Shown: positions 1 through 64,000 of the stretch, piece after piece
How positions within the stretch are numbered: the stretch's first letter is position 1
How the letters are laid out: each line of letters opens with the position of its first letter
NCBI RefSeq assembly: GCF_020731355.1
Contig: NZ_JAJFZK010000008.1
Location: forward strand, 124,001 to 188,000
Reading direction: 5' to 3'
DNA length: 64,000 nt
DNA from: Bacillus sp. REN16
GTDB lineage: Bacteria; Bacillota; Bacilli; Bacillales; Bacillaceae_L
The notes under the pieces: generated by a model
Databases searched by the model: none
Told to the model about the DNA's origin: nothing
The model's input: only the letters and a program-made list of their open reading frames with translations
Position numbers and translations under genes: made by a program

Positions 1-1
1 T

Positions 2-151
2 GGAATGCTCATCTTTGGTCCAATTGCAGATTTTATCAAAATCGAATGGCTGCTAGTAGGAACTGGAATATTCATTGTGATCCTTGCCGTTTTCCTAGGG
101 CGAAATAAAGTATTAATTGAAGCGGGAAAACCTGCATTAGAAGAATCGTAA
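2..151 (+). CDS. MFS transporter, C-terminal end (partial)
   Basis: An open frame enters from the left edge and stops at 149-151. The 49 visible residues are one hydrophobic helix (start GMLIFGPIADF, then IEWLLVGTGIFIVILAVFLG) followed by a short charged cytoplasmic tail. A GPIAD turn before the last helix is common in major facilitator superfamily exporters of the macrolide-efflux type. The substrate cannot be told from this fragment. The family call is inferred from the style of the last helix; other polytopic membrane proteins are possible. Confidence 0.55.
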   Translation, partial: GMLIFGPIADFIKIEWLLVGTGIFIVILAVFLGRNKVLIEAGKPALEES

Positions 152-227
152 AGTTAAGAGCGAGGGCTATTTTGCCCTCTCTATATTTATAGAATTAAGT
201 ATTGCTCGAGGAGGTATTTAATCATTA

Positions 228-650
228 ATGAAACCTAGAATCACTGTAATTACATTAGGTGTGGATGACTTGGAAAGAGCGTTAACGTTTTATCGGGATG
301 GACTGGGACTTCCAACAGAAGGTATTGTAGGGGAAGAATTCGAGCATGGAGCAGTTGCCTTTTTTAACCTACAAGCAGGTTTGAAGCTTGCTATTTGGAA
401 ACGTGAAGATCTTGCTTATGAGGCAAAGGTGACACAGACTCCAGCAAGTCCAACTGAATTTACAATTGGTCACAATGTGAGTAGTAAAGAAGAGGTAGAT
501 AGGGTAATTGAAGAGGCTGAAAAAGCGGGTGCAACCATAACAGACCCAGCACATGACACCTTTTGGGGAGGATATTCTGGTCATTTTCAGGATCCGGATG
601 GCCATTTATGGGAAGTAGTCTGGAATCCAGCTTGGGAGCTTGAGAATTAG
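228..650 (+). CDS. VOC (glyoxalase/bleomycin-resistance fold) family protein
   Basis: This 140-residue protein has the size and pattern of a single-chain vicinal oxygen chelate protein with two beta-alpha-beta-beta-beta modules. The first opens with ITLGVDDLERALTFYRDGLG. The second ends with HFQDPDGHLWEVVWNP, the usual C-terminal metal-site strand (Glu in LWEV). Such proteins act as lyases, dioxygenases or drug-binding proteins in the cytosol, and the substrate is not predictable here. The ATG follows GAGGAGG at about 11 bases. The gene stands alone between the MFS tail and a convergent DinB gene and ends before a hairpin at 688-714. Confidence 0.85.
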   Translation: MKPRITVITLGVDDLERALTFYRDGLGLPTEGIVGEEFEHGAVAFFNLQAGLKLAIWKREDLAYEAKVTQTPASPTEFTIGHNVSSKEEVDRVIEEAEKAGATITDPAHDTFWGGYSGHFQDPDGHLWEVVWNPAWELEN

Positions 651-687
651 ATATCAAGCTGCTAAAAAATACTACAAGGTTTGAAAA

Positions 688-720
688 GGCTGTATGTGGT
701 TTACACATACAGCCTCTTTA
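688..720 (+). terminator. Hairpin terminator after VOC gene
   Basis: A perfect 11-bp stem (GGCTGTATGTG, 688-698, with CACATACAGCC, 704-714) has a 5-base loop and a short T-rich tail. It lies between the convergent VOC and DinB genes and could serve either strand. Confidence 0.7.
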
Positions 721-779
721 AGTCATAACGATCAAAATTGTGAGAGTGCAGGTTATTGGTAACTATCAAATTTACTTCA

Positions 780-1265
780 TTATTGATCCGATTGAGAGAC
801 GAGACCACGGCCAATGAAGTTCGCTGATACTGGTTTTTTCCCTACTTCTCTTGCCCAAATAGAAAGTTGACCGATATGGTGAATTTCATGTGCGATAACA
901 TGTCTCATTACTTCACCCCAAGTATCTGTTACAATTTTTCCGTTTGGTAGGGTATCGTAAAATAATTGATTTTCCATACTATCATCCCAGTTGTTTACAA
1001 AATTCTCCACTTCTGTACGAAATTCAGAGTCCAATTTTCGAACGAGATGCAAGCTTTTATGATCATCAAAGCTTTCCTCAAAATCAGGTTTACCTTGTAA
1101 AAGACGAATCCAGCTCCATTCCACATCAATGATATGAAAGAGTGTCTGGAGTATACTGCCGACTCCTCCAGTTCTGGCTTGTAGAAGTTCCTCTTCACTT
1201 AGCTCTTCACACCACTGATACCATTCTTCTCTTACCATCCAGTTATAGCGAAAAAATGTTTTCAA
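780..1265 (-). CDS. DinB family putative metal-dependent protein
   Basis: This 161-residue protein has the four-helix DinB/YfiT layout. The likely metal triad is visible: His44 in LFHIIDVEW, and His126 and His130 in VIAHEIHHIGQL. Members of the family include thiol transferases and stress-induced proteins, but most, including this one, have no assigned reaction. The start is TTG at 1265-1263, chosen because GGAGGGA lies five bases upstream; a nearby ATG is out of frame. It is a single gene transcribed towards the VOC gene. Confidence 0.85.
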   Translation of the reverse strand: MKTFFRYNWMVREEWYQWCEELSEEELLQARTGGVGSILQTLFHIIDVEWSWIRLLQGKPDFEESFDDHKSLHLVRKLDSEFRTEVENFVNNWDDSMENQLFYDTLPNGKIVTDTWGEVMRHVIAHEIHHIGQLSIWAREVGKKPVSANFIGRGLVSQSDQ

Positions 1266-1460
1266 TCATATCCCTCCAAATTTAGAAAAAATCAAACGAT
1301 CCACTAAATTATCTATTTTTATTCTTTTTTTGAGTGTTTGAAATTTGCTTCCACTTTGCTTTTTCTGCTATTGCAGCCCGTCGATTGCTTTTTCTTTCTA
1401 AGAAGGCAATTGTAAATGCTTTCTTTTCCAAAGTAAATAGTTTTTGTAAATTTAGGGATT

Positions 1461-1526
1461 GGTGAAAGGTACCGCGTCCCACCATTTGCATACTTATTGG
1501 GAAAGTGAACCTGTCCCTCTGTCCCG
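1461..1526. repeat. Dispersed GGGACAG-type element, copy 1
   Basis: GGTGAAAGGTACCGCGTCCC is followed about 20 bases later by GAACCTGTCCCTCTGTCCC. The second half is the reverse complement of the GGGACAGAGGGACAG core seen at about nine other intergenic sites in the window. Confidence 0.6.
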
Positions 1527-1605
1527 ATGTAAATAGTGCAACGGGATTATTTATTGTAAAAAATTCGTTTAGTTTATGAAAATATATCCTCATTAATCAA
1601 TCTAC

Positions 1606-1632
1606 TGTAAAGGTTTGTCAAAAATCTGTAAA
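1606..1632 (-). promoter_or_regulatory. Possible PhoP-box cluster upstream of ugpC
   Basis: Read on the minus strand, three hexamers TTTACA, TTGACA and TTTACA start 10 and 11 bases apart. This is close to the tandem TT(A/C/T)ACA boxes bound by PhoP in Bacillus. They lie 60-90 bases before ugpC, whose operon product would be phosphate-bearing. The boxes are on the strand opposite to the operon, which weakens the call. Confidence 0.3.
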
Positions 1633-1693
1633 TACGCTTTTTTTTGAAAGCTAATGTGGTTAAATGGGGATGTAATTCGAAAGGAGGCTGCGC

Positions 1694-2815
1694 ATGAGTC
1701 AGGTTGAGTTGGTTAACATCTCCAAATCATACGATAAACAAAAGGATGTATTGAATGGAATCAATGTAACAATAAAGAAAGGGGAGTTTTTTGTACTTGT
1801 TGGTCCTTCTGGATCTGGGAAGAGTACGTTGCTCAGAATGATAGCGGGACTCGAAGAAATTTCTGATGGGATTTTAAAGATTAACAATGAGGCAGTAAAT
1901 CATCTCCCTCCGAAAAATCGAGATTTATCGATGGTCTTTCAAAATTACGCTTTATATCCACACTTGACGGTTGAGCAAAACATTCTGTTTGGTTTAAAAG
2001 CTAGGAAGGTGGATAAACAAGAACAGCAAAGAAGACTCAGAGAAGCAGCAGACATCTTAGGGTTAAGTGAATTATTGAGCCGGAAGCCAAGGGAGCTATC
2101 GGGTGGTCAAAGACAACGTGTGGCACTTGGCCGTTCGGTAGTGAGTCACGCTCCTTTATGTTTAATGGATGAACCATTATCTAATCTGGACGCAAAGCTT
2201 CGCGCAAATATGCGGGTTCAAATTCGGAGATTACAGAAGCGCCTAGGTCTAACGATGATCTATGTTACCCATGATCAAGTCGAGGCAATGACGATGGGTG
2301 ACCGTATTATGGTGCTTAATGAAGGCAAAATTCAACAGGTAGGAAAACCAATCACTCTATATAATGAACCTGAAAATTTATTTGTTGCATCATTTATCGG
2401 TTCCCCAAAAATGAATCTTGGAAAAGCAGTATTTTCAGAGGATGGGACACAATTAATCATTGAAAATCAAATCTATCTTTCAACAGATCCAATGATTTTA
2501 AAGGACATACCGAGAAACCAGAATCTCGTTGTAGGCATTCGCCCTGAACATCTAATTTCAGGTCTTGGTAAAGAAAATTATAGTACATACTTAGAAGCAG
2601 TAAATGTGGAGCAACTAGGAAATGAAACATCCGTTGCTTTCGATGTTGGGACTGAATTATGGACGGCCAAATGGCCGGGGCAATGGAGAATCCAATATGG
2701 ACAAAGGGTTCCTGTGCAAATCGCCCCTGAATATATTCTATTTTTTGATGGTGATTCTGGAAAGTTGCTTAAAGCTGCTAACTCTGGGAAAAAACAAGAG
2801 GTTGCAGTGATATGA
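1694..2815 (+). CDS. ugpC: Sugar-phosphate ABC transporter ATP-binding protein (UgpC-like)
   Basis: This is the ATPase of a CUT1-family importer, 373 residues long, the normal size for UgpC/MsmX/MalK. Walker A is GPSGSGKST at 37-45, the Q-loop is near residue 83, the signature LSGGQ is at 135-139, Walker B is LCLMDEP at 155-161 and the switch histidine is at 193. The C-terminal third (after about 235) is the OB-fold regulatory region (TOBE type) typical of this group. It is the first gene of a five-gene unit with ATGA overlaps to the next two genes. The glycerol-3-phosphate assignment rests on context, namely two CUT1 permeases, a binding protein and a glycerophosphodiesterase. The ATPase alone would fit any CUT1 sugar. 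Confidence 0.88.
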   Translation: MSQVELVNISKSYDKQKDVLNGINVTIKKGEFFVLVGPSGSGKSTLLRMIAGLEEISDGILKINNEAVNHLPPKNRDLSMVFQNYALYPHLTVEQNILFGLKARKVDKQEQQRRLREAADILGLSELLSRKPRELSGGQRQRVALGRSVVSHAPLCLMDEPLSNLDAKLRANMRVQIRRLQKRLGLTMIYVTHDQVEAMTMGDRIMVLNEGKIQQVGKPITLYNEPENLFVASFIGSPKMNLGKAVFSEDGTQLIIENQIYLSTDPMILKDIPRNQNLVVGIRPEHLISGLGKENYSTYLEAVNVEQLGNETSVAFDVGTELWTAKWPGQWRIQYGQRVPVQIAPEYILFFDGDSGKLLKAANSGKKQEVAVI

Positions 2816-3756
2816 GTATGATGAGCCCCATTATCGAAAATAAAGAAACCATTACCGTCCAAATTGATAGAGCAAAGAAACAAAAAAGGGTCACTAGTTT
2901 GCTAAAAGGGATTCTATTTTTATTCCCATCTATTGTTTTATTTAGTGTTTTCGTGTTTTATCCTTTGTTTCGGACCATGTATTTAAGCTTCTTTTTGACG
3001 GATGCTAAGGGAGCTACAACTGTCTTTGTGGGTTTAGAAAACTATCTGTATATGTTTACCGATCCTATTTTTCTAAAAAGCTTCAAAAATACTTTTTTGT
3101 TTGTACTTTATACGGTACCAGCAACTGTGGTGATTAGCTTATTTTTAGCTGTCATTTCCAATGAAAAACTAAAGGGAATTGGCTTTTTTCGGACCGTTTT
3201 TACATCAACCATGGGAATATCGGTTGCGGCGGCTTCTGTATTTTGGTTGTATTTATTCAATCCAACAATGGGGCTATTGAACCAAATACTTAACATGTTT
3301 GGTGCTGAATCGATTGGTTGGCTTACGGATCCGAAATGGGCAATGATTGCAATTGCGATTACTACCATTTGGATGAATATTGGTTTTACATTTTTAATCT
3401 TGCTAGGTGGACTCCAATCTATCGATTCTTCCTTATATGAGAGTGCGGATATTGAGGGTTCGGGGTATTTTTATAAGTTTAGAAGAATCACGGTTCCTAT
3501 GCTTTCTCCGACCTTATTCTTTGTGATTACGGTGTCCATTATCAATTCGTTCCAAACATTTGGTCAAATTGATATATTAACTCAAGGTGGACCAGCAAAT
3601 GAAACGAATTTAATCGTGTATTCCATTTACCGTGAGGCATTTGTGAATTATCAATTCGGGTCAGCAAGCGCCCAGGCCATCGTGTTATTCCTACTTATAT
3701 TATTGATGACTGCACTGCAATTTAAGCTGGGCGAGAGGAGGGTCCACTATCAATGA
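2812..3756 (+). CDS. ugpA: ABC transporter permease, MalF/UgpA type
   Basis: This 314-residue polytopic protein has a cytoplasmic N-terminus, a first helix around 30-55 (GILFLFPSIVLFSVFVFYPL) and about five further helices. The EAA-type loop (ESADIEGSGYFYKFRRITVP) near residue 210 docks on the ATPase. MalF-type CUT1 permeases have this form. The start overlaps the ugpC stop (ATGA), so the two are translationally coupled. Together with UgpE it forms the membrane channel of a glycerol-3-phosphate or glycerophosphodiester importer; the substrate is inferred from ugpQ downstream. Confidence 0.85.
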   Translation: MSMMSPIIENKETITVQIDRAKKQKRVTSLLKGILFLFPSIVLFSVFVFYPLFRTMYLSFFLTDAKGATTVFVGLENYLYMFTDPIFLKSFKNTFLFVLYTVPATVVISLFLAVISNEKLKGIGFFRTVFTSTMGISVAAASVFWLYLFNPTMGLLNQILNMFGAESIGWLTDPKWAMIAIAITTIWMNIGFTFLILLGGLQSIDSSLYESADIEGSGYFYKFRRITVPMLSPTLFFVITVSIINSFQTFGQIDILTQGGPANETNLIVYSIYREAFVNYQFGSASAQAIVLFLLILLMTALQFKLGERRVHYQ

Positions 3757-4568
3757 TGATGTCATGGGGGAGAAAGGTAACCTTCTATCTTTTATTGATC
3801 GTATCAGCCATTCTAATAGCTGGCCCTGCTGTTATGGCGATAGTCATGAGTTTCATGACGAATCAAGATATATTGACTGCCAGTTTGCCGACTACACTTT
3901 CAGTAGATAATTATGTTGCAGCCTTTGAACGATTTCCTTTAATGAAATATTTATTTAATAGTTTTGTAGTATCAATTGTCATCATGCTCGGACAACTGGC
4001 TTTATCAAGTCTAGCAGCTTATGCCTTTGTATTTTTAGAGTTTAAAGGTAGAGATGCATTATTTTATCTTTTTATTGCAACCATGATGGTTCCTTTTGAA
4101 GCATCGATCATTCCAAACTTTCACATTATCCGTGATTTTGGCTGGCTTGATAGCTATGCTGGATTAACGATTCCATTTTTTGCAACGACCTTTGGAACCT
4201 TTTTGCTGCGACAACAATTTAAACAAATTCCTAAGGAGTTAAGGGAAGCAAGCCAAATCGCTGGAATTGGTGATTTTAGATTTTACTTAACGGTCGTGTT
4301 GCCTGTATCAAAAACAAGCTTAGTTACATTGGGGATTTACGGTTTTTTAACATCGTGGAATATGTATTTGTGGCCTCTTTTAGCTACTACAAACGATACT
4401 GTACGTACAGTACAGATTGGCTTGAAGCAATTACAAACACAGGAACAATTAAATGAATGGGGCGTTATCATGGCAGGTGCCGTTATCGTAATCATCCCAA
4501 CATTAATTTTACTTTTCTTAGGACAAAAGAAGCTTCAAACAGGTTTAACAGAGGGCGCTGTAAAATAA
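3753..4568 (+). CDS. ugpE: ABC transporter permease, MalG/UgpE type
   Basis: This 271-residue protein has six predicted helices. The EAA loop is visible as ELREASQIAGIGDFRFYLTV, followed by LP. It ends with the typical MalG tail, where the last helix is followed by LQTGLTEGAVK. It overlaps ugpA by four bases. It forms the second half of the importer channel. Length and motif order match the MalG side of CUT1 transporters. Confidence 0.85.
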   Translation: MMMSWGRKVTFYLLLIVSAILIAGPAVMAIVMSFMTNQDILTASLPTTLSVDNYVAAFERFPLMKYLFNSFVVSIVIMLGQLALSSLAAYAFVFLEFKGRDALFYLFIATMMVPFEASIIPNFHIIRDFGWLDSYAGLTIPFFATTFGTFLLRQQFKQIPKELREASQIAGIGDFRFYLTVVLPVSKTSLVTLGIYGFLTSWNMYLWPLLATTNDTVRTVQIGLKQLQTQEQLNEWGVIMAGAVIVIIPTLILLFLGQKKLQTGLTEGAVK

Positions 4569-4610
4569 CAGATTCCTCGAAAATATACCAATATCAAAGG
4601 AGTAATTTAA

Positions 4611-5978
4611 ATGAAAAAAATCATGATGATCCTTGGATTAGGATTGGTTTTACTTCTAGCAGCTTGTGCTGGAGGAGAAGCAACAACTGGCGAAGGTGAT
4701 CAAAAAACGGGCTCAAGTAATGGCTCAGATTCTGAAGGAAAAAGTGAAAAACAGACCGTAACATTCTGGCACTCAATGGGTGGAGCAGGTCAAGAAGCAT
4801 TAAATAGTATTGTCGAAGACTTCAATGGTTCACAAGAAGAAATTCAAGTAAATGCAGAATATCAAGGTACATATGATGAATCATTAACAAAATTTAATGC
4901 TGTTGCTGGGACGGATAGTGCTCCGACAATGATTCAAACATTTGAAATCGGAACAATGTCTATGATTAATAGTGGAAATATTATTCCGATTCAGGAATTA
5001 GTTGATGCAGATGGTTATGACATGAGTGGATTAGAAGAAAACATCATTAATTACTATTCATTAGATGGTACATTTTATTCGATGCCTTTTAACTCTTCAA
5101 CACCAGTTATGTACTATAACAAAGATGCATTTGAGGCTGCTGGTTTAGATCCAGAAACTCCTCCAGCTACTTATGAAGAAGTCGAAGCAGCTGGTAAAGC
5201 AATTGTTGAATCAAATCCAGAAATGAAAGGCTTCGCTTTACAAGCATATGGTTGGTTATGGGAGCAATTATTAGCAAATCAAGGTGCTTTATTACTAAAT
5301 AATGACAATGGACGTTCTGACACACCAACTGAAATTGGATGGACAGAAGAAGAAGGAAAGTCAATTTTTGAATGGGTTAAACGAATGGTAGATGACGGTA
5401 CATTTGCGAATTATGGAACGAATGGAGATAACATGGTTGCTGGATTTTTAGCAGGAGATGTATCCATGTTCTTACAATCTTCTGCAAGTGCAAGAGATGT
5501 TATAGATAATGCTCCTTTTGAAGTAGGAATTGCATTCCTTCCACACCCTGAAAATAAGGAACGTGAAGGGGTCGTCATTGGTGGAGCGAGTCTTTGGATG
5601 ATCGATGAAAAACCAGAAGCAGAAACGAAGGCAGCATGGGAATTTATGAAATATTTACAGACTCCAGAAGTCCAAGCTAAATGGCATGTTGGTACTGGAT
5701 ACTTTGCGATCAATCCAGATGCCTATGAGGAACAATTGGTAAAAGATGCACATGCTGAAAAGCCACAATTACGTGTCACAGTTGAGCAATTGCAAGCAGC
5801 GAAAGCATCATTTGCTACGCAGGGTGCATTAATGGATATGCTTCCACAAGGAAGAAAAGTAATGGAGACTGCTCTTGAATCCGTATATAACGGAGGATCT
5901 GTTGATGAAGCCTATATTACTGCAGTAGATCAATTTAACAAAGCAATTGAGCAGGCAAATAAAGCTAGAGCGAAATAA
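4611..5978 (+). CDS. ugpB: Extracellular solute-binding lipoprotein (UgpB-like)
   Basis: This 455-residue binding protein is anchored as a lipoprotein. The signal is MKK plus a hydrophobic stretch, and the lipobox LAAC places the lipidated cysteine at residue 19. A low-complexity Gly/Ser/Glu linker follows to about residue 45. The mature part has the cluster B/family 1 pattern (VTFWHSMGG near the start). FWHSMGG and the later YYNKDAFEAAGLDP are typical of UgpB. The gene lies 42 bases after ugpE with its own AAAGGAG site. A hairpin at 5997-6018 follows the stop, so this highly needed protein may end the main transcript. Confidence 0.87.
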   Translation: MKKIMMILGLGLVLLLAACAGGEATTGEGDQKTGSSNGSDSEGKSEKQTVTFWHSMGGAGQEALNSIVEDFNGSQEEIQVNAEYQGTYDESLTKFNAVAGTDSAPTMIQTFEIGTMSMINSGNIIPIQELVDADGYDMSGLEENIINYYSLDGTFYSMPFNSSTPVMYYNKDAFEAAGLDPETPPATYEEVEAAGKAIVESNPEMKGFALQAYGWLWEQLLANQGALLLNNDNGRSDTPTEIGWTEEEGKSIFEWVKRMVDDGTFANYGTNGDNMVAGFLAGDVSMFLQSSASARDVIDNAPFEVGIAFLPHPENKEREGVVIGGASLWMIDEKPEAETKAAWEFMKYLQTPEVQAKWHVGTGYFAINPDAYEEQLVKDAHAEKPQLRVTVEQLQAAKASFATQGALMDMLPQGRKVMETALESVYNGGSVDEAYITAVDQFNKAIEQANKARAK

Positions 5979-5996
5979 TTGAATGAGTGAGAGAAA

Positions 5997-6018
5997 AGTG
6001 TGGATACCACGCTTTTTT
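5997..6018 (+). terminator. Hairpin terminator after ugpB
   Basis: A 7-bp stem (AGTGTGG with CCACGCT, 5997-6013) is followed by six T. It lies between ugpB and ugpQ and inside a longer in-frame extension of ugpQ. It therefore argues for the later ugpQ start at 6068. Confidence 0.65.
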
Positions 6019-6067
6019 CTTAGTTCCCAACATCATTTTAATAATAGTAAGGAAGGAATGGTTTTCG

Positions 6068-6922
6068 ATGACAAAAATTTATGGGCACCGTGGGGCAAAG
6101 GGAATATATCCGGAAAATACGTTACTTAGTTTTAAAAAAGCAATTGATCAAGGTGTTGATGGGTTGGAATTAGACGTCCATTTGACAAAGGATGGGGAAG
6201 TTGTTGTGATTCATGATGAAACACTTGACAGAACAACAACTGGAACGGGTTGGATTAAGGATATGACGTTAGCTGAGATCAAAAAATGTAGCGCTGGAAA
6301 ACCGTTTACTCACTTCGACAAATACGAAGAAGATTGGGATAACGAACAGGTACCAACATTAGAAGAGGTTCTGGGATTATTGGCTCCGTATGATCTTGAA
6401 CTTAATATCGAACTAAAAACCTATTCCGTACCTTATGAAGGAATTGAGGAGAGAGTTCTAAAAATCGTTGATCAGTATGGAAACGATCGGAATGTGATTT
6501 ATTCATCATTCCATATACCATCGATTTTACGAATGAAGCAGCTTGATCCAAACACGAAAATAGCGTGGTTACTAAATGATGCCATTTCTCTTCCACACGA
6601 TTATATTAATATGTTAGATTTAGAGGCTTTACATCTAAACAAAACAATACTCTTACCAGAAAGAGAAATATTCCAGGAACTCCTACAATTTAACAAACAA
6701 TTCCCGATGTACCTTCCTATTGAAATATTAAATTATCTCAACAAAAGAGCGAATGAGGATTATGTTGTGAGTTTAGAAGGTCTATACGATAAGGTGCGGG
6801 TTTGGACTGTCAATGAACCAGATGAGATTGAAAGATTATTTAAAATGCAAGCCGGTGCGATTATAACTGATTTTCCAAATCGCGCAATACGGATAAGAAA
6901 TGAACAGATGAAGTTAGTATGA
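6068..6922 (+). CDS. ugpQ: Glycerophosphodiester phosphodiesterase
   Basis: This enzyme cleaves glycerophosphodiesters (for example deacylated phospholipids) to sn-glycerol-3-phosphate and an alcohol. The 284-residue form lacks a signal peptide and is therefore cytosolic, the UgpQ type, rather than the secreted GlpQ type. The catalytic pattern is present: HRGAKGIYPENT at the start (His7, Arg8), LELDVHLTKDG (Glu and Asp metal ligands) and IHDETLDRTTTGTG. The start at 6068 is preferred over an upstream ATG at 5987 because the HRG motif then sits at the usual distance, GGAAGG precedes it, and the ugpB terminator lies in the extension. It completes the importer as a scavenging pathway for glycerol phosphate. 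Confidence 0.9.
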   Translation: MTKIYGHRGAKGIYPENTLLSFKKAIDQGVDGLELDVHLTKDGEVVVIHDETLDRTTTGTGWIKDMTLAEIKKCSAGKPFTHFDKYEEDWDNEQVPTLEEVLGLLAPYDLELNIELKTYSVPYEGIEERVLKIVDQYGNDRNVIYSSFHIPSILRMKQLDPNTKIAWLLNDAISLPHDYINMLDLEALHLNKTILLPEREIFQELLQFNKQFPMYLPIEILNYLNKRANEDYVVSLEGLYDKVRVWTVNEPDEIERLFKMQAGAIITDFPNRAIRIRNEQMKLV

Positions 6923-6938
6923 AGGGTTAGTGGAAATT

Positions 6939-7010
6939 GGTGAAGGTACCAGGTTACGATTTTTTTTACAAAAGAAACAGAGGGACAATGAACTGTCCCT
7001 CTGTTTCTTT
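6939..7010. repeat. Dispersed GGGACAG-type element, copy 2, with perfect 17-bp hairpin
   Basis: GGTGAAGGTACCAGG (6939-6953) precedes a perfect inverted repeat of 17 bp (6971-6987 and 6994-7010) around a 6-base loop. The stem contains ACAGAGGGACA. It follows ugpQ and is backed by T-rich sequence, so it may also act as the operon terminator. The rest of the 288-base gap to the next gene shows no other feature. Confidence 0.65.
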
Positions 7011-7210
7011 TAGTTCTTTTAGACTATGCACCTGCTTAATGTAGGCCAAAGAGATTATTTCTTCGGTGCTTACATTCTTTTATAATTGAAATATTATGGA
7101 AAGTTTTTCTATCCATCTTTTCGTTTGGAAAAATAGGCATTAAGTCATTAAGAGTAATAAATGGGTTCCGGTAAATGGAAGACTGAATCATTAAAAGGAA
7201 GTGATAAATC

Positions 7211-8461
7211 ATGTCATCAAGAATTGTGTTTAAAACGAATGCGGTGATTAGCGCGAAAGGTGATTTGACTCAGAGTTTGGCAAAGTTGAACAGTACACAT
7301 AGTAGTATTGCCACAATACGCGGGAGCATTGATCCCAAAATCTTAAATAGAAGCGGTATTGGCTCAAGGCTTGCAGGAATCGGGCGTGAATTAGAGAATG
7401 TAGAGAATATGGTAAATCGGGTCAAGACTTTTACATCGGCGGCGGTTGAACAATACTCAACGGCTGAGTCGCAGGTCAATAAACAAGGTCAAGCACTTGT
7501 CGCACAATCCAATTTAATAAAAAAGATTCTAGATGAACGAATGGCTAGTAATGCATATGAATTTTATAATAATACAATTGGAAGAGTACAGGACCTTTTA
7601 CATGGCTTACAGTATTCAGCAGGTGCCGGAATCATGCATCTTCTTGGGTTTAAATACACTCAACTCGAGGGGCTTCTACGTAGATTTGATCTTGCTGATG
7701 ATGTGTTAATTGGAAAATATAAACTTCCATTAGGTACTGCAATCAAAGGTATTGAAAATTCAAAGTTCCATTTTTTAGCGAAAATGATGGTTAGTCCATA
7801 TGGAGCGCTCAGGTACGGAAGTAAACCATTATCAGAACATCTTTATAAGAGATTCGCAAACTTCTTCCCTAGTGACATTGTTAACTTTAGTAATAAAATA
7901 ACATCGTTGAAACAGGCTATTCAACAGAGTGGATTAGGGTTTTCGCTGGTCAAAGAGCATGCGGGTGGCATTTTAAAAACAGGACTGAAAGTGGTAAAAT
8001 CAAATGCCCTTTTAGCTGGTGTGATAACGGCTGGAACCGAGGCAGTAGGTGCAACTATGAAAATCAGCGAAAACTATTCAATTTATGGTGGAAATGTTGA
8101 AAAATTGAAAGAAGAAAATGCAAAGGTTGTAGGTGAAGCGGTTTGGAAAACAGGTGTTGTAACAGCAACATCTGTTGGAGGAGCTGTTATTGGAGGTGCG
8201 ATAGGATCCCTTGGTGGTCCAGTAGGTACAGTGGTCGGTGCCACCCTCGGTGGTATAGTTGGCAGCATGGCTGGAGATATCATCGCCGGAAAAACAGCAG
8301 GCTGGGCAAAGGATGTCGCCGTTAATTTTAAAGATCAAATTCACTCAGTAACTGAAGAAGTTCGTTCAGGCGTTGAATCAGTAAAAGAAGGATTTAACAA
8401 TGTAAAGAACTTCGCGGGAGATTTATTAAGTGGCTCAAAAAAATTCTTCGGCTTTGGCTGA
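7211..8461 (+). CDS. Putative type VII secretion substrate with glycine-zipper segment
   Basis: I do not recognise a named family for this 416-residue protein. Residues 1-115 are predicted helical with regular heptads and no signal peptide, in the manner of WXG100/LXG export domains. Residues 260-355 contain a long Gly/Ala run (SVGGAVIGGAIGSLGGPVG followed by more of the same), a glycine-zipper pattern that could insert in or pack against membranes. The tail (360-416) is amphipathic and ends KKFFGFG. It is the first gene of a three-gene unit with an EspG-like and a membrane protein. This order suggests an exported effector with partner and immunity or accessory proteins. That role is inference, as no toxin catalytic motif is visible. 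Confidence 0.55.
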   Translation: MSSRIVFKTNAVISAKGDLTQSLAKLNSTHSSIATIRGSIDPKILNRSGIGSRLAGIGRELENVENMVNRVKTFTSAAVEQYSTAESQVNKQGQALVAQSNLIKKILDERMASNAYEFYNNTIGRVQDLLHGLQYSAGAGIMHLLGFKYTQLEGLLRRFDLADDVLIGKYKLPLGTAIKGIENSKFHFLAKMMVSPYGALRYGSKPLSEHLYKRFANFFPSDIVNFSNKITSLKQAIQQSGLGFSLVKEHAGGILKTGLKVVKSNALLAGVITAGTEAVGATMKISENYSIYGGNVEKLKEENAKVVGEAVWKTGVVTATSVGGAVIGGAIGSLGGPVGTVVGATLGGIVGSMAGDIIAGKTAGWAKDVAVNFKDQIHSVTEEVRSGVESVKEGFNNVKNFAGDLLSGSKKFFGFG

Positions 8462-8532
8462 TCGTGGATTAGTAATTTGAACAGGATTCATCAACAATAA
8501 TTGATTTTTTATGTTAAAAATAGGAGGCAGTA

Positions 8533-9333
8533 ATGGAACAAATTTCACTTTCAATTGAAGAATTAATCTATTGCTTTTATAGTGAGGGATATTTTGAACA
8601 AGGAAATGCACTTAAACAAGTCTATTTTGGGGAGCTTGATGATGACAAAATGGATTTGCTTTTACAAATTACATGTCGATCTCTCTTAGCTAAAAAACTA
8701 GTACATTATGAAAATCACAAATTTACTTTATCAGATGAATTGGCAGATATTGTTTCAACCTTAAATTATTCAGAACAATCTATTAAGGCTTCACGTCATG
8801 CAAATGGTGGTAAAGGAGAGGAACAGATTTCCTATCACTTTGGTAAAACAGGTATTATTCAGCATGAGTTGATATTTGATGAAATGGTGCATGTATTTAC
8901 CTTTGTTTCGATGAAGGATGTGAGTGAGTCGATTTCTGAGTATTATCGGGTAGGAAATGCTTCAGGGTCTAGACAGGATCCATTGCACTTGACACAAGCG
9001 GAATTTGAGGAATTACTTTTAGCATTAAACGATAATAAAAGTAAATTTGAACAACCACCTCTAAAAGAAGAGAAAAAGCCTTTTAATGCTATTTTAGAAG
9101 AAACCAACGGCTTACTAAATACATTGCTGTTTTTAAAGTTTAATGAAAACAAAGAGCCGTATGCAACAAATATTGTTATGTTTACAAATCGTGCCAAAGA
9201 TAATTGGATCATTGAAAAAAAGGATGATCTTTTTGAAGTTCAACCGTGTCATACAAAAAGTATTAATCTCCTCTTAGAAAACAACGTATCTCCTTTTAAG
9301 GAAACTGAGGGGGAACTTACGCATGGAAAATAA
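8533..9333 (+). CDS. Hypothetical protein, EspG/DUF5081-like
   Basis: This is a soluble acidic protein of 266 residues without signal or membrane segments. The N-terminus (LSIEELIYCFYSEGYFEQG) followed by a short helical domain (SLLAKKLVHYENHKFTLSDE) has the look of EspG-type chaperones, which bind type VII secretion substrates. The resemblance is one of layout, not a firm motif match. It has a good GGAGG site and overlaps the next gene by 11 bases, so the two are probably made together. Its function is unproven. Confidence 0.5.
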   Translation: MEQISLSIEELIYCFYSEGYFEQGNALKQVYFGELDDDKMDLLLQITCRSLLAKKLVHYENHKFTLSDELADIVSTLNYSEQSIKASRHANGGKGEEQISYHFGKTGIIQHELIFDEMVHVFTFVSMKDVSESISEYYRVGNASGSRQDPLHLTQAEFEELLLALNDNKSKFEQPPLKEEKKPFNAILEETNGLLNTLLFLKFNENKEPYATNIVMFTNRAKDNWIIEKKDDLFEVQPCHTKSINLLLENNVSPFKETEGELTHGK

Positions 9334-9817
9334 TATTAAGATAACGAATGACAGGGTTGATGTGGTCTATCTGTCATCCTGGGCAGGTTGTATGGTGTTT
9401 GGAAGTGGGTTAATGACCGCCGCGGGACTATTCACCCTCTTTTACATTGTACCCAATTCAGGTATTCTAAGAGCATTCCTTGCCATCATTATTGGCATCA
9501 TTGGTACATTATTTTTCGGAAGCATTTTATTGAGGATTTTATCTGTTTTACTGACTGGAAAGGCATTATTTACCGTGGAAGATGGGAATCTGAAAGGTAG
9601 GAAAAATGTCATTCCGATAAGAGAAATTAAAGATATTTATTGGGGCGGGGCTTCCTTAAAATATATTATGGTAAAAACCCTTAATAATAAAAAAATAAAA
9701 CTTTCTACCTACAACCTAGTGTCCGAACAACCTGTTAATCATGTAATCGAAACATATGTCATCCCATACGCAAATCCTGAATTAAGAAATAACTGGGAAA
9801 AACGAAAGAGAAAATAG
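9323..9817 (+). CDS. Small membrane protein, DUF5381-like
   Basis: This 164-residue protein has two hydrophobic helices (about 18-40 and 48-76). They are followed by a cytosolic domain of about 85 residues containing NVIPIREIKDIYWGG, a pattern seen in PH-like bacterial membrane proteins such as DUF5381. It overlaps the preceding gene and ends the three-gene unit. By position it could be an immunity or membrane partner for the putative exported protein at 7211. A copy of the dispersed GGGAC element begins at its stop codon. Confidence 0.5.
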   Translation: MENNIKITNDRVDVVYLSSWAGCMVFGSGLMTAAGLFTLFYIVPNSGILRAFLAIIIGIIGTLFFGSILLRILSVLLTGKALFTVEDGNLKGRKNVIPIREIKDIYWGGASLKYIMVKTLNNKKIKLSTYNLVSEQPVNHVIETYVIPYANPELRNNWEKRKRK

Positions 9818-9846
9818 GGACGTAGTGCTGTTCCTCCCTCTGCCGT
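9817..9846. repeat. Dispersed GGGACAG-type element, copy 3 (degenerate)
   Basis: GGGACGTAG with CTCCCTCTGCC directly follows the TAG stop of the membrane protein. It shares the 5' GGGAC and 3' CTCCCTCTG parts of the family, with a diverged centre. Confidence 0.4.
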
Positions 9847-9941
9847 GATTCCTATCACTAAATTTTTCGTGCATATAACGTATGCTATAAGAAATGGTAA
9901 TGATAAATACGAAAAAATGGTGAAGGAGGCTGGGGGATAAA

Positions 9942-10445
9942 ATGATATTAGATGATCCAAATAGTGCGCCACTGCAACAATTAAAAGACGAGCATATTTC
10001 GTTGAGGGCAGACATGGACCGTTTCTATGAGATTGCGGAAGAAATAGAGTTCGAATCCGGTCCGGAAGTGCTTCAATTATTTGGGGATTTATTTGAGCGG
10101 GTTTCAGCCTTCAACAGTAAGCTAGCCGCACATTCGAAACGTGAGGAAGAGGGCTTGTTCCCGTTGATGAATCGCCATCTCGGAGAAAACGATCATACCA
10201 TTGAAACGATGGAATATGAGCATCATAAGGCGGAACAGCATCTTCGGGATTTTTTTGATGAAGCTGCCAATGCGAAGGAAACAATGGATGAATACGATGC
10301 ACAAACTATTACCGTTTACGCGGTCCAAGCGTATGCGACATTAACACAACACTTCGCCAAGGAGGAAAATATGCTGTTTCCATTAGCGGAGAAAATATTG
10401 TCAACTGAAGAAATGGAAGAGCTTGGGCAAATGCTCCGTAATTGA
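9942..10445 (+). CDS. Hemerythrin HHE domain protein
   Basis: This 167-residue protein has the di-iron hemerythrin-like four-helix pattern: LKDEHISLRADMDRF, then AAHSKREEEGLFPLM, EYEHHKAEQHL and LTQHFAKEENMLFPLAEKIL. The conserved His and Glu of the HxxxE ligand sets are all present. Such proteins bind O2, NO or iron in the cytosol; the exact job is not known. The ATG follows AAGGAGG. It is monocistronic and ends before a hairpin terminator. Confidence 0.9.
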   Translation: MILDDPNSAPLQQLKDEHISLRADMDRFYEIAEEIEFESGPEVLQLFGDLFERVSAFNSKLAAHSKREEEGLFPLMNRHLGENDHTIETMEYEHHKAEQHLRDFFDEAANAKETMDEYDAQTITVYAVQAYATLTQHFAKEENMLFPLAEKILSTEEMEELGQMLRN

Positions 10446-10453
10446 AAAAATAA

Positions 10454-10489
10454 GGCCTTGAATTCAATTAAAGAATTCGAGGTCTTTTT
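10454..10489 (+). terminator. Terminator after hemerythrin gene
   Basis: A 12-bp stem with two wobble pairs (GGCCTTGAATTC with GAATTCGAGGTC, 10454-10484) is followed by TTTTT. Confidence 0.8.
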
Positions 10490-10611
10490 GAATTCATCCG
10501 GGACTAAATAACTAAAAGTTCCCTCTTTTAAAAATTTTTCAATAAAGTGATTGACAGATATGAAATTTCCGTGTAATTTAATAATCAACAAACAACTAAA
10601 TTACCATTTTA

Positions 10612-10765
10612 TTCTTATCCAGAGAGGTGTAGGGACTGGCCCGTTGAAGCCTCGGCAACAGACATTTTGTACTGTGCCAATTCCAGCAAGCGTCAAGCTT
10701 GAAAGATAAGAAGAGTGTATTTGAATTATTCACGTATGCCCTCTTCTTGTTAGAAGAGGGTTTTT
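10612..10765 (+). ncRNA. SAM-I (S-box) riboswitch with intrinsic terminator
   Basis: The aptamer closes with P1 TTCTTATC (10612-10619) against GATAAGAA (10705-10712). Between them are the conserved S-box blocks: AGAGAGGTG, GGGACTGGCCC, a CGGCAAC turn, GTGCCAATTCC and GAAAGATAAG. The expression platform is a 9-bp terminator stem (CCCTCTTCT 10739-10747, AGAAGAGGG 10752-10760) with a T tract. S-adenosylmethionine binding stabilises P1 and allows termination, so downstream genes are expressed when methionine or sulfur is short. It precedes yezD and the sulfur genes. Confidence 0.96.
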
Positions 10766-10847
10766 ATTTTGTGCAAAAAGAACCGATTGCTAAACTGGTC
10801 AACCAGCAGCAATGAAATGATACACATCTTTATCAAGGAGGAGTCAC

Positions 10848-11030
10848 ATGGCAGCGTTAGATGAAGCAAAGGTAAAGCATATTTTATCTACCTTAGAGAA
10901 TCTGGAATTTGGATCTATTGTGATTACCGTCCACAACGGGGAAATTACCCAAATTGATGCGACGGAAAAGAGACGTTTTACATTGCAAAAATCGACATCA
11001 AATCAACCAACGCATAAATATACCAAATAA
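10848..11030 (+). CDS. yezD: YezD family small protein (DUF2292)
   Basis: This 60-residue protein carries the compact DUF2292 core (ILSTLENLEFGSIVITVHNG, then EITQIDATEKRRF). The family is found beside sulfur-assimilation genes in bacilli, and its biochemical role is unknown. It lies directly behind the SAM riboswitch, about 80 bases after the terminator, with AAGGAGGAG as ribosome site. A strong long hairpin follows it, so it may be made in excess of the downstream reductase genes. Confidence 0.9.
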   Translation: MAALDEAKVKHILSTLENLEFGSIVITVHNGEITQIDATEKRRFTLQKSTSNQPTHKYTK

Positions 11031-11049
11031 TTGCCGATTAGACCACTAA

Positions 11050-11108
11050 AGGCATCTTTATTTTCAAAGCGTCCATCCATGACGTTTTGGATAAAGATGC
11101 CTTTTTTT
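11050..11108 (+). terminator. Long hairpin terminator between yezD and FMN reductase gene
   Basis: A perfect 12-bp stem (AGGCATCTTTAT, 11050-11061, with ATAAAGATGCCT, 11091-11102) encloses a second stem (AAAGCGTC with GACGTTTT). A T tract follows. It separates the first gene of the S-box unit from the next two. Confidence 0.8.
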
Positions 11109-11133
11109 ATTCCAAAAAGAAAGGATGATCAAT

Positions 11134-11685
11134 ATGAGTGAAATCGTTATTTTATCAGGGAGCCCTTCAGAAAAGTCCAGAACAGATTTGGTTCTGCAAT
11201 ATGTTGGAAAAAAGCTTAAACATGAAGGTTTTTCAGTTACACATGTATCCGTTAGAGATATTCCGGCTGATGACGTATTTAATTTGAAGTTTGATAGTCC
11301 AGCTCTAAAGAATTTAACATTACAAATTCAAGAGGCAGAGGGAGTGATTGTAGGATCCCCAGTATACAAAGCAGCATACACAGGTGTTCTGAAGGCTGTT
11401 CTGGATTTGCTTCCCCAAGATGTATTAGCTAAAAAAACAGTTTTACCAATTATGACAGGCGGAAGTCCTGCACATTTGCTAGCGATTGACTACAGCCTTA
11501 AACCATTATTGGCTGCATTAAAGGGCCAAAGCTTACAGGGAGTGTACTTTCAGGATTGCCAAATTGATAAAGCACAAGCAGTCAACCCGATTATCGATGT
11601 GAATGTGTTAGAAAGACTGAAAAAGGAGCTTTATTACTTTATTAATGAAGTTAAACAGAATAAAGATTTCGCCATAAAAAGTTAA
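11134..11685 (+). CDS. ssuE: NADPH-dependent FMN reductase (SsuE-like)
   Basis: This is a flavodoxin-fold FMN reductase of about 183 residues. Visible are the phosphate loop LSGSPSEKSRTD near the N-terminus and VGSPVYKAAYTGVLKAVLDL, a signature of the SsuE/MsuE group. It supplies reduced flavin to two-component monooxygenases that release sulfite from organosulfur compounds. The start at 11134 is chosen over an ATG at 11125 because AAAGGA then lies at the right distance. The next gene, 21 bases later, encodes such a monooxygenase, and the unit follows an S-box riboswitch. Confidence 0.88.
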   Translation: MSEIVILSGSPSEKSRTDLVLQYVGKKLKHEGFSVTHVSVRDIPADDVFNLKFDSPALKNLTLQIQEAEGVIVGSPVYKAAYTGVLKAVLDLLPQDVLAKKTVLPIMTGGSPAHLLAIDYSLKPLLAALKGQSLQGVYFQDCQIDKAQAVNPIIDVNVLERLKKELYYFINEVKQNKDFAIKS

Positions 11686-11706
11686 TTGAAGAGGAGCTAA
11701 TTTACA

Positions 11707-13086
11707 ATGACAAAAAAGAGAATTTATTTAAATGCATTTGATATGAACTGTGTGGGGCATCAATCTCCAGGTTTGTGGACACATCCAGAGGATCAGTCCT
11801 ATCGTTATAAAGATAGCGAATATTGGATTGAACTTGCGAAGCTTTTAGAAAAGGGCAGATTCGATGCTATTTTTCTAGCAGATGTGTTAGGGCAGTATGA
11901 CGTGTATCAAGGGTCTAGAGATGCTGCGATCCGACAAGGTACACAATCACCTGTTAATGATCCATCGCTTATTGTGCCTTTAATGTCTGCGGTGACAAAG
12001 CATTTGGGCTTTGGTGTCACTGCATCCGTTACGCATGAGCATCCGTATACATTTGCTCGCAGGATGTCTACACTGGATCATATTACAAAGGGGCGTGTAG
12101 GCTGGAATATTGTCACATCTTATTTAAAAAGCGCCGCTGTGAATATCGGAATGGAAGACCAAATCAAGCATGATGAACGCTACGATATCGCCGAAGAATA
12201 TTTACAAGTTTGCTATAAATTGTGGGAAGGCAGCTGGGAGGATGATGCTGTTTTACAAGACAAAGAGAATCGAATATTCGCCGACCCAAGCAAGGTCCAT
12301 GATATCAATCATGAAGGGAAATATTATAAAGTCCCGGGTGCCCATTTATGCGAGCCGTCCCCACAAAGAACGCCGGTGCTGTATCAAGCAGGAACATCAA
12401 CAAAAGGTCGGACTTTCGCAGGAAAACATGCTGAACTAATCTTTATTGGAGCACCCACTAAGAACGCAGCGAAGCACTCAGTAAAGAAACTGCGTGAAGA
12501 GGCAATTAATGCTGGAAGAGAACCTGAAGAATTAAAAATACTTGCTTGTATAACTCCGATTGTCGGTCGAACAGAAGAAGAGGCATATGAAAAATTCAAT
12601 GAGTATCAAAAACATGTAAGCTATGAAGGCGCACTAGCACTTCTTGGTGGTTGGACCGGAATTGACTTTTCTGAATATGGTCCCCATGAAAATCTTAAGT
12701 TTGTAAAAAATGATGCGATTCAATCAACAGTCGAAAACTTTACAAAAATTGATTCCGATAAAAATTGGACGATTGAGGAAATCGAAAAATATACCGGAAT
12801 CGGAGGATTAGGCCCTGTAACCGTTGGCAGCCCAGAACAGGTTGCAAATGATTTGGAGAGTTGGATAAAAGAGACCGGTGTAGATGGATTTAATATTGCA
12901 TACGCGATTACTCCTGGTACTTTCAAAGATTTCATTGAGCTTGTTGTTCCGGTATTACAAGAAAGAGGCCTTGTCCGAAAAGAATACGAAGGCAACACAC
13001 TAAGAGACAGCCTATTCGGTCAAGGCAGCCAATTACCGGCCCATCACCCAGGAAAGCAATACACCAAAACCCCTGCATTACAATAG
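11707..13086 (+). CDS. FMNH2-dependent monooxygenase, NtaA/SnaA/DszA family
   Basis: This bacterial luciferase-like (LLM) flavin monooxygenase has 459 residues. The family hallmark is seen in order: an N-terminal GRFDAIFLADVLG, TKHLGFGVTASVTHEHPYTFARR, LDHITKGRVGWNIVTSYL and a C-terminal TGVDGFNIAYAITPG. This subfamily (NtaA, SnaA, DszA, DmoA) oxidises C-S or C-N substrates using FMNH2 from a separate reductase, here encoded just upstream. Under SAM riboswitch control the likely role is release of sulfur from an organosulfur compound. The exact substrate (sulfone, thioether or sulfonate) cannot be read from sequence. Confidence 0.88.
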   Translation: MTKKRIYLNAFDMNCVGHQSPGLWTHPEDQSYRYKDSEYWIELAKLLEKGRFDAIFLADVLGQYDVYQGSRDAAIRQGTQSPVNDPSLIVPLMSAVTKHLGFGVTASVTHEHPYTFARRMSTLDHITKGRVGWNIVTSYLKSAAVNIGMEDQIKHDERYDIAEEYLQVCYKLWEGSWEDDAVLQDKENRIFADPSKVHDINHEGKYYKVPGAHLCEPSPQRTPVLYQAGTSTKGRTFAGKHAELIFIGAPTKNAAKHSVKKLREEAINAGREPEELKILACITPIVGRTEEEAYEKFNEYQKHVSYEGALALLGGWTGIDFSEYGPHENLKFVKNDAIQSTVENFTKIDSDKNWTIEEIEKYTGIGGLGPVTVGSPEQVANDLESWIKETGVDGFNIAYAITPGTFKDFIELVVPVLQERGLVRKEYEGNTLRDSLFGQGSQLPAHHPGKQYTKTPALQ

Positions 13087-13181
13087 GTTCATTTATCCAT
13101 TATTGAGTGATTAATATCATAACAAAAGACTTCAAAAAATGGTCTAATGGTGGTAGAAGCTCAAAAATGGAGGTATGAATA

Positions 13182-13505
13182 ATGGCGACTATTAAAATCG
13201 AAAAAAATGATTTAATTCTCGAAGCAGGGCTGGAAGATTTAAAGACAATCATTGATGAAGCCACAGCAAATCTAGATTTGTATAAAGAAGAAATCTCAGT
13301 CATTTATGAGAAAATGCCGAAGTTTGATTATGTGTACTTTTGCTTTTATGCCTATTCCACCTATCGACTTTTAGAAAATGCTTTGAAATTCAATACAGAT
13401 GAGGTGGGTCATTTCCGTCTGATCGCTCCAGAATCATTCTACTATGCGTTTTACGGAATGATTGCAACATTGCATACAGAACATAATATAAAAATTGAAG
13501 CGTGA
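13182..13505 (+). CDS. Hypothetical protein, 107 residues
   Basis: I do not recognise this family. The protein is acidic at the N-terminus (KIEKNDLILEAGLEDL) and rich in Tyr and Phe in the second half (FDYVYFCFYAYSTYRLLENA). There is no signal peptide and no clear membrane segment. GGAGG lies 8 bases before the ATG. It follows the monooxygenase by 95 bases and may belong to the same transcript. A bidirectional hairpin follows. Confidence 0.65.
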   Translation: MATIKIEKNDLILEAGLEDLKTIIDEATANLDLYKEEISVIYEKMPKFDYVYFCFYAYSTYRLLENALKFNTDEVGHFRLIAPESFYYAFYGMIATLHTEHNIKIEA

Positions 13506-13546
13506 ATAAGGGATAAAAAAATACCACCTGCCTTTTTCGCTTAAAT

Positions 13547-13591
13547 AATGAGCCAAAAGAACAAAGTTTTATGTTCGATTGGCTCATTTTT
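13547..13591. terminator. Bidirectional terminator between convergent genes
   Basis: The 10-bp stem AATGAGCCAA (13547-13556) with TTGGCTCATT (13579-13588) encloses a small GAACA/TGTTC stem. T-rich sequence follows on the plus strand. Confidence 0.75.
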
Positions 13592-13595
13592 GCCA

Positions 13596-14645
13596 CTATT
13601 CGGCTTTTACTAGGATTTTTATGTGATTTCTTTCTTTAAGAAGACCTTCGAATCCTTCTGTAACAACTTCATCAAGTGTAATGCGTTTTGTTACAAGTTT
13701 TTCAGCAGGGAAATATCCTTGGGCCATTAAATTAATAACAGCCGGAAATACATCTCGATAACCGATAATACCTGTTACAGTACGTTCTTTCATTACGATA
13801 TTTTGCGGATGTATAGAAGCTTCTGTTTCAAAAATGCTGACAATCATTGTTTCACCATTGAACTTAGTAGAATTTATAGCTTGTACCAAGACAGGTGGAA
13901 CCCCTGTAACTTCATAAGCAACATCAACACCACCATTAGAAAACTGTTGAATTTGCTCTACCACATCGCCATTATTTGGATTAATTCCAATTGCCCCAAG
14001 TTCTTCTGCTTTTTGTCTTCGTTGTTCCGAAAGCTCTACTGCATAGATTTCGGTTGCGCCTGCAGCTTTGAGGGCCTCAATCACTAATAGACCAATTGGA
14101 CCAGTTCCAAACACTGCAGCTTTATCGCCTACTCGAAGCTTACTTTGTTTCACAGCATGAAGTGCAACAGCTGCCGGCTCAACAAGTGCCCCTTGTTCAT
14201 AAGATACTGTTTCAGGAAGTTTATGTAACATATGCTCAGGAACAGCGGCAAATTCAGAAAATCCTCCGCCGCCTCCAGAAAGGCCATAAAAGCCCATTTT
14301 ATCGCAGAGGTTATATCTTCCTTGTTTGCAAGCTTGGCATTCCCCGCAAGAATAGATTGGCTCAACTGCAACACGGTCACCAACCTGTACCCGAGTTACA
14401 CCTTCTCCAATTTCAATAACTTGGCCAGAGAACTCATGTCCCATAACAATTGGTGCTCTATCACGGGTTATAGGATGTGGGGTTTCCGATGGAATAAAAA
14501 TAGGTCCTACTGTATATTCGTGTAAATCACTACCACAAATTCCACACCACTCTACTTTAAGTTTTACCTCCCCTTTTTTTGCCTTAGGTTCTTCAATGTA
14601 TTCTAATCGTAAATCTTTTGCTTTATACCATCTAAGTGCCTTCAT
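13596..14645 (-). CDS. bdhA: 2,3-butanediol dehydrogenase-type zinc alcohol dehydrogenase
   Basis: This medium-chain dehydrogenase of 349 residues interconverts acetoin and 2,3-butanediol, or a similar vicinal diol, with NAD(H). Catalytic zinc ligands are in CGICGSDLHEY and GHEFSG. The structural zinc cysteines are in SCGECQACKQGRYNLC, and the nucleotide motif is GTGPIGLL. The PIFIPSETPHPITRDRAPIVMGHE segment between the catalytic Cys and His is typical of BdhA. The ATG at 14645 is preferred over a longer frame because GGTTGAGG precedes it. It is monocistronic, and AT-rich sequence upstream probably holds its promoter. Confidence 0.88.
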   Translation of the reverse strand: MKALRWYKAKDLRLEYIEEPKAKKGEVKLKVEWCGICGSDLHEYTVGPIFIPSETPHPITRDRAPIVMGHEFSGQVIEIGEGVTRVQVGDRVAVEPIYSCGECQACKQGRYNLCDKMGFYGLSGGGGGFSEFAAVPEHMLHKLPETVSYEQGALVEPAAVALHAVKQSKLRVGDKAAVFGTGPIGLLVIEALKAAGATEIYAVELSEQRRQKAEELGAIGINPNNGDVVEQIQQFSNGGVDVAYEVTGVPPVLVQAINSTKFNGETMIVSIFETEASIHPQNIVMKERTVTGIIGYRDVFPAVINLMAQGYFPAEKLVTKRITLDEVVTEGFEGLLKERNHIKILVKAE

Positions 14646-14783
14646 GATCCTCAACCTTTCAAAAATAAAATAGTAGATTCTCAAATACAATATCAGTATA
14701 ACAGTTATAAATAGAAAAATATGGGTAGAATATTACGATATTGTGAATCTTTTCACATAGTTGGCTGGCAAGTCCAAATAAAA

Positions 14784-14814
14784 AACTACCCTCTTATCCG
14801 AAGAAGGGCAGTTT
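14784..14814 (-). terminator. Terminator after ABC-2 permease gene
   Basis: A stem of about 12 bp with one bulge (ACTACCCTCTT against AAGAAGGGCAGT) is followed on the minus strand by TTTTTTATTT. Confidence 0.7.
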
Positions 14815-14836
14815 TACAGTAGTCCATTGGACATCA

Positions 14837-16483
14837 TTACTTCACGCTATCCCATGACACTTTGAAGACTTTTTTCCATAGAATTAGCAAAATGAGGATG
14901 GCCATTGCCAGATAAATATACAGCCCATATGGGAAAAGCAAACTGATTAGATGGAGTCCCGCAAATAGACCTGCCAGTAGCATTAATAGAAAAATCATGC
15001 CACCATTTCCTGCACTATAGGTTTCAAACGATTGGGAAAAAGGAAGGGCCTTTTCCAAAATTGCAAAGCAAAGTACTGCATAAATCAGTGCGCTGACAAT
15101 TACTAGAATCAGGTCAGGTATAATCCTTACTCCATAAATAGGGACAAACACAAGACTCAGTAGTAAATAAATTGGAAAATACAGATTCACAATAAAAGCC
15201 TTTATCGTACCACTAAAAATCGATTTTGGGCTTTTTAAAGGTGGAAGCTTATAAATCCAGGCTCCCTTATGTGTACCTGTGTATTTAAGTGTGATGATTA
15301 CGGTTGGCATCATCATCAAGCTAAAATAGATATTTAAATAGGACTTGCCTTCTCTAATCAGATTAAAAGATTCCTGGGTGAATTCATCCATAAATGTAAA
15401 CAAGAAAATGAATGGTATCACGACCGAAAAGGCCAGTGAAGGATAGACCTTTAACTTAAAATCCCTCTCATTTTTTAACATCATTCTAGAAAACTGATAA
15501 AACACTCTTTCTTCTTTTGTTGGGCAAATAAATTTTTTAAAAGATTCACTAAGCTTTAGACGTCTATTCTTTCTTCCTTTATTATGCTGGGAAAGCTTTT
15601 GAAGATTTCTCTCAAAAGCAGGAGTCAAGCGTGAGTAGATCCAAATCGAAACAAACGGGATAATAACACCTAGCCCTGCAAGTAATAAAAAGAAGGGTTG
15701 TGTACCACCGTTCATGACCAACTCTATTATAACCCCATACCATATTGGAAAAACAAAGATATGCCACCATGCCGGCTCAAGGTTGACGGAAAGGTTTACG
15801 ATTTCAAATGATCGAACGAGAAGCTGGTAGCCGATCATAATTGAAAAAGACAAGCCGATTTGGACATAATTAATTAAATCCTTTAGTTTTTCTCCATCAA
15901 AAAATTGAAGGATAATTAAATAGATTAACGCTGTCATAGCAATAATCAATACATCTATTAATATGACATTTAAAAACCCAACAAGAAAAAACAAAATGCC
16001 GTGTTTAAAAAGTCCTACAATGATCGATGGCCCCGCCAAAGCAATGGTCATCAAGGATAAATAAATCAGAATATGAGTTAGTTTCGCGGCACTGATTGTT
16101 TTTCGATCAATTGGTTTAGGATAAAGAATGTTTCTGTCACGAATATCAAGGAGCACAGACGAAAAATCAGAAATCAATGAGGTCATTAAGAAAAAGATGA
16201 TCATTCCAAAAACAAGGCTCATTTGAAATAGGTAATTGTCCCCTATAATGATAAAAGGAATTAAAAAGAGCCCAAACAATAAATAGATCCACAAGGATAA
16301 TAGATAATGATTTTTCTCTTTATTATCCTTTTTGTTATTTTGTGAGAAAATGGTCGGCACACGTCGGCGGTCCATAACGAGCTTCGCCTGTAAAATTTTT
16401 CTCATCATTCGATAATCAATACCAAACCTATTAAAGACTTTTTCAAAACGATCCAACAGCTTTAAAGAAGGAAAGTCCTGCAT
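14837..16483 (-). CDS. ABC-2 type exporter permease subunit
   Basis: This 548-residue polytopic membrane protein has about 10-12 hydrophobic helices, starting with LLSLWIYLLFGLFLIPFIII near residue 65. It has large charged loops, including RDRNILYPKPIDRKTI, a common cytosolic loop of bacilli ABC-2 permeases. The ATG at 16483 starts one base after the ATPase stop and uses GGTGAGGTG inside the end of that gene, so translation is coupled. The cargo is unknown. The arrangement recalls the YthP/YthQ pair of Bacillus subtilis, but I do not claim orthology. Confidence 0.78.
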   Translation of the reverse strand: MQDFPSLKLLDRFEKVFNRFGIDYRMMRKILQAKLVMDRRRVPTIFSQNNKKDNKEKNHYLLSLWIYLLFGLFLIPFIIIGDNYLFQMSLVFGMIIFFLMTSLISDFSSVLLDIRDRNILYPKPIDRKTISAAKLTHILIYLSLMTIALAGPSIIVGLFKHGILFFLVGFLNVILIDVLIIAMTALIYLIILQFFDGEKLKDLINYVQIGLSFSIMIGYQLLVRSFEIVNLSVNLEPAWWHIFVFPIWYGVIIELVMNGGTQPFFLLLAGLGVIIPFVSIWIYSRLTPAFERNLQKLSQHNKGRKNRRLKLSESFKKFICPTKEERVFYQFSRMMLKNERDFKLKVYPSLAFSVVIPFIFLFTFMDEFTQESFNLIREGKSYLNIYFSLMMMPTVIITLKYTGTHKGAWIYKLPPLKSPKSIFSGTIKAFIVNLYFPIYLLLSLVFVPIYGVRIIPDLILVIVSALIYAVLCFAILEKALPFSQSFETYSAGNGGMIFLLMLLAGLFAGLHLISLLFPYGLYIYLAMAILILLILWKKVFKVSWDSVK

Positions 16484-16484
16484 A

Positions 16485-17264
16485 TCACACCTCACCAACA
16501 ATCGACACAAAACGTGAGGCAAGCTCTGTATGCTCGTTGAATCCAGTTAATTGATTGAAAATCCCCTCCAAAGAGCCTTCCTTATTTTGACCCTTTAATT
16601 CCTCAAAGGTTCCATCTGCTGCAATTTTTCCGTCATGGAGAAGGATGATTCGGCTGCTTATTTTTTCAACGACATCCATGATATGTGAAGAATAAAAGAT
16701 GGTTTTACCTTGCTGTGCCAATTGAGTCATGATTTCCTTAAAAATCATCACACTGTTTGCATCCAGCCCGTTGATCGGTTCATCAAAAAAGAGAAGTTCT
16801 GGATTATGTAACAAACTCGAAATAATTAGGAGTTTTTGACGCATTCCCTTTGAATAGGAAGCAATTCGGGAATGATACACCTCACCAATGCGAAACAGCT
16901 CCATTAGGTTTTGCGCTTTATAGTCAGCCAGTTCATAATCAACCCCATATAATTCGCCAATGAAAGTGAGGTATTCTTGGCCTGTTAAACTGTCATAGAC
17001 ATCGGCAACCTCTGGCACATACCCAATCTTCCGCTTGTAGTCCATATCCCCATCTGTGATACTTTGACCGAAAATCTTTACGTCACCCAGGAAGCCTTCT
17101 TCAATCCCAAGAATAATTTTTACCGTCGTACTTTTTCCAGCGCCATTTGGCCCAATATACCCAATGATTTCTCCTTCATTTACTGTAAAGGAAACTCCTT
17201 GAAGGACAGGCTTGATACCATAACTTTTTTGTAAATTTGCAATCTCGACTATTGCTTCAGTCAT
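16485..17264 (-). CDS. ABC transporter ATP-binding protein (ABC-2 exporter)
   Basis: This 259-residue ATPase has Walker A GPNGAGKST near residue 39, a signature read as YSKGMRQKLLI near 138, and Walker B LLFFDEPINGLD. The degenerate SKGMRQ signature is usual for ABC-2/drug-exporter ATPases. A C-terminal tail of about 35 residues follows the core. It is the first gene of a two-gene unit with the permease downstream. Confidence 0.88.
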   Translation of the reverse strand: MTEAIVEIANLQKSYGIKPVLQGVSFTVNEGEIIGYIGPNGAGKSTTVKIILGIEEGFLGDVKIFGQSITDGDMDYKRKIGYVPEVADVYDSLTGQEYLTFIGELYGVDYELADYKAQNLMELFRIGEVYHSRIASYSKGMRQKLLIISSLLHNPELLFFDEPINGLDANSVMIFKEIMTQLAQQGKTIFYSSHIMDVVEKISSRIILLHDGKIAADGTFEELKGQNKEGSLEGIFNQLTGFNEHTELASRFVSIVGEV

Positions 17265-17399
17265 TCAATCAGCTCCGTAACTATTAGTTTTTTCCTATTT
17301 TACCATATTTAGAGAAAGCTATTCATTATATGATAAGAGGAATTAAGAGATTAAAAGGCGAATATAGTGTGTAAAAGCTACATATAAGGGGGAATTGCG

Positions 17400-18230
17400 A
17401 TGAGTTTTCTGGAAGGTAAATATATTGAAGTTGATTCAGGTGTCGAATTATTTGTTCAAGATATTGGAGAAGGGGAACCTCTTGTTTTCATCCCGGGTTT
17501 TACCTTTACCACTGAAGTTTTTTCAAAGCAAATTGAATATTTTTCAAAAACGAACCGAGTGATTGTAGCGGATCCAAGGAGTCACGGAAGATCGACTATC
17601 TCTCTTCATGGAAACGATTATGTTACACACGGATCTGATTTAGCTTCTGTACTACAAGCTTTAGATGTGAAAAATGCCACTTTCGTAGGCTGGTCCTTTG
17701 GATGTTTAACAGTTTGGGAGTATGTGAAGCAAAATGGATTTGATGATATAAAATCATTAATTTTTGTGGATATGCCACCGAAATCGTTATCGGTTCATAA
17801 TGATTGGGTGGAAGGACCGTTAGATGATATTGCTGCAATCTACAATAGTTATTTGCGAAATTCGGCGGGGCAAAGAGAGTTTATAACAAGTTACATCACT
17901 CAAGTCATGGTTCAAAGAGAGCTTGAGAAAGAGGAACTAACCTGGCTAGTAGAGCAATCCTTAAAAACGCCATACTACATCGCCGGTAATTTGTTTGCTT
18001 CAGGGATGTTTTCTGATTATCGTGAGGAAGCAAAAAAAGCAAGTAAAACCGTTCCTACCTTAACGATTGTTGCTGAACACTGGGCCGAAATTGCGGAAAA
18101 ATATATAAAACAATTAACACCAGAATCCCAAGTGAAGGTTCTAGGTGGCCACATGATGTTCTGGGAGCATGATGAAAAGTTTAATGAGATTGTTAAAGGT
18201 TTTCTAAATGAAAATTGGGGTAAAGATTGA
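17400..18230 (+). CDS. Alpha/beta hydrolase
   Basis: This 276-residue alpha/beta-hydrolase-fold enzyme has the nucleophile elbow GWSFG with Ser99. It also has the oxyanion strand LVFIPGFTFTTEVF, the acidic turn VADPRSHGRST and a C-terminal GGHMMFWEH that supplies the catalytic His. It lacks a signal peptide, so it is cytosolic. The substrate is unknown; candidates are esterase, lactonase or a related activity. GGGGG precedes the ATG. It is a single gene with a strong terminator. Confidence 0.85.
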   Translation: MSFLEGKYIEVDSGVELFVQDIGEGEPLVFIPGFTFTTEVFSKQIEYFSKTNRVIVADPRSHGRSTISLHGNDYVTHGSDLASVLQALDVKNATFVGWSFGCLTVWEYVKQNGFDDIKSLIFVDMPPKSLSVHNDWVEGPLDDIAAIYNSYLRNSAGQREFITSYITQVMVQRELEKEELTWLVEQSLKTPYYIAGNLFASGMFSDYREEAKKASKTVPTLTIVAEHWAEIAEKYIKQLTPESQVKVLGGHMMFWEHDEKFNEIVKGFLNENWGKD

Positions 18231-18236
18231 CTAATA

Positions 18237-18288
18237 GGGCTATCAGAATAGTTGCAATCCAAACTATTCTGATGGCTCTTATTTTTTG
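18237..18288 (+). terminator. Terminator after hydrolase gene
   Basis: A 17-bp near-perfect stem starts GGGCTATCAGAATAGTT (18237-18253) and pairs with AACTATTCTGATGGCTC (18262-18278). TTATTTTTTG follows. Confidence 0.85.
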
Positions 18289-18550
18289 CCCTTTTTCGAA
18301 TGCTTCTAATGCACGAATTATATGCATTGTATTATATAATATTAAAAGGGTATTTAGTTCATTGCGCAAATCCAAATCCAATATTTTCGTTTGAATGAAC
18401 GAGGGTAAAGGTCTATAATTTTACTGGATAATATGGCTGAGCTTTGAGTCGAAAATTTAGAATAAATGCCTGTAATGTGCTAAAATGCACGCTAGATAAC
18501 TTGTACATGTGTTATTCTTAATATATATAACTGTTGGAGGTTTTTAGAAA
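18289..18550. other. Intergenic region before CysJ-like gene
   Basis: With the preceding terminator, the gap between the hydrolase and the CysJ-like gene is 320 bases. The sequence is AT-rich. TTGTAC (18501) and TATATA (18524) are spaced as a sigma-A promoter but would leave a very short leader. No RNA structure or gene was recognised. Confidence 0.4.
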
Positions 18551-19723
18551 ATGCAACGAACTATAGATGGTGAAAAAAATCCGAAAAAGCCTGTTCCTGC
18601 AACATATTCAAGAACAAATCCATTTCCCGCAAAAGTTCTTAAGAACATTAACTTAAATGGGGAAGGTTCAAGCAAGGAAACAAGACATATTGAATTATCT
18701 TTAGAGGGTTCCGGATTTTCATATATTCCTGGTGATACCCTTGGAATCGCTCCTTCCAATGACCCGGAATTAGTCGCAGCCATTCTTGAAGAAATGAAGT
18801 GGGATGCAGAAGAGGTAGTAACCGTTGGGCGTAAGGGTGAATCAATGCCGCTTAAAGAAGCATTGGAAACGTATCTTGATATCACTTTACTTTCACGGAA
18901 GATGATACAAAGCGCGGCAGCATTCACAGACAACGAAGAAATCCAAAAGATTGTCGAAGATGCAGCAGCGGTTAAGGAATATATCGATGGTCGTGATCTG
19001 CTTGATATGCTTCGAGATTTTGGACCATGGAAGGTTCCGGCTCAAGAAATCGTAGCACTATTACGAAATATGATACCAAGACTTTATTCCATTGCAAGCA
19101 GTTTAGCTGCACATCCTGATGAAGTTCATTTAACAATCGGTGCTGTTCGTTACACCATGCATGGACGTGAACGCAAAGGGGTTTGTTCTGTACAATGTGC
19201 GGAACGCGTTCAGGAAGGCGATACACTTCCAGTATTTGTTCAAATAAATAAACACTTCCATTTACCAGAGACTCTTGATAAAGATGTAATCATGGTTGGA
19301 CCTGGAACTGGGGTTGCCCCATTCCGTTCATTTATTGAAGAACTTGCAATTAATAAAGCCACTGGACGTTCTTGGTTATTCTTCGGAGACCAGCATGAGG
19401 CGACTGACTTCTTATACCGAGGTGAATTGGAAAAATACCAGCAAGACGGTATTCTAACAAAAATTGATGCTGCATTCTCTCGTGATACAGAGCAAAAAGT
19501 ATACGTACAACATAAGATGCTTGAGCACAGCAAAGAGTTGTTCGAGTGGATTGACAATGGTGCATATTTCTACGTGTGTGGAGATAAAGATCATATGGCA
19601 AAAGACGTAAACGAAGCCCTTTTAACCATTATTGAACAAGAGGGTAATATGGACCGCGAAGCTGCGGAAGCATATCTAAAAGAAATGAAAACACAAGGCC
19701 GTTACCTGCGTGACGTGTATTAA
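18551..19723 (+). CDS. CysJ-like sulfite reductase flavoprotein lacking the flavodoxin domain
   Basis: This 390-residue protein matches the FAD and NADPH-binding half of sulfite reductase alpha subunit/cytochrome P450 reductase. The connecting/FAD domain has FSYIPGDTLGI and PRLYSIASS, the NADPH domain has GPGTGVAPFRSF and WLFFGDQHEATDFLY, and the C-terminus ends QGRYLRDVY with the terminal aromatic. Classical CysJ has about 600 residues with an N-terminal FMN flavodoxin domain. Here only about 20 residues precede the FAD domain, so that domain is absent by design rather than cut, given the good GGAGG start. No hemoprotein (CysI) is next to it. It may work with a separate flavodoxin or with another acceptor. 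Confidence 0.85.
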   Translation: MQRTIDGEKNPKKPVPATYSRTNPFPAKVLKNINLNGEGSSKETRHIELSLEGSGFSYIPGDTLGIAPSNDPELVAAILEEMKWDAEEVVTVGRKGESMPLKEALETYLDITLLSRKMIQSAAAFTDNEEIQKIVEDAAAVKEYIDGRDLLDMLRDFGPWKVPAQEIVALLRNMIPRLYSIASSLAAHPDEVHLTIGAVRYTMHGRERKGVCSVQCAERVQEGDTLPVFVQINKHFHLPETLDKDVIMVGPGTGVAPFRSFIEELAINKATGRSWLFFGDQHEATDFLYRGELEKYQQDGILTKIDAAFSRDTEQKVYVQHKMLEHSKELFEWIDNGAYFYVCGDKDHMAKDVNEALLTIIEQEGNMDREAAEAYLKEMKTQGRYLRDVY

Positions 19724-19738
19724 TATATTTGAAATTAG

Positions 19739-19768
19739 CCCCTCATTACTCGCGAGGGGTTTATTTTT
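19739..19768 (+). terminator. Terminator after CysJ-like gene
   Basis: CCCCTC (19739-19744) pairs with GAGGGG (19754-19759) and is followed by a T-rich run. Confidence 0.75.
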
Positions 19769-19874
19769 GTTGTTGATTAAGAAGAGTGCCTTTTAATCCT
19801 AGATTTTCTATAGCGAAACTATGACACATGATATATTTATTAAAGGAATACTTAATGGATTGTGAGGTCTAGAA

Positions 19875-21545
19875 ATGAACATTAATAATTTTGAAAGTTA
19901 TATAGATAAAGTCATTTTAGACAGAGGTTATAACTATTACATTGCAGGAAATGTTGTAGAAGCATATGAACAGGGGGAAATGGGGTTTGTTTTCCAAATC
20001 GAAGGAAGCGATGTTTACGAATTAGTAGTCGAAATCGGGGTGAACGGAGAAATTTTATATTCCGAATGTGATTGTCCCTATGATTTTGGACCTGTCTGTA
20101 AACACGAAGTTGCAGCATATTTTCAACTTTTTGAAATGCTGAATCAAGGGGACCGAAGTAACACGGTAACAAAGAAGACTTATAAGCGTCCTTCACTTAA
20201 AGATGTCTTATATAATCTCTCCAAAGAGGAATTAATCGATATCATCATAAATATTTCACATAATGATCCGGTACTTAAAAACAGTATCTTAGTAAAATAC
20301 TCAAAAGGAGATCATCAACTGGAGCTTGAGACAAGCAAGAAGTTAATTGATTCGATTGTGAAAAAACATACAGGCAGAGAAGGATTTATCAAGTATCGAA
20401 ATACGGGTGATTTTGTATACGATCTGGGTGACGTACTTGACAAAGCAAGAGATACTGAAAATGCTTTGCTTGGTTTGGACATATCAATCCTGTTGCTAGA
20501 GGAAGCAATAGAGGCATTTCAATATGCGGATGATTCCGGGGGAGATATTGGGGGCCTTATCACGGACATCTTAGAATTGGTTGGAGAAATGGCCAATAAC
20601 TGCATTGAAACAGACCATCAAAAAATGGAGGCTTTTGAGAAGCTATTGGAACTGACCGATAGTGAAATTTTTGATGGTTGGGTAGATTACAAGATTGACT
20701 TGCTTAATGTCTGTTTTGAATTTGCAGAGGATGAAACACTTAGGGAAAAACTCAAAATTAAAATTGAGTCTATGCTTAATGAAAAAACAAATGATAGATA
20801 TTTACACTATGGAAATGAAAGTTTACTACAATTATTGTTTCAACTAATCGAGCAATATGGTACTCAAGAAGAAGCGGAACAATTTATTAACGAGCACCTT
20901 CAGTATTCTTCTTTTAGACAACAATTATTAAATAAGTTAATACGAGAAAAAAACTATCACAAGGTAATTGAAGTTGCTCAAGAAGGAGAAAAGCAGGACA
21001 AAAAGTATGCAGGCTTAGTATCTTCTTGGAAAAAATACCGTTATTCAGCATATAAATTCCTTTCATTAAAGGAAGAACAGCAGACATTGGCAAAGGAACT
21101 TTTGCTGAATGGAGATTTTGAATATTATTGGGATTTAAAAGAATTAGCATCAGAAAACCAAGAACAGTTTTATTCAAACTTAAAACATGAACTGAAATTA
21201 AGCAAAGGTTGGCATAACAGCCGTATTTTTCTTAAGTTGATTGAGGAAGAAAATGATCTTGTAGAAATGTTGGAATTTGTCAGAATGAATCCAAGCTATA
21301 TAGAAACCTATGCCGAGAAATTAGTCAAACCATATGAAGAAGAGATCATCAAAATTTATGAAATATATATAAAATTGACAGCAGGCAAAGCATCAAATCG
21401 TAGGGATTATCGAGGGGTATGTAACATAATCACGAGATATAAAAAGTTTGCAGGTAAGCGGGAGCAAACAAAATTGATTGATGAATTAATAGACTTATAT
21501 AGAAAAAGGCCAGCCTTTATAGATGAATTGGGTAAAATTAAATGA
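19875..21545 (+). CDS. SWIM zinc finger domain protein
   Basis: This 556-residue protein has an N-terminal SWIM finger in which the CxC...CxH ligands are seen as ECDCPYDFGPVCKHEVAA (about residues 67-85). The remainder is predicted helical and repeat-like (many LxxLL and ExL segments), as in helical-repeat scaffolds. SWIM domains bind DNA or proteins; in bacteria they often occur with SNF2 helicases, none of which is present here. The start ATG has only a weak GAGGT site. It lies 150 bases after the reductase terminator and before a Uma2 gene. Confidence 0.82.
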   Translation: MNINNFESYIDKVILDRGYNYYIAGNVVEAYEQGEMGFVFQIEGSDVYELVVEIGVNGEILYSECDCPYDFGPVCKHEVAAYFQLFEMLNQGDRSNTVTKKTYKRPSLKDVLYNLSKEELIDIIINISHNDPVLKNSILVKYSKGDHQLELETSKKLIDSIVKKHTGREGFIKYRNTGDFVYDLGDVLDKARDTENALLGLDISILLLEEAIEAFQYADDSGGDIGGLITDILELVGEMANNCIETDHQKMEAFEKLLELTDSEIFDGWVDYKIDLLNVCFEFAEDETLREKLKIKIESMLNEKTNDRYLHYGNESLLQLLFQLIEQYGTQEEAEQFINEHLQYSSFRQQLLNKLIREKNYHKVIEVAQEGEKQDKKYAGLVSSWKKYRYSAYKFLSLKEEQQTLAKELLLNGDFEYYWDLKELASENQEQFYSNLKHELKLSKGWHNSRIFLKLIEEENDLVEMLEFVRMNPSYIETYAEKLVKPYEEEIIKIYEIYIKLTAGKASNRRDYRGVCNIITRYKKFAGKREQTKLIDELIDLYRKRPAFIDELGKIK

Positions 21546-21657
21546 AAAATCCTTCACCCTATGGCAGAGTGAATAGAATCTGCATCTAGAAAAGTTTACT
21601 TTATGCGCATACTATTTTAAATGGTATAATGGTAAAAAGTAGCAAGGAGGTAATAGT

Positions 21658-22221
21658 TTGGAGACTCCTAACAAAGCTAATAGTTACTCAATCAGTGACT
21701 GGTTAAACTGGGAAGGGCATTGGGAACTTATCAACGGTAAAGCTTATAATATGACACCGGCACCTTCGTGGGATCATCAATTCATAGTTGGTGAAGTTCA
21801 TTTTATGCTTCGATCCTATTTTGGTAACAAGGATTGTTATGTTGCAGTATTTCCATTTGACGTTTTTCTTAGTGAAGAAGAGGACTATGAGAACCCAAGT
21901 CATGTTTTGCAGCCGGATATATCTGTAATATGTAATAAAAATCAACTTTCAACTAAAGGATGTAATGGTGCCCCCAACTTAATAATTGAGGTGTTATCTC
22001 CGTCAACGGCAATCAAAGATAGAAATGAAAAGTTTAAAATATATCAACAATTCGGAGTTCAGGAATATTGGATTATCGATCCGAACTATAAATTAATTGA
22101 GGTATATGGGCTTGATAAAGGGTATTTTCGTATAAAAGAAGTGTATGGACAAAAGGATGAATTAAAATCATTCATTTTCCCAAATTTAAAGGTAAAACTT
22201 GAAACGATATTCAATAAATAA
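21658..22221 (+). CDS. Uma2 family (DUF820) restriction-endonuclease-like protein
   Basis: This 187-residue protein has the PD-(D/E)xK pattern of Uma2 proteins: WELINGKAYNMTPAP, LQPDISVICNKNQ, GAPNLIIEVLSPSTAIKD and KFKIYQQFGVQEYWIIDP. The conserved Asp (QPD) and Glu-x-Leu (IEVLS) of the nuclease core are intact. The biological role of the family is unknown, and it is abundant in cyanobacteria and some bacilli. The start is TTG at 21658 with AAGGAGG ahead. A hairpin terminator follows. Confidence 0.87.
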   Translation: METPNKANSYSISDWLNWEGHWELINGKAYNMTPAPSWDHQFIVGEVHFMLRSYFGNKDCYVAVFPFDVFLSEEEDYENPSHVLQPDISVICNKNQLSTKGCNGAPNLIIEVLSPSTAIKDRNEKFKIYQQFGVQEYWIIDPNYKLIEVYGLDKGYFRIKEVYGQKDELKSFIFPNLKVKLETIFNK

Positions 22222-22229
22222 GACCTCAA

Positions 22230-22262
22230 CCAAAAACACCTACACAGTGGGTGTTTTCTTTA
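22230..22262 (+). terminator. Terminator after Uma2 gene
   Basis: AAAACACC and GGGTGTTTT form an 8-bp stem separated by a short loop and followed by CTTT. Confidence 0.7.
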
Positions 22263-22921
22263 GCTTAATATACGAATAGATTTTTAAACGGTACGAAGGA
22301 CCTGTCGATCCGACCCTTCGACAATAAAAAATATTTTTTGACAAAATAGGAAGGGAATTGTTACTGTGTGGCGAATATATAAAATAGATTAAAGGAGGTG
22401 TGATTGATGAAGAACTTAATATAAGATGAACCGACTGAATTTTATTGCTCATTTTTTCTTGCCTCAACGTAATTCCCACTGAAGGTTGAACCTGCCACTA
22501 CATAATCGATTAGCCTCAAAATAAGAATCCACTCTGCGAGAATTGAAAAATCCCATACTATGTTAATGCCAAAAATAATAGTTTTCGTCCTTACAAAATG
22601 AGGTACTAATTTGTAGATTAAGTGCCAGGTAAATGCCAAAGAAATTATTCTTGAGGCCGCACATGCTTTTGATTTTTTTATGTTTACCCCTTTTATCTCC
22701 AAACCATGAGCTTTTGCCACATTGATATTACCATCACATCCGGAGAGTTTTTCTCCCATTTTCCCAAAATGTTAAAAGTTAAGTAAGTAACATTTGTTGC
22801 TTTTCCATACGAATACCTTATTAAAATTTGCCGAAAGTTTGTTGGCAAGACTCATTTTTTATGGGAAAAAATCGGGTAACTAGAATCATTTTTTATAACA
22901 TTTAAAAGGAGAGGTCTGAAA
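22263..22921. other. Gene-poor region with orphan ribosome site
   Basis: About 660 bases carry no confident gene. A TTGACA box (about 22338) and a strong AAAGGAGGTG (22391-22400) lead into ATG at 22407, but the frame stops after five codons. A second ATG at 22426 gives only 18 codons. A minus-strand frame of 105 codons (22442-22759) occupies the rest. The picture fits the remains of a decayed gene or a short leader peptide. Confidence 0.4.
22442..22759 (-). CDS. Doubtful hypothetical protein, 105 residues
   Basis: This minus-strand frame lies in an otherwise empty region. The C-terminal two thirds have two hydrophobic stretches (IISLAFTWHLIYKLVPHF and ILAEWILILRLIDYVVAGST) that could span the membrane. 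Only a weak GGGA lies before the ATG, and the composition is unlike neighbouring genes. It may be a small membrane protein, a gene remnant or chance. I recognise no family. Confidence 0.25.
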   Translation of the reverse strand: MGEKLSGCDGNINVAKAHGLEIKGVNIKKSKACAASRIISLAFTWHLIYKLVPHFVRTKTIIFGINIVWDFSILAEWILILRLIDYVVAGSTFSGNYVEARKNEQ

Positions 22922-23533
22922 ATGTCAGAAGGAAAGAAAATAAAAGGTAAAAAACCGTTTTACAAGAGAATTTGGGTTTGGGTTTTGGCAGTGATTATCA
23001 TCGGCGTAATTGCCAGTGGTGGCGAGGAGGAAGGGACGGAACAGGCTTCTACAACACCTAAAACAGATGTGTCTGTTGAAAAGAATGAGACTAAAAAAGA
23101 GGAACAGGTAGATAAAGAGGAACCAGAAGAAAAGGTACAAACAGCAGGTATCGGTCAGCCTCTAAAGGTCGGTGAAGTTGTGTTTACTGTGACTGGGACA
23201 AGCACGGCTACTAATATTGGTGGAGAGTATGGAAAGAATTCTTCAGGGGAATTTTTTATTTTGGATGTCATTGTAAAAAATGAAGGTAAGGAAGCCATCA
23301 CCACGGATTCGTCATTCTTTAAATTAAAGTCCGGCGACATTACATATGAGGCGGATACAGAAGCGGGAATATGGGCGAACCAAGACAATAATTTTTTCTT
23401 ACAGGATGTAAACCCTGGTATCGAAAACAAAGGTAAAGTTGTTTTTGATATTCCAGCAGGTACATCAAACCTCGTCTTACAAGTACAAACCGGTTTCTGG
23501 GGAACCGAAACAGGGGAAATCTCGTTACAGTAA
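22922..23533 (+). CDS. DUF4352 domain membrane-anchored protein
   Basis: This 203-residue protein starts with a basic cytosolic tail and one N-terminal helix (about 16-32, IWVWVLAVIIIGVIASGG). A Glu/Lys/Thr-rich linker runs to about residue 75. The rest is a DUF4352 immunoglobulin-like extracellular domain, starting near GIGQPLKVGEVVFTVTG and containing FFILDVIVKNEGKEAI. Such domains are exposed on the surface of Gram-positive bacteria and their ligands are mostly unknown. GGAGAGG precedes the ATG. It converges on the sigma factor gene with a shared terminator. Confidence 0.85.
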   Translation: MSEGKKIKGKKPFYKRIWVWVLAVIIIGVIASGGEEEGTEQASTTPKTDVSVEKNETKKEEQVDKEEPEEKVQTAGIGQPLKVGEVVFTVTGTSTATNIGGEYGKNSSGEFFILDVIVKNEGKEAITTDSSFFKLKSGDITYEADTEAGIWANQDNNFFLQDVNPGIENKGKVVFDIPAGTSNLVLQVQTGFWGTETGEISLQ

Positions 23534-23595
23534 TGTAAATGGATGCGCGTATAGTGGAGGTCAGCCTATAAGAAGCAATTAGGGGAATTTAAACC

Positions 23596-23632
23596 AAAAG
23601 ATCAGTGCGATTTTATCGCAACTGATCTTTTT
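23596..23632. terminator. Bidirectional terminator
   Basis: AAAAGATCAGT (23596-23606) pairs with ACTGATCTTTT (23621-23631), with an inner GCGAT/ATCGC stem. It lies between the convergent DUF4352 and sigma factor genes. Confidence 0.85.
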
Positions 23633-24161
23633 ATGTAGAAGGTGGGACGACCGACCTGTCCTCTTGACCCAGAAAATCTTTCAATTGTTTCCTAGCCCGA
23701 TAGATTCTCGTTTTAACCGTGCATGGTTTAAGATTAAGGATGTGGGCTATTTGACTTTCTTTTAGACCATGCCATATTTTAAGGGAGAGGACGTCCCGGT
23801 ATTCACGTTTCAGCTTTCGAATGGCTTGTTCGATTTGCTCCATTACCATGCTTGTCTCCACTTCTTCTTCGACATTTTGCTTCATCGTTTCTCCTAAGCT
23901 TTCCAGCAAATCATGCTCCATTGGAATACCCTTTTTGTTTCTTTCCATCCGGACAAGATCAATCGCCGTTCTTGCTGCGATGGTAGACAGCCACGCTCCC
24001 ATTTTGGTCTCATCTTCGATTGTATCTATTTTATTGATCGCTTTAATAAATGTTTCATGAACAACATCTTCTGCCATCTGTATATCCCTCGTAATCGAAT
24101 AACTAATTCGAAACAGACGACCATAATTTTCGTGATAGATGTTTGTGAAATTTAATTCCAA
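23631..24161 (-). CDS. ECF-type RNA polymerase sigma factor
   Basis: This sigma-70 family protein of about 176 residues has only regions 2 and 4. Region 2 is seen in NYGRLFRISYSITRDIQMAEDVVHETFIKA and region 4 in YRDVLSLKIWHGLKESQIAHILNL followed by TVKTRIYRARKQL. The start is taken as TTG at 24161 because GGGGTG lies just before it and region 2 then begins at the usual place; a longer frame from 24209 runs into the dispersed repeat. No anti-sigma gene is adjacent. The DUF4352 protein next door is convergent and so not in the same operon. Confidence 0.85.
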   Translation of the reverse strand: MELNFTNIYHENYGRLFRISYSITRDIQMAEDVVHETFIKAINKIDTIEDETKMGAWLSTIAARTAIDLVRMERNKKGIPMEHDLLESLGETMKQNVEEEVETSMVMEQIEQAIRKLKREYRDVLSLKIWHGLKESQIAHILNLKPCTVKTRIYRARKQLKDFLGQEDRSVVPPST

Positions 24162-24189
24162 AACATACACCCCTTTTGGTTTCGGGCAA

Positions 24190-24240
24190 GGGGGAAAGGT
24201 CCGTTCCACTTGGGTAAATGGACCTGTCCCTCTCGTCCCT
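24190..24240. repeat. Dispersed GGGACAG-type element, copy 4
   Basis: GGGGGAAAGGTCCGTTCCAC is followed by AAATGGACCTGTCCCTCTCG and TCCC. It sits between the sigma factor start and the sensor kinase stop and holds GGTCC/GGACC halves that can pair. Confidence 0.55.
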
Positions 24241-24241
24241 G

Positions 24242-26482
24242 TTACATTAACGCTAAAGAAATTTTAACTTTGAATAGGTCGCCGTCTGTTTCGATTTCGA
24301 GATTTCCGTGATGGAGGTCGATGATCGATTGAGCAATGGCAAGCCCAAGTCCAGAACCTTCTGTATGACGTGATGTGTCACCGCGTTTGAAACGTTCGAA
24401 AAGCTCGTCGCTATTTTCACTTAGTTCGTATTTCGATACATTTTTAAATGTAATTATTGCTAGATTTTCACTTGTGTATGTCGAAATATAAACACGTGTA
24501 TGTTCGAGTGAATATTTAATGATATTTCCGATTAAGTTATCAAAAACACGCCACATTTTTTGTCCGTCCACAAGTGCGTATAGTGGTTTCTCACTGTTCG
24601 TCACCCGGAATTGTAAGTTAGAAGTGCTAAGTGTATCATCATGTTCTGCAAGCGCCTGCTGTAAGAGCTGAACAAGGTCAACCTTTTCTAAGTTTAATTC
24701 AATATTTCCACTTGCCATTTTTGAGACTTCAAATAAATCATCAATAAGGACCTTTAACCGTTTTGATTTACGGTCAATGATTTCTAGATAAGCTAAAGCG
24801 TCTTCATCAGATAGATTTTGAGTTTTCAACAACTCCGTATAGGTAATAATTGAAGTTAAAGGTGTTCGGAGGTCATGACTAACATTCGTGATCAGCTCCG
24901 TTTTTAACCGTTCACTCTTGGCTTGTTCATTTTGAGAAGTTTTTACACCGTGCTTTAAGGTATTGATATTTCCTGCAAGGGTAGCAAACACGGATTTTCC
25001 ACTGACAGGCAAGTCCTCACCTAATTTTCCAGCTGCAAGCTCGTCGGTTTTCTCTACAATTTTATTAAAATACCCAACCTTCTTGACCATAGCAAAGAAA
25101 AGGGGGATTCCGATAAGACCAAGGGTCAAGAGATAAATTAGGAAAAGTAGAGGGTTTATAAAAATTGAAATGACCCCAAACCCCAAACAAAAGACAATGA
25201 CAAGAATGATAAAAAACTGGGTCCCAGTACTCTGGTGTAAAAATGCCTCGTTTAGACTCTGCTTACCTTTGTTAAAAAGAACGATTATCCCTTTTTCAGC
25301 TTTACTGACTAGGCCACTTTCCCATTCAGTTTTTACATTCTGCCAATCCTTTAATTCTGTAAAAAGATATTTTCCTTGAAGATAAGTAATACCTACAAAA
25401 ATAGAGCCAACTATGATAAACAGACTTATGCCCACTGCGTAAAAAGGGTTTTCGAGAATATAATAGAATTCAGTCACAACAGGCACAATACAGAAAATTG
25501 ATATCAATCCTGTTATTATGAAGAAGATTACCCGTGAATCAATTGGGAGTTTATTGTAAGTTGTCCTCAAGTGTTCAATTTCTGCTGGAACAGCCTGTAC
25601 CTTTTTACCGAGTACATAAGAAATAATGAATGATAGAATACTTGCTATTGCAGTAATCAGTAAAATCAGCTGGCTTTGTCTGTAGTTGTCATATCGCCGA
25701 ATAAAATGATTTGAGGCATCTCCGGTCATTGGCACTGCTATTTTTCCTTCAAGTGTTCCAATATCAAAGGGGATAATTGACTCAAGCAATCCTGTATTAT
25801 CGTAAGAACCAAAATAAATACCATCATCTCTTGTGATTGAGTAATCTGTAAGAAAATAGTTACTTTCCTCGTTTATTGCTGTTTCGACTGACTCACTATT
25901 TGTACGCTTTATATTCGTAACTATTTTTCCAGTTGATGGATTTGTAAAATGATAGGTAAACATTTTTTTATACTTTGCGTATTCGGACTTGTACCCTTCC
26001 TTTGATTTATAAAAATCATCGATACTTTTTTCTTTTTCAACAATTACCTTGTTTTTTACATAGTCATCACTTTTAAAATTTTGCGTGATGTCTGCAATTT
26101 TTTTATCACGTTCCGCAATGTAGGTATCGGCTATTTCCTGGTAATTTGCATCCAACGCTTCTTGAATTCTTTCTTCATATTGTGAGTTGATATTTTCAAT
26201 TTGCTGTGATAGTTCTCCATAGCGAAAACGGTGCTCATCAATGTCATCTTCAGTAACGGTAATTGCTTCTTTCGCTTTTTCAGGAGTGGTATCAAGTAGC
26301 TCAAACAAGCTAATCAATCCGGCAAACTGACCTAGTTCATCTTGAAAAGCTGGAGTGTGAAAATAATCCTTATGTAAATAATTGCCTCCATGGGTGACTA
26401 CTGATATGAGGCCACAAAGACCAAATGTATATAAAAGTGCGATGAAACCAATTGTGATTTTACCTTTCCATTTTGTAGCCAA
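24242..26482 (-). CDS. Large sensor histidine kinase
   Basis: This 746-residue sensor has a first helix at about 8-30, then an extracellular domain of about 235 residues with a charged, probably coiled-coil part (YEERIQEALDANYQEIADTY). Five more helices lie between about 272 and 480. A HAMP-like linker precedes HisKA with the H-box NVSHDLRTPLTSI, followed by an HATPase domain (N-box DNLIGNIIKYS, G-box EGSGLGLAIAQS). The gene starts with TTG inside the end of the response regulator gene (23-base overlap), so expression is coupled. The size and the membrane block between sensor and kinase are unusual. The signal is unknown. Confidence 0.87.
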   Translation of the reverse strand: MATKWKGKITIGFIALLYTFGLCGLISVVTHGGNYLHKDYFHTPAFQDELGQFAGLISLFELLDTTPEKAKEAITVTEDDIDEHRFRYGELSQQIENINSQYEERIQEALDANYQEIADTYIAERDKKIADITQNFKSDDYVKNKVIVEKEKSIDDFYKSKEGYKSEYAKYKKMFTYHFTNPSTGKIVTNIKRTNSESVETAINEESNYFLTDYSITRDDGIYFGSYDNTGLLESIIPFDIGTLEGKIAVPMTGDASNHFIRRYDNYRQSQLILLITAIASILSFIISYVLGKKVQAVPAEIEHLRTTYNKLPIDSRVIFFIITGLISIFCIVPVVTEFYYILENPFYAVGISLFIIVGSIFVGITYLQGKYLFTELKDWQNVKTEWESGLVSKAEKGIIVLFNKGKQSLNEAFLHQSTGTQFFIILVIVFCLGFGVISIFINPLLFLIYLLTLGLIGIPLFFAMVKKVGYFNKIVEKTDELAAGKLGEDLPVSGKSVFATLAGNINTLKHGVKTSQNEQAKSERLKTELITNVSHDLRTPLTSIITYTELLKTQNLSDEDALAYLEIIDRKSKRLKVLIDDLFEVSKMASGNIELNLEKVDLVQLLQQALAEHDDTLSTSNLQFRVTNSEKPLYALVDGQKMWRVFDNLIGNIIKYSLEHTRVYISTYTSENLAIITFKNVSKYELSENSDELFERFKRGDTSRHTEGSGLGLAIAQSIIDLHHGNLEIETDGDLFKVKISLALM

Positions 26483-27152
26483 TGCCCCATACCACCTTTA
26501 AATATCTAGGATTTTTCGCATCAATTTCTATTTTTTCGCGGATTTTTCGAATATGAACGGCAACCGTATTTTCCGCGTTATAGCTAGGTTCCTTCCAAAC
26601 TCTTTCATAGATTTCGGTAATGGAAAACACTCGACCGGCATTTGTCATAAGCAACTCAACAATCTTATATTCGATCGGGGTAAGTTTTACCGGTTCACCA
26701 TGAACAGCTACCTCTTTTGCAGCTTGATCAAGGGTCAATCCATTTAGGTCAGTCACCTTTTTTGCACCTTCATAGGTACCAAATGTGACATAACGTCGAA
26801 GTTGGGATTTCACGCGGGCAACAAGCTCCATCGGATTGAACGGCTTAGTGACATAATCATCAGCCCCAACCTGTAACCCAAGAATCTTATCGGTGTCTTC
26901 ACTTTTTGCACTTAAAATGATGATGGGAATATTATTGGTTTCGCGGATTTTAAAAGTAGCCGAAATTCCATCAAGCTTAGGCATCATCACATCTAAGATA
27001 ATCAGGTGAACCTGGTTTTCATGTAAAATCTCCAATGCTTCAATTCCATCTTTGGCCTTTAATACTGTGATTCCTTCATTCTTTAGGTAAATCTCAATCG
27101 CATCCCGAATTTCTTTTTCATCATCAACTACCAGAACAAAATAATGATCCAT
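26460..27152 (-). CDS. OmpR-family response regulator
   Basis: This 230-residue regulator has a receiver domain with the acidic pair VDDEKE, phosphoacceptor Asp in LIILDVMMPKLDG, Thr/Ser in IILSAKS and Lys in VTKPFNPMEL. A C-terminal winged helix ends with VAVHIRKIREKIE and YLKVVWGIGYKMER. It partners the large sensor encoded just downstream. The unit is divergent from the GH43 gene, with 274 bases between them. The target genes are unknown. Confidence 0.92.
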   Translation of the reverse strand: MDHYFVLVVDDEKEIRDAIEIYLKNEGITVLKAKDGIEALEILHENQVHLIILDVMMPKLDGISATFKIRETNNIPIIILSAKSEDTDKILGLQVGADDYVTKPFNPMELVARVKSQLRRYVTFGTYEGAKKVTDLNGLTLDQAAKEVAVHGEPVKLTPIEYKIVELLMTNAGRVFSITEIYERVWKEPSYNAENTVAVHIRKIREKIEIDAKNPRYLKVVWGIGYKMER

Positions 27153-27349
27153 CTTTCACCCAACCTTCTAATCCGCTTTCATTGTTTCTATCATAACCGG
27201 TAAATCTTAACATTCAATATCAAAAAGTCTTAAGAATTTCTTAATATTTTTGAAGTCTATGAAACTTCTCTTTCATTTTATACTAGATAGGGAGAGATAC
27301 CCGATTTTTTTATAAAGTTGGCGAGTTCTATGGGAAGAAAATAAAAAAG

Positions 27350-27374
27350 TTAGTTGTTTCGCTATACAAAGTTA
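27350..27374 (+). promoter_or_regulatory. Candidate XylR operator upstream of GH43 gene
   Basis: TTAGTTG, then 11 bases, then AAAGTTA. This has the same 7-11-7 geometry as the operator before xylA (29816-29840). It overlaps the proposed -35 region (TATACA, 27363-27368) of a promoter whose -10 is TATAAT at 27387-27392, so bound repressor would block transcription. Confidence 0.55.
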
Positions 27375-27392
27375 AGGCGATACAGGTATAAT
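27363..27392 (+). promoter_or_regulatory. Predicted sigma-A promoter of GH43 gene
   Basis: TATACA (27363-27368) and TATAAT (27387-27392) are 18 bases apart. The GH43 start codon lies 35 bases further on. Confidence 0.55.
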
Positions 27393-27426
27393 GATTGTGT
27401 AAGTATCATAGTTATTGGAGGCTATT

Positions 27427-28416
27427 ATGGTGAAAAACGTAAAACTTGATGATCCAATTGTTACACATATTTTTACAGCAGATCCATCGGCACACGTTTT
27501 TGAAGGGAAGCTTTATATTTATCCTTCGCATGACCTTGAACATGATGAACCGTCAAATGATAACGGAGACCAATATAAGATGGAAGATTACCACGTTTTA
27601 TCGATGGAGGATGTTGATGGACCTGTTATCGACCATGGGGAAGTGCTACATGTAAAGGATGTTCCGTGGGCAAGCAAGCAAATGTGGGCACCAGATGCAG
27701 CATACAAAAATGGCAAATATTATTTTTACTTTCCTGCACGCGATAAGGACGGTATTTTCAGAATCGGGGTTGCAACAGGAACTAGTCCGGCAGGTCCCTT
27801 TAAGCCTGAAGAAAATTATATTCCGGGAAGTTTCAGTATTGACCCGGCAGTTTTTGTGGACGATAATGATAGCGCATATATGTATTTTGGCGGACTTTGG
27901 GGCGGACAGCTTGAAAAATGGCAAACTGGCACATTTAAACCTGAGGTGACAGAAGGCCCTGCTTCTACGGAACCAGCTTTAGGACCAATCATTGCTGAAT
28001 TAAGTGATGACATGCTAACTTTTAAAAGTGAACCAAAGGAAATTTCAATTATAGACGAGAATGGAAACCCAATCTTAGCAGGAGACGAAGATCGTAGATT
28101 TTTCGAAGGACCATGGGTTCATAAATATAATGGACTTTACTATCTTTCTTACTCAACAGGCACAACGCATAAAATTGTATACGCTGTCAGCGAGAATCCT
28201 CAAGGACCATTCGTTTACAAGGGGACAATTCTTACACCTGTTTTGGGCTGGACAACGCATCATTCCATCGTTCAATATAAGGATAAATGGTATCTCTTCT
28301 ACCATGACTGCTCTTTATCAAATGGGGTTAACCATAAACGCAGTGTAAAATTTACTGAACTTAAATATAATGAAGATGGAACGATTCAAACAATTGACCC
28401 ATATGAGAATCAATAA
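27427..28416 (+). CDS. Glycoside hydrolase family 43 (xylosidase/arabinofuranosidase type)
   Basis: This 329-residue five-bladed propeller enzyme lacks a signal peptide and so should act on imported oligosaccharides. The GH43 carboxylates can be placed: the catalytic-base Asp in IFTADPSAHVFEGKLYIYPSHD near the N-terminus, the pKa-modulating Asp in SIDPAVFVDD, and the general-acid Glu in RRFFEGPWVHKYNGLYYLSYS. WAPDAAYKNGKYYFYFPA is a typical blade motif. The start at 27427 follows GGAGG by five bases. Upstream lies a candidate XylR operator, and the xyl genes follow, so the substrate is probably a xylo- or arabinoxylo-oligosaccharide. Confidence 0.88.
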   Translation: MVKNVKLDDPIVTHIFTADPSAHVFEGKLYIYPSHDLEHDEPSNDNGDQYKMEDYHVLSMEDVDGPVIDHGEVLHVKDVPWASKQMWAPDAAYKNGKYYFYFPARDKDGIFRIGVATGTSPAGPFKPEENYIPGSFSIDPAVFVDDNDSAYMYFGGLWGGQLEKWQTGTFKPEVTEGPASTEPALGPIIAELSDDMLTFKSEPKEISIIDENGNPILAGDEDRRFFEGPWVHKYNGLYYLSYSTGTTHKIVYAVSENPQGPFVYKGTILTPVLGWTTHHSIVQYKDKWYLFYHDCSLSNGVNHKRSVKFTELKYNEDGTIQTIDPYENQ

Positions 28417-28426
28417 TATCGGGATT

Positions 28427-28456
28427 TCGACAGGTGCAGCAGCCTGTCGATTTTTT
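28427..28456 (+). terminator. Terminator after GH43 gene
   Basis: TCGACAGG (28427-28434) pairs with CCTGTCGA (28443-28450) and six T follow. Confidence 0.85.
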
Positions 28457-28458
28457 AT

Positions 28459-28494
28459 CAAAAAAATCCCTGCTTCTTATTAAAAAGCAGGGAT
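28459..28494 (-). terminator. Terminator after xylR
   Basis: On the minus strand a 10-bp stem (ATCCCTGCTT with AAGCAGGGAT, 28466-28494) is followed by TTTTTTT. Confidence 0.85.
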
Positions 28495-28500
28495 GGATTT

Positions 28501-28520
28501 GGGACAATGGACTTGCCCCT
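28501..28520. repeat. Dispersed GGGACAG-type element, copy 5 (short)
   Basis: GGGACAATGGACTTGCCCCT lies between the xylR stop and its terminator. It matches the GGGACAxTGxACTxxCCC form of the family. Confidence 0.4.
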
Positions 28521-28524
28521 TAAA

Positions 28525-29670
28525 CTAACCTTTAATGAAGTTGTCGACGGCAAAGGCTGATACGCCGAGGGAAGTTGAGTATTTCCCCAGTTTTGAGAAG
28601 TTAAGTTGCAGGTTGTTTTGGTGGAATGCGAGTGTGTGTTTTTCGATCGTATTCCTAATAGCAGGTTCGAGCCATTTTTGGGCCAAAGTGAGTCTGTTTC
28701 CAATAATGACTTGTTCGGGATTAAATGTATTAATGATATTATTGATCCCAAACCCAAGGTATTTTCCAATCTCATCAAAGAGGTTAATAGCTTTTTCATC
28801 GCTGCTCTCTGCTAATTCAATTAGCATTTCCAGTGACTCAATGTTTGGGTCAGACATTTCAATAAGAGCCTGCTCAGACGCATAAGCTTCCCAGCATCCG
28901 CGACTTCCGCAGTTGCAGCGCTTCCCATTCATGTCAATAATCATATGTCCCATTTCACCAGAGAATCCGTTTTTCCCTTTATAAAGCTCCTTGTTAACAA
29001 TGATTCCAACACCAATCCCAATCCCAGCACTGATATAAAGGATATTTTCATTATCTTGTCCCGCGCCAAATTGTTGCTCGCCGACAGCTCCAGCATTTGC
29101 TTCATTTTCAATGATAACAGGAACTTTGTATAGCTTTTCAAGCTCCTCTTTAAATTGAATATTGCTCCAACCAAGATTCGGTGCTAGTAGAATCGAGCCC
29201 TCGTTGTTCACAATTCCCGGTACACCAACTCCGATGCCGACAATACCGTACCTGCTCTTGGGCATTTCATCCATTAACGACTGAATCATATCTTGCACAA
29301 TGTTCATGATCGACGCATAGGTGGTACGGCCCACGGTTTGATTTTTTTCGATTAGGATATTTCCTTTTAAATCGGTGATCACAGATAACACATAGTTTAC
29401 ACCAATATCAATTCCAATCGCATAACCGGCATCCTTATTGAAGTGAAGGATAACGGGACGACGCCCGCCACTAGAGGCCCCTGGTCCTGATTCGAAAATC
29501 AAATCTTCCTCTAATAATTCAGTAACCAAAGTAGAAACCGTTGTTTTATTTAAACCTGAAGTTTGAGCGATGTCCGCACGAGAAATCGGCTCATTTTCAA
29601 TAATCAATTGCAACACGAGTGCTTTATTATTCTTTTTCACAACCTGTTGGTTCCATGTCATCGTTCCCAC
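28525..29670 (-). CDS. xylR: Xylose operon repressor XylR (ROK family)
   Basis: This 381-residue ROK repressor has an N-terminal winged helix (NKALVLQLIIENEPISRADIAQ, then TSGLNKTTVSTLV). The sugar-kinase-like domain has IGIDIGVNYV, EMGHM and the zinc cluster CNCGSRGCWE. It binds xyl operators and releases them on binding xylose. It is divergent from xylA, and the 288-base gap holds an operator that matches the family site. The start is GTG at 29670 with AAGGAG nine bases upstream; an ATG at 29661 is also possible. Confidence 0.92.
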   Translation of the reverse strand: MGTMTWNQQVVKKNNKALVLQLIIENEPISRADIAQTSGLNKTTVSTLVTELLEEDLIFESGPGASSGGRRPVILHFNKDAGYAIGIDIGVNYVLSVITDLKGNILIEKNQTVGRTTYASIMNIVQDMIQSLMDEMPKSRYGIVGIGVGVPGIVNNEGSILLAPNLGWSNIQFKEELEKLYKVPVIIENEANAGAVGEQQFGAGQDNENILYISAGIGIGVGIIVNKELYKGKNGFSGEMGHMIIDMNGKRCNCGSRGCWEAYASEQALIEMSDPNIESLEMLIELAESSDEKAINLFDEIGKYLGFGINNIINTFNPEQVIIGNRLTLAQKWLEPAIRNTIEKHTLAFHQNNLQLNFSKLGKYSTSLGVSAFAVDNFIKG

Positions 29671-29815
29671 TAATCAAAACTCCTTATTTGGTAGTGTTTA
29701 TATTTTAGCATAAAACTTAGTATGGTGGATATACGAATGGAGAACTTATTAAAATTAAGGATTATAGTCTAAAGTGGAAGGTGGAAAATCTTTAAATAAA
29801 AATAATAAGCGTAAC

Positions 29816-29840
29816 TTAGTTTACCGTATAGACAAACTTT
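29816..29840 (+). promoter_or_regulatory. XylR operator in front of xylA
   Basis: TTAGTTT, 11 bases, AAACTTT. The layout equals the known Bacillus xyl operator (TTAGTTT-N11-AAACTAA). It covers the -35 region of the xylA promoter. Confidence 0.75.
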
Positions 29841-29857
29841 ATGTGCGATGCTATAAT
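29828..29857 (+). promoter_or_regulatory. Predicted sigma-A promoter of xylA
   Basis: TAGACA (29828-29833) and TATAAT (29852-29857) are separated by 18 bases. The -35 lies inside the XylR operator. Confidence 0.7.
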
Positions 29858-29900
29858 TTCAGTATAAAAAGCTTATAGATTGTGAGCTTTGAAAATTCTT

Positions 29901-29915
29901 TTGAAAGCATTTTCA
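29901..29915 (+). promoter_or_regulatory. CcpA cre site in xylA leader
   Basis: TTGAAAGCATTTTCA fits the cre consensus TGWNANCGNTNWCA with one mismatch. It lies in the transcribed leader, where CcpA can block elongation, as known for Bacillus xyl operons. It implies glucose repression of xylose use. Confidence 0.65.
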
Positions 29916-29958
29916 CTCTAAAGTAAAAACGCTAAAAAATACTAGGAGGAATAACCCG

Positions 29959-31275
29959 ATGGCTTATTTCGAATCAGTGAACAAAATCAAATTTGAAGGT
30001 GCAAAATCAACGAATCCATTTGCATTTAAATACTACAACCCAGATGAAAAAATCAACGGCAAGACGATGGAGGAAATCCTTCGCTATTCTGTTGCGTACT
30101 GGCATACATTTACTGCAGATGGGTCAGATCCATTTGGAGTAGGCACAGCAATCCGTCCCTGGGGTCACCTAAAAGGATTAGACTTAGCGAAAGCTCGTGT
30201 TGAAGCATCATTTGAGCTTTTTGAAAAATTAGATGTTCCGTTCTTTGCGTTCCATGATGTCGATATTTCACCAGAAGGAAGCACATTGAAGGAAACAAAC
30301 GAAAATCTTGATGTTATTATTGCAATGATCAAGGATTACATGAAAACAAGCAAGGTTAAATTATTATGGAATACAGCAAATATGTTTACAAATCCACGTT
30401 ATACACATGGTGCTGCAACATCTCCAAATGCAGATGTGTTTGCATATTCAGCAGCTAAAGTGAAAAAAGGATTAGAGGTTGCAAAAGAACTTGGTGCTGA
30501 AAACTATGTTTTCTGGGGTGGACGTGAAGGGTATGAAACCCTTCTTAATACAGATATGAAATTAGAAATGGACAACTTAGCTCGATTCTTCCATATGGCG
30601 GTAGACTATGCGAAGGAAATTGGCTTAAACGTTCCGTTCTTAATCGAGCCAAAACCAAAGGAGCCAACTAAGCATCAATATGATTTCGATGTTGCAACAG
30701 GTCTGGCATTCTTACAAAAATATGACCTTACAGATTACTTCAAGTTTAATATTGAAGCAAACCACGCTACACTTGCGGGTCACACATTTGAACATGAATT
30801 GAGAACAGCTCGTATTAATGGAATGCTTGGTTCTGTTGACGCAAACCAAGGGGATATGCTGCTTGGCTGGGATACGGATGAATTCCCAACAGACTTATAT
30901 ACAAACACATTAGCCATGTATGAAATCTTGAAAAATGGCGGTCTTGGTAAAGGCGGTCTAAACTTCGATGCAAAGGTTAGAAGAGGCTCTTTCGATGCAG
31001 AGGATCTTTTCCATGCACATATTGCAGGTATGGACGCATTTGCAGTGGGCTTAAAAGTAGCTGACAAATTAATTGAAGATAAAGTGCTAGATGACTTTGT
31101 TGAGGAGCGCTACAGTAGTTATACGAAAGGTATCGGCTTAGATATCGTTGAAGGAAAAACAAACTTCCGTGAACTTGAAAAATATGCGCTAGGTTTAACA
31201 GAAATTAGTAATACATCAGGAAGAACTGAGCGCTTAAAAGCTTTAATTAATCAATACCTATTAGAAACACTTTAA
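29959..31275 (+). CDS. xylA: Xylose isomerase
   Basis: This enzyme converts D-xylose to D-xylulose in the cytosol. The 438-residue length is that of class II isomerases. Key segments are [16 protein letters not shown] (catalytic His and Asp), [27 protein letters not shown] (metal Glu, Lys) and [19 protein letters not shown] followed by the metal Asp in [33 protein letters not shown] precedes the ATG. It is controlled by XylR and CcpA through the sites just upstream. A hairpin separates it from xylB. Confidence 0.97.
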
Positions 31276-31288
31276 TTTATAGAACTAA

Positions 31289-31323
31289 AATGTGCTGGAA
31301 GTATACTATTCCAGCACATTTTT
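31289..31323 (+). terminator. Intercistronic terminator between xylA and xylB
   Basis: A perfect 12-bp stem (AATGTGCTGGAA, 31289-31300, with TTCCAGCACATT, 31309-31320) is followed by TTT. Partial read-through would give more isomerase than kinase. Confidence 0.7.
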
Positions 31324-31342
31324 ACAGAAAAGGATGATCCGG

Positions 31343-32842
31343 ATGAAATATGTAATCGGTGTGGACCTTGGAACGAGCGCGGTAAAAATCTTACTCGTGA
31401 ATCAATATGGAGAAGTAGTTCATGAGGTATCGAAATCATATCCTCTTATCATTGAAAAGTCAGGTTATAGTGAGCAAAATCCGGAAGAGTGGGTTGAAAA
31501 GACAACAGTTGGTCTAAAAGAACTGGTTGAGCATTTCGATGGCGATGTAAGAGATATTGAAGGCATTAGTTTTTCCGGACAAATGCATGGACTAGTTTTA
31601 CTAGATAAAGAGAACCAAGTATTACGAAACGCTATTTTATGGAATGACACAAGAACGACAAAGCAATGTGAGGAAATCTATGAGACTTTCGGAAAAGAAC
31701 GCCTCTTAGAGATTACGAAGAATCCTGCTTTAGAAGGGTTTACGTTGCCGAAAATTCTTTGGGTGAAAGAAAATGAGCCGCTGGTTTTTGAACGCGCTAG
31801 TGTATTCATGCTACCGAAGGATTATTTACGCTACCGGATAACGGGTGCTATTCATATGGAATATTCGGATGCAGCCGGAACGTTAATGCTCAATGTGGCT
31901 GAACGCGAATGGAGTTCAGAAATGTTAGAAGCATTTGGTTTAGCTCCTGAATTTTGTCCTCCATTAGTGGAGTCCCATACGTTTGTTGGCACAGCTACAC
32001 CGGAATTTGCCTGGTCGACTGGTCTCTCTAAGGAAATAAAAGTGTTTGCCGGCGGTGCGGACAATGCTTGTGGTGCGATAGGATCAGGCATTTTATCCGA
32101 GGGCAAAACACTTTGTAGTATCGGAACTTCGGGGGTAGTGCTGTCATATGAAGAGCGCAATGACCTTGATTTCGAAGGCAAGGTCCACTATTTTAACCAT
32201 GGTGAACAAAACACGTATTATACGATGGGTGTGACTCTTGCTGCAGGCTATAGCTTAAGTTGGTTCAAGGATACCTTTGCAAAAGAAGAGGCATTTGACC
32301 AATTATTAGAGGGGATAGATGAAGTGTCTCCGGGAAGCAATGGTTTGTTATTTACACCTTATATTGTTGGTGAAAGAACCCCGCATGCTGATTCAAACAT
32401 TCGCGGCAGCTTTATAGGAATTGATGCGGCTCATGAACGAAAACATTTTGCGCGCGCGGTTCTGGAAGGTATTACTTTTTCATTAAATGAATCCATTGAG
32501 ATTTTTAGAAACAGTGGAAAAACGATTGATACAATTATTTCAATCGGTGGCGGAGCCAAAAATGAAACCTGGCTCCAAATGCAGGCTGATATTTTTAACG
32601 CAAAAATTGAAAAAATGACTTCTGAACAAGGCCCTGGAATGGGAGCAGCAATGCTTGCTGCATATGGGTGCGGCTGGTTTGAATCATTGAGGGAATGTGC
32701 TGACGTATTTTTACAACCCGCAAAAACATATGAACCAATTCCAGAAAATGTAGAAGCATATCAAAAATTTTTCACAATGTATCAACAGATCTATACCCAA
32801 ACAAAGAATCTAAATATACAATTAAGAATGTTTAGAAAGTAA
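31343..32842 (+). CDS. xylB: Xylulokinase
   Basis: This FGGY-family kinase phosphorylates D-xylulose to xylulose-5-phosphate. It has 499 residues when started at 31343 (MKYVIGVDLGTSAVKILL), where AAAGGATG precedes it; the longer frame runs through the xylA terminator. The phosphate loop DLGTSAVK, the substrate segment ISFSGQMHGLVLLD, the catalytic-base Asp in GGADNACGAIGSG and the C-terminal SIGGGAKNETWLQMQADIFN are all present. It lies 67 bases after xylA and a terminator follows. Confidence 0.95.
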   Translation: MKYVIGVDLGTSAVKILLVNQYGEVVHEVSKSYPLIIEKSGYSEQNPEEWVEKTTVGLKELVEHFDGDVRDIEGISFSGQMHGLVLLDKENQVLRNAILWNDTRTTKQCEEIYETFGKERLLEITKNPALEGFTLPKILWVKENEPLVFERASVFMLPKDYLRYRITGAIHMEYSDAAGTLMLNVAEREWSSEMLEAFGLAPEFCPPLVESHTFVGTATPEFAWSTGLSKEIKVFAGGADNACGAIGSGILSEGKTLCSIGTSGVVLSYEERNDLDFEGKVHYFNHGEQNTYYTMGVTLAAGYSLSWFKDTFAKEEAFDQLLEGIDEVSPGSNGLLFTPYIVGERTPHADSNIRGSFIGIDAAHERKHFARAVLEGITFSLNESIEIFRNSGKTIDTIISIGGGAKNETWLQMQADIFNAKIEKMTSEQGPGMGAAMLAAYGCGWFESLRECADVFLQPAKTYEPIPENVEAYQKFFTMYQQIYTQTKNLNIQLRMFRK

Positions 32843-32849
32843 ATAAAAT

Positions 32850-32875
32850 AACCCCACAGATAGTGGGGTTTCTTT
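32850..32875 (+). terminator. Terminator after xylB
   Basis: AACCCCAC pairs with GTGGGGTT (32850-32870), and TCTTT follows. The next gene's ribosome site starts directly behind it. Confidence 0.75.
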
Positions 32876-32892
32876 CGAGAGGAGAGTTATTA

Positions 32893-33876
32893 TTGAACTA
32901 TCGTGAGCTTGGAAATACGGGTATACAAATTAGTGAAGTAAGTTTTGGAACTTGGGCTATTGGCGGTGCTTGGGGAAAGACAAGTGACGCTGAGGCTTTA
33001 AGGTCATTGGAGTATGCGATTGACCAAGGTGTTAACTTTTTTGATACAGCCGATGTGTATGGTGACGGTCATAGCGAAGAGTTGCTGGCAAAGGCGACAA
33101 AGGGTAAGGAGGATAAAATTCATATTGCTACAAAGTTTTGCCGTCAGGGTGACATTTTTGATCCCAAAAATTACAGCTACGAGCAAGTAAGTCGCTACTG
33201 TGAGGACAGCCTTCGTCGTTTAAATCGGGAGGCAATTGATTTATACCAAATTCATTGCCCAGCTACAGAGATTTTAAGAGATGGCAGTGTGTTTGACGTA
33301 CTTGATCGTCTCCAAAGGGAGGGGAAAATCCGTCACTATGGTGTGAGTGTGGAGTCCGTTGAGGAAGGGTTAATTTGTTTGGAAAATCCAAATGTGAAAA
33401 GCCTGCAAATTATTTTTAATATGCTCCGCCAAAAGCCGTTAGAAACTCTGATCCCTGAAGCATATAAAAAAGACGTTGGGCTACTTGTGAGATTGCCGCT
33501 TGCAAGTGGATTGCTTACAGGTAAATTTACATCTGACCATGTTTTTGAAGAGGATGATCATCGCCGTTTTAATGAAAATGGTGAGGCCTTTAATGTGGGA
33601 GAAACATTTGCTGGCCTAGGCTTTAAAAAGGGTGTTGAGCTTGCAGACCAATTAAAGTGGATTGCTGAAGGACGGAATTCAATGGCAAGTGCAGCCCTTC
33701 GCTGGATCTTAGATCATAAGGAGATTTCCTGTATTATCCCAGGATTCAAAAATGTAAAACAAGTTCAGGATAACTTAACGGCATTGGAGACTCACCCATT
33801 TACATTTGAAGAAATGGAGAAGGTTCAACATTTTTATAAAGAAAATGTGAAAGATTATATTAGAGGTGCCTATTAA
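32893..33876 (+). CDS. Aldo/keto reductase
   Basis: This 327-residue NADPH-dependent TIM-barrel reductase has GTWAIGGAWG, the catalytic Asp-Tyr of FFDTADVYGDGHSEELLA, Lys in IATKFCRQG and His in DLYQIHCPATE. The C-terminal cofactor region includes IIPGFKNVKQVQDN. The start is TTG at 32893 with AGGAG eight bases upstream; the longer reading overlaps the xylB terminator. It follows xylB and may reduce a pentose or aldehyde in the same regulon, though its own control is not clear. Confidence 0.87.
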   Translation: MNYRELGNTGIQISEVSFGTWAIGGAWGKTSDAEALRSLEYAIDQGVNFFDTADVYGDGHSEELLAKATKGKEDKIHIATKFCRQGDIFDPKNYSYEQVSRYCEDSLRRLNREAIDLYQIHCPATEILRDGSVFDVLDRLQREGKIRHYGVSVESVEEGLICLENPNVKSLQIIFNMLRQKPLETLIPEAYKKDVGLLVRLPLASGLLTGKFTSDHVFEEDDHRRFNENGEAFNVGETFAGLGFKKGVELADQLKWIAEGRNSMASAALRWILDHKEISCIIPGFKNVKQVQDNLTALETHPFTFEEMEKVQHFYKENVKDYIRGAY

Positions 33877-34003
33877 ATTGGGGTTTGAACTGTTTTTTTT
33901 ATTAGGGATGAGGCTTCGGTAATACACTCAGTGTACCATTGAAGTGAATATGATAAAATTATACAAAAATAATTTTATGTTTGTTGATGTCGGAGGGGAT
34001 TTG

Positions 34004-34621
34004 ATGAGTAAAACGGCAAATCGGGCTTATGCTGCTACTGCATGGATATCAAAATTCGCATACCTAAATCTGCTTTGGCTTGGCTTCTCATTAGTCGGTC
34101 TCGTTGTTTTGGGATTTTTTCCTGCGACAATTGCGATGTTTTCAGTGGTCCGCAAATGGTTGATGGGGGAGACTGATATTGCAGTTTTTAGTATGTTTTG
34201 GAGTACTTATAAAGCGGAGTTTTTGAGAAGCAACGGACTTGGGTTGATTATTGTAGTAGTTGGTAGCTTAATTGTACTCGACTTGGTTTTTATAAAGAAT
34301 TCGGGCGGGAATTTTGTGAGTGCAATTCAAATCCCTATCTATTTGTTTGCTTTTGCAGCAGTATTGACGACAATGTACGTTTTTCCGGTGTTCGTCCATT
34401 ATGAGTTAAAAGTAGTCCAAATTATAAAAAATTCGTTTTTGTTAATGACCATCAATCCTTTAGAGAACCTTGTGATGCTTATTAGCCTGGTAACAGTGTT
34501 CTTTGTTGTGAAGTACATTCCAGGTTTAGGCTTTTTCTTTGGTGGCAGTATATTAGCAACAATCATTATGGCCGCTTGCTTACGTGCTTTTCAAAAGATG
34601 GAAGAGAAGCGTAAAAGGTAG
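34004..34621 (+). CDS. DUF624 (YesL-like) membrane protein
   Basis: This 205-residue protein has five hydrophobic helices. It carries the DUF624 hallmark near the start: LNLLWLGFSLVGLVVLGFFP followed by ATIAMFSVVRKW. In bacilli this family is encoded beside carbohydrate ABC importers and YesMN two-component systems, as here, but its function is unknown. The ATG at 34004 follows GGAGGGG. A bidirectional terminator separates it from the convergent importer. Confidence 0.87.
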   Translation: MSKTANRAYAATAWISKFAYLNLLWLGFSLVGLVVLGFFPATIAMFSVVRKWLMGETDIAVFSMFWSTYKAEFLRSNGLGLIIVVVGSLIVLDLVFIKNSGGNFVSAIQIPIYLFAFAAVLTTMYVFPVFVHYELKVVQIIKNSFLLMTINPLENLVMLISLVTVFFVVKYIPGLGFFFGGSILATIIMAACLRAFQKMEEKRKR

Positions 34622-34634
34622 AATTGAAGGAATC

Positions 34635-34686
34635 AAAAAGACAGATAGGTAGATTCTTATATGAACCTTTCCTATCTGTCTTTTTT
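34635..34686. terminator. Bidirectional terminator
   Basis: A 15-bp perfect stem (AAAAAGACAGATAGG, 34635-34649, with CCTATCTGTCTTTTT, 34671-34685) lies between DUF624 and the convergent ABC importer. Confidence 0.9.
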
Positions 34687-34694
34687 GTAAAGTT

Positions 34695-35585
34695 TTATCC
34701 TTTCACAGACCCGGCTGCCATACCTTCGACAATCTTATCGCTTAGGAATAGGAATGCGAGCAGAATTGGCACGATACTGATGACAAGTGTTGCACCGATT
34801 GCGCCCCAGTCTGTTAAATACTGGCCAACGAAGTTATTAATACCAACCGTTAATGTCTTCCACTTATCAGAACTGATGAATGTATTGACAAATACGAATT
34901 CGTTCCAGTTGTAGATCATATTGATTATCGCTGTCGTTGATAGGACAGGGACTGTCATTGGTAATGTAATCTGGAAGAAGATTCGATGGATTGAACATCC
35001 ATCCATTATCGCAGCTTCTTCAATTTCCCGTGGGAATGTTTTATAAAAGCCGAGTAAAATCATAATGGTTAATGGTAAGTTAAAGGCTGTATAGGATAAT
35101 ACAATCGATAACGGATTATCAATTAAATTTACACTGTTGTACATTTTAAATAATGGAATGATTGTTGAATGTAACGGAATCATATAAGCGACTAAAAATA
35201 ATCCAAGGACTAGGCCGCTTAGTTTCCAGTGCATCCGTGTTACTGCAAAAGTTACAAAACTAGCTAAAATGATTGTTAGAACAACTGAAAGAACCGTAAT
35301 CCAAACACTGTTGAAGAAGTAGACTCCGATATTACCAGAGGTCCAAGCTTTCGTATAGTTTTCCCATTGCGGACTTTGCGGTAAAGCGAAGGGAGACATA
35401 CCGAAAACTTCTTTGTTGGTTTTTAGTGAAAAGAACAATAACCAAATTAATGGATAGATTTGAATGATAGCAAATGCTCCTAAAAAGAGATAAAGAAATC
35501 CAAAGCCAATTTTGTTCAAGAAGGATTTCTTTGGTTTAGGTGCGGGTAGGTTTGGTATTGCTTGTTGTGTACGAACCTCACTCAT
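34695..35585 (-). CDS. Carbohydrate ABC transporter permease, MalG type
   Basis: This 296-residue permease has six helices. The EAA loop is EEAAIMDGCSIHRIFFQITL followed by P, and the C-terminus ends in KIVEGMAAGSVKG, a typical MalG tail. It is the last gene of a three-gene importer unit and lacks its own ATPase, which in bacilli is often supplied in trans by an MsmX-type protein; the UgpC-like ATPase in this window is one candidate. Substrate is inferred to be an oligosaccharide of the pentose type from context. Confidence 0.88.
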   Translation of the reverse strand: MSEVRTQQAIPNLPAPKPKKSFLNKIGFGFLYLFLGAFAIIQIYPLIWLLFFSLKTNKEVFGMSPFALPQSPQWENYTKAWTSGNIGVYFFNSVWITVLSVVLTIILASFVTFAVTRMHWKLSGLVLGLFLVAYMIPLHSTIIPLFKMYNSVNLIDNPLSIVLSYTAFNLPLTIMILLGFYKTFPREIEEAAIMDGCSIHRIFFQITLPMTVPVLSTTAIINMIYNWNEFVFVNTFISSDKWKTLTVGINNFVGQYLTDWGAIGATLVISIVPILLAFLFLSDKIVEGMAAGSVKG

Positions 35586-35601
35586 TTTGATTCACTCCCC
35601 C

Positions 35602-36480
35602 TTAAAATTGAACATCATCCTTGGATTTCGTTAATTGTGATGTTAACCATGTCATTACAAGACAGATGACTAATAGTCCAAATCCAATTGCACTACCGTA
35701 ACCAAAGTTGTTTAATTTGAATGCTTCCTTGTACATGTAAGAAGCCATCACTTCGCTTGCCCCGTTTGGTCCTCCGCCAGTCATTACATAGATTAAATCG
35801 AAATATTTTAATGATCCCACAACCGCAAGCATAATTGTCACTTTAAAAATGCCTGAGATCAGTGGCAGCTTAATTTTGTAAGCAATTTGGAATGGGCTCG
35901 CTCCATCGATTTTTGCGGCTTCTATGACTTCATCCGGAACATTTTTTAATGCTGCATAGTAAATTAAAATGTAAAATCCAGCGTATTGCCAAATGATTGG
36001 AATAAAAATCGCATAGAGCGCAATCTTTGGGTCTGCTAACCAAATCGGTGTATTTTCTACGCCAAAGAACTCAAGCAATGTGTTTGCCATACCGTTTGTT
36101 GGGTCAAAAATTTTCATCCAAAGCTGCGCAATGGCAACGGATGATAAAAGCATCGGAATTAAGTAAATTTTACGTAAAAGGTCAGAACCTTTGATTTTGC
36201 TAGCTAAAATAAGTGAAATGCCTAAGTAGAGAAGTAAGCTAGCAGTTGAAAAGATTGCTAATAGAAATGAATGCCATGTACTTGACCAGAATAATTTATC
36301 CTGAATTAAGGTAATGTAGTTGTCTAATCCAATAAATGTCATGGCACCAATTCCGTCCCAATCCATAAGACCGTAGTAACCTGACAACACAATAGGGATA
36401 TAGATAAGGACTAGTATAAGAAGTAAAGCTGGGAGTGTATAAAGGGCGATAACGAATTTGTTCGACATCACATTTTTCAT
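35602..36480 (-). CDS. Carbohydrate ABC transporter permease, MalF type
   Basis: This 292-residue permease has six helices. The EAA loop is EVIEAAKIDGASPFQIAYKI followed by KLPL. It lies 16 bases before the MalG partner and 76 bases after the binding-protein gene, with a stem-loop in that gap. Together the two permeases form the channel of a CUT1 importer. Confidence 0.88.
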   Translation of the reverse strand: MKNVMSNKFVIALYTLPALLLILVLIYIPIVLSGYYGLMDWDGIGAMTFIGLDNYITLIQDKLFWSSTWHSFLLAIFSTASLLLYLGISLILASKIKGSDLLRKIYLIPMLLSSVAIAQLWMKIFDPTNGMANTLLEFFGVENTPIWLADPKIALYAIFIPIIWQYAGFYILIYYAALKNVPDEVIEAAKIDGASPFQIAYKIKLPLISGIFKVTIMLAVVGSLKYFDLIYVMTGGGPNGASEVMASYMYKEAFKLNNFGYGSAIGFGLLVICLVMTWLTSQLTKSKDDVQF

Positions 36481-36509
36481 AATGGTTTTGCCCCTTCCTT
36501 TCTATAAAG

Positions 36510-36546
36510 AAGAGGACATATTTACAAGCAATATGCCCTCTCTTTT
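36510..36546. other. Stem-loop between binding-protein and permease genes
   Basis: AAGAGGACATATT pairs with AATATGCCCTCTT apart from one wobble. In the direction of the operon no T run follows, so it is more likely an RNA-stabilising or attenuating stem than a full terminator. Such stems raise binding-protein mRNA over permease mRNA. Confidence 0.55.
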
Positions 36547-36556
36547 TTAGCTATAA

Positions 36557-37861
36557 TTATTTTTTGGCAGCAAGCGCTTCTTCTTGTGTTTTTGCAAAAT
36601 TTTCTGGAGTTGTTTGACCGCCAAATAATGCTTGAATTTGATTTAAGTGAACATCAGCCACGCCAGCAGACATTTGAACATCCGCATAAAGTGTTAAGTT
36701 AGTTGCATTTCCTAAATCGTTAAGAATGTCAATGTACATTTGGTCAAGGTCGCCATTTGATGTATCAACAACTGTTGCAGGGATAACACCAGCATCAACT
36801 ACTGAACGCTTGCCCCATTCATCAACTAAGTAAGAAACAAATTCCTTCGCTTCATCTTTAACCTTTGATTGTTCAGATACGAATAGACCGACACCAGGGC
36901 CACCTACATAGCTGTCTATGTCACCTTTACCGCCTTCATAGGTAGGGAACTTGAAGTAACCAACTTTGTCTTTAAATTCTTGATCCACATCAGGGCTTGT
37001 TGTATAATTTGGTAATTCCCAAGTAGCCATTAAGTACATAGCCGCTTGTTCGTTCATGAAATATCCTTTTGCTTCATCATTTGATAGACCGTTAAATCCT
37101 TTAACAAATGCGCCCATATCTACAAGGTTTTCGATTTCTTCAGCAGCTTTTACTAATGCTGGGTCTTCAAAGCTTCCTGTTCTATTGATTGCATTGTTTA
37201 ATGTTTCAGGACCACCGATTCTATCTGCAAGGTACATATACCACATAGAACCTGTCCAGCGGTCTTTGTTACCTAAAGTGATTGGAGTAACACCGTTATC
37301 CACAAGTGTTTCCACAACGTTTAAAAACTCATCATAAGTTTTTGGAGCTTCTAGATTATATTTTTCAAAGATTTCTTTATTGTAATAAACTGGCGTAATG
37401 TTTAATTCTAAAGGTAGAGCGTACGTCTTTTCTTCTACTGAGAAAGCATCCAGTGTACCAGCTACGAATTCGTCTTTTTTCACGATATCATCAAGTGGTG
37501 CGAACATATTTCCATCAACGAAAGGCTTCATATATCCAGCCGCCCACGTGATCCCAACGTCCGGCAGTTCATTTGAAGCTGATAGTACTTTAATCTTCTC
37601 TTTGTATTGCTCGTTACCTAGGATTTCAGTTTGGATTTCAACATCAGGGTGCTCTTCTTCATATGCCTTGATAATGTCATCGACAATCGTGAATTGAGCA
37701 TTAGAACTTCCCTCAGGCCATAGATGCATCATTTTCACAACTGTTTTTTCACTATTTGATCCGGCATCTTTAGCCGTATCATCAGATGAGGAACATCCTC
37801 CTAAAATTAATCCGCCAACTAATGCCATAGAAATTACGGCAGCAAACGCTTTCTTTTTCAT
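36557..37861 (-). CDS. Sugar-binding lipoprotein of ABC importer
   Basis: This 434-residue extracellular binding protein has signal MKKKAFAAVISMALVGGLIL and lipobox LGGC, so it is lipid-anchored near residue 23. The mature protein begins KMMHLWPEGSSNAQF and contains LPLELNITPVYYNKEIFEKY, both family 1 binding-protein patterns. It is the first gene of the importer unit and lies just downstream of the YesMN-type regulators on the same strand, which probably control it. GGGGG precedes the ATG. Confidence 0.9.
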   Translation of the reverse strand: MKKKAFAAVISMALVGGLILGGCSSSDDTAKDAGSNSEKTVVKMMHLWPEGSSNAQFTIVDDIIKAYEEEHPDVEIQTEILGNEQYKEKIKVLSASNELPDVGITWAAGYMKPFVDGNMFAPLDDIVKKDEFVAGTLDAFSVEEKTYALPLELNITPVYYNKEIFEKYNLEAPKTYDEFLNVVETLVDNGVTPITLGNKDRWTGSMWYMYLADRIGGPETLNNAINRTGSFEDPALVKAAEEIENLVDMGAFVKGFNGLSNDEAKGYFMNEQAAMYLMATWELPNYTTSPDVDQEFKDKVGYFKFPTYEGGKGDIDSYVGGPGVGLFVSEQSKVKDEAKEFVSYLVDEWGKRSVVDAGVIPATVVDTSNGDLDQMYIDILNDLGNATNLTLYADVQMSAGVADVHLNQIQALFGGQTTPENFAKTQEEALAAKK

Positions 37862-37968
37862 TAATCAAAACCCCCTTAATTTGTTTTCCTCTTTGCCTTA
37901 CAAGTAAAGTCTAACACCGCAAGAATTATCAAAAAAGGGAACGATGATTGGGAAAAATACTACTATTT

Positions 37969-38754
37969 TCAGAAAGCCCTTTCATTGTTTGCTTTTCGGT
38001 ATGCGGTTGGTGTCATATCCTCGTATTCTTTGAAGATTTTAATAAAATATTTAGTCGTTTTATAACCGACTTCTTCTGCAATTTCATTGATAGTAAGTTT
38101 AGTAGAGAGGAGTAATTCTTTTGAACGCTGAATTCGGCGTCTGGTGACGTATTCGCTAAAATTTAGCTTAACTTCTTCTTTAAATAACACACTAAAATAA
38201 CTAGGGTTTAAATGGACATGGGATGCAACATCTTTTTGGGTAATTTCATCATTAATACGATGTTCGATATAGGTCATCGCCTCCCGAATGGTTGCTGAGG
38301 TCGAGTCAATTTTCGACGTTGCGTCGATGATTTTTTCATCCACTACTTTTTCAATCATTCCTACTCTAAATTGTTTTTCCAAAACCTGAACTGCTTCTTC
38401 AACTGCTTCAATTAATTTCTTTTTGCCAATTGGTTTTAAAAGATAGTTCACAACGCCTAGTCGAAGTGCTTCTTGAGCGTATTCAAATTCGGAGTATGCG
38501 GAAATGACGATCACAACAGGGGACATCCCTTTTTCTTTAATATTTTTTAAGAGTTGAAGTCCAGTCATCTCGGGCATTCGTATATCCGATAGTAAAATAT
38601 GAATCTTCTGTCCTTCCGCGATTTGAAGGACTTCCTCACCGCTTTCGGCGGTGAGGATAGTGAATTCTCCATTATTCCAGCTTTCCAACGTTCTTTGCAA
38701 GCCTTGCCTTGTTCTTGGTTCATCATCAACAATCACGATATTTTTGGTAAACAT
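37969..38754 (-). CDS. YesN-like response regulator, AraC-type output
   Basis: This 261-residue protein has an N-terminal receiver with VDDEPRTRQG, phosphoacceptor Asp in ILLSDIRMPEMTG and Lys in NYLLKPIGKKKL. A C-terminal AraC helix-turn-helix pair includes ITQKDVASHVHLNPSYFSVL and NEIAEEVGYKTTKYFIKIFK. The start at 38754 follows the kinase stop by one base. It probably activates the adjacent sugar importer when the partner kinase senses an oligosaccharide. Confidence 0.92.
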   Translation of the reverse strand: MFTKNIVIVDDEPRTRQGLQRTLESWNNGEFTILTAESGEEVLQIAEGQKIHILLSDIRMPEMTGLQLLKNIKEKGMSPVVIVISAYSEFEYAQEALRLGVVNYLLKPIGKKKLIEAVEEAVQVLEKQFRVGMIEKVVDEKIIDATSKIDSTSATIREAMTYIEHRINDEITQKDVASHVHLNPSYFSVLFKEEVKLNFSEYVTRRRIQRSKELLLSTKLTINEIAEEVGYKTTKYFIKIFKEYEDMTPTAYRKANNERAF

Positions 38755-38755
38755 G

Positions 38756-40480
38756 TTAATCTCCCCCATTAACTGGAATTTCAAATGAAATCCGTGTCCC
38801 TTTGTTTGGCTCACTTTCAATTAAAAGTTCTGAATGCAAAGTCTCGTTGTAATAGAGTTTTAAGCGTTTGTTTACATTGGAGATGGCAATGCCTTTTCCT
38901 CTAGTTGATGCGACCCCGCTTATTTTCATCGAATTGGCAATCTGGTTGATCCGATCTCGATCCATCCCCGGACCATCATCTTGGACAGATATCCGAAGTC
39001 TATCTGTTTTAATTTCCTCCACAGTAACGGTGACAAGACTATCTCCAACCTTATTACCGGTCCCATGCAGAATTGCATTTTCAACAAGTGGCTGAATAAT
39101 GAGTTTTGGAATTCGTACATGTTCGAAATCTTTAGGAAGAAAAACCTCCCAATGTAGTCGGTCCCCAAACCGCATTTTCATAATTTCCATGTAGTCTCCG
39201 ATATGTTTGATTTCATCCTTTATATAGACCCAATCATCGTCTGTTTCTTTCGTGATGGTGTAACGAAATAGATCAGACATGGCAATGACAACTTCTGAAA
39301 GCTCATCTTCATTTTTTTCTTCAAGTGACCAATGAAGTGCATCTAAGGTGTTGAAGAGAAAATGTGGATTAATTTGTGCCTGAAGTGCTTTTAATTCGCT
39401 TCGGCTTCTTAGAATCTCTTTTTGATAAACCATTCGGATTAAATGGTTTGTTTCCTTCACCAATTGGTTATACGTACTATTAAGTTCATTTATTTCATTG
39501 ACTGAAGAAACATCCGGGTTTAAGGTTAGGGTGCCTTGGCCGGCATGCTGCATTGTCTTAGTTAGGTGGACAATAGGCCTTGTAATAACCGTTGATAGGA
39601 ATAATGAAAAAATCATAAAAATAATCGCACCAGCTACACCAGATAAAATAATGCTTGTCCGAATTCCAGCAAGGCCCTTTGTTAGTTCACTCACAGGGGT
39701 TAGAATAAGGACAGTCCAACCTGTGAGATTGGAAGTTTCCTTTGTGACGATGTACTCACCTTCATCGAGATGAATTATACTTTCAGGATTTGAAATAATT
39801 TCGGAGATATCTCCATTGTAATTTTGAACAATTGGTTTTTCATTTTCATCCAAAAGAATGGAGTATTGATTCTCCGATTTGGCAAACTGAAAATGATCAC
39901 GGTTAATGCTTATTAACAGGTAACCCCCATTTTCATATTTTCGTTCGATTAAACTAACCCCTCGGATAGCAAGGAAATTATTTTTGTCCAGTGGGTCATC
40001 TCCGATCCAGACTAATCCACCTTTTGTTTGCTTTGCTTTTTCAATCCACTTTTTATCGATCCGATTCTTTAATAAGCCTTCATCGAGTGGAATGACGCGC
40101 TGTTGCCCACTAGAAAAAATCTGAAATGAAAAGATCCCATCGGTGTTTCCCATAATTCGGTTCACGTGCCCCATTAATTTTTGGCGTTCCTGAAAGGAGA
40201 TTTCTTCTCCGTCAACAGGTTTCGTTAAAATATCTTGAACACCTTCGTCCGTAATGACCAGTTTTGAGGACATATTAATTTGTTCATATAGGGATTCAAT
40301 TCTACCATTTGCTTCAATCGCGACCTGGTGGATTTGCTTCTCTGCATTACTTTTCAAGAGAAAAGAAACATGTCTTAATGTTAAAAGCCCCACAATCAAC
40401 AGAACGATAATCATTACGAATAAGAAGATAAATAGTATTTGATTACGCATTGTGTTCCATTTTTTCAATTGCTTGAGCAT
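38756..40480 (-). CDS. YesM-like sensor histidine kinase
   Basis: This 574-residue kinase has helices at about 14-36 and 270-295 flanking an extracellular sensor of about 230 residues. A HAMP domain follows. The His_kinase segment is ALQAQINPHFLFNTLDALHW (phosphoacceptor His in NPHFLFN), and the HATPase domain has PKLIIQPLVENAILHG and DDGPGM. This architecture is that of the YesM/LytS-type sensors paired with AraC regulators for plant polysaccharide uptake. It is the first gene of the unit. Confidence 0.92.
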   Translation of the reverse strand: MLKQLKKWNTMRNQILFIFLFVMIIVLLIVGLLTLRHVSFLLKSNAEKQIHQVAIEANGRIESLYEQINMSSKLVITDEGVQDILTKPVDGEEISFQERQKLMGHVNRIMGNTDGIFSFQIFSSGQQRVIPLDEGLLKNRIDKKWIEKAKQTKGGLVWIGDDPLDKNNFLAIRGVSLIERKYENGGYLLISINRDHFQFAKSENQYSILLDENEKPIVQNYNGDISEIISNPESIIHLDEGEYIVTKETSNLTGWTVLILTPVSELTKGLAGIRTSIILSGVAGAIIFMIFSLFLSTVITRPIVHLTKTMQHAGQGTLTLNPDVSSVNEINELNSTYNQLVKETNHLIRMVYQKEILRSRSELKALQAQINPHFLFNTLDALHWSLEEKNEDELSEVVIAMSDLFRYTITKETDDDWVYIKDEIKHIGDYMEIMKMRFGDRLHWEVFLPKDFEHVRIPKLIIQPLVENAILHGTGNKVGDSLVTVTVEEIKTDRLRISVQDDGPGMDRDRINQIANSMKISGVASTRGKGIAISNVNKRLKLYYNETLHSELLIESEPNKGTRISFEIPVNGGD

Positions 40481-40743
40481 GGTGAGGTCGCCTTTCGTTG
40501 TTTATTTCAATTATAACTTGTACTATGTAACCGTTGCCTTTTTGCGGCTACTTACCATTTAATTGTATTAGTGATCTAGACCTAGTGCTATTTTATCATT
40601 TGTTGAAAAGTTTGAAAATGATTGTATATTCGTTAGACAAAGTAAATGACTATAATTCAATGAAAAATAAAAAATAAGTGCGAAATTTTTTGAAAGTGTT
40701 ATAATTGAATAATTATTTTGAATTCTATCCTTCGAGGTGCACC

Positions 40744-41361
40744 ATGACAACACGCATTGGTATTTATTTAGGTGGATTGGCCCTTACCGCACTTGGCATT
40801 GCCCTTATTATTAAATCATTCATCGGGGCAGGTCCATGGGATACGGTGGCGGTCGGGCTTACCAATCATTTAGGGCTGACGATTGGAACGTGGTCAATTT
40901 TAACTCAAATCACTTTTACAATGATTACTTGGATTCTCGAAAAAACAAGATTACGAATTGAATCAGTCATTCCAATTTTCATTCGAAGTGTTTTTGTCGA
41001 TTTTTGGTTTTATATTGTCTTAGGGATTGTTGATTTTACATCGGCTTTGGAATTACAGATTGTTAGTTTCGTTGGAGGGCTTGTTTTCGCGGGCATCGGA
41101 ATCGGCATTTATATGGAGGCGAACTTGCCAAAGACGCCAATTGACGGAATGATGGTGGCAATCAGCAATCGGTTCAGCTTGAGCTTTCAAATTGTGAGAA
41201 TGGGCATTGAAGTGACAGGTGCCGTCCTAGGGTTTATAGTAGGGGGGCCAGTGGGGATTGGCACGTTAGTAATCGCATTGCTATTAGGTAAAATCATTCA
41301 GGTCGTAAATAATAGAATGAAGAGAATCATGAACGAGTCGAACACAACTGTTTCTATTTAA
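40744..41361 (+). CDS. YczE/YitT-type membrane protein
   Basis: This 205-residue protein has five to six helices. The first is YLGGLALTALGIALIIKSFI followed by GAGPWDTVAVGL, the signature of the YczE/YyaS group. PKTPIDGMMVAISNRF is a second conserved loop. Function is not established; YczE of Bacillus subtilis affects antibiotic production. The ATG at 40744 has GAGGTG ahead; an upstream in-frame TTG (40705) lacks one. Confidence 0.82.
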   Translation: MTTRIGIYLGGLALTALGIALIIKSFIGAGPWDTVAVGLTNHLGLTIGTWSILTQITFTMITWILEKTRLRIESVIPIFIRSVFVDFWFYIVLGIVDFTSALELQIVSFVGGLVFAGIGIGIYMEANLPKTPIDGMMVAISNRFSLSFQIVRMGIEVTGAVLGFIVGGPVGIGTLVIALLLGKIIQVVNNRMKRIMNESNTTVSI

Positions 41362-41421
41362 AAGTTACAAACAAGCTACAATTTGATAAAATAAACGAGA
41401 ATCTAAATATGGGGTAATGTT

Positions 41422-42345
41422 ATGAATCCGTTAACAAACTATATCGAATTTAATCGAGAAAAATGGGCAGCACTACGCAACAAGACTCCTTTATTGCTAT
41501 CAGCGGAAGAGCTTGAGAGTATTAGAGGAATAAACGATGAAATTTCACTTCAAGAAGTAGAAGAAATTTATTTGCCACTGACTCGTTTAATCAATTTAAA
41601 AGTGGAAGCTTCACAACAGCTAGAAGGGGTAACTAATTCATTCTTGGATTATAAAGCTAAAAAAGTTCCTTATATTATTGGGATAGCGGGAAGTGTTGCA
41701 GTAGGCAAGAGCACTGCTGCAAGAGTACTTCAAACCCTATTATCACGCTGGGATAATCATAAAAAAGTGGGATTAGTAACAACTGACGGTTTTTTATATC
41801 CGAATGCAACGTTAGCAAGAAAGGGACTAATGAGTCGAAAAGGGTTTCCCGAAAGCTATGATACACAAAAATTAATTCAATTTATGATGAAAGTGAAATC
41901 CGGCAAATCGAAAGTGGAAGCGCCGCTTTACTCCCATTTAACCTATGATGTGCTGAACGATAAAGTCGAGGTTATTGATCAACCAGATATTTTAATTGTG
42001 GAAGGGATAAATGTCCTGCAAGTCAGTAAAGCACATTCTGTGTTTGTTAGCGATTTCTTTGACTTCTCGATTTATATTGATGCAGATGTACGGAATATCA
42101 AAAAATGGTATATTGAACGATTTTTGACGCTGCAAAAAACAGCTTTTCAAAATCCAATGTCATACTTTCATCGCTACACGAGTTTGTCAGAAGAAGAGGC
42201 TATTCAAAAAGCAACCGATATCTGGGAAGAAATCAACGCAAAAAATTTACGGGAAAACATCCTGCCAACACGCCGGCGTGCGAAAGTCGTATTAAAAAAG
42301 GGCCAAGATCACTTAATGGAGAAAGTCTTTCTGAAGAAATTTTAA
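41422..42345 (+). CDS. coaA: Type I pantothenate kinase
   Basis: This enzyme phosphorylates pantothenate, the first step of coenzyme A synthesis. The 307-residue length matches bacterial CoaA. Walker A is [12 protein letters not shown] at 87-98, followed by [19 protein letters not shown] and [10 protein letters not shown], and late [12 protein letters not shown] with [15 protein letters not shown] lies before the ATG. It is monocistronic with a strong terminator. Many bacilli carry only type III kinase, so this gene adds or replaces that activity. Confidence 0.95.
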
Positions 42346-42357
42346 TATGTACCATAC

Positions 42358-42386
42358 CGCCGCAATTTAGATAAGCGGCGTTTTTT
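42358..42386 (+). terminator. Terminator after coaA
   Basis: CGCCGC (42358-42363) pairs with GCGGCG (42375-42380), followed by six T. The 20-bp repeat array begins five bases further on. Confidence 0.85.
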
Positions 42387-42390
42387 ATTA

Positions 42391-42490
42391 ATGGCTGATA
42401 ATTTGGAGATACAGCTGATACTTAAAATATATGGCTAATAAATTTTAAATACGGCTAATAAAAACTATTTATAGCTGATAACAAAAATCT
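42391..42490. repeat. Phased 20-bp repeat array I (five units)
   Basis: The decamer A(T/C)(A/G)GCT(A/G)ATA starts at 42391, 42411, 42431, 42451 and 42471, an exact period of 20. The second ten bases of each unit are AT-rich and not conserved. The array lies just behind the coaA terminator and about 90 bases before the GH3 gene. No protein frame explains it. Confidence 0.85.
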
Positions 42491-42582
42491 AACACAATTT
42501 TCATAGCTCTTTGTCCCTTTGTAACGTTTTGGGGAAAAATAGAGTCTAATGTTATACAGAAAAAAGATCGAGGAGGTAGCCA

Positions 42583-44289
42583 ATGAAACAAAAGGGATTA
42601 CTGATAGGTATAATTGGTATAATTTCCGTTGTCTTGGTGATTAGTTTTCTATATTTTAATAATAATCGAAGTGAGAAAAATGACCAGGCTGCACCTAGTT
42701 ACGAGTCACTTCAGCCAGATGCAGATGAAGAAATAGTGGATGATCAAGAGGAACCACCTAAAGAAGAAACAGATATCCTTACGCTGGTGAAGGAAGTTTA
42801 TTCACTAGCGGAAAAAGGGAAAGTTCCCCAAACATCTTTTATAGCTGGACAGACAAAGTTAGAGGAAATCCAGGAACTTTGGGGAGAGCCACAAACAATT
42901 GACAATACTTCGATCGGAGATTTCATGGTGTATCCGGACCATGATGTGACAATTGGGATCAAGGATCAACTCGCTTTTGATATTCGATCCAATGCTTCAA
43001 GCTTAACCGGCATACACTTAGATGATATAAAAAATACACTGGGTGAACCGGATGAGGTTAGATATTATCAGGATAAAAATGTAAACCAAACTATCTTAAT
43101 ATATCAAGTCAATTCAACTTTTCAGTTGAAATGGATTTTACCGAAACCGACAGAGCAAGAGCCTAATCCGACAGTTCATCATATTAATGTCGTGACGGGA
43201 ATTCAAAAATCAGTTGACGAGGATGAATCCTTAAGTTTAGATAAAAAAATTGGTCAAATGATTTTTGCCGGTATTTCCGGAACAAAGATGAATTCGAATA
43301 TGAACAATTTAATTACGAAATATCATGTCGGTGGTATCATTTTTAATGGTGATAATTTAGTTAGTCCGAAACAAACAGTGACCTATTTGAATAAAATCAA
43401 GCAAGCCAATCAAGGTAATATCCCATTGTTTTTTGGAGTTGACCAGGAGGGTGGCCGAATTTCGAAGCTGCCAGGAGGACTTATTGATTTTCCAACCAAT
43501 TTAGAAATTGGAAGTAGAAATGATCCATCGCTTTCTTTTGAAATTGGCACAGTCCTTGGAAAAGAGCTGCATGCATTTGGTTTTAATGTGAATTTTGCAC
43601 CAGTACTTGACGTAAATAGTAATCCGGATAACCCGGTCATTGGGAACCGTTCTTTTAGCAGCAATCCAGAGATTGTGAGTAGGCTTGGAATTCAAACAAT
43701 GAAAGGACTGCAATCACAATCAATCGTGTCTGCGGTAAAACATTTTCCAGGACATGGGGATACGCAAGTGGATTCTCATCTTGAGCTGCCAAAGGTAAAT
43801 AAAACGCGTGCGGAGCTTGAAAATCTCGAACTCATTCCGTTTCGACAGGCGGTCAAAGAAGGTGTAGATATGGTGATGATTGGCCATATTTTAGTTCCGG
43901 CCCTTGATAAAACCTTTCCGTCATCGATGTCAAAACCAATTATTACGGATATTCTTCGCAAGCAACTGGGTTTTAATGGTGTGGTTATTACCGATGACTT
44001 TTTCATGAAAGCAATCACCAATGATTATGAGATTGGTGAGGCGGCAATTCAATCGATAAAAGCAGGCAGTGACATTGTCATGGTGGCACATGATTATAAC
44101 AAAGTGATTGAAGTCCATACTGCAATTAAAAATGCAGTCACAAACGGAGAGATTTCCGAGAAAAGAATCGACGAAAGTATAGAAAGAATCCTTCAATTAA
44201 AAGAAAAATATAAATTGAACGATTCTCCGGTACAGCCGGTAAATGTTGATGTTTTGAATCAAGAAATTGAACAAGTGCTTTCAAGATAG
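42583..44289 (+). CDS. DUF4309 plus GH3 beta-N-acetylhexosaminidase fusion
   Basis: This 568-residue secreted or membrane-anchored enzyme has an N-terminal helix (5-26) and a Glu/Pro-rich linker (30-65). A DUF4309 (YjgB-like) domain at about 68-205 includes GIHLDDIKNTLGEPDEVRYY and TFQLKWILPKPTEQEPNP. A NagZ-type GH3 domain runs from about 220 to 545. The GH3 motifs are present: FFGVDQEGGRISKL, SAVKHFPGHGDTQVDSH (acid/base His-Asp) and VVITDDFFMKA (nucleophile Asp). It should release terminal GlcNAc from muropeptides. The DUF4309 fusion is uncommon in my knowledge. GGAGG precedes the ATG. Confidence 0.9.
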   Translation: MKQKGLLIGIIGIISVVLVISFLYFNNNRSEKNDQAAPSYESLQPDADEEIVDDQEEPPKEETDILTLVKEVYSLAEKGKVPQTSFIAGQTKLEEIQELWGEPQTIDNTSIGDFMVYPDHDVTIGIKDQLAFDIRSNASSLTGIHLDDIKNTLGEPDEVRYYQDKNVNQTILIYQVNSTFQLKWILPKPTEQEPNPTVHHINVVTGIQKSVDEDESLSLDKKIGQMIFAGISGTKMNSNMNNLITKYHVGGIIFNGDNLVSPKQTVTYLNKIKQANQGNIPLFFGVDQEGGRISKLPGGLIDFPTNLEIGSRNDPSLSFEIGTVLGKELHAFGFNVNFAPVLDVNSNPDNPVIGNRSFSSNPEIVSRLGIQTMKGLQSQSIVSAVKHFPGHGDTQVDSHLELPKVNKTRAELENLELIPFRQAVKEGVDMVMIGHILVPALDKTFPSSMSKPIITDILRKQLGFNGVVITDDFFMKAITNDYEIGEAAIQSIKAGSDIVMVAHDYNKVIEVHTAIKNAVTNGEISEKRIDESIERILQLKEKYKLNDSPVQPVNVDVLNQEIEQVLSR

Positions 44290-44314
44290 TGTGGCAGGGT
44301 TAGTTCTAGTCGAG

Positions 44315-44338
44315 AATAGAGCTAACTCTATTTTTTTG
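44315..44338 (+). terminator. Terminator after GH3 gene
   Basis: AATAGAG (44315-44321) pairs with CTCTATT (44326-44332) and a T run follows. Confidence 0.7.
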
Positions 44339-44483
44339 ACCGAAAATGTAATGGAGAAAGCACTGCACTTGATTGAGTGCAGTTTTTATTGTACATAAAA
44401 CAACCAATTGGAAACTTTTTGAAACCAATTGTTGTGTGATTCGTAGTAGTAAGAAAGGAATAAACGAGGAGGGGAAGATACAA

Positions 44484-45059
44484 ATGGAGCCAGATGAGAT
44501 TCGTAAAATGCGTGTGAACCAGATTCTATTGACCAATGGGGCAATGTTTACAGTTCTTATCCTATATTTTATTGTAATAAATGTATTTAAGATTAGGTTT
44601 CCATACTTTTTCTTTATATTAGCGGTTTTCCTATTTTTTCAAGCAATTTACAGTTATGTTAAAAGAGATTCTACAAAATCATTCATTCCTATTCTTGAAA
44701 AAGTAGCAATCTATGAAAAACAAAAAATGGGTGACGAATGGTCAAAAACCCGAAAAGCAAGCAGCGGTTCGAGTATTGTACTATGTGCTGTCATGTTTCT
44801 TCAATTTTATCTGAGTCTTGGTTATGGTGATACCAATATCCAAATCGAGCCTATCATCATGCTTATCATGACCTTGATGATTATTGTTGTAACTAACATT
44901 GGAATGCTTGTTCATATTAGAAAAGTCGACCGTTCAACCTCAGTATCGGATATGAAGGGCTATACATGGAAATCAAACCTAATAGGAGCTGTTGGTGGAC
45001 TCATATTCGGTTTGGCGATATTTATGCTGACCATTTATTTTGTAATTTCGAATGTTTAA
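44484..45059 (+). CDS. Hypothetical four-helix membrane protein
   Basis: This 191-residue protein has helices at about 14-34, 40-56, 90-110 and 115-140, plus a last one near 165-188. I recognise no family. The start at 44484 is chosen because GAGGAGGGG lies nine bases before; an upstream frame from 44373 lacks a site. It ends directly before a GGGAC element and the YcdB/YcdC-like gene, with which it may be co-transcribed. Confidence 0.7.
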   Translation: MEPDEIRKMRVNQILLTNGAMFTVLILYFIVINVFKIRFPYFFFILAVFLFFQAIYSYVKRDSTKSFIPILEKVAIYEKQKMGDEWSKTRKASSGSSIVLCAVMFLQFYLSLGYGDTNIQIEPIIMLIMTLMIIVVTNIGMLVHIRKVDRSTSVSDMKGYTWKSNLIGAVGGLIFGLAIFMLTIYFVISNV

Positions 45060-45060
45060 T

Positions 45061-45097
45061 GGGACATAGGGACAGGTACACTGTACCAGAAACGGGG
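45061..45097. repeat. Dispersed GGGACAG-type element, copy 6
   Basis: GGGACATAGGGACAG is followed by GTACACTGTACCAG and AACGGGG. It starts one base after the preceding stop codon, and its 3' GGGG serves as the ribosome site of the next gene. Confidence 0.6.
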
Positions 45098-45105
45098 TAT
45101 AAGAA

Positions 45106-46371
45106 TTGGATACTAGAATACAGGAATTAGTTGATTTAACAAGAGAAAAGTTTGGACTATGGGACTATTACTTGAAATCACACAGCTTCAATCGGAATGT
45201 AACTATTTTTAATGAAACGAATTATTCACTTTCAATGGAATGGTTACCTAACGATGTCAAGGAACCTGTGGACGAAGATGAGAATCCAGATGGAACTGCA
45301 GCAATTGACATAGATATTCAAACCCGCAGGTTTCAAAGTGCAATTTTCGTAATGGGTCAGACGTTTGCAAAAAATGGGGTAACCTTTGCAGATAAAAATG
45401 ACATCATACAATGGATTGAGCAGGAAACCGGATTAATGTATGAACAACAATTTCAGCTTCGTAAGGAAGAAGACGGAGAGTTGCAATTTAGTGAATGTAT
45501 TGATGGTATACGTGTTTCACCATCTGGATATATTGAGGTGAAATTTGACCAAGACGGCAGGCTCACTTCATTTTCAGTCCATGGGCACTTTCCTACAAAA
45601 GAAATGGTCAAAGTGGAACCATACAAACTGGACTTTAAAAAAATTGAGGACATAGCGAAGGAACAATTGAAATTACTCGAATTTCCATTATTTGACCAAG
45701 AACGTTTAGTAGCCGCATATGCAGTGGAGGAGATTTATGTTCGGAATGATCAAACATCCACGATCCCTTTTGAAACCAATGTAGATGTAAGGGGATATTT
45801 GAAACTGGATCAAGCTCTGTATTGGGATGAGCCGCTTGAGCACAAGTTTGAGCGAAAAGAATTTAATTGGCATAAGGAGGTTACGGTAGAACAAGCATTT
45901 TCCGGTGAAGCCTCTCCTGATTTACAACCAATCACAGAGGTCGAACAAGAAAAATGTATTGGGGTTGTTCGGGATTTTCTTCGTCAAGAATATCCAAACG
46001 ATTCCGGAATCTGGATCTTAAAATCTCTTCATCGTGAAAATGGATATATTCATGCCATACTTAGAACGAATCGGCAGGATCAGCGAGTATTTCAGCGGAA
46101 AATGAATGTCATAATTGATTCAAAGACCCTTCAAGCTGTGAATTATATGGACAATCAGATGATGTGGGAGATGTTTGATAAATTTGAAGCACCTGGGAAA
46201 GTAGTAATCCGCAAAGAAGAAGCCTATGAAATACTTAAAGAGAAGTATGAGCTGATCCCTTATTATGTGTATGATTTTGACCAAAATCAGTATGTGCTAT
46301 GCGGAAAAATAGATTGCCAGTTTGCAGTGAATGCATCAACGGGGAAAGTAGTAACGTTGGATGAGTTATAG
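45106..46371 (+). CDS. YcdB/YcdC-like protein
   Basis: This 421-residue protein has no signal peptide and no membrane segment. It begins IQELVDLTREKFGLWDYYLK, and NVTIFNETNYSLSMEWLPND follows, both typical of the YcdB/YcdC family in bacilli. Two regions (about 115-190 and 340-420) have the alternating strand pattern of PepSY-like repeats, the last ending FAVNASTGKVVTLDEL. Function is unknown; the family is often active around sporulation. The start is TTG at 45106 and its ribosome site lies in a dispersed repeat, so the start is not certain. Confidence 0.75.
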   Translation: MDTRIQELVDLTREKFGLWDYYLKSHSFNRNVTIFNETNYSLSMEWLPNDVKEPVDEDENPDGTAAIDIDIQTRRFQSAIFVMGQTFAKNGVTFADKNDIIQWIEQETGLMYEQQFQLRKEEDGELQFSECIDGIRVSPSGYIEVKFDQDGRLTSFSVHGHFPTKEMVKVEPYKLDFKKIEDIAKEQLKLLEFPLFDQERLVAAYAVEEIYVRNDQTSTIPFETNVDVRGYLKLDQALYWDEPLEHKFERKEFNWHKEVTVEQAFSGEASPDLQPITEVEQEKCIGVVRDFLRQEYPNDSGIWILKSLHRENGYIHAILRTNRQDQRVFQRKMNVIIDSKTLQAVNYMDNQMMWEMFDKFEAPGKVVIRKEEAYEILKEKYELIPYYVYDFDQNQYVLCGKIDCQFAVNASTGKVVTLDEL

Positions 46372-46387
46372 AGATTTTTAATGGTAA

Positions 46388-46416
46388 GGCACCTATAACA
46401 TTTGGGTGTCTTTTTT
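46388..46416 (+). terminator. Terminator after YcdB/YcdC-like gene
   Basis: GGCACCTA pairs with TGGGTGTC (46388-46410) through one or two wobble pairs, then six T. The second 20-bp repeat array follows. Confidence 0.7.
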
Positions 46417-46422
46417 CTTTTT

Positions 46423-46512
46423 ATGGTCAATAAATAAAATTTATAGCTGATATCCTAAGTTTATAGCCAATAATTTAAAAATATGGCTAATAATAAAAGT
46501 TTATGGCTATTA
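46423..46512. repeat. Phased 20-bp repeat array II (five units)
   Basis: Decamers ATGGTCAATA, ATAGCTGATA, ATAGCCAATA, ATGGCTAATA and ATGGCTATTA start at 46423, 46443, 46463, 46483 and 46503, again exactly 20 bases apart. They match the core of array I and also follow a terminator. The array ends 35 bases before the HssR box. Confidence 0.85.
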
Positions 46513-46546
46513 GCATAAATTACCCCAAATCCATTTGTAATCCCCA

Positions 46547-46566
46547 GTTCATCTTCTGTTCACATA
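46547..46566 (+). promoter_or_regulatory. HssR-type direct repeat upstream of hrtB
   Basis: GTTCATCTT, two bases, GTTCACATA. This agrees with the direct repeat GTTCATATT-NN-GTTCATATT recognised by HssR in Staphylococcus and Bacillus at 15 of 18 positions. It lies 64 bases before hrtB, followed by AT-rich sequence (TATAAA) suited to a promoter. Confidence 0.75.
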
Positions 46567-46590
46567 CCAATTATAAACTAATGGTATCAA

Positions 46591-46611
46591 GAGGGGGCGT
46601 ACTGTCCCACC
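46591..46611. repeat. Dispersed GGGACAG-type element, copy 7 (partial)
   Basis: GAGGGGGCGTACTGTCCCAC, just before hrtB, shares the TACTGTCCC half of the family. Confidence 0.35.
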
Positions 46612-46629
46612 ATGATTGGAGGAATAAAG

Positions 46630-47664
46630 ATGAAAATGGCATTGAAAGAAATGAAGAAGAATAGGGTACGATTTTTGATTTTGGGTTCGATTGTGTTTCT
46701 TGTGAGTTTCTTAACGTTTATTATATCGGGCTTAGCAAACGGATTGTCGCAGGATAATGCAGCGTTAATTAAGAACCTGCCGGACGGTCAGTTTTACATG
46801 GCGAAAGATGCAGAACAAACGTATAATCTTTCAAAAATTGATCCAGAAACTCAGAGCGAAATGTTAACCAAGCATCAAGATGCTGTTGCTTTTTCGATTC
46901 AAATGGGGTTTCTAAATGAGCAAAATGGAAAACAAAGAAGTGTCGCATTTGTCACTTCAACCGATTCACCCCTATTCGAAACGGTGAATCCAGGAGAAAT
47001 CATCCTTGATCAATCAATGAAGGATGCCGGGATAAAAATTGGTGACATCTTAACAAACAGTCAACATAATGGTGAATTCAAAGTGAAGGGCTTCGTCGAA
47101 CAAAGTAAATACAGCCACGCGCCTGTTGCCTATATCAATCCTGAAGACTATCAAGAAATCTATCGTATAAGTGAAATGCAATTGATTTTTATACCGGGCG
47201 CAGACACACCGCAAAATGTTGAAAACTTACAGGCATTTTCACAAAAAGAGTTCCTAAATACTATTTCAAGCTATAAAGCAGAGCAAATGTCATTGAATAT
47301 GATTATTTGGTTTTTAGTTGTCATTAGCGGGATGCTGTTTGCAATCTTTTTCTACATGATGAACATTCAAAAAATGGGACTGTATGGCATTCTTAAAGCC
47401 ATTGGTGTAAAGACAAGTTCCTTATTTAAGATGATGTGGACTCAAATGGCCTTCATCACAGTCATTGCCCTGGGTCTATCAGTCTTATTAAGTCAAACCT
47501 TTAATATCCTTGCTCCAACTAGCATGCCGTTTCATTTAACATCGGAAACGACAGTCCAATTGTCCATGATATTTTTACTCATTGGCTTTGCTGGGGCAAC
47601 ACTTTCAGGAATCCAAATTAAAAAAGTTGAACCATTACAAGCGATCCAACAAGGAGAGATGTAA
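46630..47664 (+). CDS. hrtB: Heme efflux ABC transporter permease HrtB
   Basis: This 344-residue FtsX/MacB-type permease has a first helix (about 14-36, LILGSIVFLVSFLTFIISGL), an extracellular domain of about 190 residues and three C-terminal helices. KAEQMSLNMIIWFLVV, FFYMMNIQKMGLYGILKAIG and MPFHLTSETT agree well with staphylococcal HrtB. With HrtA it removes toxic heme from the membrane. The start at 46630 has TGGAGGA upstream. It is the first of four genes on one strand (hrtB, hrtA, hssR, hssS), behind an HssR-type repeat. Confidence 0.9.
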   Translation: MKMALKEMKKNRVRFLILGSIVFLVSFLTFIISGLANGLSQDNAALIKNLPDGQFYMAKDAEQTYNLSKIDPETQSEMLTKHQDAVAFSIQMGFLNEQNGKQRSVAFVTSTDSPLFETVNPGEIILDQSMKDAGIKIGDILTNSQHNGEFKVKGFVEQSKYSHAPVAYINPEDYQEIYRISEMQLIFIPGADTPQNVENLQAFSQKEFLNTISSYKAEQMSLNMIIWFLVVISGMLFAIFFYMMNIQKMGLYGILKAIGVKTSSLFKMMWTQMAFITVIALGLSVLLSQTFNILAPTSMPFHLTSETTVQLSMIFLLIGFAGATLSGIQIKKVEPLQAIQQGEM

Positions 47665-47665
47665 G

Positions 47666-48352
47666 ATGACCATTTTTACAATTGATGATGTTCGAAAAAC
47701 CTTTACAAATGGTGAAGTGAAAGAAGAAATTTTGAAAGGGGTCAACCTATCTATTAAAGAGGGTGAAGTCACCGCACTAGTTGGGGCGTCTGGTTCTGGT
47801 AAAAGTACACTCCTAACGATAGCAGCGGGCCTTCAACCTGCATCTGATGGAAAGATCGTATTTGCTGGTAAAAATCTTACAAAAATGGGCTCTGAACAGA
47901 TTCGAAAAATGCGGGCAACGAAATTCGGATTTGTGTTTCAATTTGCTCATCTTGTCCCATTTCTTACTGTGGAGGAACAACTAGCACTTATGCTTGAAGT
48001 ATCTGAAACGAAATTATCGAAACATGAGCAAAAAGAGGAAATAGATGCCATACTAAAAGTAGTGGAAATGGACCATCGGAGAAAAACGTATCCGTCCTCC
48101 TTATCGGGTGGAGAGAAGCAACGGGTGGCAATCGCCCGTGCTATTATTCATAAACCAAAGGTTCTTTTTGCAGATGAGCCGACTGCAAGCCTAGACTCAA
48201 AACGATCAACTGATGTAATAAAGCTCATTAGAAACATTACGAAAACCTTGAACATCACAACATTAATGGTAACGCATGACGAGGAAATGCTCCCATTTGC
48301 AGATCGGATTATAAAAATGAGCGATGGAAAGATCATACCAAATGCGGTTTAA
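47666..48352 (+). CDS. hrtA: Heme efflux ABC transporter ATPase HrtA
   Basis: This 228-residue ATPase of the MacB/LolD type has Walker A GASGSGKST, the Q-loop VFQFAHLVPFLTVEEQ, signature SLSGGEKQRVAIARA, Walker B VLFADEPTASLD and switch His in MVTHDE. The start at 47666 is two bases after the hrtB stop, using AAGGAGA inside hrtB. It powers heme export together with HrtB. Confidence 0.92.
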   Translation: MTIFTIDDVRKTFTNGEVKEEILKGVNLSIKEGEVTALVGASGSGKSTLLTIAAGLQPASDGKIVFAGKNLTKMGSEQIRKMRATKFGFVFQFAHLVPFLTVEEQLALMLEVSETKLSKHEQKEEIDAILKVVEMDHRRKTYPSSLSGGEKQRVAIARAIIHKPKVLFADEPTASLDSKRSTDVIKLIRNITKTLNITTLMVTHDEEMLPFADRIIKMSDGKIIPNAV

Positions 48353-48360
48353 TTTGTGCT

Positions 48361-48396
48361 GGGACAGAGGGACAGATTCATTGTCCCATATTGGGG
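48361..48396. repeat. Dispersed GGGACAG-type element, copy 8
   Basis: GGGACAGAGGGACAG is followed by ATTCATTGTCCCATATTGGG, the clearest plus-strand copy. It fills the gap between hrtA and hssR, and its GGGGG tail serves as hssR ribosome site. Confidence 0.7.
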
Positions 48397-48405
48397 GTAC
48401 TAAAA

Positions 48406-49086
48406 TTGGCAACGATTTTACTTGTAGATGATGATCCGAATATTTTACAGCTTGTCCGTATTCATTTGACGGAACAGGGCTACCTTGTTCTTGAAGCAAA
48501 AGACGGAATGGCGGCCTTGGACATATTAAAAAAGGAACCGTGTGATTTAGCGGTTGTGGATGTGATGATGCCATACATGGACGGCTTTGCGCTAACGAGG
48601 GAGATACGTGCATTGTACAATATTCCGGTTGTACTTTTGACCGCGAAAGGCGAAATTGAGGACAAGGAGCAAGGGTTTCAAGCAGGTACCGATGATTATC
48701 TCGTTAAACCATTCGAACCAATGGAACTTACCTTTCGAATTAAGGCGCTGCTAAGACGATACGATTATCAAACAGATGAAGGAATCCTCCATATTGGCGA
48801 AACCACAATTAATAAAAAGAGCTACGAGGTCCAACTTGGTAGCCGGACAATCCTTTTACCCTTAAAGGAATTTGAGCTTCTGTATTATCTTGTTTCCAAT
48901 CCAAGGCAGGTATTTTCGAGAGACCACTTAATTGAACAAATTTGGGGATTGGATTTCCAAGGGGACGAGCGAACCGTCGATGTACACATCAAAAGGTTAA
49001 GGGAACGGTTTTCAAAACTTACGGATGACTTTCAAATCAAAACAGTGCGTGGGATTGGCTACATGCTGGAGGCACATCGACCATGA
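48406..49086 (+). CDS. hssR: Heme response regulator HssR
   Basis: This 226-residue OmpR-type regulator has the acidic pair VDDDPN, phosphoacceptor Asp in LAVVDVMMPYMDG, Lys in YLVKPFEPMEL and a winged helix ending VDVHIKRLRERF, IKTVRGIGYMLEA. Start TTG at 48406 is preferred because GGGGGT lies seven bases before; an in-frame TTG at 48391 is the alternative. It overlaps hssS by four bases. Assignment to HssR rests on the HssS-like partner, the HrtAB genes and the binding site. Confidence 0.88.
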   Translation: MATILLVDDDPNILQLVRIHLTEQGYLVLEAKDGMAALDILKKEPCDLAVVDVMMPYMDGFALTREIRALYNIPVVLLTAKGEIEDKEQGFQAGTDDYLVKPFEPMELTFRIKALLRRYDYQTDEGILHIGETTINKKSYEVQLGSRTILLPLKEFELLYYLVSNPRQVFSRDHLIEQIWGLDFQGDERTVDVHIKRLRERFSKLTDDFQIKTVRGIGYMLEAHRP

Positions 49087-50462
49087 AAACACTTTATGTC
49101 AAATTCATTGTCATCACGATGGGCATGATGTTCATAAGTTTTATCCTAGCCTTTATCATTTCGAATTCGTACTATCAACACAAACTGAAGCCGATTAATG
49201 ATCAGAAAAACACACAAGTTGCACTGAACATTGCAGAATTTGCTGAAGCACATCCCGAGATTTCTTTAGGAGAGTATATGGAAAGCATTGCGGCTACCGG
49301 CTATCAGTTTTATCTGATTGACGAAGACGGAAACGGAATGTTCTTTGGAGAGACATTTCGGGACAAAAATCTTCCTGCTGCAATTGAACAAAAGGTACTT
49401 GAAGGGAAAGTTTTTCACGGTATTCTTCAGTTCCCGCAGGAAACCTTTGTGACCGGCTTTTTTGCGAATGAATTAAAAAATACAATTGGGGTTCCTTTGA
49501 ACCATAATGGCAGCCGTTTTGCCCTTTTTATGAGGCCGAATATTAAGTTTCTCTTTAATGAGATGCATGTATTGTTCGGCTGGATTGGGGGATTAACGAT
49601 TTTCATTAGCGTGGTAATGGTTTTGATCAATACAAGATATTTGGTGAAGCCGATTTCCGATTTAACGAAGGCAACGAAATCCTTGGAGTCCGGTGATTTT
49701 AATGTGGATGTGGATACGAATCGTCATGATGAGCTAGGTGTGCTTTCAAAAAGCTTTTTGCAAATGGCCCGGAAACTGGAGCAGACAGATGATATCAGGA
49801 AGGAATTTATCTCAAATATTTCTCATGATATCCAATCGCCGCTTTCCAATATAAAAGGATACACAAGCTTACTTGAGAAGGAATCGAATACATCAGAGGA
49901 AAAGAAGCAATATGTTTCGATTATTAATGGTGAAATTAAGAGGCTTTCAAGCTTAACGAAACAACTGTTATTGCTTGCTTCACTTGATCGAAATGAAGAA
50001 ATCTTAAAGAAAAGAACATTTAATCTTGGCCAGCAAATGAAAGATTTAATCCGAAATTATCAATGGTTGATTGGTGAAAAGGGAATTATGCTAGGGTTTA
50101 CTTTACCAGATATTGAGATTGTCGGTGACCCTACATTACTAAATACAGTGTGGGATAATCTTTTATCAAATGCAATTAAATACAATAAGCCTGATGGCAA
50201 TATTGAAATTTCAGTAGAAGAAAAGGGAGAATCGGTCTTTATCAAATTCGAGGATTCTGGAATCGGGATGAAAAATTCAGAGGTGGAAAGGATTTTTGAT
50301 CGTTTTTATAGAGCGGATAAATCACGTACGCGCTCAATTGAAGGAACGGGACTTGGTTTATCAATCGTTAAAATGATTGTTGACCTGCATGATGGGTGCA
50401 TTTCCGTTTCGAGCAAAGAAAATGAAGGAACAACTATTAACGTAGAATTGCCAGTAAAATAG
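49083..50462 (+). CDS. hssS: Heme sensor histidine kinase HssS
   Basis: This 459-residue kinase has helices at about 8-28 and 160-182 around an extracellular sensor of about 130 residues. It begins MKTLYVKFIVITMGMMFISF, and SNSYYQHKLKPINDQKN, GKVFHGILQFPQETFVTGFF and TIGVPLNHNGSRFALFMRP agree closely with staphylococcal HssS. HAMP is followed by the H-box SNISHDIQSPLSNIKGY and an HATPase domain (WDNLLSNAIKYN, GTGLGLSIVKM). It senses heme stress at the membrane and phosphorylates HssR. Confidence 0.92.
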   Translation: MKTLYVKFIVITMGMMFISFILAFIISNSYYQHKLKPINDQKNTQVALNIAEFAEAHPEISLGEYMESIAATGYQFYLIDEDGNGMFFGETFRDKNLPAAIEQKVLEGKVFHGILQFPQETFVTGFFANELKNTIGVPLNHNGSRFALFMRPNIKFLFNEMHVLFGWIGGLTIFISVVMVLINTRYLVKPISDLTKATKSLESGDFNVDVDTNRHDELGVLSKSFLQMARKLEQTDDIRKEFISNISHDIQSPLSNIKGYTSLLEKESNTSEEKKQYVSIINGEIKRLSSLTKQLLLLASLDRNEEILKKRTFNLGQQMKDLIRNYQWLIGEKGIMLGFTLPDIEIVGDPTLLNTVWDNLLSNAIKYNKPDGNIEISVEEKGESVFIKFEDSGIGMKNSEVERIFDRFYRADKSRTRSIEGTGLGLSIVKMIVDLHDGCISVSSKENEGTTINVELPVK

Positions 50463-50475
50463 ATTGTAATCTTCT

Positions 50476-50495
50476 ATTCATCCTCCGTTCACATT
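50476..50495 (+). promoter_or_regulatory. Second HssR-type direct repeat
   Basis: ATTCATCCT, two bases, GTTCACATT: the same TTCAY core and 11-base period as the box before hrtB. It lies between hssS and the small membrane protein gene, 40 bases before that start codon. Confidence 0.6.
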
Positions 50496-50534
50496 TCTTT
50501 GATATTGTTAAGAAAAATGAATGGAGGAAATGAA

Positions 50535-50918
50535 ATGAATAAAAATAGTTTACTCTTATTAAGATTTGCAAGTCTATTTGGTCTAATCGGGGCGATACTT
50601 GGGGCCCATATGGCGGGTTCAGGTTCATATGCGTTTCGACCAGTGCATGCGCATATTTTAGTCGTAGGATTTTTGAGTTTGTTTGCATGGGCTGTTTTTT
50701 ATAAAGTGTTTCAGGTCGAGCAAACAATCCTAACAAGAATCCACGTTTGGACGGCAATCATTGGCTCAACCGGATTAACAGTGGGAATGTGGTTATACAT
50801 GGTAAAACCATTTCCGCTCCCAGAAGGCGTAACCCTCATCGTTTACATTGGCGGTGGTGTAGCGTTACTTGTGAGCTTCATTACGTTCTTCCTCATCACT
50901 TTGTTCACAAAAAAGTAA
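50535..50918 (+). CDS. Small four-helix protein with VHAH motif (heme-copper oxidase subunit I-like)
   Basis: This 127-residue membrane protein has four helices. FRPVHAHILVVGFLSLFAWA in the second helix carries two histidines in the pattern VHAHxxxxGF seen in small bacilli proteins annotated as cytochrome oxidase subunit I-like. The histidines are candidate heme ligands. The start at 50535 follows GGAGG. It sits right behind hssS and behind an HssR-type repeat, so it may be part of the heme stress response as a heme-binding or quinol-linked protein. That role is inference. Confidence 0.75.
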   Translation: MNKNSLLLLRFASLFGLIGAILGAHMAGSGSYAFRPVHAHILVVGFLSLFAWAVFYKVFQVEQTILTRIHVWTAIIGSTGLTVGMWLYMVKPFPLPEGVTLIVYIGGGVALLVSFITFFLITLFTKK

Positions 50919-50947
50919 TGGGACGAGGGATCTATCCCTCTGACCCT
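50919..50947. repeat. Dispersed GGGACAG-type element, copy 9
   Basis: TGGGACGAGGGATCTATCCC is followed by TCTGACCCT. It holds the perfect inverted repeat GAGGGA-TCTA-TCCCTC directly after the preceding stop codon, between convergent genes, and could act as a terminator. Confidence 0.6.
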
Positions 50948-51959
50948 ATTTCTTATTATTAATGATTTTTGGGCGATCTTCCATTTGTGGCGGTTCCTCA
51001 AACCATTGATGTTTGATCATGAGTTTAACGCCGTCTTCACCGTAAAAGTAGATATCCTTCACAATAGCTGCGGTTTTCATGGTAATGTCGTTGCGCAACA
51101 TAAAAAAAGTGCCGAAGCTGCCTCCCACCATACTGAATCCATTCAATAAATATGTACAATACATCATCAATTTATCAGAAAAGGGAACAACCGTTGAAGC
51201 TGTGACCGTACTGCCAGAGGTTGCAGAAAACTGAACATCGCTCTCTAAAAGAATTTCTTCAAAAATTCTTATTTGTTTCTTTGAAAGTTCTTTTCCTTTT
51301 ATAAAATATTGTTTAACTTCTTTGTTTTTTGCACATTGGGCAAATCCCGTCATTAATTGCATCCCAATATTATTTGTTTCAACACTGTGGTGAAGAAATC
51401 CTAATTCGATATGATTTAAGGCTCTTTTATCATTGAAAAGGTTAAATCCTTTCATATAATCTTTACTTTTTACGAACTCCGTTGATTTGGGCAGTGTTGC
51501 TTTTGGTGGCAGAGTAAGTACGCCTTTTTTTAATAAATAAAGGGTCGCTAATTTATAAACCTTATGAGTGACGACGGTTAGCCCTTCATAAATCGTCATG
51601 ACGTCTATTCGGTAAGCCATATTCATATTGATTGTATACATGCCCATACTTACCTCTTTTAAAATTCGGAGGAACATAATATCAAATCCGTTGTCAAAAA
51701 GGCTAGGAGCATCTAAATTAACATCCTCTTTTTTAAACCCATTCGGCACTACAATTCCTTCACTCTCATACACTTTTTCAATTAATTTTACGTAATAGTC
51801 CAATTCCTGCCACAGCATGCCCATGATATTCTTTGCTTCCTGATCATTTGATTTCTCAAGAAAGTACTCTAATACTCGAAGGATCAGTGTTTTTTCCTGA
51901 TAGGTAAGCCAAAGCGTCCCAATTTCAGCTGCACTTAATGGATTATCGTGTTTGAACAT
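50946..51959 (-). CDS. DUF3231 family protein
   Basis: This 337-residue protein is made of two similar four-helix halves, as usual for DUF3231. The first begins LSAAEIGTLWLTYQEKTLIL and the second near ALNHIELGFLHHSVETNNIG. Each half has the ferritin-like pattern of helices with Glu and His. The family is restricted to spore-forming bacilli and is of unknown function. AAGGAG precedes the ATG by about ten bases. Confidence 0.87.
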   Translation of the reverse strand: MFKHDNPLSAAEIGTLWLTYQEKTLILRVLEYFLEKSNDQEAKNIMGMLWQELDYYVKLIEKVYESEGIVVPNGFKKEDVNLDAPSLFDNGFDIMFLRILKEVSMGMYTINMNMAYRIDVMTIYEGLTVVTHKVYKLATLYLLKKGVLTLPPKATLPKSTEFVKSKDYMKGFNLFNDKRALNHIELGFLHHSVETNNIGMQLMTGFAQCAKNKEVKQYFIKGKELSKKQIRIFEEILLESDVQFSATSGSTVTASTVVPFSDKLMMYCTYLLNGFSMVGGSFGTFFMLRNDITMKTAAIVKDIYFYGEDGVKLMIKHQWFEEPPQMEDRPKIINNKK

Positions 51960-52118
51960 TAAGGTTCTACTCCTTGCACTTCTTTTACTTGAAGTATGTT
52001 TCTTCTAAGTGAAAAATATGCAAAAGAATTTGGACAAATGGAGTGACAGATGAAAAGTTACATTCCCAAGCTGACCTGCATAGGATAATTTATCAATATG
52101 TGGAGGGATCATGAAAAA

Positions 52119-52667
52119 ATGTATTATATACCTTATATGTATCCATATCATTACCATCAATATTATCATCACCAACATCATCCGTACTATATGAATGTAC
52201 CTATGCATCACTGGGATTATTATCAAACACCTATCTATCGAGAAAAACATGAGTTAAAAGATCATGGGAAAAAGCCTTATGTAGTTAACATTAATGAAGC
52301 AACAAAGCAAAACAATACGTATCGCACTGCGATTTGGACAGGTGACCACCTGCAAGTAACCTTAATGAGTCTCCATGTAGGTGAAGATATTGGGCTCGAA
52401 ATGCACCCACATGTAGACCAATTCTTACGTCTTGAGCAAGGGCATGGAATTGTTCAAATGGGAAATAGAAAAGACCATTTGGATTTTGTGCGTGAGGTTA
52501 ATGACGACTCCGCCATTTTTATCCCGGCTGGTACCTGGCACAATCTAACCAATACAGGAAACATCCCATTAAAGCTGTATTCCATCTACGCACCACCAAA
52601 CCATCCATTTGGAACTGTCCATAAAACGAAAAAGGCCGCAATGGAAGCCGAACACGAGCATCACTAA
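52119..52667 (+). CDS. Cupin domain protein with His/Tyr-rich N-terminus
   Basis: This 182-residue protein begins with about 30 residues almost wholly of Tyr, His, Pro and Met (MYYIPYMYPYHYHQYYHHQH), which could bind metal or a coat surface. A cupin follows with LEMHPHVDQFLRLEQGHG and FIPAGTWHNLTNTG, carrying the usual His and Glu/Gln metal ligands. The start is taken at 52119 because GGAGGG lies 11 bases before; an in-frame ATG at 52098 is upstream of that site. It resembles small bacilli cupins found near spore or stress genes. Substrate unknown. Confidence 0.82.
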   Translation: MYYIPYMYPYHYHQYYHHQHHPYYMNVPMHHWDYYQTPIYREKHELKDHGKKPYVVNINEATKQNNTYRTAIWTGDHLQVTLMSLHVGEDIGLEMHPHVDQFLRLEQGHGIVQMGNRKDHLDFVREVNDDSAIFIPAGTWHNLTNTGNIPLKLYSIYAPPNHPFGTVHKTKKAAMEAEHEHH

Positions 52668-52690
52668 ACAAATCCATAATCACTGGACCA

Positions 52691-52728
52691 AAATAGGGCA
52701 AAGCCATAAGGCTTTGCCCTATTTTCGT
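52691..52728 (+). terminator. Terminator after cupin gene
   Basis: A perfect 15-bp stem (AAATAGGGCAAAGCC with GGCTTTGCCCTATTT) surrounds a 4-base loop. Confidence 0.9.
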
Positions 52729-52821
52729 TGGGGCGCTATCACGACGATACCTGTTAAGAAATTTAGAGAATAACCAGTTATGGCTGCTCATAGTATGTAG
52801 TATGAGGGAGGAGGCAGTGAT

Positions 52822-54873
52822 TTGAGCGATGAGCGTAAGGTGAATAGAAATCGTAAAGATGAACAGTTGGATCAATTCAGGGTAGATGATCGAGGGAAAA
52901 AGCTTACAACAAATCAAGGGCTTAAGGTATCGAATGATGAATTTTCTTTAAAAGCGGGGGTACGTGGCCCTACGATAATGGAGGATTTTCATTTTCGTGA
53001 AAAAATGACGCATTTTGATCATGAACGAATTCCAGAGCGGGTTGTTCATGCTCGTGGTTTTGCGGCATTTGGTGATTTCCAGGTGTATGACAATAGCATG
53101 AAGAAGTATACAAGAGCAAAATTCTTACAGAATCCAACTGTAAAGACACCTGTTTTTGTTCGGTTTTCAACAGTCGTAGGTTCACGCGGATCCGCAGATA
53201 CAGTTCGTGATGTGAGGGGGTTTGCAACCAAGTTTTATACAGAAGAAGGAAACTATGATTTGGTGAGTAACAATATCCCAATCTTTTTTATCCAGGATGC
53301 GATTAAATTTCCGGACATGGTCCACGCAATCAAACCAGAGCCAAATAACGAGATTCCCCAAGCATCCTCTGCCCATGACACATTTTGGGATTTTGTCGCA
53401 AATAACCAAGAAACTGCCCATATGATCATGTGGCTGATGTCAGACCGGGCGATACCAAGAAGCTTCCGGATGATGGATGGTTTCGGGGTTCACACTTTCC
53501 GTCTGGTCAATGAGGAAGGCAAATCACACTTTGTTAAGTTCCATTGGAGATCAACGCTTGGCGCACATTCCCTTGTGTGGGATGAAGCACAAAAAATTGC
53601 CGGAAAGGATCCTGACTTCCACCGCCGAGACTTATGGGAAAACATTGAGAAAGGGAATTTTCCAGAATTTGAATTAGGTGTCCAAATTCTTGCTCAAGAA
53701 GATGAGTTTAAATTTGATTTTGATATTTTAGATGCCACAAAAATATGGCCTGAGGAAGATATTCCAGTAAAAATCATTGGAAAGATGACATTAAATCGGA
53801 ATGTGGACAATGCATTTACTGAAATAGAACAAGTTGCTTTTCATCCGGGACACGTGGTGCCGGGGATCGATTTTACGAATGACCCATTATTGCAAGGGCG
53901 TTTGTTTTCATACACAGATACCCAATTAATCCGTCTTGGTGGACCAAACTTTCACGAAATCCCAATTAATCGGCCAGTATGTCCATTCCATAATAATCAG
54001 CGTGATGGCTATCACCGGCAAACAATTAATGTCGGCAATGTGAGCTATAACAAGAATTCATTAGCGGGGAATACACCAGCACCAGCAAGTGTTGAAGAAG
54101 GTGGGTTTGCACATTATCAAGAAAAGGTTGAAGGACGAAAAGTCCAAGCAAGAAGTGAAAGCTTTAAGGACTTTTTCACACAAGCAACTCTTTTCTGGAA
54201 TAGCATGAGTCAACCTGAAAAAGAGCATATCCAGGCTGCTTTTCAATTTGAGTTGGGTAAAGTTCAGAGTAAATCCGTTCAACAGCAAGTGGTAGACATG
54301 TTTGCGAATGTTAATCTTGGATTGGCGACCGATATAGCGAATTATCTAGGTGTGAACCCGCCAAAAGGTGGTGGATCAAACATAAAAAAATCCTCTCCTG
54401 CACTTAGTCAGCTCAACACAAAATTCAGCCCAAAAACTAGAAAAGTTGCAGTCATTCTGACAGATGGTTTTAATGGACCAGATGTAAAAAATATACTTAA
54501 AGACTTGAAAGCGAATGGAATACAACCTGAAATCATTAGTGAAAAGTTAGGATCAATTAAGGGCACGGATGGTACCGAGCTTAAGGTGGACCACACCTTT
54601 TTAACATCTGAATCGGTATTATTTGATGGAGTACTGATGGTGAGAGGAAGTAGAAAAAGCAAGAAGTTTAATAAGGATGCAGCACACTTTATCTATGAAG
54701 CCTACACACATTATAAGCCAATTGGAGCAATCGGAGAAGGGAAAAAGTGGCTCGAGGTTAATCACATTGAAAGCGCTCCGGGTGTGATTTTTTCTGACGA
54801 TAAGGGGCAATTTGAAAAGGAATTTACTAATGCAGTAAAACAGCATCGGTTCTGGCAGCGTGAAATAGATTAG
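52822..54873 (+). CDS. katE: Large-subunit catalase (KatE/HPII type)
   Basis: This heme catalase of 683 residues is clade 2, that is, the standard core of about 500 residues plus a C-terminal flavodoxin-like/GATase1-like domain of about 145 residues (starts near [20 protein letters not shown]). Catalytic His is in [13 protein letters not shown], Asn in [11 protein letters not shown], and the heme Tyr in [15 protein letters not shown]. It dismutates H2O2. Start TTG follows GGAGGAGG. In Bacillus the homologous enzyme is made in spores and the general stress response; no promoter is claimed here. The 53-bp hairpin repeats begin 20 bases after the stop. Confidence 0.95.
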
Positions 54874-54895
54874 TAGTTGGCTCATTATTCAATAT

Positions 54896-55147
54896 CGGTA
54901 TACCAACTTCTTAAAATCAACTAGTTGGTATACCGCAAAAGAGCCTAGCGGTATATCAACCGCACCAAATCTACTAGTTGATATACCGCAAAAGGGCCTA
55001 GCGGTATATTAACCGCACCAAATCTACTAGTTGATATACCGCAAAAGAGCATAGAGGTATATCAACCGCACCAAATCTACTAGGTGATATACCGCAAAAG
55101 AGCCTAGAGGTATATCAACCGCACCAAATCAACTAGTTGATATACCG
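54896..55147. repeat. 53-bp tandem repeat encoding five phased hairpins
   Basis: Five stems start at 54896, 54949, 55002, 55055 and 55108, exactly 53 bases apart. Each pairs CGGTATATCAAC with GTTGATATACCG around a 16-base loop (CGCACCAAATCTACTA in most copies), and 13 conserved bases (CAAAAGAGCCTAG) separate the hairpins. In copy 1 the stem is CGGTATACCAAC with GTTGGTATACCG, a paired change that keeps the stem perfect. The repeat fills the gap between katE and the convergent racemase gene. Confidence 0.92.
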
Positions 55148-55178
55148 AGAAAGAGTATACCGATTACCGTCCCACTTT

Positions 55179-56294
55179 TTATTCATGATTGTGAAACGTC
55201 TCACTATACAACATAAAATCCTCAATTTTATCCCTGTTCGGTTCAAAGCCAATACCTGGCCCCTTTGGAACCTCAATATATCCATCCGTCATCGTAACCT
55301 CTGGGGTAATAATATCTTCTTTCCAATAATGAGCGGAGGGGGCAGTATCTCCAGGTAACGTGAAGTTTGCCAGACTCGTGATAGCGATATTATGTGCTCG
55401 GCCAACACCTGCTTCAAGCATGCCACCACACCACATTGGGATATTGTTCCTTTCACACAGCTCATGAATCTTTAACGATTCAGTAATACCACCAACTCGA
55501 CCGATTTTTAGATTGATGATTTTGCCACTCCCGATCTCGATTGCTTTCCGAACATCTTCTGCTGTGTGAATGCACTCATCCAAGCAAATTGATGTATTCA
55601 ACTCTTTTTGCAATCTCGCATGATCAATCAAATCATCATAGGCAAAAGGCTGCTCGACCATCATGAGATTGAACTCATCCAATTGTTTAAGGTATGGAAT
55701 ATCATCAATGGTGTACGCACAATTTGCATCCGCCATCAGCGGAATATCAGAAAATTCTCTGCGAATCGCTTTTAAAATAGTCATATCCCAACCTGGCATA
55801 ATTTTAACCTTAATGCGTTTGTAGCCATTCGTTACAAAGCCCTCAATTTTTTGAAGTAATTCTTTTTCAGTCTTTTGAATCCCAACACTTACCCCAACTT
55901 CAATTTTCTCTTTTACACCGCCAATAGCTTTAGCCAATGAAATACCTTTTTCCTTCGCATACAGGTCCCAAATTGCTCCATCTAAAGCGGCCTTTGCATT
56001 ATAGTTTCCGCGTAAATCCTTGAAGGCTTTCGATACATCATCAGGGTGCCCGATTTCTGTTTTCATAAGCTTTGGAATTAAAATATCCTTTAACATATGC
56101 CAATTCGTTTTAACCGTTTCCTCGTGATAAATAGGGATGGCATCAGAGACGGTTTCCGCCCAACCTGAGATACCGCTTTTCGATTTTACCTCCACCAAAA
56201 TAAAGTCTTTATCTGTTAGTGTTCCAACACTTGTTTTAAAAGGGGTGAGCAATTGCATTCTCATATATCGCAAAACAATACTTTTAACTTCCAT
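55179..56294 (-). CDS. N-acylamino acid racemase / o-succinylbenzoate synthase family enzyme
   Basis: This enolase-superfamily enzyme of 371 residues has two catalytic lysines in GYKRIKVKIMPG (KxK, second barrel strand) and NLKIGRVGG. The metal ligands lie in PLMADANCAY (Asp), MVEQPFAYDD (Glu) and CLDECIHT (Asp). This is the NSAR/OSBS (MenC2) group, which can racemise N-succinylamino acids or make o-succinylbenzoate. No men genes are near. The next gene upstream encodes a GNAT acyltransferase, the pairing known from the N-succinyl D-amino acid conversion pathway, so racemase is the better reading. Confidence 0.87.
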   Translation of the reverse strand: MEVKSIVLRYMRMQLLTPFKTSVGTLTDKDFILVEVKSKSGISGWAETVSDAIPIYHEETVKTNWHMLKDILIPKLMKTEIGHPDDVSKAFKDLRGNYNAKAALDGAIWDLYAKEKGISLAKAIGGVKEKIEVGVSVGIQKTEKELLQKIEGFVTNGYKRIKVKIMPGWDMTILKAIRREFSDIPLMADANCAYTIDDIPYLKQLDEFNLMMVEQPFAYDDLIDHARLQKELNTSICLDECIHTAEDVRKAIEIGSGKIINLKIGRVGGITESLKIHELCERNNIPMWCGGMLEAGVGRAHNIAITSLANFTLPGDTAPSAHYWKEDIITPEVTMTDGYIEVPKGPGIGFEPNRDKIEDFMLYSETFHNHE

Positions 56295-56315
56295 ACCTGA
56301 ATCACCTCGTTAATA

Positions 56316-57122
56316 TTATTTTTCTAAAAGGTACATGTACTGCCCCTCAAGTTCAGGATCTTTTATTAAATCAGTGACAACCCAGCCGTGATTCAAATAA
56401 TGAGTAAACACTTGCTTCGTTTTTTCCCTCCACATTAACGCAACACGAAAGTTCTTACTCTTTATTTCTTGAAAATTACTAGGTACCGGAACCAACAATG
56501 TCTTGCTGGATGCTTCCAAATTAATTTCACCAGGTGATAAACACTCATCTTCAATTTCCGTACTAATTAAGACCATTGCATTATTAAAATTAATGTTTCT
56601 ATTATCATGTCCTCTTCCGTTAACAGCCCATTCTACGACGAATCGATCCGTGGCAAGACCGTCATTCATACCATCTGTCATATCACCATAGGCATTTTCG
56701 ATATAAGAGGTACACACGGCCCCTAATTTATGCAGGTTCAAATTGCCGTTTACTGTTTCAAGTGGGTCATACGTCCAAGTAATTAAATCATAACCCATTT
56801 CAGCGGCCAATTTCCTTTGTTCATGTTTTAAATTTTCACCGATTCCTAGCTTTCGAAAGTCAGGATGAATCCCAAGGCTATGAGAAACAAGGTAAGGCTT
56901 TTTCCCATCAAATCCAGGAAAACTATATTGGAAGCCAATTAGCTCGTCCTTGTAAAAAGCACCTAAAATAAATCCGCCGTTTTTTATAGTGGCAGCTGTA
57001 TGACTGATAGGAACCGTGTCCTCTGGACTCCAAACCATTGATTCTAGTTTGTGGACTTGCTCCAATTCTTTAATAGATTTTACATTCCTAATCGTCATTG
57101 AAGATAAAATTTCTAGTTGCAT
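56316..57122 (-). CDS. GNAT N-acetyltransferase family protein (possible N-succinyltransferase)
   Basis: This 268-residue protein has an N-terminal GNAT core. GFILGAFYKDELIGFQYSFP is strand 4, and HSLGIHPDFRKLGIGENLKH carries the acetyl-CoA loop (R/KxxGIG). ITWTYDPLETVNGNLNLHKL is diagnostic for the GNAT proteins linked to NSAR enzymes in Bacillus and Geobacillus, which succinylate D-amino acids. It lies 21 bases before the racemase gene in the same direction. GGAGGG precedes the ATG. The substrate is inferred. Confidence 0.82.
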   Translation of the reverse strand: MQLEILSSMTIRNVKSIKELEQVHKLESMVWSPEDTVPISHTAATIKNGGFILGAFYKDELIGFQYSFPGFDGKKPYLVSHSLGIHPDFRKLGIGENLKHEQRKLAAEMGYDLITWTYDPLETVNGNLNLHKLGAVCTSYIENAYGDMTDGMNDGLATDRFVVEWAVNGRGHDNRNINFNNAMVLISTEIEDECLSPGEINLEASSKTLLVPVPSNFQEIKSKNFRVALMWREKTKQVFTHYLNHGWVVTDLIKDPELEGQYMYLLEK

Positions 57123-57202
57123 TGTTTCCCTCCTACTTTTCCGTCTAAAAAACGTATACCTTCATTATAAAATGATCATCAAGGATAAATAAAGGAAGGA
57201 CA

Positions 57203-57246
57203 AGGGGACAGGTTCGTGACTCAACAGGGACCTGTCCCTCTGTCCA
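57203..57246. repeat. Dispersed GGGACAG-type element, copy 10
   Basis: CAAGGGGACAGGTTCGTGAC is followed by TCAACAGGGACCTGTCCCTC and TGTCC. It contains the inverted halves GGACAGG and CCTGTCC and lies between the TRAP operon terminator and the GNAT gene. Confidence 0.65.
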
Positions 57247-57253
57247 ATAGCAT

Positions 57254-57294
57254 AAAAAAGTGCCTGCATTCCACGGATATATGGAAGCAAGCAC
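57254..57294 (-). terminator. Terminator after dctM
   Basis: On the minus strand an imperfect stem (GTGCTTGCTTCCA with TGGAATGCAGGCAC) is followed by TTTTTT. Confidence 0.8.
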
Positions 57295-57313
57295 TCCTCA
57301 ATCATAACAGCTA

Positions 57314-58582
57314 TTACTTATCTAAAAAGAATAAGCTTAATTCTGGTACGAAACTAATAATGATAATGTCTACAATTAATATAATTAGGAACGGGATGAT
57401 AGCCCGCACGACTTTTTCCAATCGAAGATTTGCGATATTGGAAGCTACGAATAAGTTTATTCCTACCGGTGGTGTAATAAAACCAATCGCAAGGTTAACA
57501 ACGAGGATAACCCCAAAGTGAACTGGATCGATACCGACGGCTGTTGTAACTGGAAGCAAGATTGGTGCCATGATGATAATCGCAGCGGATGTTTCTAAGA
57601 ATGTACCTACAATCAACAGAATGATATTAATAATAATCAGAACGACAATCGGATTTGATGAAATCTCAAGTAGTGAATTTGTGATTTGAAGTGGAATCTG
57701 TTCCCTCGTTAAAATAAATCCAAATATCGATGCACAGGCAATGATAAACATAATAACCGCCGATGTTACGGCTGATTGAATAAAGACCTCCGGTAAGTCT
57801 TTCCATTTTATTTCACGATAGATAAACAGACCAACAATCAAACCGTATACGACTGCTACAACCGAAGCCTCGGTTGGAGTAAAAATCCCGCCGTAGATTC
57901 CGCCAAGAATGATAACGGGCATTAAAATCGCAAGGATTGCTCGATTAAAAGATGTGAAAACATCACGCATTGAGCTCTTTTCTTCTTTTCCATAACCACG
58001 TTTTCTAGAAATAAAGTAAGCAACTACAATTAATGAAAGACCAACAAAAATACCAGGTATTATTCCAGCAATAAATAAATCACTAATCGATGCTCCAGCG
58101 ATAACACCAAATAAAATCATTGGTACACTTGGTGGAATCATGACACCGATCGTACCACCGGCTGCTTGAATTGCAGTTGAGAAGCTTTTATCATAGCCTT
58201 TTTGAACCATTGCCGGGATCATGATCGCACCAACGGCTGCTGTTGTTGCCGCACCAGATCCTGAAATAGCGGCAAAGAACATACAGGTAACAACGGATAC
58301 CATTGCCAAACCACCATGCATTCTTCCAACGATCGTCATGGCAAAATCAACGAGTCTTTTTGAAATGCCACCAACTTCCATTAACTTTCCTGCTAAGATG
58401 AAGAAGGGGACAGCCATTAATGTGAAGGAGTCTGTTGATGTGAACATTTTTTGGACGATAACCATTAATGGAACATTGTCCTGAATCATCAGTACAATCA
58501 TCGAAGCGAGTCCAAGAGCAACAGCAATTGGTATATTAATAAAGAAAAGAACAATTAAAATTCCAAATAGTAACCAAGCCAT
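57314..58582 (-). CDS. dctM: TRAP transporter large permease subunit (DctM)
   Basis: This 422-residue protein has about 12 helices. It contains the DctM motifs AVPFFILAGKLMEVGGIS, GAATTAAVGAIMIPAM and PPSVPMILFGVIAGASI, and the later TPTEASVVAVVYG and ITPPVGINLFVA. It uses a sodium or proton gradient to import substrate delivered by DctP. Its start overlaps the dctQ stop by one base. It is the last gene of the dctP-Q-M unit. Confidence 0.93.
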   Translation of the reverse strand: MAWLLFGILIVLFFINIPIAVALGLASMIVLMIQDNVPLMVIVQKMFTSTDSFTLMAVPFFILAGKLMEVGGISKRLVDFAMTIVGRMHGGLAMVSVVTCMFFAAISGSGAATTAAVGAIMIPAMVQKGYDKSFSTAIQAAGGTIGVMIPPSVPMILFGVIAGASISDLFIAGIIPGIFVGLSLIVVAYFISRKRGYGKEEKSSMRDVFTSFNRAILAILMPVIILGGIYGGIFTPTEASVVAVVYGLIVGLFIYREIKWKDLPEVFIQSAVTSAVIMFIIACASIFGFILTREQIPLQITNSLLEISSNPIVVLIIINIILLIVGTFLETSAAIIIMAPILLPVTTAVGIDPVHFGVILVVNLAIGFITPPVGINLFVASNIANLRLEKVVRAIIPFLIILIVDIIIISFVPELSLFFLDK

Positions 58583-59055
58583 CAGTTCTTCGCCTCCTTA
58601 TTCCATTCAGAAATTACGACATAAAGCAGATTGATTATGAACAGGATGCTAGATATCGGAATAACTGTATAGATATATCCCATCGGTATTTGCAGGACAG
58701 GAGACTTCTGAATCATACTGCGTTCGATAAAGTCAAAGCTGTGAATGATGACTTGCGAAAAGAAAAAGATGACAAGAATCGCAATAATCACATTTAGCAC
58801 TTTTTTTACTTTGGGTCCAAAAGCATCATAAAGAATCTCAACACCGGGGTGTGCTTTTACACTCATTCCATAACCTGCTCCGATGAATGTGGTCCACACA
58901 AGTAAATAACGCCCTAATTCCTCTGTCCAAGCTAACGGCTGTTCAAGGACGAATCGGAAGAGAACCTGTAAAAAGACAACAACTACCAAAACAAAGAATA
59001 GAACTATTAATATCCATTTAAAAAATCCGTTTATTAAATCTACTACTTTTTTCAC
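58582..59055 (-). CDS. dctQ: TRAP transporter small permease subunit (DctQ)
   Basis: This 157-residue protein has four helices. LFRFVLEQPLAWTEELGRYL is the DctQ signature, and GAGYGMSVKAHPGVEILYD follows. It is essential for assembly and activity of the DctM subunit. It is encoded between dctP and dctM, 68 bases after dctP, with a hairpin in that gap. Confidence 0.92.
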   Translation of the reverse strand: MKKVVDLINGFFKWILIVLFFVLVVVVFLQVLFRFVLEQPLAWTEELGRYLLVWTTFIGAGYGMSVKAHPGVEILYDAFGPKVKKVLNVIIAILVIFFFSQVIIHSFDFIERSMIQKSPVLQIPMGYIYTVIPISSILFIINLLYVVISEWNKEAKN

Positions 59056-59075
59056 CTGTATTTCCCCTTATGGTA

Positions 59076-59116
59076 AAAAAACTTGGATTGTGCGAAGGCA
59101 CTCACCAAGTTTTTTA
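59076..59116 (-). terminator. Intercistronic hairpin between dctP and dctQ
   Basis: AAAAAACTTGG pairs with CCAAGTTTTTT around a loop with its own TGC/GCA stem; a T run follows. It probably causes partial termination and so more binding protein than permease. Confidence 0.75.
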
Positions 59117-59122
59117 TTTAGA

Positions 59123-60160
59123 TTAATTCCCGTTTAAGATTGCATCGATATTTTCTTTACCAAAGTCTTTTTCGTATTTTTCATATACGGATTGAATGGC
59201 ATCACGGAATGGTTGTACATCAACATTTTCGATTACTTCCATACCCGCGTCTTTTACAACTTGTAAAGAATCAGTATCAGCTTTTGTACTAAGTTCACGT
59301 ACTTTGTCACCAGCAATCTTTGCTTCTTCCTTAAGAATTTCTTGGTATTCAGCAGGAAGTGTATCAAAAACAGATTTACTAAACATAACAACAGCTGGTG
59401 AGTAAATATGTCCTGTTAGGGTCATGTATTTTTGGTTTGAATCAAAAAGCTTATACGTATCTGCGATGATTAATGGATTTTCTTGTGCATCCACTACGCC
59501 TTGTTGAAGGGCAGTTAATGCTTCGTTCCATGCCATTGGTGTTGGTTGAGCGCCAAGTGCATTAAATGCATCAAGGTGTATTTGGTTTTCTTGCGTACGG
59601 ATTTTTAATCCTTTTAAGTCTTCAGGTTTTGTGATTGGGTGTTTGCTGTTGGTGATATGGCGGAAACCATTTTCAGCCCAAGCAAGTCCAACAAGACCAA
59701 CATCTTCCATACCAGCTAAAAGATCTTGACCAACTTGTCCATCAAGAACAGAATAAGCATGTTCTCTTGATTCAAATAAGAATGGTAAATCAACAATCCC
59801 GATTTGTGGGTAGAAGTTTGCAATCGGTGCTGTAGATGAAATGGACATATCAGCTGTACCAAGTGTAAGAGCTTCTGTTAATTCTCTCTCTGCTCCTAAT
59901 TGGTTCAGTGGGAAAATTTCAATATTAACTTTTCCATTCGTGCGCTCTTTTACATTTTTAGCTAAGTCAAGCAAAGCAAGATGATAAGGGTGTTCTTCAG
60001 TTTGAGAATGCCCTGCCTTAAAGTTGTATGTCTTTCCTTCGTCTTTAGCGCCTTCAGATGAAGAGTCGCCTTCTTTACTGGATTCAGTACCTCCACATGC
60101 TGCTAAAACTAGAGCAAACACTAGAAATAGTACCATCCATGAAAGTTTTCTTCCTTTCAT
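59123..60160 (-). CDS. dctP: TRAP transporter substrate-binding lipoprotein (DctP)
   Basis: This 345-residue binding protein has a signal (SWMVLFLVFALVLAAC) whose lipobox LAAC gives lipidated Cys near residue 22. It follows the DctP pattern: KAGHSQTEEHPYHLALLDLA, GKVNIEIFPLNQLGAERELT, the substrate-carboxylate Arg in KGLKIRTQENQIHLDAFNAL and GVVDAQENPL. TRAP systems import organic acids. Next to a racemase and a GNAT acyltransferase the cargo might be an N-acyl or keto acid, but this is open. It is the first gene of the unit. Confidence 0.92.
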   Translation of the reverse strand: MKGRKLSWMVLFLVFALVLAACGGTESSKEGDSSSEGAKDEGKTYNFKAGHSQTEEHPYHLALLDLAKNVKERTNGKVNIEIFPLNQLGAERELTEALTLGTADMSISSTAPIANFYPQIGIVDLPFLFESREHAYSVLDGQVGQDLLAGMEDVGLVGLAWAENGFRHITNSKHPITKPEDLKGLKIRTQENQIHLDAFNALGAQPTPMAWNEALTALQQGVVDAQENPLIIADTYKLFDSNQKYMTLTGHIYSPAVVMFSKSVFDTLPAEYQEILKEEAKIAGDKVRELSTKADTDSLQVVKDAGMEVIENVDVQPFRDAIQSVYEKYEKDFGKENIDAILNGN

Positions 60161-60203
60161 GATAAAGCCCCCTATTGTCAGAAAATTTTAGATGATATTG
60201 AAC

Positions 60204-60209
60204 ATTATA
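60204..60209 (-). promoter_or_regulatory. Probable -10 box of TRAP operon
   Basis: TATAAT on the minus strand lies 44 bases before dctP. No good -35 was found at 16-18 bases. Confidence 0.4.
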
Positions 60210-60263
60210 ACATCTTTTCGATATTTTTCTACAATATTTTATGTTTTTTGATATTTTTTTAAA

Positions 60264-60277
60264 TGGACGCGTTTACA
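60264..60277 (-). promoter_or_regulatory. Possible CcpA cre site upstream of TRAP operon
   Basis: TGTAAACGCGTCCA on the minus strand matches the cre consensus at 12 of 14 positions. It is about 100 bases before dctP. Confidence 0.35.
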
Positions 60278-60331
60278 GGAAAAAGTAGGGGTTGTTATTA
60301 TATTTGAATAGTACTTTCTAGGTTTTAATAC

Positions 60332-60363
60332 AAAAAAAGAGAATCGTTCACTATGAACGATTC
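60332..60363 (-). terminator. Terminator after PQQ dehydrogenase gene
   Basis: GAATCGTTCA and TGAACGATTC form a perfect 10-bp stem with a 3-base loop. TCTTTTTTT follows on the minus strand. Confidence 0.9.
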
Positions 60364-60372
60364 CCTATAATG

Positions 60373-62589
60373 CTATTTCCCAAGCCCTTGTAAGTACTCA
60401 ACTAACACATTGATTTGATTATCATCAAGTTGGTCCTTGAATGGAGGCATTCCGGCACTACCATTTTTGATTTGTTCAATTAATTTATCTGTGTCTTTAA
60501 CAATGTCGCTATTCATTAATTTTGGCCCATTGTGTCCGCCTTCACCGTTGTCACCATGACATGCTAAACAATTGTTTTTGTAAACATCCATACCCTCATG
60601 GGCTGTTGACTTATCTGTTTCTTCCTTATCTTGCTTCTTATCAGTAGCTGATGGGTCATTAGCTGTCGGTGATTTGTTGATTTTATCTTCAGGTATTTCT
60701 TCTAGAGATGCATATGCGCCTTCTAAAGAGAATGTATAAATCTTGTCACCATGGGTAGTTCCAGCAAGTGAGTTACCCGCAGCAAAAATAGAGATATATT
60801 GTTTACCATCAATTTCATATGTGATAGGAGGTGCATTTGCCCCCGCGTCCATTTTAAACTCCCATAATTCGTCCCCATTCGTTGCATCAAAGGCAATTAC
60901 TCGGCCATCATTATGGCCAGCAAACAGGAGATCTCCTTTTGTGGTTAATAGCCCACTATAAGCGATTGTATCCCAATGTTTCTGCCAAACAATTTTATTC
61001 GTTTTAATATCCATTGCTGTAACAACACCACGACCAGGTGCCGTTTTTACTGGCTGCCATATACTGCCAAGCCATTGTTCACCTTCTTTGTATTTATTAG
61101 CCTCATCACCTTCATGATGTGAGAATGAGAAATACGTATCATTTGCTAATAAGTAAAAAAGCTCTGTATTTGGGTTATAGGCCGATGGTGGCCAGTTTGC
61201 TCCACCTTGTGGGCCAGGCTTTAATGTAACAAATTCGTCCCAGAATGGTGTATAGATCGATCCGATTTTTCCTTTCCAACCTTCAGGAAAATCCTTTTTA
61301 ACATCTTCCTCTGTTACTTCCTGTGGAATAAAAGCATCACCAACAGGGAACGGCTGGGTTGCAGATGTTTTTTGTCTTTCATCTTGGGGAACAGGCTTTT
61401 CTTCAATCCCGATAAGCGGCTCACCATTTGTTCGATCCAATATGTAGACCCAACCTGTTTTTCCAGCTTGTGCAATTCCTTTTCGCATTTTCCCATCCAT
61501 TTCTACATTAAATAGAACGACTGGGTTAGGGGCATCCATATCCCAAATATCATGGTGCACTTCTTGGAAATGCCATTTATATTCACCCGTTTTTGCATCT
61601 AATGCTAGAACGGAATCTGAAAATAAGTTATCCCCTTCACGAGTGCTTCCATCAAGGTCTGCAGACGGATTACCAGTAGAGAAATAGATAAGACCTAATT
61701 CAGGGTCAATGGCTGGTGTTTGCCATACAGCTGCACCGCCTCTTTTCCAAGCATCGGTATCCTTTGGCCAAGTGTCATGCCCAATTTCATCTGGTCCCGG
61801 AACCGTGTGCTTTCTCCAAACCTCTTCACCCTTTTCAGCATCATATGCGGCAACAAATCCACGAATCCCGTATTCACCGCCGGCAATACCTGTATATACC
61901 ATGCCATTATAATAAAGAGGTGCACTTGTAATGGTATAACCTTTGTTCCAATCTTCCACTGTAGCTTCCCAAATAAATTCGCCTGTTTTTTGATCCAAGG
62001 CAATTAATCTTGCATCTAAAGCTCCGACAAATACTTTACCGTCACCTAATGCAACACCCCGACTTGTCCATCCACAGCAGACGGTATCTAAATTGGCAGC
62101 TAACTCAGGACGGTATTCCCAAATTAATTCACCCGTTTTTGCATCGATGGCTTGTACGTCATCTGCTCCAGTAATGGTGAACATAACCCCATCATAAACG
62201 ATTGGTGTTGCTTCACCTGAGTACTTGAATTCATAACCAGATCCGAGACTTGTGACCCATTCGGCTTTTAAACCTTTAACGTTGGACTTAGTGATCTTAT
62301 CTAATGGAGAGTATCTTCCATTAAAAATATTCCCACCGTTTGTAATCCAATCACCTGCTGGTGCAGCAGTTAAATCATCCCCAGAAAATTTAGGGGCAAT
62401 TTTTCCTGGGTAGTCCATATGCTGTACCGAAAAATGTTTGTCATTGTCGGCATTTTGATTTTCTTTTACTTGGTTTTCAATGCCTTGTTCAGCCTGTTCT
62501 TCCTCGCCGAGATTTTGTGAAATAATCACACCTGCACCGATCGCAATCACAAGAAGCACGGCAATAATAATCCATCCAAACTTACCCAT
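60373..62589 (-). CDS. Membrane-anchored PQQ-dependent quinohemoprotein dehydrogenase
   Basis: This 738-residue protein has an uncleaved-looking N-terminal helix (about 4-25, FGWIIIAVLLVIAIGAGVII) and a short acidic linker. An eight-bladed PQQ propeller (about 70-620) has repeated TG-x-x-x-W docking motifs (KTGELIWEY, KTGEFIWEA, KTGEYKWHF). A linker leads to a C-terminal cytochrome c with CLACH (Cys674, Cys677, His678) and axial Met714 in GSAGMPPF. The vicinal cysteine pair Cys171-Cys172 (TVCCGW) and probable catalytic Asp350 in HHDIWDMDAP are present. It should oxidise an alcohol or sugar outside the cell. No PQQ synthesis genes are in the window. ATG at 62589 is chosen because AAAGGAG lies ten bases before it. 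Confidence 0.88.
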   Translation of the reverse strand: MGKFGWIIIAVLLVIAIGAGVIISQNLGEEEQAEQGIENQVKENQNADNDKHFSVQHMDYPGKIAPKFSGDDLTAAPAGDWITNGGNIFNGRYSPLDKITKSNVKGLKAEWVTSLGSGYEFKYSGEATPIVYDGVMFTITGADDVQAIDAKTGELIWEYRPELAANLDTVCCGWTSRGVALGDGKVFVGALDARLIALDQKTGEFIWEATVEDWNKGYTITSAPLYYNGMVYTGIAGGEYGIRGFVAAYDAEKGEEVWRKHTVPGPDEIGHDTWPKDTDAWKRGGAAVWQTPAIDPELGLIYFSTGNPSADLDGSTREGDNLFSDSVLALDAKTGEYKWHFQEVHHDIWDMDAPNPVVLFNVEMDGKMRKGIAQAGKTGWVYILDRTNGEPLIGIEEKPVPQDERQKTSATQPFPVGDAFIPQEVTEEDVKKDFPEGWKGKIGSIYTPFWDEFVTLKPGPQGGANWPPSAYNPNTELFYLLANDTYFSFSHHEGDEANKYKEGEQWLGSIWQPVKTAPGRGVVTAMDIKTNKIVWQKHWDTIAYSGLLTTKGDLLFAGHNDGRVIAFDATNGDELWEFKMDAGANAPPITYEIDGKQYISIFAAGNSLAGTTHGDKIYTFSLEGAYASLEEIPEDKINKSPTANDPSATDKKQDKEETDKSTAHEGMDVYKNNCLACHGDNGEGGHNGPKLMNSDIVKDTDKLIEQIKNGSAGMPPFKDQLDDNQINVLVEYLQGLGK

Positions 62590-62836
62590 ACTTTTAAAAC
62601 TCCTTTCCATAGTGATAATGGTGATAATTGCTAAAATAGCTTTTTATAATTTGCCCTGCTTTACATAAAATAATCATGTTTTAATAGTGAATTTGAGAGG
62701 ATAATCAGAGCTTTTTTTAATATTCCAAACAAAACAGGAAAAACTTTCTTCAATTAATTTTGTAAGCAAAATAATTGTCATGTTACTTAATCTATGTTAG
62801 ATTTAAGTTATGTAACATGAGTGGGAGGATAAACTG

Positions 62837-63400
62837 ATGGAGTTTGTCGATCCAATACGGGACGTAAATAAAATCAATGAAATTAAAGATGTATTAAAAA
62901 AACAGTCCCAAAGAGATTTATTGCTTTTTGTTTTCGGGATTAATACAGGGATTAAGGTAAGTGATTTACTCTATTTGCGAGTCAAGGATGTATGGGATGA
63001 ATCAGGGATGAAGGAATTCCTATATGTGAAGGACACTACAAGCGGGGAAGTAAATGCCTTTTACTTAAACAATATGATTAAAAAAGAACTCAGTGAGTAT
63101 TTACAAACAATAGAATACGAATACAGTGATTTCTTATTTAAATCAAAAAAAGATAACCAGCCAATCTCTAGACAACAGGCCTATCGGATCATCAATCATG
63201 CTGCTAGAGAGGTCGGGATTCCTGGGAAAATTGGCATGCATACGCTTCGGAAAACATTTGGTTATCACGCCTACCTAAAAGGAATTGCAATTTCCATCTT
63301 AATGGACATCTATAACCATCATTCCCCATCAGAGACATTCAAATATATCGGAATTAACAAGGAAGAGAAGAGTTTAGTGAAAGTGGATGTTAATTTATAA
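62837..63400 (+). CDS. Small tyrosine recombinase/integrase with Arg-to-Lys change
   Basis: This 187-residue protein is a catalytic domain without the usual N-terminal core-binding arm, apart from about 20 residues. The His-x-x-Arg box is GMHTLRKTFGYHAYLKG, the second His is in IYNHHSPSETFKYIGI, and Tyr in that segment is the nucleophile. The first catalytic Arg, normally in a GLRxSDLL context, is read here as GIKVSDLL, so Lys replaces Arg. Short integrases of this kind are common in bacilli, often as single genes. GGGAGGA precedes the ATG. No att site or mobile element was seen around it. Confidence 0.85.
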   Translation: MEFVDPIRDVNKINEIKDVLKKQSQRDLLLFVFGINTGIKVSDLLYLRVKDVWDESGMKEFLYVKDTTSGEVNAFYLNNMIKKELSEYLQTIEYEYSDFLFKSKKDNQPISRQQAYRIINHAAREVGIPGKIGMHTLRKTFGYHAYLKGIAISILMDIYNHHSPSETFKYIGINKEEKSLVKVDVNL

Positions 63401-63466
63401 CTTTAATCAGCGAAATCACAGAATAAGTCTAGGGAATGATGTCTTTGACCGACATCGTGTGGGCAT

Positions 63467-63491
63467 AAAAAAGCTCCACCCAAAGGTGGAG
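63467..63491 (-). terminator. Terminator after KdpD/Usp-like gene
   Basis: CTCCACC (63474-63480) pairs with GGTGGAG (63485-63491) and seven T follow on the minus strand. Confidence 0.85.
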
Positions 63492-63494
63492 TAC

Positions 63495-64000
63495 TTATAA
63501 AAAGTCATCATCATCTACATTTGTATTCATATCAACGTTTGTAAAGTCGGTGACGATATCGTCATTCACTTGGACCTGTAACGTTTTCTGGTCTATCATA
63601 AATTTAAAAATACCGTTATTAAAGTCGGTGCCAAACTCTTTGAAGAAGATTCCTTCGTAAACAACATCTTTTGTATGCTTAAAGATTAGGCGATATTGAT
63701 CATCGTCATTAACTAAATATGCACGACAACCCTTTTCAAATTGACCTTCCGTATTTTTAAGAAAACGTGCAACTGAAATGATATGGAGGTCAACAAAAGG
63801 GATTTCTTTCAGTAATGAATTTATAATTGAACCTTTCGCGATTTGCTCCCAGCGACTTTGTGCGGTTTGGCCAAGTATAATTTGGGTAATATTTTTCTCC
63901 CTGGCAACATCGGCAATCACTTTTGAAATTGGCCTTTTTTCATCGTCCTTCATAATAAATGCATCAGCACTATGTTGGTCAGCTAATTCCTTCCATCGCG
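63495..64000 (-). CDS. KdpD/universal-stress-like protein, C-terminal part (partial)
   Basis: The frame is open to the right edge, so the N-terminus is missing. The visible 167 residues include KNITQIILGQTAQSRWEQIA followed by KGSIINSLLKEIPFVDLHII. This corresponds to the universal-stress-like nucleotide-binding domain next to the sensor of KdpD (compare the SRWE and GSI pattern). The last 90 residues are acidic and end NTNVDDDDFL, with no kinase domain. It may be a stand-alone KdpD N-terminal protein as found in some bacilli. An internal ATG at 63951-63953 is not the likely start. Confidence 0.7.
   Translation of the reverse strand, partial: RWKELADQHSADAFIMKDDEKRPISKVIADVAREKNITQIILGQTAQSRWEQIAKGSIINSLLKEIPFVDLHIISVARFLKNTEGQFEKGCRAYLVNDDDQYRLIFKHTKDVVYEGIFFKEFGTDFNNGIFKFMIDQKTLQVQVNDDIVTDFTNVDMNTNVDDDDFL

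Follow-up and report, generated by a model that had tools for sequence, protein, structure and literature searches.

The gap between katE and a menC-like gene of Bacillus sp. REN16 contains a tandem array of five 53-bp units, and our analysis identifies this array as a member of the "constant 52-nt" repeat class of Bacillus. Throughout its sequence family, which we call GGTATA after its half-site, conservation is mainly of sequence and not of pairing. We tentatively propose, as a possibility that falls somewhat short of probable, that the katE array acts as DNA, supplying polar, helix-phased sites for a putative DNA-binding protein at operon ends. The features of the locus, numbered within the window (the whole stretch of 64,000 nucleotides that was analysed), are the following.

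54896..55147, + strand: five-unit tandem array of period 53 bp, running in the direction of katE
54897..54934, + strand: copy 1, GGTATACCA - 20 bp - TGGTATACC (unit scan)
54950..54987, + strand: copy 2, GGTATATCA - 20 bp - TGATATACC (38-bp motif search)
55003..55040, + strand: copy 3, stem with a wobble pair (GGTATATTA) (38-bp motif search)
55056..55093, + strand: copy 4, one stem mismatch (38-bp motif search, RNA folding)
55109..55146, + strand: copy 5, stem of 11 bp (38-bp motif search, RNA folding)
52822..54873, + strand: katE, catalase of HPII type, 3' end towards the array (NCBIfam NF008422, 1035.7 bits, below the cut-off of 1102)
55179..56294, - strand: menC-like gene, o-succinylbenzoate synthase, 3' end towards the array (NCBIfam TIGR01928, 376 bits, cut-off 200.65)

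The two genes are convergent and the array sits between their stop codons, starting 22 bp past that of katE and leaving about 31 bp to where the menC-like gene ends; among open reading frames of at least 60 aa, just one, of 73 aa, reaches the end of the array, by its first bases. Tandem Repeats Finder (TRF) reports a single 53-bp array in the window (54914-55155, 4.6 copies, 92% matches), and all four start-to-start intervals measure 53 bp, in agreement with the strict 53-base interval after katE described in the initial annotation. A search for the 38-bp hairpin motif with up to three mismatches returned four matches in the window, corresponding to copies 2-5, where 0.00 were expected. The unit consensus reads GGTATAnCA, 20 bp, TGnTATACC, 15 bp. 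Stems of 12 bp, which had been attributed to all five copies, are found in copies 1-3, with the wobble in copy 3; that of copy 5 spans 11 bp, and copy 4 forms a shorter stem of 9 bp, a mismatch and one further pair. The katE array is more symmetrical than the rest of the family, with all nine arm positions paired in four of its five units. The array stretch folds as RNA far better than shuffled sequences on both strands (z -10.2 and -7.4), a score that any tandem palindrome will yield. Rfam gave no match at E <=1 between 54700 and 55400, and two scans detected no intrinsic terminator near the array or between katE and the array.

The unit recurs well beyond this locus. A DNA search of 60 genomes matched six of the nine genomes of the genus, that of REN16 included, and none of the 51 outside it; a paired half-site pattern matched seven of the nine, again including REN16, and its reversed control had no matches. 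From these matches we assembled 231 units at 41 loci, comprising the window and 40 further loci among the matches listed; the genus has other arrays. The unit scan admitted spacers of 19-22 bp, and nearly all units among the matches listed for a wider pattern of 14-22 bp have a spacer of exactly 20. The 20-bp spacer together with a full linker is present in 213 of the 231 units, and consecutive intervals are mostly 53 bp, with a few of 52, 54 or 55; larger or half-phase gaps are missed or mis-phased units. Most arrays of the family also carry a fixed asymmetric motif, AAACGATAA ... CGCAA, of which the AAACGATAA part is missing from the katE array. Copy number varies among apparently orthologous loci (8.4 in L108, 4.1 in L117 and 7.1 in L127). 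The REN16 genome hosts the GGTATA family, a GGTAACG family and two more unrelated ones, and in five loci (L106, L107, L132, L139 and L140) unrelated families of period 52/53 (GGTAACG...CGTNCC and others) adjoin GGTATA arrays in the same gap, as if such intergenic gaps collected arrays of several families. Palindromes of the form GGGACAGG...CTGTCCC were seen near the array in L131 and L136 (and in L004), in L136 along with a tandem repeat of period 46.

This collection of units allows the role of pairing to be assessed directly. The initial annotation had argued that pairing is kept as sequence changes, on the grounds that copy 1 has C-G in place of T-A at both sides of one pair and copy 3 a wobble; both changes are present. 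We counted pairs for the two hairpins that a unit can form, with either the spacer or the linker as loop, and shuffled partners within arrays and globally. At arm position 7 a Watson-Crick pair occurs in 78 of 231 units, as compared with 77.6 +/- 4.0 in within-array shuffles, and in the other hairpin in 66 of 179, as compared with 65.8 +/- 3.1. Positions 8 and 9 vary without compensation as well (186 vs 184.7; 168 vs 170.9), and positions 1-6 are almost invariant and therefore test little. One hairpin has its nine pairs all intact in 38 of 231 units, the other in 36 of 179. Global shuffles, which ignore the kinship of units within one array, leave a modest excess at position 7 (78 vs 65.1, reached by 18 in 1000; for the other hairpin 66 vs 50.4, reached by 3 in 1000). 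The left and right letters of this position thus covary between arrays and not among the units of one array, an excess that shared unit ancestry or a preference for symmetrical sites could explain, and a weak pairing constraint may act there.

Deviation from the array consensus was scored per unit on 177 units from arrays of at least four, after exclusion of the 18 among the 231 in which the 20-bp spacer or the full linker was not present. It amounts to 0.044 in the arm core (where positions 8 and 9 deviate most, at 0.16-0.17), whereas position 7 and its mirror average 0.223, the spacer 0.094 and the linker 0.142. Position 7, then, changes more than the unpaired spacer and linker, and at that position this corresponds to the outcome that the initial annotation had itself named as refuting its reading. 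Eight of the nine AAACGATAA columns, which lie in the loop, deviate at 0.00-0.04. Given the absence of within-array compensation and these near-invariant unpaired columns, it is mainly sequence, rather than pairing, that is conserved. A structured 3' UTR kept by covariation was accordingly rejected on the 231 units, with the excess over global shuffles standing beside that result, and the argument for a structured katE 3' RNA, which consisted of one compensatory change, finds no support in the larger set. More generally, the case illustrates how little a single compensatory pair among five copies says in favour of a conserved RNA stem.

The second line of evidence concerns the period. A first census took in 464 kb of the REN16 genome, the window being part of it, together with 960 kb of family-level and 240 kb of order-level sequence and the surroundings of katE in 80 records (792 kb), and was replicated on 800 kb of new stretches, keeping the range of 43-60 bp that had been picked after the first census. 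Arrays judged to be coding, which included single cases of period 45, 51 and 52, were left out. All 33 noncoding arrays of period 43-60 in these 3.26 Mb of related sequence fall at 51-53 bp, 24 of 24 in the first census (the katE array included) and nine of nine in the replication. Their units make up 20 sequence families at 58% identity, the maximum of 400 shuffled comparisons being 55%, and in 15 of the first 24 units the inverted repeat was unmatched by any of 30 shuffles. Noncoding arrays of two other size ranges also turned up in the census, 19-22 bp and, in a few cases, 39-42 bp; as a sanity check, 200 kb of E. coli contained no array of 51-53 bp. Across the 33 units, A/T content oscillates most strongly at 10.4 bp, the fifth harmonic (0.094 vs 0.046 in intergenic sequence; z 5.8, 0/1000), and with one unit per family the z score becomes 3.4 or 4.6, depending on the unit chosen. 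The AA/TT measure gives a weaker fifth harmonic (z 3.1), equalled by the seventh (z 3.2), and 30 units of 19-22 bp present a like A/T signal at their second harmonic (5/1000). The katE-array unit is almost devoid of the 10.4-bp harmonic (fifth-harmonic power 0.020), and a further GGTATA unit, C16 of genome G005, is dominated by the seventh (0.466) and lacks the 10.4-bp oscillation; hence, the helical signature is claimed for the class and not for the GGTATA family.

Arrays of this kind have been described by Subirana and Messeguer (2021; PMC8161180), who report Bacillus repeats with a constant length of 52 or 20-21 nt and variable sequence, catalogue 1886 repeats of 51-53 nt and 781 of 20-21 nt, state that the 52-nt repeats are transcribed in B. 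coagulans and, finding no obvious function, call them enigmatic and propose nucleoid stabilisation or small RNA. The katE array agrees with that class in having units of 51-53 nt with at least 60% of one length (here 4/4 intervals of 53 bp), at least four repeats in noncoding DNA (here five units between two stop codons), several families per genome with genus-specific sequence (here 6/9 genomes of the genus and 0/51 outside), and signature motifs accompanied by their reverse (here the inverted GGTATAnCA half-sites). The likeness thus extends to length, noncoding location, several families per genome and species-specific sequence, and also to a 20-21 nt sibling (PMC8161180). An intergenic 20-bp tandem repeat of 4.5 copies at 46420-46509 of the window fits this sibling class. 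Three of our census families carry motifs given in Table 2 of that paper, namely AAAgGGAAT, AAAGCTGTC and the B. alkalitelluris motif AATCATAG; the GGTATA family is absent from its Table 1, which gives main families only (PMC8161180). In the portions of the text of PMC8161180 consulted, gyrase, terminators, orientation and a 10.4-bp harmonic go unmentioned and rRNA appears only in a reference title; relative to that text, the rRNA-operon position, the direction shared with the upstream unit and the 10.4-bp harmonic of the class seem to be new. These three properties provide handles on a binding protein and on the role of helical phase.

With regard to position, 11 of the 41 GGTATA arrays (among the matches listed) lie behind an rRNA operon, and two more probably do. 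Rfam places a 5S rRNA upstream in the same gap for seven of them (L102, L121, L122, L124, L125, L139 and L140), other repeat families intervening between 5S and array in L139 and L140; the 5S 3' end was recognised by eye at four further contig ends (L105, L109, L113 and L118). The two probable cases, L115 and L132, show by eye an rRNA-type terminator alone, preceded in L132 by other sequence. A co-oriented terminator-like hairpin stands 30-80 bp before 16 of the 41 arrays and 111-138 bp before five more, the katE array not being among either group. Apart from rRNA, the upstream genes include elongation factor P, named above its cut-off, and relatives of superoxide dismutase, pyruvate-dehydrogenase acyltransferase and glycerol-3-phosphate oxidase; in one set of ten queries the family search left two unnamed. 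Among another 40 regions that follow a 5S gene in the genus, family or order, hand-picked from the 5S matches listed, four contain an array of 51-52 bp (L191, L194, L208 and L211), where about 0.8 would be expected at a density of 33 per 3.26 Mb. Arrays are therefore not found behind every rRNA operon. Behind 5S in genome G016, L215 (496-1419) and L217 (667-1178) hold tandem units that are nearly identical, 149 and 161 bp long (TRF), with a consensus resembling tRNA-gene sequence.

Gene context was tallied for the 25 arrays with both flanks called, a flank being missing at a contig end in the other 16 of 41, and compared by Fisher test with 540 intergenic gaps of at least 150 bp in random stretches. 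Convergent gaps are over-represented (9/25 vs 72/540, P 0.005) and divergent ones under-represented (1/25 vs 136/540, P 0.015), with 15/25 tandem vs 332/540. The 51-53 class taken as a whole shows no significant bias (convergent 6/25, P 0.14; divergent 4/25, P 0.35). Direction was scored on spacer and linker columns, leaving the scored locus out of the profile; L139 was dropped by the unit filter and arrays without one clear upstream unit were left unscored. Of the 27 GGTATA arrays that could be scored, 26 are oriented like the unit upstream of them, a figure that grouping by flanks turns into about 20 of 21, since orthologous loci are not independent. The agreement comprises 12 of 12 rRNA loci (L115 and L132 included) and 14 of 15 tandem loci, the exception being L137. 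The array of L137 (3108-3542) follows a dihydrouridine-synthase-like gene, and a second array following such a gene, in L133, is likewise opposite to it. GC3 skew on the + strand of the window is positive in eight of eight bins, and in seven convergent loci unit direction coincides with the skew guess in five, these skews being weak and also tracking gene direction. Polarity with respect to transcription is here inseparable from leading-strand polarity.

From the anatomy, spacing, position and polarity of the units we infer a protein that would act on them as follows. Each 53-bp unit would offer two inverted GGTATAnCA half-sites, joined in most arrays by the asymmetric motif; a spacing of five helical turns would bring all units to the same face of the helix, where a putative sequence-specific protein might bind them cooperatively. 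The bound array would then form a directional, topologically stiff block just past operon 3' ends, above all those of rRNA operons, able to absorb or restrain supercoils and read-through coming from the upstream unit. In the window, where the array runs in the direction of katE, it would presumably act for the katE side. This reading is favoured by the fixed spacing, the lack of within-array compensation, the conserved unpaired motif, the position behind rRNA operons and terminators, the convergent excess and divergent deficit of gene context, and the polarity, and the presence of a 51-53 bp period in every unrelated family supports a phased DNA array. It is weakened by the pooled position-7 pairs exceeding global shuffles, by the katE-array and G005 C16 units lacking the 10.4-bp oscillation, by three other katE-bearing genomes of the genus having no GGTATA array at that place and by the lack of a significant context bias in the whole class; polarity with transcription, too, is expected of an RNA element and in this respect counts against it. 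Among the readings offered in the initial annotation (structured 3' RNA, protein-binding comb, slippage from a palindrome) the comb fits best, and its interpretation as a whole is partly supported.

The alternatives differ in what they leave unaccounted for. A neutral or selfish satellite that does nothing for the cell, takes its unit length from the copying machinery, and spreads and shrinks through unequal exchange or slippage where gaps are free of genes would agree with the variable copy number of apparently orthologous loci, the lineage-specific katE array and the several unrelated families found side by side. We nevertheless deem it fairly unlikely, since 26 of 27 arrays run with their upstream unit, arrays are concentrated behind rRNA operons and columns within arrays are nearly invariant; furthermore, we know of no copying mechanism with a 52-bp ruler, and slippage from a palindrome leaves unexplained the period common to 20 unrelated families. 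Tandem hairpins that protect or regulate RNA, located in the katE 3' UTR, in read-through transcripts or in small RNAs, would explain the strong predicted folding, the direction shared with the upstream unit, the lack of a detected terminator between katE and the array and the modest position-7 excess over global shuffles, and they would be in line with the transcription stated for the B. coagulans repeats (PMC8161180). An RNA element is nonetheless improbable to our mind: compensation within arrays is absent, stem position 7 is more variable than the loops, Rfam returned no match at E <=1, a co-oriented terminator-like hairpin precedes 16 of the 41 arrays by 30-80 bp, and a period of five DNA turns has no evident reason in an RNA.

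A landing site for gyrase or supercoils, in which arrays of five-turn phased bendability downstream of highly transcribed operons attract gyrase or pin plectonemes, much as BIME-2 elements do in E. coli, and sequence matters only through bending, is a rival worth weighing for the class, given that E. coli gyrase sites share both a variation of about 10 bp and an enrichment downstream of rRNA operons. The E. coli motif shows GC variation with a period of 10.75 bp in two flanks, and fragments of 35-52 bp are presumed to wrap around the C-terminal domain of GyrA (PMC6379681); plectonemes are pinned by intrinsic curvature (PMC6301789). The 10.4-bp peak in class A/T content fits well with this, and an oscillation of GC content at about 10 bp, as in E. 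coli, is present in the class average. It is not seen in the katE-array unit, however, and the near-absence of the fifth harmonic there, the dominant seventh of G005 C16, the weaker AA/TT signal with its equal seventh harmonic and the strict GGTATA motif, which points to a sequence-reading protein, make gyrase an unlikely explanation. The BIME-2/REP elements bound by gyrase in E. coli are likewise intergenic palindromic repeats (PMC6379681), but REPs are palindromes of 20-40 bp (PMC3733652), unlike the strict 52-bp tandem described here. GTAG/CGTC-tagged REP elements and their RAYT (Y1) transposases were also considered and rejected: they too are palindromic, repeated and intergenic, but no cognate flanked Y1 transposase emerged, the 20 Y1_Tnp loci of the genus each showing at most one exact half-site within flanks of 1.5 kb, and the distributions do not match, G003 having arrays and no Y1_Tnp match and G006 a Y1_Tnp and no pattern match.

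Returning to protein-bound DNA arrays, eukaryotic rRNA genes have arrays of terminator and fork-barrier sites behind them. There, too, polar sites for proteins are repeated directly downstream of the genes, and by analogy only, it is conceivable, if decidedly improbable, that the bacterial arrays are their counterpart, a polar, helix-phased comb directly past rRNA operons and other operon ends that stops read-through polymerase or controls replication forks. Were this so, the five-turn unit common to the whole 52-nt class would reflect the footprint rule of a single architectural system whose site sequences evolve fast in each genus.

The history of the locus itself can be followed through katE, which is found at 75% identity or more in four of the nine genomes of the genus (REN16, G005, G004 and G006). 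No GGTATA array follows katE in the other three, within about 560 bp inspected in each, and the katE array is for this reason lineage-specific, that is, a gain, or a retained copy, in the lineage of REN16. By eye, a menC-like gene adjoins katE only in G005 among those three, with a different duplicated repeat between them (L312). The closest katE outside these nine genomes belongs to two Fredinandcohnia onubensis records (87-88% identity), which makes Fredinandcohnia the probable genus; neither record has a 51-53 array at the katE locus; both carry in the katE 3' gap a different duplicated repeat, of two copies and period 154 (TRF), at 6144-6444 in L021 and 6147-6438 in L022. In Heyndrickxia coagulans 36D1 (L076, 6234-6751), an unrelated 52-bp array of ten units begins 182 bp past the called end of katE.
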